20,828 nucleotides of DNA from a virus, in IMG/VR virus record IMGVR_UViG_3300044904_000117, positions 1 to 20,828 of that record; one strand, 5' to 3'. Position numbers and translations under genes: made by a program. Under the pieces are notes generated by a model that did not search any database, had not been told where the DNA came from, and saw nothing but the letters and a program-made list of their open reading frames with translations. Below, piece after piece: positions 1-20,828 of the stretch (the first letter of the stretch is position 1; every line of letters begins with the position of its first letter).

Positions 1-441
1 AATGTGATCGACATGATATTTCTGTCCAAGGTCTACTCCGTAGTAAGCGCACTTACCGTTTTGCTCTTCGTACAATCGAAGAACGTCGGCGGTAGTATGT
101 TTTCCAACCGCACCGGCGATTTTGGCTCTGCGATTTTTAGACCTAATCCCGTGTTCTTCTTTATGGAGTTGTCCGTAATTGTGTGTATATTCGGTATGGT
201 CTCTAGGATTATTCTTTTTCCAAATACTAACACGAGAAATAATCTCTTTACTGTGTTTTTTGTAATACTCTTGCATCTGAGCGCGTTCTTTTTCTCTGTT
301 CTTTTCATGTTCAAGATGACGATCTTCCGACCGACAATTTTTACAGCGCGGATGAAGTCCGCCGGTTTTCTGCGGATGACGATGAAAATATTCAGTTGTT
401 GCAGGAAGTTCTTTGTGGCACTTGGAACAAGTCTTAAGCAT
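1..441 (-). CDS. HNH homing endonuclease, partial (C-terminus beyond window)
   Basis: This gene runs off the left edge of the window; 147 residues are visible. The N-terminus has a zinc-ribbon-like pair of CxxC motifs (C5/C8 and C33/C36), then a Lys/Glu-rich basic helical region (about 45-110). The start of an HNH nuclease core follows: GKCAYYG at 129-135 and HVDHI at 143-147. The rest of the core lies outside. In most phage HNH proteins the first zinc knuckle reads CxxC; here the second Cys is Tyr134, so this half of the knuckle may be degenerate. The start at 441 is chosen because GAGGT lies seven bases upstream. It is oriented against the structural operon, as expected for a free-standing mobile endonuclease that nicks DNA to spread itself. 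The family call is strong from motifs; activity is uncertain. Confidence 0.85.
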   Translation of the reverse strand, partial: MLKTCSKCHKELPATTEYFHRHPQKTGGLHPRCKNCRSEDRHLEHEKNREKERAQMQEYYKKHSKEIISRVSIWKKNNPRDHTEYTHNYGQLHKEEHGIRSKNRRAKIAGAVGKHTTADVLRLYEEQNGKCAYYGVDLGQKYHVDHI

Positions 442-444
442 GAT

Positions 445-528
445 ATACCTCACGAAGGATACCGTTTGGAAGTTTTGCAGTCAGGCGGCGGTATATCCGC
501 TTTTCGCCCCGTCGGGCTAGGCTGCTAA
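445..528 (+). pseudogene. Possible 3' remnant of the structural gene interrupted by the HNH gene
   Basis: Just beyond the start of the reverse-strand HNH gene, the + strand reads in frame to a TAA at 526-528 and ends EVLQSGGGISAFRPVGLGC. This 28-codon stretch has phage-like composition and looks more like a protein C-terminus than random sequence. The same frame continues through the HNH gene as an open shadow. One reading is that the endonuclease inserted near the 3' end of an upstream late gene, perhaps the major capsid gene, leaving this tail. It could also be chance. Only the in-frame reading is seen; the parent gene is inferred. Confidence 0.25.
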
Positions 529-540
529 GTAATTTTACCA

Positions 541-635
541 CAGTAACACGGGCCCCACCCGCCTTAATAAGGTGCGAGTCAATGGCTAAAAAGCCTAAAT
601 CCTGCTAAGCAGGTACTTATGAAAAGGAGTAACAA
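541..635 (+). promoter_or_regulatory. Leader with small hairpins and strong RBS
   Basis: The untranslated leader before the first + strand structural gene contains three short stem-loops: CGCCTT/AAGGTGCG around 560-576, GGCT-AAAA-AGCC at 583-596, and CCTGC-TAA-GCAGG at 601-613. They are followed by AAAAGGAG (622-629), an excellent ribosome binding site six bases before the ATG at 636. No convincing -35/-10 pair was found, so transcription probably arrives from upstream. The hairpins may mark mRNA processing or a weak terminator after the capsid gene; this is inference. Confidence 0.4.
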
Positions 636-1334
636 ATGACAACTACTTTTTCCGGCCCCGTAATTAGCACAAATGGTTTTATTGGCGACTTGACCGGCTC
701 CCAGGTCGGTTACGGAATTTTCCCTGCTGCGACCGATTATCCAACTGGCGTTGCTGAGGCTATCAGCCCATCTGTTCGCAACGCCACCCTTTCCAAGGGT
801 TCGGCAGGCACGTATACCGTCGCCGCGCCCGGGGCTACCCCGGTTGGCTGGTTTCTGCTGATCACGTCCACCACTGCCTTTGCGCACACCGTAACCGTGA
901 CCGGCCTCAACACCTCAACCGTCATCACCCTTCCGGCGGTTGTCGGAGCCCAGATTTTACTACTCGCTGTCAGCGCAACCGTCTGGATGCAAATCCCTAC
1001 CGGTCTATCCGGCCTATTCCCCTACGCGGCTGCCCCGACTGCTTATGCTGCGGGTGCTACCGAAGCGATCAGCCCATCGGTTGCCAACGCTGCATTGACC
1101 AAGACTACCCCGGCGGGAACGTGGACGCTGGCCGTCCCGGGCGCCGCGAACGTCAACCGGAAGATCACGGTTTATCAGACTGTGGCGCTTGCCAACGTCG
1201 TAACCGTGACCGGCCTTCTGGGCGGAACAACCCTAACCGCCGCTGTCGCCATCGGGGCGAGCTTCACCCTGTTGGCGATTGACGCCACTCACTGGGCCGT
1301 GGTTGCCTTGAACGGCGTAACACAGACCGCCTAA
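636..1334 (+). CDS. Duplicated-domain capsid decoration or head-fibre-like protein
   Basis: This is a 232-residue Ala/Thr/Val-rich protein with predicted beta character and no signal peptide. It consists of a short N-terminus (1-28) and two tandem copies of a domain of about 95 residues (about 29-121 and 128-224). Each copy contains the signature EAISPSV (41-47 and 143-149) and a VTVTGL strand (86-91 and 189-194). It sits between the presumed capsid gene upstream and the connector genes downstream, the usual place for decoration or head-fibre proteins. A specific family is not recognised. It has a strong AAGGAG ribosome binding site. The structural role is inferred from position, repeats and composition. 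Confidence 0.6.
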   Translation: MTTTFSGPVISTNGFIGDLTGSQVGYGIFPAATDYPTGVAEAISPSVRNATLSKGSAGTYTVAAPGATPVGWFLLITSTTAFAHTVTVTGLNTSTVITLPAVVGAQILLLAVSATVWMQIPTGLSGLFPYAAAPTAYAAGATEAISPSVANAALTKTTPAGTWTLAVPGAANVNRKITVYQTVALANVVTVTGLLGGTTLTAAVAIGASFTLLAIDATHWAVVALNGVTQTA

Positions 1335-1390
1335 TCTGAAACACTCTCAGGGGTGGGCGCAAGTCCACCCATTCTTGAAAGGACAATCTC

Positions 1391-1597
1391 ATGTTCAAAT
1401 TTATGCGTGATGTAACTACCATGACCGGCAAGCATTTTATGGCCGGTACCATTGTCCCGGACGGTTTCAGCACCCCGGCTGGCCTGGCTGAAATGGTCAA
1501 GGCTGGCGACATCGAAGAAGTCGGCGAACCGATCCTTGTCGATGAACCTACCCATGCGAAAACCCCTGCCGAGAAACCAACCAAAAAGGCTGCATAA
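1391..1597 (+). CDS. Small hypothetical head-region protein
   Basis: This 68-residue protein has the form 'short beta element, then PAGLAEMVKAGDIEEVGEP, then a charged Pro/Lys-rich tail ending KKAA'. Similar tiny proteins lie next to capsid and tail genes in many siphophages; the 54-residue protein at 5246 has the same architecture. GAAAGGA lies seven bases before the ATG. Its stop TAA (1595-1597) overlaps the next start at 1597, so translation is probably coupled. Function is unknown. Confidence 0.6.
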   Translation: MFKFMRDVTTMTGKHFMAGTIVPDGFSTPAGLAEMVKAGDIEEVGEPILVDEPTHAKTPAEKPTKKAA

Positions 1598-1974
1598 TGA
1601 GCGCGTCCGGGATCCTGCAAGCCGCAACGGTTATCTCTAAAACTAATCAAGTTGCCATCGGCGGCGAAATCCCGACCGAGAACGCCTGGTATCTAACCGT
1701 CTTTATTGATTACGTCAAAGGCGATGAGAGCGGCGTGACTGTGCGGGCATTCGCAAAGCGCACGACCGGCGGGACTGCCTATCAAACGCGTGTCTGGACC
1801 GAAGCAAGTGGCGTCCAAACTGCCGACCTCGAAACCATCCCCCTGACTGCCTCCGGTTCGTATGCTTTCAGGATCATGCTGGGTGCGATTGATTATCTTG
1901 CCTTGACCCAGGCCGGTACCAACGACGGTACGCCCACCGGGACGCTGGCCGTCTCTTATACGTTATCGCAGTAG
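1597..1974 (+). CDS. Putative structural protein, tandem paralogue copy 1
   Basis: This 125-residue protein is predicted to be beta-rich. It begins MSASGILQAAT and ends GTPTGTLAVSYTLSQ. It is a clear paralogue of the next gene (1981-2364): both share SA(S/T)GILQAAT at the start, EIxTENA, a YVKGxE(S/T)G strand, a central TTGG, and (N)DGTPTGTLAxSYTL at the end. The order suggests a minor head, fibre or decoration protein. No family is recognised. Its start overlaps the stop of the upstream gene. Confidence 0.6.
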   Translation: MSASGILQAATVISKTNQVAIGGEIPTENAWYLTVFIDYVKGDESGVTVRAFAKRTTGGTAYQTRVWTEASGVQTADLETIPLTASGSYAFRIMLGAIDYLALTQAGTNDGTPTGTLAVSYTLSQ

Positions 1975-1980
1975 TAACCC

Positions 1981-2364
1981 ATGAGCGCAACCGGAATTTT
2001 GCAAGCCGCTACTACGATAGCCAAGACCGTCCAGACGGCGGTTGGTGCGGAAATCGGCACCGAAAACGCCATGTATATCACGCTCTTCTTCTCCTACGTC
2101 AAGGGGAATGAGACCGGGCTGGACATCATCCTGAACGCCCGCAACACAACCGGCGGGGCCAACCATCAGAACCGAATCTGGACGCCCACGTCCGGCGCTG
2201 AGGCTGGTGATGTGGAGAAGATCAGAGTCACTGCGTCGGGCGATTATTTCTTCACTTGGCTCATCAAGGGAATTGACTTTGTGCAGTTTACTGCTGGAGG
2301 TTCCAATAATGACGGGACACCTACCGGCACCTTGGCCGCATCCTACACACTGACAGGTGTCTAA
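1981..2364 (+). CDS. Putative structural protein, tandem paralogue copy 2
   Basis: This 127-residue protein is the second copy of the tandem pair. It keeps the same start (MSATGILQAAT) and end (DGTPTGTLAASYTL) and has diverged in the middle. The pair is separated by only six bases. The final TAA overlaps the ATG of the connector gene at 2364. Divergence after duplication suggests two related surface or head proteins that may form a hetero-oligomer; that is inference. Confidence 0.6.
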   Translation: MSATGILQAATTIAKTVQTAVGAEIGTENAMYITLFFSYVKGNETGLDIILNARNTTGGANHQNRIWTPTSGAEAGDVEKIRVTASGDYFFTWLIKGIDFVQFTAGGSNNDGTPTGTLAASYTLTGV

Positions 2365-2732
2365 TGGCATTTACTTTCGATCCCGCCCTGGCTGATGATA
2401 TATCTTTGACGCGTTTCCACGTGGGAGACACCAACGAGATGGATCACTACCTGGAGGACGCGACAATCAAATACTACGTCGACTCGGTCGGTATTGGCGC
2501 GGCAGTCGTCAAGTGCATCCAATATATCATTACGCGGCTGTCTGTCCCGGATGAGCACACTGGTCAGCACAGCGAGAGTTACGCGTCTGCCCGGGCGGGT
2601 TACGAGAACCTGCTCAAGTCAAAGTCTCAGGAGTTCGGTATCTCCCTGTCCGGTGCCACGGCCTCGTCTTCCGTCTCACTGCCCTACCGCGCCGATAGCT
2701 ACATGACTGATGGCGAACAGGATGGGGCATGA
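2364..2732 (+). CDS. Head-tail connector (gp6-like adaptor)
   Basis: This 122-residue protein has the hallmark N-terminus of gp6-like head-tail adaptors: an Asp-rich start, LTRFHVGDTNEMDHYLEDATI (about 14-34; compare R-x3-GDT...L-x-D-x2-I), then helices with an alanine-rich segment. Adaptors of this family form a ring under the portal and receive the head-completion protein. The next gene begins at 2729 and overlaps its stop (ATGA), consistent with coupled translation of connector genes. Confidence comes from the GDT motif, length and position. Confidence 0.75.
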   Translation: MAFTFDPALADDISLTRFHVGDTNEMDHYLEDATIKYYVDSVGIGAAVVKCIQYIITRLSVPDEHTGQHSESYASARAGYENLLKSKSQEFGISLSGATASSSVSLPYRADSYMTDGEQDGA

Positions 2733-3136
2733 AAACCAACGCACAAATGACCCTGTATAACGGCTACGTCTCTGGCGGCGTGCAGCATTACCAGCGCACG
2801 CCGATTGTTGCCGTGGTATGGGAGTCGGTTAAGGCTTCCAACGTTATTCGATCCGGCCTAATTGCCGCAGACAGCGCTGCAATTTATATTCCCCTGTCCA
2901 TGTGTGCAAACTATCTCAAACCTTTGGTCTGGCAGGCTTTGGCTGTAAAGGTCGGACACTGGACGCTCCAGGTCGGGGATTACATCGTAAAAGGCCTCGT
3001 GGTTGACGAAATCACTACTTCATTTTCTATCACAAATTTGAAGGCGAAGTGGGACGACTGCTTACAGGTGAAATCGGTCGATACTATGGACGAGGGTAGC
3101 GCTCGAATGCGTCACTTCAGGCTGGGTGCGCAATGA
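2729..3136 (+). CDS. Head-closure / DUF6751-like connector protein
   Basis: This 135-residue protein begins with MTLYNGYV and has a beta strand (TPIVAVVWESVKAS). A central WTLQVGDYIVKGLVVDEI and a C-terminus ending MRHFRLGAQ resemble DUF6751-type proteins that follow the gp6-like adaptor in phages of Gram-positive hosts. They are thought to act in head closure or head-tail joining. It overlaps both neighbours by four bases (ATGA). The family assignment is from memory of motif pattern and gene order. Confidence 0.65.
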   Translation: MKTNAQMTLYNGYVSGGVQHYQRTPIVAVVWESVKASNVIRSGLIAADSAAIYIPLSMCANYLKPLVWQALAVKVGHWTLQVGDYIVKGLVVDEITTSFSITNLKAKWDDCLQVKSVDTMDEGSARMRHFRLGAQ

Positions 3137-3525
3137 GCGGACCAATTATAGAAACACCCCGCGGAACCGTTACCATTCAAGGCGGCGTGACTGCTCGACT
3201 TGACTGGAACCCTGATTTTCAACCGCGCTGGCAGAACAACTATTCGATGGCACAGAAATTCGTTGACAACGCTGTGCTAGCTGGGTGCAATCCCTACATT
3301 CCGTTAATTACTGGAATGTTAATCGCATCAGGAATTTTAGGGACTACCGTTGGCAGTGGAGAATGCAGTTGGATTGCCCCCTACGCTCGCGCGGTTTATT
3401 ATTCTAAGCGTGCCGTTGGGCGAGAATCGGGCGCGCTTAGAGGAGGGTTCTGGTTCGCCAGGTGGAAGCCCATCGGTGCGCCCAGTGTGATCGCTGGTGC
3501 CCGCAAGATCGCAGGTGGCGGATGA
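3133..3525 (+). CDS. Minor capsid / tail-completion protein (Minor_capsid_2-like)
   Basis: This 130-residue protein shows the pattern of Minor_capsid_2-like or HK97 gp10-like joining proteins. It has a helix around AQKFVDNAVL (40-49), a PYIPLITGMLIASG segment (54-67), GSGECSWIAPYARAVYYS (76-93) and a Gly/Arg-rich end. These proteins connect the head-closure ring to the tail terminator. The order adaptor, closure, this gene, tail terminator supports the call. It overlaps the next gene by four bases (ATGA). Confidence 0.7.
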   Translation: MSGPIIETPRGTVTIQGGVTARLDWNPDFQPRWQNNYSMAQKFVDNAVLAGCNPYIPLITGMLIASGILGTTVGSGECSWIAPYARAVYYSKRAVGRESGALRGGFWFARWKPIGAPSVIAGARKIAGGG

Positions 3526-3965
3526 CCCTCCCAACCAGCATCCTTCAGGGCGTAAAGGATTACTTCGTCGATAACGCTGCATCGGCTGGGCTGGAATCGG
3601 GCGCGCTGATCGGCGTGGACTTTCTCGGCCCGGACCAGGTTGGTTATTCCATCGTGACCATGCCGGGAGCGACAAAAGAAGTTTACCTGGATGGCGGATC
3701 ATCCCGGACGTTTCCATTTGCTCTGCAAGCCACCTTGAGCACCGCGGATGACACTGCCCGCATAGAGAACGGCGGATTTTTCGAGCAGTTGAGCGATTGG
3801 CTGGATGCGCAGTACGATGCGGACAATTTCCCCACCCTTCCGACCGGTAAGTCTGCCGACAAGATCGAAGCCCTGGACTGCGGCTACCTTTACCAAGAGG
3901 GAAGCTCGGGCACTGGTGTGTATCAAATTTTGGCACGCTTATCATATTCACAGGTTGCGCCATGA
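3522..3965 (+). CDS. Tail terminator / minor capsid protein (Minor_capsid_3-like)
   Basis: The start at 3522 is preferred over a longer frame opening at 3462. It makes the ATGA overlap with the previous stop, and the extra 20 residues (MEAHRCAQCDRWCPQ...) lie wholly inside the previous gene. The 147-residue product has a helical start, then GYSIVTMPG, VYLDGGSSRTFPFALQ, a GFFEQLSDWLD helix, and a YQILARLSYSQ end. This matches the Minor_capsid_3 type, which acts as tail terminator capping the tail tube. The next gene starts at 3962, again overlapping. Confidence 0.75.
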   Translation: MTLPTSILQGVKDYFVDNAASAGLESGALIGVDFLGPDQVGYSIVTMPGATKEVYLDGGSSRTFPFALQATLSTADDTARIENGGFFEQLSDWLDAQYDADNFPTLPTGKSADKIEALDCGYLYQEGSSGTGVYQILARLSYSQVAP

Positions 3966-4696
3966 AGATCACATTGTGGCGACCTTGCGCCGATAGTTCC
4001 GACCGATGGGCGGTTGAAGAGTCGTGCTGGAACCTGGAAACGCCGGACAATATCAAGCTACGACTGAAGCGCACCGGCCCCAACAACGTAAGATATTCGT
4101 GGAATATGGCAGTGGCCGAGTTCCTGAATAGTGGCGATGATTGGTTGCTGTCCTGGCACAGCGACGTGGTAGGCGTTCCGCAGACACTTATGCGCTTGCT
4201 CTCATGGGAAAAGCCGCTCGTCTCTGCCCTGATTTTCATGCGTTCCGGGCCGATCATGCCGCACGTCTGGCAAAAGTATCCAGGCAAGGAAATCTACTCT
4301 CCGCGCATAGTGGATACCCGCAAATGGTTCTATGCGCACAAAGAATATATCAAGTCATTTGGTCCGTTTGTGATGGATCCCCGGCCGGACGATGCGTTGG
4401 CTTCTGTTATCTTCACATCAACATCTTGTATGTTGATTCACCGCACGGTTTTGGAGGCGATGCGCAAAAAGGTAAAAGGCGTCTGGTTCAAATGGGACGA
4501 CGACTATACTGGCGGAGGTGAAGATCGAAACTTTTGCGAGCACGCGAAAAAGGCAGGCTTTGAAACCTTTGTAGACCGTTCCTGTGTAGTTGGTCATCTG
4601 GTGGGCGATATTCCCACCTCCGCAGCCGACTTCTTCGCATGGGATTATGTATCCACGGTTCTCCATACGGGCGAACCGCATGAAGTTATAGATTAA
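3962..4696 (+). CDS. Phage glycosyltransferase-like protein (GT-A type)
   Basis: This 244-residue protein resembles the GT-A glycosyltransferases carried by phages. Its core is DDWLLSWHSDVVGVP (59-73), then a helix and KPLVSALIFMRSGP, an SCMLIHRTVLEAM strand-helix (155-167), and a GGGEDRNFCEHAKKAGF acceptor-side motif (184-200) followed by VVGHL (209-213). The usual metal-binding DxD reads HSD (66-68), so its first Asp is missing. GED (186-188) and His212 are typical and retained. It has no signal peptide or membrane segment. It lies between tail terminator and tail tube, an unusual place, overlapping the former by four bases. It might glycosylate virion or host-surface components; the acceptor is unknown. 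Confidence 0.7.
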   Translation: MKITLWRPCADSSDRWAVEESCWNLETPDNIKLRLKRTGPNNVRYSWNMAVAEFLNSGDDWLLSWHSDVVGVPQTLMRLLSWEKPLVSALIFMRSGPIMPHVWQKYPGKEIYSPRIVDTRKWFYAHKEYIKSFGPFVMDPRPDDALASVIFTSTSCMLIHRTVLEAMRKKVKGVWFKWDDDYTGGGEDRNFCEHAKKAGFETFVDRSCVVGHLVGDIPTSAADFFAWDYVSTVLHTGEPHEVID

Positions 4697-4709
4697 AGGA
4701 GTAAATAAC

Positions 4710-5189
4710 ATGGGTAAAATCAAGCGTTCACAAATTGCAACATTCCTGAATATCTCTTCCAGTTCATCCGCCAACTATAAGCTGGTGGGCGTTGGCGTCA
4801 CGACTTACAAGATCGCCATGAACCCGAAGAAAACCACTGAGACCTACATCAGTGATAATAGTGCCACGACCACAGTCGACTCGTATGAGCCGAGTGGGGC
4901 TGTGACGTTGCAAGCCGTTGCAGGCGATCCGCTCTACAACTACCTGGACGCTATGCGCCGCAATCCGGCAGTCTTGGACGACGCGGTCACCGACCTGGTG
5001 GATGTGTACATGTATCAATCCTCCAGTTCCGGCGCTTATCCGGCGGACAAGCACAGCGTCGCTGTTGAGATCAACGACTTCGGTGGTGACGGTGGAATGC
5101 CGGCTGAAATCAGCTTCACGTTCAACTACAACGGCGCGCCCACGTCTGGCATGTACAACCCTACCAGCGCTTCGTTCGTCGCGAATTAA
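4710..5189 (+). CDS. Major tail (tube) protein
   Basis: This 159-residue protein begins MGKIKRSQIATFLN and continues with LVGVGVTTYKIAMNPKKTTETYI, TVDSYEPSGAVT, an AGDPLYNYLDAMRRN helix, DLVDVYMYQ, VEINDFGGDGG and a beta-rich end. This is the characteristic layout of tail-tube proteins of Gram-positive siphophages. Copies polymerise into the tube around the tape measure. It has a very strong ribosome binding site (AAAGGAG, eight bases before ATG), and a GC-rich hairpin follows the gene, both fitting a highly expressed product. Confidence 0.85.
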   Translation: MGKIKRSQIATFLNISSSSSANYKLVGVGVTTYKIAMNPKKTTETYISDNSATTTVDSYEPSGAVTLQAVAGDPLYNYLDAMRRNPAVLDDAVTDLVDVYMYQSSSSGAYPADKHSVAVEINDFGGDGGMPAEISFTFNYNGAPTSGMYNPTSASFVAN

Positions 5190-5197
5190 TCCATAAT

Positions 5198-5224
5198 CCC
5201 CGCCGTTCTATATTGGCGGCGGGG
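5198..5224 (+). terminator. GC-rich hairpin after the tail-tube gene
   Basis: CCCCGCCG (5198-5205) pairs perfectly with CGGCGGGG (5217-5224) around an 11-base loop, directly after the tail-tube stop. The tail after the stem is ACTTTCTC, with too few T residues for a full intrinsic terminator. It may partly terminate or stabilise the abundant tail-tube mRNA, reducing expression of downstream genes. Confidence 0.55.
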
Positions 5225-5245
5225 ACTTTCTCGAAAGGAGTCATT

Positions 5246-5410
5246 ATGGCACTACTCAAACTTGGTGACAATGTTATTGACGTTCCTGAGAACAAAGTCG
5301 CTTATTGGCAGCACCTGGGATATGCCCGGGTTGAAGAACCTGTCAAACCGACTGAAGAATCGAAGAAGAAAAATGTCCTGGAGACCTGGGAAGATCGGAA
5401 AAGCAAATAA
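5246..5410 (+). CDS. Small tail-region protein
   Basis: This 54-residue protein begins MALLKLGDNVIDVPENKVAYWQ and continues HLGYARVEEPVKP before a highly charged tail. The start at 5246 is chosen because AAAGGAG ends five bases before it; an upstream in-frame ATG at 5213 lies inside the hairpin. It resembles the 68-residue protein at 1391 in layout (a short fold with 'x-Leu-Gly-Tyr/Asp-x-x-Val-Glu', then a Lys/Glu tail). Its stop overlaps the next ATG at 5410. Function is unknown. Confidence 0.65.
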   Translation: MALLKLGDNVIDVPENKVAYWQHLGYARVEEPVKPTEESKKKNVLETWEDRKSK

Positions 5411-5859
5411 TGGACTCGATTCAGATTGATTTAGGCATCAAGCGATTGCAGATCAACGACGGCCCCGAATTCATCCAGTTTTCCCCGGATGACATTACCT
5501 TCGCCGAGCACTTTTACCAGCTCATCCAGGACTTCCAGACGAAGCAGGTTGAGTACCAGAAGCGCGCCGAGGCGATTGATGCAAACACAGCATTAGACGC
5601 CAACGGCATTCCCGCCAACGTTCCCGAAGGCCTCGCAATGATGCACGAGGTCTGTGACTTTATGCGTGAGAGAATTGACCTACTCTTTGGCGAAGGCACG
5701 TCTCAAAAGGTATTTGGGGATGCGTTATCGCTGGGCATGTACGAGTCATTCTTTCAGCAAATTACCCCCTATATTCAAAGGTCCCGGTCCGAGAAGATAG
5801 CGCAGTACGCACCTCCGCCGGTTGCAAAGAAGCGCAGACATAAGGCTGTGATGAAATGA
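5410..5859 (+). CDS. Tail assembly protein (DUF6673-like), first of a pair
   Basis: This 149-residue, mostly helical protein begins MDSIQIDLGIKRLQINDGPEFIQFSPDD and continues with long helices including FAEHFYQLIQDFQTKQVEYQKRAEAI. It ends in a Lys/Arg-rich tail (KKRRHKAVMK). Proteins of this type, likely DUF6673, sit between tail tube and Gp15 in Gram-positive siphophages and correspond in position to lambda gpG-type tail chaperones. It overlaps the next gene by four bases (ATGA). No slippery heptamer was seen near its end, so the pair appears to be two separate products. Confidence 0.65.
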   Translation: MDSIQIDLGIKRLQINDGPEFIQFSPDDITFAEHFYQLIQDFQTKQVEYQKRAEAIDANTALDANGIPANVPEGLAMMHEVCDFMRERIDLLFGEGTSQKVFGDALSLGMYESFFQQITPYIQRSRSEKIAQYAPPPVAKKRRHKAVMK

Positions 5860-6428
5860 ATCTCCTGATCGACGAGCTGCCCGAAGCGGTGCTTGTCGGA
5901 AAGAAGATATGGAAAATCAATACCGACTTCCGCGATTGCCTCCGGGTGCTTCTGGCGTGGGAAGATGAAACACTTACAGGCTACGAGAAAACCATGATAC
6001 TTTTGAGTAACCTTTACCCTGTTATGCCGGACGACATCAACGGCGCGCTCGAGCAGGGTATGAAATTCTTGAATTTTGGAAGGACCGAGGTAGTGGAAGA
6101 TGACAACCCGATGCGGCTTTACTCGTTTGCAAAGGATGCTTCTCTGATCTTTTCGGCGTTTCGCCAGACCCACCAGATTGACCTGGTAACGGAGAAACTA
6201 CACTTCTGGACTTTCTTATCGCTCTTCTCGGATCTTGGGTCTGACACGGCCTTTTGTCAGTTGATCGGGCTGCGCAAACGGGTGAAGACCGGCACGGCTT
6301 CGCCGGAAGAAGTGAAGGCGGCTGAGGACATGGGTGCAGCATTCACGCTCGAAGAGCCCGACTTAAGAACGGCAGAAGAAAAGGAACAGGAAGCGGAGTT
6401 CATGCGCTTAGTTGGACAAGGAAAATGA
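5856..6428 (+). CDS. Bacteriophage Gp15 family tail assembly protein
   Basis: This 190-residue protein has the Gp15 signature. The N-terminus MNLLIDELPEAVLVGKKIWKINTDFRDCLRVLLAWED is followed by a helical EKTMILLSNLYPVMPDDINGALEQGMKFLNFG segment, and a C-terminal half with FWTFLSLFSDLG. Gp15 proteins lie just before the tape measure in streptococcal and lactococcal-type phages and are taken to be tail chaperones. In related genomes the tape-measure gene follows directly. Here a GIY-YIG endonuclease gene is wedged between, overlapping the Gp15 stop by four bases. Confidence 0.8.
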   Translation: MNLLIDELPEAVLVGKKIWKINTDFRDCLRVLLAWEDETLTGYEKTMILLSNLYPVMPDDINGALEQGMKFLNFGRTEVVEDDNPMRLYSFAKDASLIFSAFRQTHQIDLVTEKLHFWTFLSLFSDLGSDTAFCQLIGLRKRVKTGTASPEEVKAAEDMGAAFTLEEPDLRTAEEKEQEAEFMRLVGQGK

Positions 6429-6430
6429 TG

Positions 6431-6436
6431 TATAAT
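6431..6436 (+). promoter_or_regulatory. Possible -10 element for the GIY-YIG gene
   Basis: A perfect TATAAT lies just after the Gp15 stop and about 125 bases before the likely GIY-YIG start. The region at the right distance upstream (TTAGTT at 6408-6413) is a poor -35. A promoter carried with the mobile gene is possible, but the evidence is only the -10 match. Confidence 0.25.
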
Positions 6437-6475
6437 ACAAGTGTTGAGGGAAGTAAGGAGTTTTTGTTTGCCAAT

Positions 6476-6546
6476 AGAGAGCCGTTACTCATGGTAACTC
6501 CTGATTCCCTCGACAAGAATCGGCGAAACATGGGTAACGGCTCTCT
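6476..6546 (+). promoter_or_regulatory. Long stem-loop in the leader of the GIY-YIG gene
   Basis: AGAGAGCCGTTAC (6476-6488) is perfectly complementary to GTAACGGCTCTCT (6534-6546). Pairing continues inward through one G-U and four more pairs (6489-6493 with 6529-6533), giving about 18 bp. An inner hairpin (CTGATTC 6501-6507 with GAATCGG 6517-6523) fits within the loop. The stem ends four bases before the GAGG ribosome binding site at 6551-6554. There is no U run, so it is not an intrinsic terminator. It may control access to the ribosome binding site or mRNA processing. Confidence 0.65.
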
Positions 6547-6559
6547 GCGCGAGGATACG

Positions 6560-7483
6560 ATGAAGAGAGTAAGTGGCGTGTACAAAATTACGAATATCGT
6601 CAACGGTAAATTTTATGTTGGTTCTTCCAAAGACATCGAGAGAAGAAGAAAACAACATTTTAGCAAAAGGGGAGGAAGCCTGGGGCTTACCCGTGCAATT
6701 CTTAAACACGGAATTGATAATTTTATACATGAAATTCTGGAAGAATGCCCAGAAGAAGAATTAATTAAACGGGAGCAACATTTTATTGATTTGCTAAAAC
6801 CCCAATACAACCTCAGCCACATTGCAGGAAGAATTGAGCATACACCAGAAGTAAGGGATAAATTGTCGGCAGCCATGAGAAAAATTTGGCAATCAGAAGA
6901 ATATAGAGCCAACGCGATTGCCAAGAAAAAAGGAATCCCTTCTTGGAATAAGGGCATAAAATCCAGCCCAGAAACCATTGAGAAATTAAGGGCATCCCAT
7001 TTAGGAATACCCCATTCCTCGGAATGGCGAATAAAAATGAGGGGAATTATGACGGGTCGTAAAATGACCGATAGCGATAAGGCAAAGATGAGCGCCGCCC
7101 AAAAAGGACACGCTGTCACGGAAGAAGCGAAGATAAATATGTCGCTTGCCCATCTAGGGAAACCAAGTCCTAGAAAAGGTTGCAAGCTGTCAGATGAAAC
7201 TAAAGCAAAAATAAGTTTGGTACAAATTGGGCACGTTGCTTCGGAAGAGACCCGCGCAAAAATGCGAGCATCTAGCAGGCATCAAAAGCCGTCAGATGAA
7301 CACATGGCGAAATTATCGGCATTATTTACGGGTAAACCGCTTTCAGAAGAACATTGTAAAAAATTATCAGTAGCGCACATGGGAAACACAAGCGCACTTG
7401 GCCACAGGGTATCTGACGAGGCCAGAGAAAAAATATCTATTGCTGTAAGGAAACATAATCAGCAACGGATGAAGGTGGACTAA
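6560..7483 (+). CDS. GIY-YIG homing endonuclease with NUMOD3 repeats
   Basis: The start at 6560 is preferred: GAGG lies five bases upstream and the nuclease domain begins at residue 5. The frame is open back to 6425, but those 45 codons cover the stem-loop and look non-coding. The 307-residue protein has a GIY-YIG core at 6-85: GVY (6-8), YVG (19-21), Arg28, His33, catalytic-type Glu72 and PQYN (81-84). At least five NUMOD3-like DNA-contact repeats follow (about 94-300; pattern (S/T)xExxxKxSxAxxG). These enzymes cut a specific site and spread their own gene. It is richer in A+T than its neighbours. The stop overlaps the tape-measure ATG, and GAAGGTGG near its end serves as the tape-measure ribosome binding site. 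Confidence 0.9.
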   Translation: MKRVSGVYKITNIVNGKFYVGSSKDIERRRKQHFSKRGGSLGLTRAILKHGIDNFIHEILEECPEEELIKREQHFIDLLKPQYNLSHIAGRIEHTPEVRDKLSAAMRKIWQSEEYRANAIAKKKGIPSWNKGIKSSPETIEKLRASHLGIPHSSEWRIKMRGIMTGRKMTDSDKAKMSAAQKGHAVTEEAKINMSLAHLGKPSPRKGCKLSDETKAKISLVQIGHVASEETRAKMRASSRHQKPSDEHMAKLSALFTGKPLSEEHCKKLSVAHMGNTSALGHRVSDEAREKISIAVRKHNQQRMKVD

Positions 7484-10038
7484 TGGCTCAGTATGACGGC
7501 TCCATCAATATTTCCAGTAAAATCGACGAATCTGGATTTAATGCCGGGACAAAATCCATGTCCGCCGGGCTGTCTGGACTCGTGGGAGTTCTAGGCAAAG
7601 TAGCCGCGGCCGTTGGCATTGCCTTCGGCGTGGGTGCAATCGTAAATTTTCTGAAGCAGTCTGCTCAGTTAGCATCCAGCATACAGGTGATGCAGAACAG
7701 GTTTAATACGATCTTCGGCGGTCTGGCCGGGACAGTAAAGACTCAATTAACTGCCATTGGGGATGCCACAAACTTCTGCGAGAACGACCTGATGGACTTG
7801 GCGACTACCCTACAAGTTGCCTTCCTCAATCTTGGATATACGAGCGCAAACGCCGCTAACACTTCCGTAACTGCCATCAAGCGGGTGCAAGACTTGGCTA
7901 CGTTCTGGGGCACGGACGTGGGGACTATTACCCAGGCTATCCAGATGGGTATGCTGGGCATGACCCGCGGCCTTCGACAATACAACGTCGTGATAGACGA
8001 GAGCAAGATCAAGGCGCAAGCGCAAGCGATGGGCCTTTGGGATGGCGCAGGCGCAATGAGTGCGCAAGCAAAAGCCGCCGCAACTTTGCAGATCATCCTT
8101 CAGCAAACCTCCTACGCTCAAGGCAATGCTGAAAAGACTGCTCACACGTGGGCGGGTGAGGTGCGAGGCCTGGCAAACGCATGGGAAGAGTTTAAAGTGG
8201 CGGTCGGTAACGCGGTCATCATCTTCGCCCCGGTCGTTGCAGTAATAAAGACGATCATCGTTTGGGCGACCGCCCTGGCGAATGAGTTCGCGGCACTTAT
8301 TGCCATGATATTCGGGATTGACGTGGGTGCGAACGCGGCGACTGCCGGAGTTCAGGGGGCTGCGGACGCGGCAGGTGCATTGGCTGATAACACTACAGCG
8401 GCAGGGGCCGCGGCAAAAGGCGCACTGGCCAGCTTCGACCAATTAAATGTGCTTGCTCAAGCCTCTGGGACGGGTTCTACTGCGACTCCAGCCACCCCCG
8501 GCGCAGGAGGACTTGCAATGCCGTTACCAGATACCAGCGCGGTCGATGCTGTACAGGCGAAGGTGAAGGCATTCTACGATGCCATGATGACATTCCTCGC
8601 GCCCGTCATTACCGCATTCGACCGGCTAAAGGCTGCTCTCGAACCGCTGGGAGAGACGATCTGGGCAGGCTTGAAGTGGGCGTGGGATAACATTCTCGTT
8701 CCGTTGGGGAACTGGACTATAACCACCCTTTTACCGGTATTCCTGGATCTGCTTGCAGCCGGCGCAACCACGCTAAACACCGCGCTCATTGCCCTCAAGC
8801 CGCTGGGTCAATGGTTGTGGGACAACTTCTTACAACCGCTTGCCACCTGGACGGGAGAGGCGATTATTGACGGCTTGAAGTGGGTCACGCAATATCTGAA
8901 AGATTTAGGTACTTGGATCGGCGAAAATCAAACCACTTTTGATGCACTCGTAGCAACATTTGCCGCTATCGCCCTAACAATTTTCCTGATTGAAACTCCG
9001 GTTGCTGCGGTTATTGTCGCTTTTGGTTTGTTGGGAGCAGCCATAGTTACTCTGAATCATTACTGGCCGCAAATATCAGACGCAGCGTGGACTGCTTGGG
9101 ACGACATTAAAACCACTTTGACTCCCGCCGCGGGCTGGTTCAAGATCAATGTAACCGACAAGATAGAAGCATTATATGGCCCTATGTGGACGAAGTATAC
9201 AGGAGCTTCTCAAACTGCATTGGACACGATGAAGAACACCTGGATTGACGCACCCTCTTGGTTCCAATCTCACGTAACTGACCCTATCCGTGCACTATAT
9301 GGCCCAATGTGGACATGGTATGGAAACGACTCTACGACCGCCTGGCAGACATTTACGGCAGTCTGGATAGTGGCTAATAGCTGGTGGCAAACCCACGTCA
9401 CCGGCCCCATTGGAAACCAGATGAACTTATTCTGGGACTCTTGGAAACAAGGGGCATCCGATACTTTTATGTATCTTGTGACGGTTTGGCTTGCCATGTC
9501 TCCGTGGTTGCAAACTTACATCTTTGGCCCCATTGGAAACCAGGTAAGTCTATTCTGGGAGGGGTGGAAGACCGGCTTCTGGGACGTTTACACTGCCATC
9601 GCCACTATTTCCGGGAATATTGGAGATGTGTTAAATACAATGTTATTGGGAGTAATAAACCAAATAAATGCTGTTCTTGCTGGTCTAGCTGCTGCATCCG
9701 GAGTGCATATTAATCCAATCAGCACAGCTCCTTTTACCGCTGGAACTGCATACAAGACCACTATCCACAATCTTGGTGCTGCTGGCGGCGTTTACCCTCC
9801 CAACTCTCCTATCGCCACCATACTTGGCGATCAGACTTCTGGTTATAACGTTGAAGCACCCTCCGCCCTTATTAAACAGCTTGTCGCCGAGGGTATCCAG
9901 CAAGCGGGAGGTGGCGGCGGCGGAGACATTACTATAACTATGCCTGTATACCTCGACGGCGAAAAAATCTACGTTGGGCAGCAGAAAATACAGAGACGGC
10001 ACGGGACCAGTCTGATAGCAAGCGGAGTTACACAATGA
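7483..10038 (+). CDS. Tail tape measure protein
   Basis: This 851-residue protein is the longest in the window and follows the tail chaperones. MAQYDGSINISSKIDESGFNAGTKSMSAGLSGL is a classic tape-measure start. Hydrophobic segments lie near 33-57, 236-280 and 485-525. From about 545 to 705 there are four Trp-rich tandem repeats, each with a W(F/W/L)-x-(T/S/N)-x-(V/I)-(T/F)-(D/G)-x-I core. Their GP(M/I) motifs start at nt 9178, 9301, 9403 and 9526, spaced 41, 34 and 41 residues. A Gly run (GGGGGGD) precedes the C-terminal beta segment. The protein sets tail length, and its hydrophobic parts probably help DNA cross the membrane. At 851 residues it implies a tail somewhat over 100 nm by the usual rough scaling. 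Confidence 0.92.
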   Translation: MAQYDGSINISSKIDESGFNAGTKSMSAGLSGLVGVLGKVAAAVGIAFGVGAIVNFLKQSAQLASSIQVMQNRFNTIFGGLAGTVKTQLTAIGDATNFCENDLMDLATTLQVAFLNLGYTSANAANTSVTAIKRVQDLATFWGTDVGTITQAIQMGMLGMTRGLRQYNVVIDESKIKAQAQAMGLWDGAGAMSAQAKAAATLQIILQQTSYAQGNAEKTAHTWAGEVRGLANAWEEFKVAVGNAVIIFAPVVAVIKTIIVWATALANEFAALIAMIFGIDVGANAATAGVQGAADAAGALADNTTAAGAAAKGALASFDQLNVLAQASGTGSTATPATPGAGGLAMPLPDTSAVDAVQAKVKAFYDAMMTFLAPVITAFDRLKAALEPLGETIWAGLKWAWDNILVPLGNWTITTLLPVFLDLLAAGATTLNTALIALKPLGQWLWDNFLQPLATWTGEAIIDGLKWVTQYLKDLGTWIGENQTTFDALVATFAAIALTIFLIETPVAAVIVAFGLLGAAIVTLNHYWPQISDAAWTAWDDIKTTLTPAAGWFKINVTDKIEALYGPMWTKYTGASQTALDTMKNTWIDAPSWFQSHVTDPIRALYGPMWTWYGNDSTTAWQTFTAVWIVANSWWQTHVTGPIGNQMNLFWDSWKQGASDTFMYLVTVWLAMSPWLQTYIFGPIGNQVSLFWEGWKTGFWDVYTAIATISGNIGDVLNTMLLGVINQINAVLAGLAAASGVHINPISTAPFTAGTAYKTTIHNLGAAGGVYPPNSPIATILGDQTSGYNVEAPSALIKQLVAEGIQQAGGGGGGDITITMPVYLDGEKIYVGQQKIQRRHGTSLIASGVTQ

Positions 10039-10412
10039 GTCTAACCATCGACGGCGCGACCTATAACCTGCCCATGAAAGTTATAAACCGGACAGCTAGT
10101 GCGGTCTATAAATATGCAGAGCGCGTCGAGACGGGCGACCTTAAGTCGGAAATAATCGGGTTTTGGTACAACTTCGATGTAGAGGTTGGTCAATCGATTA
10201 ACAACGTGGCGGATTACAACGCTCTCTGGATCAAATTAAGTGAAGCAGTAGAAAGCCACACTATTACCATGCCGAACGGCGCTTCCGATTTGACATTCTC
10301 GTGTTATTTCGCAAGTATAAAAGACGAAGTTTCCAAGCAAAAAGGCGGTACGAACTATTTTAGGAATCTGTCCTTTTCAATCATCGGTACTTCTCCGGCG
10401 GTCGTTCCATGA
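10035..10412 (+). CDS. Tail protein downstream of tape measure (distal-tail-like)
   Basis: This 125-residue protein begins MSLTIDGATYNLPMKVINRTASAVYKYAERVETGDLKSE and has FWYNFDVEVG and CYFASIKDEVSKQKGG segments. It is beta-rich and lies directly after the tape measure, overlapping it by four bases. The tail-tip gene follows, also overlapping. Position and size suggest a distal tail or tube-to-tip adaptor. Similar short proteins occupy this slot in clostridial phages. No specific family name can be given with certainty. Confidence 0.6.
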   Translation: MSLTIDGATYNLPMKVINRTASAVYKYAERVETGDLKSEIIGFWYNFDVEVGQSINNVADYNALWIKLSEAVESHTITMPNGASDLTFSCYFASIKDEVSKQKGGTNYFRNLSFSIIGTSPAVVP

Positions 10413-11773
10413 AGACTTCTCCTCTTGTCCAGTTCGGCGCGGTCACCTTCGACGGCACATCAATTCAGTCTGCCGAGGTGGTGGAACAATTTAACCCGCT
10501 GGCCACTGAGTTGCCAATTAGCACATTCGACCTGACCATATTCTCCACGGATGCCGACCTTGCGATAATCAACCCGGCTGGCGACTATGCCGGGCTGAAT
10601 AGCAGTCAACCTCTTGCGGTTTATGAGCTCGTCGGCGACACAACCGTCTTTATTGGGCAGTTCTACCTGGCCACCTGGACCAATCCGAGCGACACGCAGA
10701 TCAAACTTTCCTGTGTGGACGTTCTTGGCCTGTTGGATAAACTGGATTATGACGGCGGAATGTGGACCACTCCGACTGCCGCAAGCGCGATGATAAAGAC
10801 CATGCTGGCCGGAATAGGCGTGGCCTGCGATATTGACCCGGCTCTTGACGCGGTCATGCTGACCGGCTGGATCCCCATTTGTAGTTACCGGGAGGCGCTC
10901 CAGCAGATCGCATTTGCGGCTGGGGCATATGTCATTACCGCTCGGATGAAGAATTTGACGGTAGGACAGACACCCCTCGCAGGCACGATAGACAAAAACA
11001 CTCGTTGCGGGGTAGTTGGAACTGGACAGTCACATGTATGGGGCAGGCGCTTCCGTTCTAATATCTGGACTTCCAATGTATCCGGGATGGTGGTAAGCAG
11101 TGGCATAGCATTAGGTGTGTCCGGGGCCGGACAGTCACGCGTCTGGAGCCACCGCTTCCGGGTAGGAGCCTGGGAATCTTTGGTTGGAGACTTCCCCATC
11201 ACCAAAGCTCAGAAGGGTGCAGATCAGTCCTTGACTTTGAAACCGCAAGTCACAGGTGTAGAAATAACGGCGCATAACTACGTGGCATTGACCGACTCTA
11301 TGGAACTTTTCAACGGCGTCTTACCAGCCGGAACAAATAAGATCCCGTTTAGCGAGCCGGTGCATGACTTGTCCATAACCGGCGCGACCATCACGGACAG
11401 CGGGGCGAACTACGCAACGATTAGCGTGGCTGTTGCCGGCACAGTGCTGCTCACGGGTTTGAAGTATGCAGACACGACCAGCGTCTCTGGCGTTTACATG
11501 ACCGGAAGTCCTACGTCCAATATTTTGACCGTAGATCAAGCCACTCTGATAAGCTCTTCGAATGGGGCTGCTATTGCCCAGCTCATGTACTCATATTATC
11601 AGGAACGCTACTGGCAAAAGATGAAACTCTATGCGTCTGCTGTTGCGACTGGCAATGCTGCCGTGGTGGACACGCTTTACGGGATGCAACTGCGTGGCAT
11701 GGTGGAAAAGATGGATCTTGACCTGGCCGGAGGGTTTACCTCGGCTTGTGAAGTCATTGGAAATATTAGCTAA
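10409..11773 (+). CDS. Tail tip / baseplate hub-like protein with internal repeat
   Basis: This 454-residue beta-rich protein lies between the distal-tail and fibre genes, the position of the tail-tip hub. The N-terminal half (1-190) has a hub-like series of strands with LSCVDVLGLLDKLD (100-113). The middle carries two copies of a 22-residue motif, G-V-x-G-(T/A)-G-Q-S-x-V-W-x-x-R-F-R (201-222 and 236-257), 35 residues apart. The C-terminal part (about 270-454) ends with a helical AAIAQLMYSYYQERYWQKMKL. No peptidase or lysozyme motif was seen. The repeat pair looks like an inserted surface module. Confidence 0.6.
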   Translation: MKTSPLVQFGAVTFDGTSIQSAEVVEQFNPLATELPISTFDLTIFSTDADLAIINPAGDYAGLNSSQPLAVYELVGDTTVFIGQFYLATWTNPSDTQIKLSCVDVLGLLDKLDYDGGMWTTPTAASAMIKTMLAGIGVACDIDPALDAVMLTGWIPICSYREALQQIAFAAGAYVITARMKNLTVGQTPLAGTIDKNTRCGVVGTGQSHVWGRRFRSNIWTSNVSGMVVSSGIALGVSGAGQSRVWSHRFRVGAWESLVGDFPITKAQKGADQSLTLKPQVTGVEITAHNYVALTDSMELFNGVLPAGTNKIPFSEPVHDLSITGATITDSGANYATISVAVAGTVLLTGLKYADTTSVSGVYMTGSPTSNILTVDQATLISSSNGAAIAQLMYSYYQERYWQKMKLYASAVATGNAAVVDTLYGMQLRGMVEKMDLDLAGGFTSACEVIGNIS

Positions 11774-11784
11774 AGGAGATCAAA

Positions 11785-12777
11785 ATGACATATGTACCGA
11801 CTGGATGGGTAGACGAGGTACTTCCCGCTGGTGAGCGCTATGATTTGCTCACCAATGCTGGCGGTGCGCTTTATTCGCAAGTGCAGATCAAACAGCACGA
11901 TGTCCCAACCGTAGCAGGCACTCCGGTTAATGCCGCGGCGATGCTCCATATTGAAAACGCTGTCGCAGCCATTTTGAACACGATGATGCCCAATCGCAAT
12001 GTTATCATCGACGGCGGTTTTACCATCAACCAGCACGTCTACGTCTCTGGTGCTGCCCTCGCCGCTGGGGTGTATGGTCACGACCGCTGGAAAGCCGGCG
12101 CAGGCGGAGGTAATTATTCCTTCACGCAACTTGCCAGCCCGACGACAATTACCATCGCCGCGAGCAAAACACTCATTCAAGTCATTGAGAATGCGAACGT
12201 TTACGGTGGGACTTATATTCTCTCATGGACAGGCACATGCCAAGCCCGTTATGCTGTCAACAGTGCCACGCCTGCCGGAGCCTACGCTGCCAGTCCGATA
12301 GTCATTACTGGCCAGACTCCCGGCACTACTATGTCGGTTGAGTTTGGAAATGGTGCATCCTCTGGAACTCTGTGCAATGTGCAACTAGAGCTTGGGACAG
12401 TAGCAACCCCGTTTGAGTTTAGACCGTTTGGGCAGGAATTGGCGTTGTGTCAGAGATATTGTTATGCACATGCCATCGGTTCAAACCAAATCATTGGGAT
12501 AGGTTGTTACTACAACGCCTCAGAATTATCGGTATCTATAAAATTCCCAGTCAATATGCGTACCGCACCATCTTTACTTCAAAATCTTACAGCAGACATT
12601 TATAGTATTAATTGTAATGGAGCTCAAGATGCTTTTGGTACATTTGTGTCTAATTTTACCAGTACCACAATGGCCGACCTATATAGTATTACAGGAGTTT
12701 CAGGAACTTCTGGTTATGCTGGTTTTGTATACACCAACAACGCAATATGTTATTTGACATTTGTAGCAGAATTATAG
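11785..12777 (+). CDS. Tail fibre / receptor-binding protein
   Basis: This 330-residue protein has an N-terminal segment typical of tail-attached fibres (about 1-70). A carbohydrate-binding-like beta sandwich starts NVIIDGGFTINQ (72-83) and ends QLELGTVATPFEFRPFGQELALCQRYCY (200-227). The phrase 'QLE-G-ATPFE-R-ELxxCQRY' is a recurring signature of phage fibre and adhesin domains. The last 100 residues, mainly beta and Ser/Thr/Asn-rich, probably form the receptor-binding tip; their base composition is more A+T-rich than the first two thirds. AAAGGAG lies six bases before the ATG. Confidence 0.8.
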   Translation: MTYVPTGWVDEVLPAGERYDLLTNAGGALYSQVQIKQHDVPTVAGTPVNAAAMLHIENAVAAILNTMMPNRNVIIDGGFTINQHVYVSGAALAAGVYGHDRWKAGAGGGNYSFTQLASPTTITIAASKTLIQVIENANVYGGTYILSWTGTCQARYAVNSATPAGAYAASPIVITGQTPGTTMSVEFGNGASSGTLCNVQLELGTVATPFEFRPFGQELALCQRYCYAHAIGSNQIIGIGCYYNASELSVSIKFPVNMRTAPSLLQNLTADIYSINCNGAQDAFGTFVSNFTSTTMADLYSITGVSGTSGYAGFVYTNNAICYLTFVAEL

Positions 12778-12785
12778 GAGATGTT

Positions 12786-13043
12786 ATGTATATACTAAAC
12801 TACGACCCACGAACAGGCAAAGTCTCATCCATCCAACTCGGCAACATGTGCATTCCTCTCTGCCCCGACAACACAGACTATCAGGCGTTCTTGGCATGGA
12901 ACAAGGCACAGAAGAAACCGCTCGACCTGGAAAGCACCATCGAACCAGTTGCGCCAGAACCAGTACGTGACCTGGCGGCAGAAGTGACAGCTCTCCAGAC
13001 GCAAGTGGATGAGATTGCGAAGGCAACTGATGCTACAGGGTAA
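12786..13043 (+). CDS. Small fibre-associated protein, 3' end probably displaced by HNH gene
   Basis: The 85-residue product starts at 12786, where TAGGAGATGTT supplies a ribosome binding site. It reads MYILNYDPRTGKVSSIQLGN, then IPLCPDNTDYQAFLAWNKAQ, then a Pro-rich linker and a short coiled coil, LAAEVTALQTQVDEI (64-78). Small proteins of this form ('IP-x-D-x2-N-x-DYQ-x-FL-x-W-N') accompany tail-fibre genes. The TAA at 13041 comes soon after the coiled coil, and the HNH gene starts inside it at 13030. The C-terminal codons of the original gene may now be attached to the HNH gene. Confidence 0.65.
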   Translation: MYILNYDPRTGKVSSIQLGNMCIPLCPDNTDYQAFLAWNKAQKKPLDLESTIEPVAPEPVRDLAAEVTALQTQVDEIAKATDATG

Positions 13044-13770
13044 CGGGGCGTTCTCTAAAGGACACATTCCGTGGAACAAGGGAATGAAAGGGATCAGAGT
13101 ATCTCCTGATACAGAATTCAAGAAGGGAGTTGTTTCGTGGAACAGAGGTAAAAAATATCACACTGGCATAAAAACCCTTGGTTTTACTGGAAAGAAGCAT
13201 TCAGAAGAAACAAAATTAAAAATGTCTTTGGCGGCAAAGTCCCATGTATTTACAACAGAGCACCGCGATAATATTTCTAAGGCTCTCAAAGGGCATAAAA
13301 TGCCAGATAGTCACAAAGTGGCAATGTCAAAGAGACTAAAAGGAAACAAATATCGACAGGGAATACCGCATTCAGAAGAAACGAAAAAAATAATGTCAGA
13401 TCAACGACAGGGAGAACTAAACGGAAACTGGAAAGGTGGCTTGTCTTTTCTTCCTTATTCCTCTGAATTTAATTACAGAACAAAAGAGTCAATCCGAGAA
13501 AGAGACAATCGTCAATGCCAAAAATGTGGCATTCTAGAAACAGAGCATCCAATCAAGCTCGCTATACACCATGTGGATTATAATAAACAAAAATGTTGTT
13601 CCAACAATCTTATTACTCTTTGCAAGAAGTGTAATAGCGAAGTGAACGGCAACAGAGATTATTGGAAATCGTTTTTTGTCGAAAAACTGCAAGATATAAA
13701 GTCTGCGCTGGCGGATGCGAATATCGCGGTCGTGGACTCGGTTGCTATGAGTGAAAGGGCGATCAAATGA
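13030..13770 (+). CDS. HNH homing endonuclease with NUMOD3-type repeats and captured C-terminus
   Basis: This 246-residue protein begins MLQGNGAFSKGHIPWNKGMKG. A basic repeat region (about 10-120) has several NUMOD3-like units (HSEETKLKMS, TTEHRDNISKALKG, HSEETKKIMS). The HNH core is CQKC (163-166), HHVDYN (180-185), NNLITLCKKCNSEVNG (193-208). Both zinc CxxC pairs are intact; the third His position is Asn202. The start at 13030 (GAAGG seven bases upstream) is favoured over 13009. The core is A+T-rich, while the last 22 residues, SALADANIAVVDSVAMSERAIK, are G+C-rich like the tail genes and look foreign to HNH proteins. The stop overlaps the endolysin start (ATGA). Confidence 0.9.
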   Translation: MLQGNGAFSKGHIPWNKGMKGIRVSPDTEFKKGVVSWNRGKKYHTGIKTLGFTGKKHSEETKLKMSLAAKSHVFTTEHRDNISKALKGHKMPDSHKVAMSKRLKGNKYRQGIPHSEETKKIMSDQRQGELNGNWKGGLSFLPYSSEFNYRTKESIRERDNRQCQKCGILETEHPIKLAIHHVDYNKQKCCSNNLITLCKKCNSEVNGNRDYWKSFFVEKLQDIKSALADANIAVVDSVAMSERAIK

Positions 13771-14684
13771 CACGTACTCTCGGGGTCGATATTTCAGAAT
13801 GGTCTGGTAAGGTGGACTTCGGCAAGATGAAATCCGCGGGTGTGGAGTTTTGCTACACCAAAGCGTGCCAGCTTCTAAAGGATGCGCAATTCTCGAATTA
13901 CTGGCCGGCTATGAAACAAGCCGGTCTTCTTAGAGGAGCCTTCGCATATCTCGACTGGCGAGATTCAGAGTTGAAACAAGCCAAGTTATTCACTGATACG
14001 CTGGGCGGCGACGTGGGAGAATTACCGCCGATGCTCGACTTGGAAATGGATCCCACGCCGTACAAGCTCTCGCCCGCGCTAGTGCAAGGCAAGGTGTGGA
14101 ACTGGATCCAGGCAGTGGAAAAGACGACCGGACGCGTACCTATCATTTACTGCGGCGCGTACTTCTGGACGCAGTGGATGACAAGCGACCCGGGCTGGTT
14201 GAAATATCCGTTCTGGTTGGCTTGGTACTCCAGCGAGGCCTATATAAACTTCATAAGCCTGCTAAAGGGATGGCATCACGGCGCGCCGAAGCCGTGGCCG
14301 GATTGGCTAGTCTGGCAGGATGCTGCCAATGCTAGCGGGTATCAATATGGAACGCAAGCATTGTCCATTGATCGGGATTGGTTCAATGGTGACCTTGCTG
14401 CTCTCAAGGCATGGGCAAGCGGCGCCCCGGTACCAGGTCCAGCACCTATCCCCACACCCGCGCCCATTCCTGCCCCAGTAATTCCCGCCTCCGCTCTTGG
14501 CGCGTACCGCGTCGTCAAAACTTCCTGGATCTTCCCAACTCCAAACGATGCAACTCCAGGCAAGCTGGTGGGCCAAACAACCTCGAACGAGCAGGTTACG
14601 GTCAGTGCGATCATGGGCGATTGGGCGCAGTTGAGTGCGCCGGTGGCAGGCTGGGTACGGCTGGTAAATCTGAAGAAGGTGTAG
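13767..14684 (+). CDS. Endolysin: GH25 muramidase with C-terminal SH3-like domain
   Basis: This 305-residue lysin has a GH25 (Chalaropsis-type) catalytic domain at 1-215: GVDISEW with Asp8 at the barrel start, LDLEMD (90-95) carrying Asp91, Glu93 and Asp95, and SIDRDWF (200-206) with Asp202/Asp204. It cleaves the MurNAc-GlcNAc bond of peptidoglycan at the end of infection. A Pro/Ala linker (219-241) leads to an SH3-like wall-binding domain (about 245-305: YRVVKTSWIFPTPN...GWVRLVNLKKV). There is no signal peptide, so export needs a holin. AAAGGG lies seven bases before the start, and the gene is coupled to the HNH gene by ATGA. Confidence 0.92.
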   Translation: MTRTLGVDISEWSGKVDFGKMKSAGVEFCYTKACQLLKDAQFSNYWPAMKQAGLLRGAFAYLDWRDSELKQAKLFTDTLGGDVGELPPMLDLEMDPTPYKLSPALVQGKVWNWIQAVEKTTGRVPIIYCGAYFWTQWMTSDPGWLKYPFWLAWYSSEAYINFISLLKGWHHGAPKPWPDWLVWQDAANASGYQYGTQALSIDRDWFNGDLAALKAWASGAPVPGPAPIPTPAPIPAPVIPASALGAYRVVKTSWIFPTPNDATPGKLVGQTTSNEQVTVSAIMGDWAQLSAPVAGWVRLVNLKKV

Positions 14685-14694
14685 GTATAAAATC

Positions 14695-15069
14695 ATGGTA
14701 GAAAAACCAATCAACCAGCAAATCTTTGAGCAGTTATCCATACTGAGAATTTCGCTGGCGAATCACATGGCAGCACAGGTGCACACAGACCAGCAAACCG
14801 CGAGCATGTACAGATTGCTTATATCCGGCAATGGTAAACCGTCGCTCGCGGAGACTGTGCGCAAACATGAAGAATGGATACAGGAGCGCAACATAGAAAA
14901 TAGCAGGATAAAGCAAGAGCATCAGGACGATGTGCTTATAAAAACCTCTGACGCCAAAAAAGACCGTAGTGAAACCAAAAGAGAGAAGTTTCAAATCTGG
15001 CTAATGCTGGGAACGCAGGTGGCAGGATTTATATTCCTGGCCGTGGAAATTTCATTGCATATGAAATAG
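14695..15069 (+). CDS. Membrane-anchored lysis accessory protein (XhlA-like or holin partner)
   Basis: This 124-residue protein has a long charged helical N-terminal part (about 5-98) and one C-terminal membrane helix (100-121, IWLMLGTQVAGFIFLAVEIS). This topology resembles haemolysin XhlA-type proteins encoded next to holins and endolysins. It lies between endolysin and holin, which supports a role in lysis timing or membrane disruption. A small spanin-like or regulator role cannot be excluded. Confidence 0.6.
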   Translation: MVEKPINQQIFEQLSILRISLANHMAAQVHTDQQTASMYRLLISGNGKPSLAETVRKHEEWIQERNIENSRIKQEHQDDVLIKTSDAKKDRSETKREKFQIWLMLGTQVAGFIFLAVEISLHMK

Positions 15070-15070
15070 T

Positions 15071-15095
15071 TTATCAACCGGTGCGAGCCGGATAA
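15071..15095 (+). promoter_or_regulatory. Small hairpin before the holin RBS
   Basis: CCGG (15078-15081) pairs with CCGG (15088-15091) around TGCGAG, and outer TTAT (15071-15074) pairs with ATAA (15092-15095). It stands just before AAAGGAG at 15100-15106. It could modulate holin translation, but it is short and may be incidental. Confidence 0.3.
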
Positions 15096-15109
15096 AGAAA
15101 AGGAGAAAA

Positions 15110-15430
15110 ATGAACCTAACAATTACCCCCAATCTGCTGGTAGCCATAGTCGCCGTGATCCTGGCGGTCCTATTCGATTGGCTTCCGGGCCTGAAAACCT
15201 GGTACGACAAGTTCACGGATGGTCAAAAGAGAGGCATCATGGCTCTCCTGTTACTGATCACCACGGCGGCTGTTCTCGGGATTTCCTGCGCAGCCTGGTG
15301 GCCCCTGGGAATCACCTGTAATGCGGAAGGGATACGCTCCGCTATTTACATGCTGGTGTTGGCAATCGCCATCAACCAGGGTACGCACATACTGACGAAG
15401 CCGACAGATCCGACACTGCCTCAATCATAG
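15110..15430 (+). CDS. Holin (three predicted membrane helices)
   Basis: This 106-residue hydrophobic protein has membrane segments at about 7-24 (PNLLVAIVAVILAVLFDW), 42-60 (GIMALLLLITTAAVLGISC) and 74-94 (GIRSAIYMLVLAIAINQGTHI). A charged loop (28-41) lies between the first two. It is the last gene of the late operon, after the endolysin, with a strong AAAGGAG ribosome binding site. Size, topology and position fit a holin that opens the membrane for the endolysin. Holins lack a shared sequence, so the call rests on context. Confidence 0.75.
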   Translation: MNLTITPNLLVAIVAVILAVLFDWLPGLKTWYDKFTDGQKRGIMALLLLITTAAVLGISCAAWWPLGITCNAEGIRSAIYMLVLAIAINQGTHILTKPTDPTLPQS

Positions 15431-15437
15431 GCACGAC

Positions 15438-15494
15438 GCCCGGCCTCGTAGCTACCTCATGGCGTTGCCTATTTTACGGCAGTCGAGGCCGGGC
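15438..15494. repeat. Long-loop hairpin P1
   Basis: GCCCGGCCTCG (15438-15448) pairs perfectly with CGAGGCCGGGC (15484-15494); the loop is 35 bases and contains a small inner stem, TGCC/GGCA. The left arm could also pair with a second GAGGCCGGGC at 15547-15556. It is not followed by a T run on either strand. Confidence 0.6.
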
Positions 15495-15496
15495 AT

Positions 15497-15561
15497 AATA
15501 AAAGCAGACTCGCCCGATTTTTGCTTGCCCACGAATTGCAGGGACAGAGGCCGGGCGAGTC
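15497..15561 (-). terminator. Hairpin P2, likely terminator for leftward transcripts
   Basis: GACTCGCCCG (15507-15516) pairs perfectly with CGGGCGAGTC (15552-15561) around a 35-base loop. Read on the - strand, the stem is followed by TGCTTTTATTAT, a U-rich tail, so it can stop transcription coming from the early operon before it runs into the lysis genes. The long loop is unusual for a simple terminator. Confidence 0.5.
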
Positions 15562-15581
15562 ACTCTCTTACGCGCATGAAT

Positions 15582-15608
15582 ATTATAGCATAAAGTGATA
15601 ATAATCAA
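15582..15608 (-). promoter_or_regulatory. Possible minus-strand promoter at the operon boundary
   Basis: On the - strand, TATAAT (15587-15582) is preceded by TTGATT (15608-15603) with a 15-base spacer, shorter than the optimal 17. A transcript from here would be short, carry hairpins P2 and P1, and run antisense to the holin if it continued. The evidence is only motif matching in an A+T-rich patch. Confidence 0.2.
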
Positions 15609-15645
15609 GCGCCCCTCAGCCGGATCGTTACTGAGAGGCGCTTTT
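15607..15645 (+). terminator. Intrinsic terminator of the late operon
   Basis: AAGCGCCCCTCAG (15607-15619) pairs with CTGAGAGGCGCTT (15631-15643), 12 of 13 positions, around an 11-base loop. On the + strand it runs directly into TTTT and GGTT. It is well placed to end late transcription after the holin, and its symmetrical stem may also work in the other direction. Confidence 0.75.
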
Positions 15646-15756
15646 GGTTCCCTGCGAGGAGACCGGCTATATTTTACCATTAATTAGCACCCCAGCCAAC
15701 GGCTACTGAGGTATAGATAGCCAAGGCGGGGATGCTGTTCCAAGGAGGTGACGCCT

Positions 15757-16077
15757 TTATTCTATCACAATTTCTTCCCCATCCTCATAGACTCTTATCC
15801 CGAGTTTTTTGTACGCCTGACGATAGCTAAAAAATTCCGTGCGTGTCACGCGGTACGGGTCGCCGCACTCAGGATCTCGTATCTCTATCGGCCTCATAAT
15901 CGGATAGGCTGCCTGGAACTTTGATCGGCGCTCAGTCTGATACGCGTTGTCATATTCATGTTTTGCCTTGATGCGCGCGGCGCGTTCCTGACACTTGTCA
16001 CAGCAATAGATTGAGTTGAGACGATGTTTGTTTGGGCATCCTGGGCATTCGCACAGGTCGGAGAGAAATCTGCTCAT
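15757..16077 (-). CDS. Small zinc-finger protein
   Basis: This 106-residue protein has a Cys cluster at the N-terminus (C9, C11, C14, then CCDKC at 25-29), a probable treble-clef or zinc-ribbon element. A basic helix (ERAARIKAKHEYDNAYQTERRSK) and a second part with RDPECGDPYRVTRTEF follow. It is the last gene of the leftward operon, overlapping the DUF1064-like gene by four bases. A nucleic-acid-binding role is plausible; no named family is recognised. Confidence 0.65.
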   Translation of the reverse strand: MSRFLSDLCECPGCPNKHRLNSIYCCDKCQERAARIKAKHEYDNAYQTERRSKFQAAYPIMRPIEIRDPECGDPYRVTRTEFFSYRQAYKKLGIRVYEDGEEIVIE

Positions 16078-16397
16078 GCTGTAACCTCCACAATTCTTAT
16101 TCCATAAAGTGCCTCGACCAGTTTGGCTTTTATGCGGAAGACGGCATAGGTACTACCGCCGCGATAACCTTTCACGTCTTCCACGACTACTCGACCGCCT
16201 TCGTGGTAGACGAAGTCGGCGATGTAATCACACACTTTGAAGTCATTCACCACCAGTGGGAATTTATGCTGTAATTCCAGGTCTCGAATGTCTCCGTTGG
16301 CTTCCATCAGTTTTAGCCCTAGATAGCGACGACTCTCGGCCTTCGACGCGAATACAAATCCATCGATCTCGACTTTTTTGGCATGAAGTTTATTCAT
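16074..16397 (-). CDS. DUF1064 family, PD-(D/E)XK nuclease-like protein
   Basis: The start at 16397 gives 107 residues and makes the ATGA overlap with the upstream stop, so it is preferred over an opening at 16427. MNKLHAKKVEIDGFVFASKAESRRYLGLKL (1-30) and the core IADF (59-62) ... VVVEDVKGY (70-78) match DUF1064. Glu21, Asp61, Glu73 and Lys76 trace a PD-(D/E)XK nuclease active site. These phage proteins are suspected to act in recombination or DNA processing, similar in context to RusA or VRR-NUC enzymes. The fold call is strong; the substrate is unknown. Confidence 0.8.
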   Translation of the reverse strand: MNKLHAKKVEIDGFVFASKAESRRYLGLKLMEANGDIRDLELQHKFPLVVNDFKVCDYIADFVYHEGGRVVVEDVKGYRGGSTYAVFRIKAKLVEALYGIRIVEVTA

Positions 16398-16831
16398 GGC
16401 TTCGCCTTGGGTTGGGCGGCAAGCCAATCCAGCGCCATGTGAATAATGTCGAACGGGGAATGAATTCCATCGTTCTGCTTGGCTACTAAATCAAGCACCT
16501 TCTCCGCCTCGCTCAACCTGTCAAATACCCACGCCAGGTTTACCGCTCCATCCGGCCAGAACTCTGCATCCGGGTGCCTTGCCTGCCAGAGCTTGAGGGC
16601 GCGATGTAAGCAGCCCTCGAATATCTCATTGCGGGCTTTGGTGTCTGTCAGGTCGGCGCGAAGCCTTCCAATGTCGGCGCTTGCATAATCAAGATTTGCG
16701 CTCATGGCAGAATTTGACCGCACCAATTGTGCATTCTCGGTGCGGAGGTCGGCAAGTTCTTTCGCCGCCTGTTCGGGATTGACAATAACATGAGCAGTTC
16801 GGATTACATCATCAAATTCAAAATCACCCAT
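16394..16831 (-). CDS. Hypothetical coiled-coil protein
   Basis: This 145-residue protein has a predicted coiled coil at about 18-70 (QAAKELADLRTENAQLVRSNSAM... IGRLRADLTDTKARNEIFEG) and a helical C-terminal half with HRALKLWQARHPDAEFWPDG. It has a GGAGAGTGA ribosome binding site and is translationally coupled to the DUF1064-like gene. Helical proteins of this kind are common in phage early operons. No function is assigned. Confidence 0.65.
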   Translation of the reverse strand: MGDFEFDDVIRTAHVIVNPEQAAKELADLRTENAQLVRSNSAMSANLDYASADIGRLRADLTDTKARNEIFEGCLHRALKLWQARHPDAEFWPDGAVNLAWVFDRLSEAEKVLDLVAKQNDGIHSPFDIIHMALDWLAAQPKAKP

Positions 16832-16834
16832 ATC

Positions 16835-17275
16835 TCACTCTCCATTCCTTAAAATCATTCCGCGGTGCAATACCGCAGTTGAATAATTGCACCAGCTATC
16901 GTAACCTTCGGCTTTGGCAATTTCGTCAAGGCGCTCATTGCGACTGCGGGTGTATTTCAGGTTGCAGTCCGGGTCCAGGTTGAGTATGGCAGAGACACGT
17001 TTGCCGGGTTTGGGCAATGGCTGCTCGCACTTTGGGCAGACAGGCGGAACCTTCAATGACATACGCTTTTTTAGGCCGACCGGGAATTTTCCATCCTTCA
17101 AAATACGTTCAATGTCGGCGTGGGTTATGTCGTTTCCGTACATTTTTGCAATCTTACGAAGTGACCATTTTTCATCTCTCCGGGCCTTGATGAATGCAAT
17201 TACCTGCAATTCGGTGTACGTCGTTTGTACACCCACTTTTGAGCCGTTTTTTGGCATCGTGGGGTCGGTTGTCAT
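16835..17275 (-). CDS. Putative HTH DNA-binding protein with zinc knuckle
   Basis: This 146-residue protein has a helix-turn-helix-like segment, WSLRKIAKMYGNDITHADIERILKDGKFP (about 37-65). A CPKCEQPLPKPGKRV knuckle (80-94) and a C-terminal part with a lone DPDC and WCNY follow. The HTH followed by a 'VPPVCPKC' element recurs in small phage regulators. It may regulate early genes or organise DNA. Its ATG overlaps the stop of the upstream MUG113-like gene. Confidence 0.6.
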   Translation of the reverse strand: MTTDPTMPKNGSKVGVQTTYTELQVIAFIKARRDEKWSLRKIAKMYGNDITHADIERILKDGKFPVGLKKRMSLKVPPVCPKCEQPLPKPGKRVSAILNLDPDCNLKYTRSRNERLDEIAKAEGYDSWCNYSTAVLHRGMILRNGE

Positions 17276-17841
17276 AGGCGTTCTGGCGGCATTTCTGTCG
17301 ATAACCCTAACTTGCTATCAATTTCTTCCCCCTTGATTTTCATTATCTCTTCGATTTGATCTTGGGATAAAGAAAACCATTCGTATCTAATGCGTTGTTC
17401 GGCATAAGTATCGTGTAAATACATTTCGGCTTTTCTGCAATGTACAGAATGGAAATGGTGCAGAACGGTCATTTTTAATGGGACATCTCTTTCTATTTGA
17501 TTTACCCTACTTTGAATGTCCTGAGATGTCATACCTATTTTGCACATACCGTTTTCCGCCCGTAGTAGATAGACATATCCTCCACGAGGTTTTGATGGTA
17601 CGTATTCCTTTTTGGTTTTGGGTTCGGAGTATTCGGGGTTGGTGTTTGATTCTTTTTCTGGTTTAAAATAAACCTTATATTTCCCACCGTAACTCATTCC
17701 CGATACTCTCCAATTAGCCTTTATAAGCCCCGGCTTCTGTCTTAAGTACCTTTGTTTACAAGTATTTCCTGGACAAAAATACATGTATCGAGGGTGTAGG
17801 GGAGTCTTACAAAATAAGCAGTACCTAACTTCGTTGTCCAT
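17272..17841 (-). CDS. T5orf172/MUG113-type GIY-YIG-fold protein with N-terminal zinc finger
   Basis: The start at 17841 (189 residues) is preferred: GGAG lies five bases upstream, whereas the longer TTG-initiated frame runs into the structured leader. An N-terminal zinc finger has C8, C11, C23 and C28. A Lys/Glu-rich linker (about 55-85) leads to a MUG113/T5orf172 domain at 88-165: GYVYLL (88-93), CKIGMT (100-105), Arg112, KAEMYLH with Glu139, and YEWFSLS (153-159). This is the GIY-YIG superfamily with the KIG variant. Related proteins are phage nucleases or DNA-binding proteins. It is A+T-rich and may be mobile. Position behind a complex RNA-like leader suggests tight control. Confidence 0.8.
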   Translation of the reverse strand: MDNEVRYCLFCKTPLHPRYMYFCPGNTCKQRYLRQKPGLIKANWRVSGMSYGGKYKVYFKPEKESNTNPEYSEPKTKKEYVPSKPRGGYVYLLRAENGMCKIGMTSQDIQSRVNQIERDVPLKMTVLHHFHSVHCRKAEMYLHDTYAEQRIRYEWFSLSQDQIEEIMKIKGEEIDSKLGLSTEMPPERL

Positions 17842-17993
17842 TCTTGCTCCAAAACATTCGGCCCCGCCTAACTCTTTTGCCAATTGTCGAGATTGGGAAG
17901 TTTGTTAGGTAGGGCCGAATGTGGCAAAAGTAAAACTTCCTTCAATCTCGACAGGGGCAATTTTACCACAAAAACCCAGAGAGTGCGTGCGCA
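17842..17993 (-). promoter_or_regulatory. Structured leader with mutually exclusive hairpins
   Basis: Six arms occur in the order L1 (17854-17872), L2 (17874-17882), L3 (17886-17903), R1 (17904-17922), R2 (17922-17930), R3 (17933-17952). L1:R1 pairs at 17 of 19 positions plus one wobble; L2:R2 is a perfect 9 bp; L3:R3 is 18 bp with a 2-base bulge. Each left arm comes before all right arms, so the long stems cannot both form. In the - strand RNA the L1:R1 stem is last and is followed by UUUU, GGAG and the ATG at 17841. This resembles an attenuator or ribosome-binding-site switch. No ligand or protein is identified. Confidence 0.6.
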
Positions 17994-18305
17994 TCAGCCG
18001 ACTTTCCCCGGTATTGGCACCCATCCGCCTTCGGAGGGTGAGTGGTCCGTCAGTGTCAATCCCAACTTTTTCGCTATCAGCTCTGGCGTAATGCTCAACA
18101 AGAGTGTGCCATTGGGGAACACACCAGCCCCTAATCCATCGGAGTCTAATTGATAGGACTCGCATTTCCCACCTTTACATATACTTTGATCGTCTGCGGC
18201 GGCAATGCGAACAAATCCATTACTTGAAAGTACGGCCCCGGCCTGTGGTGATGGCGCACAGGCGGCGAGAATAAGCGCAATCAAGAATACAGCATATTTT
18301 TTCAT
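17994..18305 (-). CDS. Small lipoprotein
   Basis: The start at 18305 is chosen because GGGAG ends seven bases upstream; an ATG six bases earlier is too close. The 103-residue product begins MKKYAVFLIALILAACAPSP: a Lys-Lys N-terminus, hydrophobic core and LAAC lipobox with Cys16 as the predicted lipidated residue. The mature part includes CKGGKCESYQ, which could form a disulfide. It should be anchored on the outer face of the membrane. Phage lipoproteins of this size often block superinfection or injection, but no homology shows that here. Confidence 0.75.
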   Translation of the reverse strand: MKKYAVFLIALILAACAPSPQAGAVLSSNGFVRIAAADDQSICKGGKCESYQLDSDGLGAGVFPNGTLLLSITPELIAKKLGLTLTDHSPSEGGWVPIPGKVG

Positions 18306-18324
18306 GATCATTCTCCCTTTTTTA

Positions 18325-18990
18325 CTACTTCTTGACTTCCCAGACGATCACGGTACCGCTGAGAAAATCAGGGATGAAGTAAATCTTTGCGCTATCGGTG
18401 GTGAGACCAGTCCAACATATGCTCCCTTTTAATTTATCGTTCGGTATTACCGTACCATCCAAACTGCCTGATGGGCAATTAAAGATGTCCAACTTAAGTG
18501 TAGTTCCTTCGTTATCCTTGGCAGAGAAACTCATCATCGAGCTTACATCAATGTTTTCTGTTCCCTTATTTTCAATCGTAAAATTCGCTTGCAATCTACC
18601 GTTGGCAATCTGCGCATTATTCATGGTGACATATTGAGTCCCAGCCTGAATGGCTTCTCCAGTTTGGTTAGTTTGCAGGGTAGCGGTAACTTCTATGGTA
18701 GCCGTGGGGTAGGGAGTATCTGATGATTTTGGAGTATCTGAGGGTGCTGTTGTCATTGTGGGTTTTATGGGTTCCGTAGGTTTCGGAGTTCTTGTATAAG
18801 TGGCAGTCCACAAAGCCACCAGAGTTTTTTGTCTTACACTGGTTTGTGTTGCTAACTTTTTATATTGTGGCGTTTGGGCATAAACATACCCAAAAATCAT
18901 AATTATTAAACAAAGTGCTACCAATCCACCAACAATAATTAATATTACCTTTATGGCACTGGACTTCTTTGGTTTTGATTCGTTGGTCAT
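18325..18990 (-). CDS. Membrane-anchored surface protein with Pro/Thr stalk and DUF4352-like domain
   Basis: The start at 18990 (221 residues) is supported by GGAGG six bases upstream. A short Lys-rich cytoplasmic end leads to one membrane helix (13-37, IKVILIIVGGLVALCLIIMIFGYVY). A Pro/Thr-rich stalk follows (62-104, with TPKPTEP, TPKSSDTPYPT), then an Ig-like beta domain (about 118-221) with NFTIENKGTENIDVSS, typical of DUF4352-like domains. Cys172 and Cys192 could form a disulfide. The stalk style is common in Chloroflexota surface proteins. Placed next to a lipoprotein inside the early operon, it may alter the host surface; that is inference. Confidence 0.7.
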   Translation of the reverse strand: MTNESKPKKSSAIKVILIIVGGLVALCLIIMIFGYVYAQTPQYKKLATQTSVRQKTLVALWTATYTRTPKPTEPIKPTMTTAPSDTPKSSDTPYPTATIEVTATLQTNQTGEAIQAGTQYVTMNNAQIANGRLQANFTIENKGTENIDVSSMMSFSAKDNEGTTLKLDIFNCPSGSLDGTVIPNDKLKGSICWTGLTTDSAKIYFIPDFLSGTVIVWEVKK

Positions 18991-19028
18991 AGTTACCTCC
19001 ATTTTTATCTTCTTATTATCGCGCATTT

Positions 19029-19346
19029 TTAGCGTTTGGGTGATACCAAAATTACCCCCGCCTTATCAGCGGGGGGGGGCGGTCGCATCATATTCCAAGC
19101 ATCCGCCTGGACGTTGCGCAGACCACTCTTGATAGTTGCCCATATCCTGATATTACCGATGGCAAGCAGGCGATAATCAGCACGACTATCCAGGTCACGA
19201 CTGCCGAGGTAGTAGCCGATATCGAACAGTCGACTCGGGGTCTGCTCGGCGCGAGCGAGTTCCAGCCAGCCGAGGCGCACCTGCTCAAGTTCTGCAAGCG
19301 ATTCGTCGTCTGCGATTTCGGCGGGAGAAGCGGGTAAATTTGTCAT
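19029..19346 (-). CDS. Hypothetical protein with C9 run near its 3' end
   Basis: This 105-residue protein begins with an acidic helical part, then RLGWLELARAEQTPSRLFDIGYYLGSRDLDSRADYRLLAIGN, and ends MMRPPPPADKAGVILVSPKR. The PPPP stretch is encoded by a run of nine C on the coding strand (19071-19079 on + as G9), a site prone to slippage. Its start overlaps the next gene upstream (ATGA). No family is recognised. Confidence 0.6.
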   Translation of the reverse strand: MTNLPASPAEIADDESLAELEQVRLGWLELARAEQTPSRLFDIGYYLGSRDLDSRADYRLLAIGNIRIWATIKSGLRNVQADAWNMMRPPPPADKAGVILVSPKR

Positions 19347-19537
19347 GGCATCACCTCGATAATTTCATCGTCTCGAAACGATGTTCTATTCCCGCGCGCG
19401 TCCTTTGCGTTTAGGATGACGGCGCGAACGTCTTTGCGCTGATCGGGCTTCGTCTTTTCAAGCGAATAATCCGCGTCGGTTGAATTGTAACGGAATCTGT
19501 CGCCGACTTTCAGGGTGCCGAATTTCTTCTTTGTCAT
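19343..19537 (-). CDS. Small hypothetical protein
   Basis: This 64-residue basic protein begins MTKKKFGTLKVGDRFRYNSTDADYSLEKTK. The 'LKVGDRF-Y' opening is common in small SH3-like phage proteins. Overlapping ATGA junctions at both ends place it firmly in the leftward operon, after the short frame ending at 19534. Function is unknown. Confidence 0.65.
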   Translation of the reverse strand: MTKKKFGTLKVGDRFRYNSTDADYSLEKTKPDQRKDVRAVILNAKDARGNRTSFRDDEIIEVMP

Positions 19538-19707
19538 GCTTCCTCGCTCTCTTCAATCGGATACAACGTCAATTCGTCAGGTGCATAGTATTGCTGGCCG
19601 GTATCATAAATTATCATGGCTAATGCGCCGGCTTCGTAAGTGGGGATGGCATATATGCAGGTGAGTTTTCCATCGCCAGCTTTTGGTGTATCAAATCTGG
19701 TACACAC
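19534..19707 (-). CDS. Short overlapping gene, start uncertain
   Basis: A frame not opened by a conventional long ATG start ends at 19534 in the ATGA overlap with the next gene. Read from a GTG at 19707 it gives 57 residues, containing AIPTYEAGALAMIIYDTGQQ and ending YPIEESEEA. The sequence looks like a real small beta protein, and it fills what would otherwise be an 80-base gap in a tightly packed operon. The GTG start has no good ribosome binding site and overlaps the zinc-finger gene by 88 bases. The alternative is an ATG at 19617, which would leave only 27 residues. Confidence 0.45.
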   Translation of the reverse strand: MCTRFDTPKAGDGKLTCIYAIPTYEAGALAMIIYDTGQQYYAPDELTLYPIEESEEA

Positions 19708-19913
19708 TCGCACGGTTGCAGCTTTCCGAACAGCGGATGGCCTGGGTATACGTCTGCCCGAATCCAGCCGGTGCCTATGCAGATTTTACAGTTTGGATCA
19801 CCATTCGACCCGGGCTGCCACATCGAGCCATCCGGGAGAGTATCGCGCCAGTTTTTGACGTACAGGTGTTTATCAATGTTTATTTGGCGTAGGTTGTCCG
19901 AGAGCCTTGACAT
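19620..19913 (-). CDS. Zinc-knuckle protein of the replication module
   Basis: This 97-residue protein has a four-Cys knuckle, CKIC (42-45) and CEC (68-70), around IGTGWIRADVYPGHPLFGKLQP. The arrangement 'CxxCxGxG ... FG...PCxC' is seen in small phage proteins next to replication-initiation genes, and resembles a DnaJ-type knuckle. A very strong GAGGAG site lies seven bases before the ATG at 19913, justifying a 41-base overlap with the upstream gene. A role in helicase loading or DNA binding is a guess. Confidence 0.65.
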   Translation of the reverse strand: MSRLSDNLRQINIDKHLYVKNWRDTLPDGSMWQPGSNGDPNCKICIGTGWIRADVYPGHPLFGKLQPCECVPDLIHQKLAMENSPAYMPSPLTKPAH

Positions 19914-20211
19914 GTTTATTCTCCTCTATGTATTTTCGTTCAAGATATTCATTCAGTGTTTTCATCGGGTCATTCGTCGATGGCAAACTATTTACTGCTC
20001 CGATAATTTCGCCCGGGGATGGCGCAAATGCGCGCCCCGGTTCCTTGCAGGCGATCCGCATTCCCTGCCGCAACTTGTCGCCTTCGATGTCTCCGAGAAG
20101 ATCCTCGAAAACATCAATTGTATTCGGTTCGCTTTCCAGATCAGGATGGAAGTTTGGGAAGGCCAGCATCATAAAACCAACGAGCGCCTTGATTTCGTCA
20201 CGGTTTGCCAC
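19873..20211 (-). CDS. Helicase-loader-like protein (G39P type), GTG start
   Basis: This 112-residue protein opens RDEIKALVGFMMLAFPNFHPDLE (4-26), close to the 'LLxxIxxxYPNF' N-terminus of G39P/loader-type proteins that bring the replicative helicase to phage origins. APSPGEIIGAV (63-73) and a charged C-terminus follow. It starts at GTG (20209-20211), with GGAGG six bases upstream lying in the end of the replisome-organiser gene. The position directly after a DnaD-like protein supports a loader or helicase-regulator role. Confidence 0.65.
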   Translation of the reverse strand: MANRDEIKALVGFMMLAFPNFHPDLESEPNTIDVFEDLLGDIEGDKLRQGMRIACKEPGRAFAPSPGEIIGAVNSLPSTNDPMKTLNEYLERKYIEENKHVKALGQPTPNKH

Positions 20212-20212
20212 G

Positions 20213-20828
20213 TTACGCCTCCGCCAATAATTTCATTTCGGCTGCCCGGCTGCCCTTGGCGGGGTTGCGCGGGCCGGCTGGGTGCACTTTGGGAGGCAGT
20301 GCACTCTTTCCTTCGACTGCCCAGCGCTTGAGAATAGCCGCACAGTATGCCCAATTGCGCTTGTTTTGCTCGGCGGCGATATGGAAAGACTCGATCAGCC
20401 ATTCCGGGGGGATATGGAGATTGTCCAGGTAGTCGCTAATGCAGTCATTGACGTGTCCATTAAGTCCACCGATTTCTGTTTCGTAAGTGGCAAAAACACT
20501 GCCGAATTTTTCCCTCGTAGTCGTATTATTACTTTGCTCCTTGCTACTTAAATACTTAATACTTGCGTGCGATTCTCCACACTCTGGTTTATCCACACTC
20601 TGGTTTTTCGCACTCTGGTTATCCACCCCCACCTGTGGCGCAACCAGAGTGCTATTTCCTGTATGTGGTGTCTCGTAAACTTCCCACAAATGGGACAGTA
20701 TCTTTCCGGTTTCTTTATCTGCAATTGTAGTGTGGCGTAAATGACCAATAGCTTGAAGTTCTCTTACTCCAGCCCGGACAGACGCAAGGCCATCTGTGCT
20801 TCTGTTTGCCAAGTCAACCAGGTTGACC
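20213..20828 (-). CDS. DnaD-like replisome organiser, partial (N-terminus beyond window)
   Basis: The frame is open through the right edge; 204 residues are visible. The first part carries the end of a winged helix, LANRSTDGLASVRAGVRELQAIGHL, then a beta wing ending WEVYETP. A low-complexity linker rich in Asn, Gln and Ser follows (about 50-100 residues after a TTG codon at 20812). The C-terminal DnaD/DnaB_2-like helical domain (EIGGLNGHVNDCISDYLD ... WLIESFHIAAEQNKRNWAYCAAILKRW) ends with a basic tail. Such proteins bind the phage origin and recruit the helicase and its loader. The linker DNA holds iteron-like repeats. The likely real start is outside the window. Confidence 0.8.
   Translation of the reverse strand, partial: VNLVDLANRSTDGLASVRAGVRELQAIGHLRHTTIADKETGKILSHLWEVYETPHTGNSTLVAPQVGVDNQSAKNQSVDKPECGESHASIKYLSSKEQSNNTTTREKFGSVFATYETEIGGLNGHVNDCISDYLDNLHIPPEWLIESFHIAAEQNKRNWAYCAAILKRWAVEGKSALPPKVHPAGPRNPAKGSRAAEMKLLAEA
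20544..20651. repeat. Iteron-like repeats and A+T-rich patch, candidate replication origin
   Basis: CACTCTGGTT occurs at 20580-20589, 20596-20605 and 20611-20620 (spacing 16 and 15), with an inverted copy, AACCAGAGTG, at 20642-20651. The first two share a longer TCCACACTCTGGTTT. To the left lies the A+T-rich ACTTAAATACTTAATACTT (20546-20564). The repeats lie in the sequence encoding the linker of the replisome organiser, as known for lambda O and several DnaD-like phage initiators. Origin function is inferred from this arrangement. Confidence 0.55.

Follow-up and report, generated by a model that had tools for sequence, protein, structure and literature searches.

A 20,828-nt stretch of viral DNA (IMG/VR record IMGVR_UViG_3300044904_000117; the window) carries two copies of a six-armed, interlocked element that recurs, with at least seven examples in total, in front of phage genes. 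We propose, at a probability of roughly 60%, that the element is a conserved promoter-coupled 5' leader RNA that controls accessory DNA-acting phage genes, mostly nucleases and methyltransferases, and whose fold changes during transcription. This reading builds on the anatomy of the element, its recurrence, its covariation, the spacing of the promoter-like box, and its position ahead of start codons, from which we infer function as RNA, promoter activity of the box, and switching with a particular direction.

The copy at 17842-17993 on the minus strand (lead1) fills exactly the gap between a stop codon at 17994, which ends the upstream 105-aa lipoprotein-like gene (18311-17994, minus), and the ATG at 17841. 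As the initial annotation of this DNA had described, three inverted-repeat pairs are laid out as L1-L2-L3-R1-R2-R3, so that on the minus-strand RNA the arms follow one another as c (R3), b (R2), a (R1), c' (L3), b' (L2), and a' (L1), and every helix is interlocked with the others. Its counts were accurate for a:a' (19 positions, with 17 Watson–Crick pairs, one G-U, and an A-C mismatch at the remaining position of the minus-strand RNA) and for b:b' (a perfect 9 bp); for c:c' the 2-nt bulge was correctly described, but there are 19 pairs (11+8) rather than 18. It had also judged chance an unlikely source, and we agree: the best interlocked triple at lead1 scores 66.5, against a maximum of 51.7 in dinucleotide shuffles (0/500 reach lead1), and shuffles with the c ends held fixed likewise never reach it. 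Minimum free energy (MFE) folding with RNA energies at lead1 forms a:a'. With a –10-like box at a fixed distance from arm c, this leader is not only an intergenic stretch but probably a 5' end close to its promoter. Coordinates of the features are collected in Table 1.

Table 1. Features of the two window elements and genes behind further members. Positions are those of the window; the Shine–Dalgarno-like motifs are read from the sequence.
Feature	Position	Strand	Sequence	Remark
lead1 –10-like box	17960-17965	–	TAAAAT (extended TGTGGTAAAAT)	6 nt before arm c; predicted transcription start near 17953
lead1 arm c (R3)	17933-17953	–	TGTCGAGATTGAAGGAAGTTT	pairs with 17885-17903
lead1 arm b (R2)	17922-17930	–	CTTTTGCCA	9 bp, perfect, with 17874-17882
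lead1 arm a (R1)	17904-17922	–	ACATTCGGCCCTACCTAAC	18/19 pairs with 17854-17872
lead1 arm c' (L3)	17885-17903	–	AAACTTCCCAATCTCGACA	partner of arm c
lead1 arm b' (L2)	17874-17882	–	TGGCAAAAG	partner of arm b
lead1 arm a' (L1)	17854-17872	–	GTTAGGCGGGGCCGAATGT	partner of arm a
lead1 Shine–Dalgarno-like motif	17847-17850	–	GGAG	3 nt past a'
MUG113/T5orf172 gene (GIY-YIG superfamily), 189 aa	17272-17841	–		ATG at 17841; Pfam PF13455 E 4e-18, PF10544 E 9e-13
lead2 –10-like box	6431-6436	+	TATAAT	
lead2 arm c	6442-6462	+	TGTTGAGGGAAGTAAGGAGTT	pairs with 6496-6515
lead2 arm b	6466-6472	+	GTTTGCC	pairs with 6522-6529, one bulged G
lead2 arm a	6476-6493	+	AGAGAGCCGTTACTCATG	18 pairs (one G-U) with 6529-6546
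lead2 arm c'	6496-6515	+	AACTCCTGATTCCCTCGACA	partner of arm c
lead2 arm b'	6522-6529	+	GGCGAAAC	partner of arm b
lead2 arm a'	6529-6546	+	CATGGGTAACGGCTCTCT	partner of arm a
lead2 Shine–Dalgarno-like motif	6551-6554	+	GAGG	4 nt past a'
GIY-YIG/NUMOD3 homing-endonuclease-like gene behind lead2	6560-7483	+		predicted start 6560; Pfam PF01541 E 1.5e-14, PF07460 E 1.5e-19
L082				ahead of C5 DNA methyltransferase gene
L117				ahead of HNH protein gene
L129				ahead of an unassigned ORF, then an N6/N4 methyltransferase gene
L133				ahead of gene for a protein with several CxxC zinc-finger-like motifs, no Pfam match

A stem scan of the whole window ranked 6476-6546 first, ahead of lead1, and this site is the leader of the other GIY-YIG gene. 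The top interlocked triples on both strands of the 20.8 kb score 70.1 and 66.5 and correspond to this second element (lead2; 6442-6547, plus strand) and to lead1, the next, unrelated one reaching 56.3; both top elements of the window therefore adjoin GIY-YIG-type genes and lie in their leaders. Lead2 has six arms in the same order as lead1 and a mostly different sequence; the two have in common the TTTGCC of b and the CTCGACA with which c' ends. Another NUMOD3-type endonuclease-like gene of the window (13009-13770), which overlaps the end of the preceding gene, lacks the element.

Scanning IMG/VR with patterns on the bases common to lead1 and lead2, followed by the structure finder, gave at least five more members (L030, L082, L117, L129, and L133), for a total of at least seven elements, of which six differ clearly in sequence. 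The exception, L030, is a relative of lead2 in the same place before a tape-measure gene: the two agree at ~96% of positions across the element (5 of 127 nt differ, counted by eye), their differences within stems preserve pairing, both flanks drop to roughly 60% (by eye), and the GIY-YIG genes differ. Nuclease or DNA-methyltransferase genes lie downstream of most of the seven elements, with recognised nuclease genes directly after four. The initial description as the leader of a MUG113/GIY-YIG-fold gene is therefore right for lead1, but the element has no tie to such genes, as HNH-type and methyltransferase genes carry it too. Exactly one element is present in each of the full records of L082, L117, L129, and L133. 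As to the surroundings of the lead2 type, in both phages (window 6425-7483 and L030 1-639) the GIY-YIG gene sits between the tape-measure gene and the gene before it, which by position is a tail-assembly chaperone, and the leader is conserved between them far above the genes on either side.

Other matches of the member-finding patterns carried no element, nor did the 17 IMG/VR relatives of the second GIY-YIG gene; a TTTGCC-based pattern gave 40 matches in 84,980 species genomes, none with the architecture, and a loose pattern gave 16 loci in 400 genomes of a Chloroflexi MAG's phylum, none with the element. At the protein level, no relatives of the MUG113 protein were found in IMG/VR or GTDB genomes, and none of the neighbouring 146-aa protein or of a tail protein in IMG/VR; a search of named phages for relatives of the L117 and L133 proteins yielded nothing useful. 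A DNA similarity search against named phages and plasmids returned short chance matches only. An early motif, TGTCGAGATTG...GGAAGTTT, was discarded because its four matches were all chance occurrences inside genes.

All seven elements share the TGTYGAG...CTCGACA helix end, the c b a c' b' a' order, and a tight c'-b'-a' spacing, with at most 6 nt from c' to b' and –1 to +1 nt from b' to a'; in six of the seven, no more than 6 nt separate b from a. A TAWAAT box stands 5-6 nt before the invariant TGTYGAG that opens c in 7/7 elements, and this box lay outside the search pattern for lead1, lead2, L030, and L082. (In L129, arm c reaches four bases further out than TGTYGAG.) Since the –10-like box precedes arm c, the predicted RNA contains all arms; the element spans 93-110 nt, and the leader measures about 95-110 nt from the predicted transcription start to the end of a'. 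From there to the ATG, the distance is 8-13 nt in lead1, lead2, L030, and L133, 18 in L117, and 21 in L082; in L129 the first good, and likely, start codon comes ~70 nt past a'. Orientation is constant: the element always lies in the sense of the gene, with the box upstream and the start codon downstream. Invariant bases are confined to the end of c and a little of b, and the upper part of c is absent in L117 and L133, the lower c ends being invariant.

Two coding explanations were set aside. The lead2 frame is open and shared with L030 (3/5 changes synonymous), but the corresponding frame of lead1 contains a stop; the frames of leaderless peptides starting at c are open but not conserved. On the reverse strand of L117, the promoter-like box is preceded by GGCGATTATCTG, which matches the b region as its complement over 12 bp without a mismatch; this segment would occur in read-through RNA only and could distinguish those transcripts. 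We rejected an upstream partner for b as a family trait: L117 has a strong one (12 bp, p ~0.003), that of lead1 is borderline, and the other elements have none.

In an ungapped alignment of the arms of the seven elements over 28 pairs, 99.5% of cells pair and both partners vary in 20 of the 28 pairs. Covariation scores 0.874, compared to 0.21 in shuffles, with none of 500 shuffles reaching any of the measures, and controls in which the arms were slid collapse. Covarying pairs are distributed as 12/12 in a, 5/6 in b, and 3/10 in c, whose outer seven pairs are conserved in sequence; the conserved c ends of L082 to L133 are partly built into the search, which is not so for lead1 and lead2. No long stem is broken without compensation among the relatives, and compensatory changes occur in all three helices. 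Because the members were partly selected for pairing, we used three controls: shuffles with the c ends held fixed, other matches of the patterns, and a sequence-agnostic descriptor. The real score was never reached by fixed-end shuffles in any of six elements. The descriptor, which makes no sequence demands on c, b, or a, scored the seven elements at 55.6-77.5, compared to 43.8 at most in the rest of 1.16 Mb and 49.1 in the reversed control. On the gene-sense strand we counted 11 G-U pairs versus 2 A-C mismatches, a comparison with a mild bias, as the aligner favored G-U pairs on this strand. This excess, together with the –10-like box, the start signals, and the constant orientation, favors RNA read in the sense of the gene as the probable acting molecule.

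To follow the order of folding, we computed the MFE of the lengthening RNA. Helix c forms first, and a overtakes it once a' has been made in lead1, lead2, L030, L082, and L117, which is the order the initial annotation had foreseen (L3:R3 early, L1:R1 later); in this nested model, the minimum stays with c in L129 and L133. Opening the region from –20 to +13 costs ~17-21 kcal/mol in the unconstrained, mostly a:a', fold versus 4.5-14 when c is locked in five of six elements, with no difference for L133. When a was locked, the region opened for the 30S window excluded the hairpin itself, making this a weak comparison, and the cost was not consistently above that of the c-locked fold. The Shine–Dalgarno zone is about equally open in the c and a states of most elements and lies inside a' only in L133, which also has the only clear U-tract (GTTTTTTT, between a' and the ATG); lead2, L030, and L129 are without one. 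At lead1, the UUUU that the initial annotation had placed between L1:R1 and the ribosome binding site is weak. With neither a U-tract nor Shine–Dalgarno burial conserved across the seven elements, the output step either varies among members or is of another kind. The elements show no ligand pocket and no trigger.

Which helices exclude one another depends on how much of c is formed. The initial annotation had held the connecting loops too short for c and a to coexist; this is correct for the full-length stems, for which the linkers are too short, and only for full-length c do c and a strictly exclude each other. With only the lower 8-12 bp of c, a pseudoknot of c and a has loops of 20-42, 4-12 (pseudoknot loop L2), and 11-14 nt (pseudoknot loop L3) in the seven elements and, judged by this geometry, should be sterically feasible in all of them. 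The clearer and more robust exclusive pair is b:b' versus a:a', which can hardly both form because b' directly adjoins a' or shares one base with it, and b lies close to a in 6/7. The 30S-window opening costs and the terminator-like end of L133 suggest that expression is restricted when a:a' forms and permitted by c, or c+b.

We envisage the following sequence of events. Transcription would start at arm c, a few nucleotides past the TAWAAT box, and c would pair with c' first as RNA polymerase advances. The contiguous b'a' strand would then emerge beside c', where b' may take b or a' may take a, hardly both. The late a:a' helix, ending shortly before the start signals, would close the upstream half of the 30S landing site, and in L133 it would also contain the Shine–Dalgarno sequence and resemble an intrinsic terminator. 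Expression would thus be permitted by the fast fold (c or c+b) and restricted by a:a', whether by itself or in a pseudoknot with lower c. Candidate triggers are the speed or pausing of the polymerase, an RNA or protein partner, or the ribosome. A broader claim, which we advance tentatively and hold at somewhat less than even odds, is that the element represents a new class of RNA regulator: a portable phage promoter-plus-leader module in which the c b a c' b' a' order constitutes an ordered three-step co-transcriptional switch before selfish or DNA-modifying genes, with exclusion imposed by topology rather than by shared arms. The element would add an RNA family absent from Rfam release 15, with a helix arrangement that searches for nested structures would usually miss. 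It points to a common RNA control module that phage endonuclease and methyltransferase genes either carry along as they move or come to by convergence. It also brings within reach of simple reporter assays the question of how freestanding homing genes limit damage to the phage that hosts them.

Several other explanations account for part of these data. In a transcription attenuator, a:a' would be an intrinsic terminator and c (or c+b) the antiterminator, the fold that prevails as polymerase passes the end of a' setting expression. L133 matches this closely, its helix a (GCCTTCTGTTA.../...TAACAGAAGGC) being followed by its U-tract directly before the ATG; after the stem, L117 has CGTGTTTT and lead1 TGTTTT, and intrinsic terminators are reported within the 5' ends of the T4 homing endonuclease genes mobE and segF (PMC2988022). 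For the family we nevertheless regard attenuation as unlikely for the following reasons: three members have no U-tract, a terminator scan calls none at lead1, and the a:a' loop of ~28-35 nt or more is unlike that of typical terminators. What stands of the attenuator- or riboswitch-like logic first proposed for lead1 is a leader switch of competing hairpins, strongly supported by recurrence and covariation; the terminator part fits L133 well and lead1 poorly. We find it similarly doubtful that lower c (8-12 bp) joins a in a fixed H-type pseudoknot, in which b' would form the crossing loop and b:b' would be a folding intermediate, serving as constitutive 5'-end protection or as a ribosome block. 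The uniformity of the loops when only lower c is formed and the loss of upper c in L117 and L133 beside invariant lower ends argue for such a fold, but b:b' pairs in 7/7 elements and covaries at 5/6 pairs, which would be needless for a mere loop.

A role at the DNA level, as a recombination or transposon end, an operator array, or a homing target recognised as a folded single strand or as repeats, we consider improbable. It would explain why one structurally conserved element stands ahead of different genes, and the contrast between the near-identity of lead2 and L030 and their diverged flanks suggests module exchange or very strong constraint. The inner ends of a fit the attC consensus RYYYAAC/GTTRRRY in lead1 and L082, but the core misfits in lead2, L030, L117, L129, and L133, and we dropped an integron attC site. 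Against any DNA-level role, G-U is kept over A-C on one strand (e.g., lead2 TGTTGAG with CTCGACA), and the sense orientation, with the –10-like box upstream and a start codon downstream, never varies. By analogy with the IscB omega-RNA (HEARO), the leader might instead be the gene of a non-coding guide or scaffold RNA that partners the nuclease, as a structured RNA of ~100 nt lies directly upstream of the recognised nuclease genes; we hold this very improbable, since the downstream proteins belong to different families, one of them a C5 methyltransferase, the element gives no HEARO/omega-RNA match, and no variable guide segment was seen in it. Interlocked inverted copies can in principle come from template switching, and a chance or mutational by-product without function, for example of repeated template switching, could be imagined. 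Recurrence with different sequences and compensatory changes contradicts it, and we give it almost no credence.

The closest known systems are the leaders of T4-type phage homing endonuclease genes (I-TevI, I-TevII, I-TevIII, segB, and Aeh1 mobE), where hairpins in the leader exert control, and that of seg43(25) from Aeromonas phage 25, in which a very stable predicted hairpin immediately precedes an open ribosome binding site (PMC2988022). The resemblance lies in a stable RNA structure in a phage endonuclease leader, a nearby promoter, and start signals at or beside the stem, and the new element does place a stable hairpin beside the ribosome binding site (in six elements, 8-21 nt separate the end of a' from the ATG). 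The T4-type structures are, however, single hairpins that mostly bury the ribosome binding site and form only on read-through RNA, whereas the new element has three interlocked covarying helices, all downstream of a promoter-like box, a shared c-end sequence, and several families of downstream genes. Only L133 sequesters the Shine–Dalgarno sequence in a stem, and because the box lies before arm c, the element's own transcripts would not lack part of the hairpin. Like attenuators and riboswitches with exclusive stems, it has ordered competing helices upstream of a gene and, in L133, a terminator-like stem with a U-tract; unlike them, its competing helices share no arm and exclude one another by interlocking. 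Helix c, which precedes a in folding, would be the candidate for an earlier, excluding stem, yet lower c and a could coexist; a U-tract after a terminator stem is not found in all members; and we found no ligand core, leader peptide, or common terminator. No Rfam family matches any element at gathering or loose thresholds (at lead1 there are only microRNA-like chance matches), and among the open-access papers searched we found nothing closer on pseudoknotted or attenuating leaders of phage endonuclease genes, in keeping with the initial annotation, which knew of no described element of this form. We class the element as a novel form within phage leader regulation and as no member of a named family.

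Two other structured RNAs invite comparison. The HEARO/IscB omega-RNA is likewise a structured RNA beside a nuclease gene, but the new element matches no Rfam model and the downstream proteins are unrelated. The int-alpA RNA (Rfam RF02996) is another small RNA placed immediately before a nuclease-like gene and, in the window, likewise follows a CTGTGGTAAAAT-type box; it is nested, however, and differs in sequence and structure, and the new element gives no int-alpA match. An int-alpA RNA (47.3 bits) does occur in the window at 462-527 on the minus strand, directly upstream of a zinc-finger/HNH-like gene (453-1, minus), and the CTGTGGTAAAAT before it is the same extended –10-like box as that before lead1.

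We additionally noted three features elsewhere. At 20573-20652 of the window, within a DnaD-like replication gene, three 16-nt direct repeats with TTATCCACA-like (DnaA-box-like) sequences and inverted copies likely mark a phage replication origin. Overlapping GC-rich inverted repeats (the CGCCCGGCCTCG family) occupy 15437-15561, a gap on which the structural and early gene blocks converge. Finally, the proteins encoded at window 18325-18990 and L129 2060-3763 contain TPTP-rich stretches, which we take to recall Chloroflexota lipoproteins.
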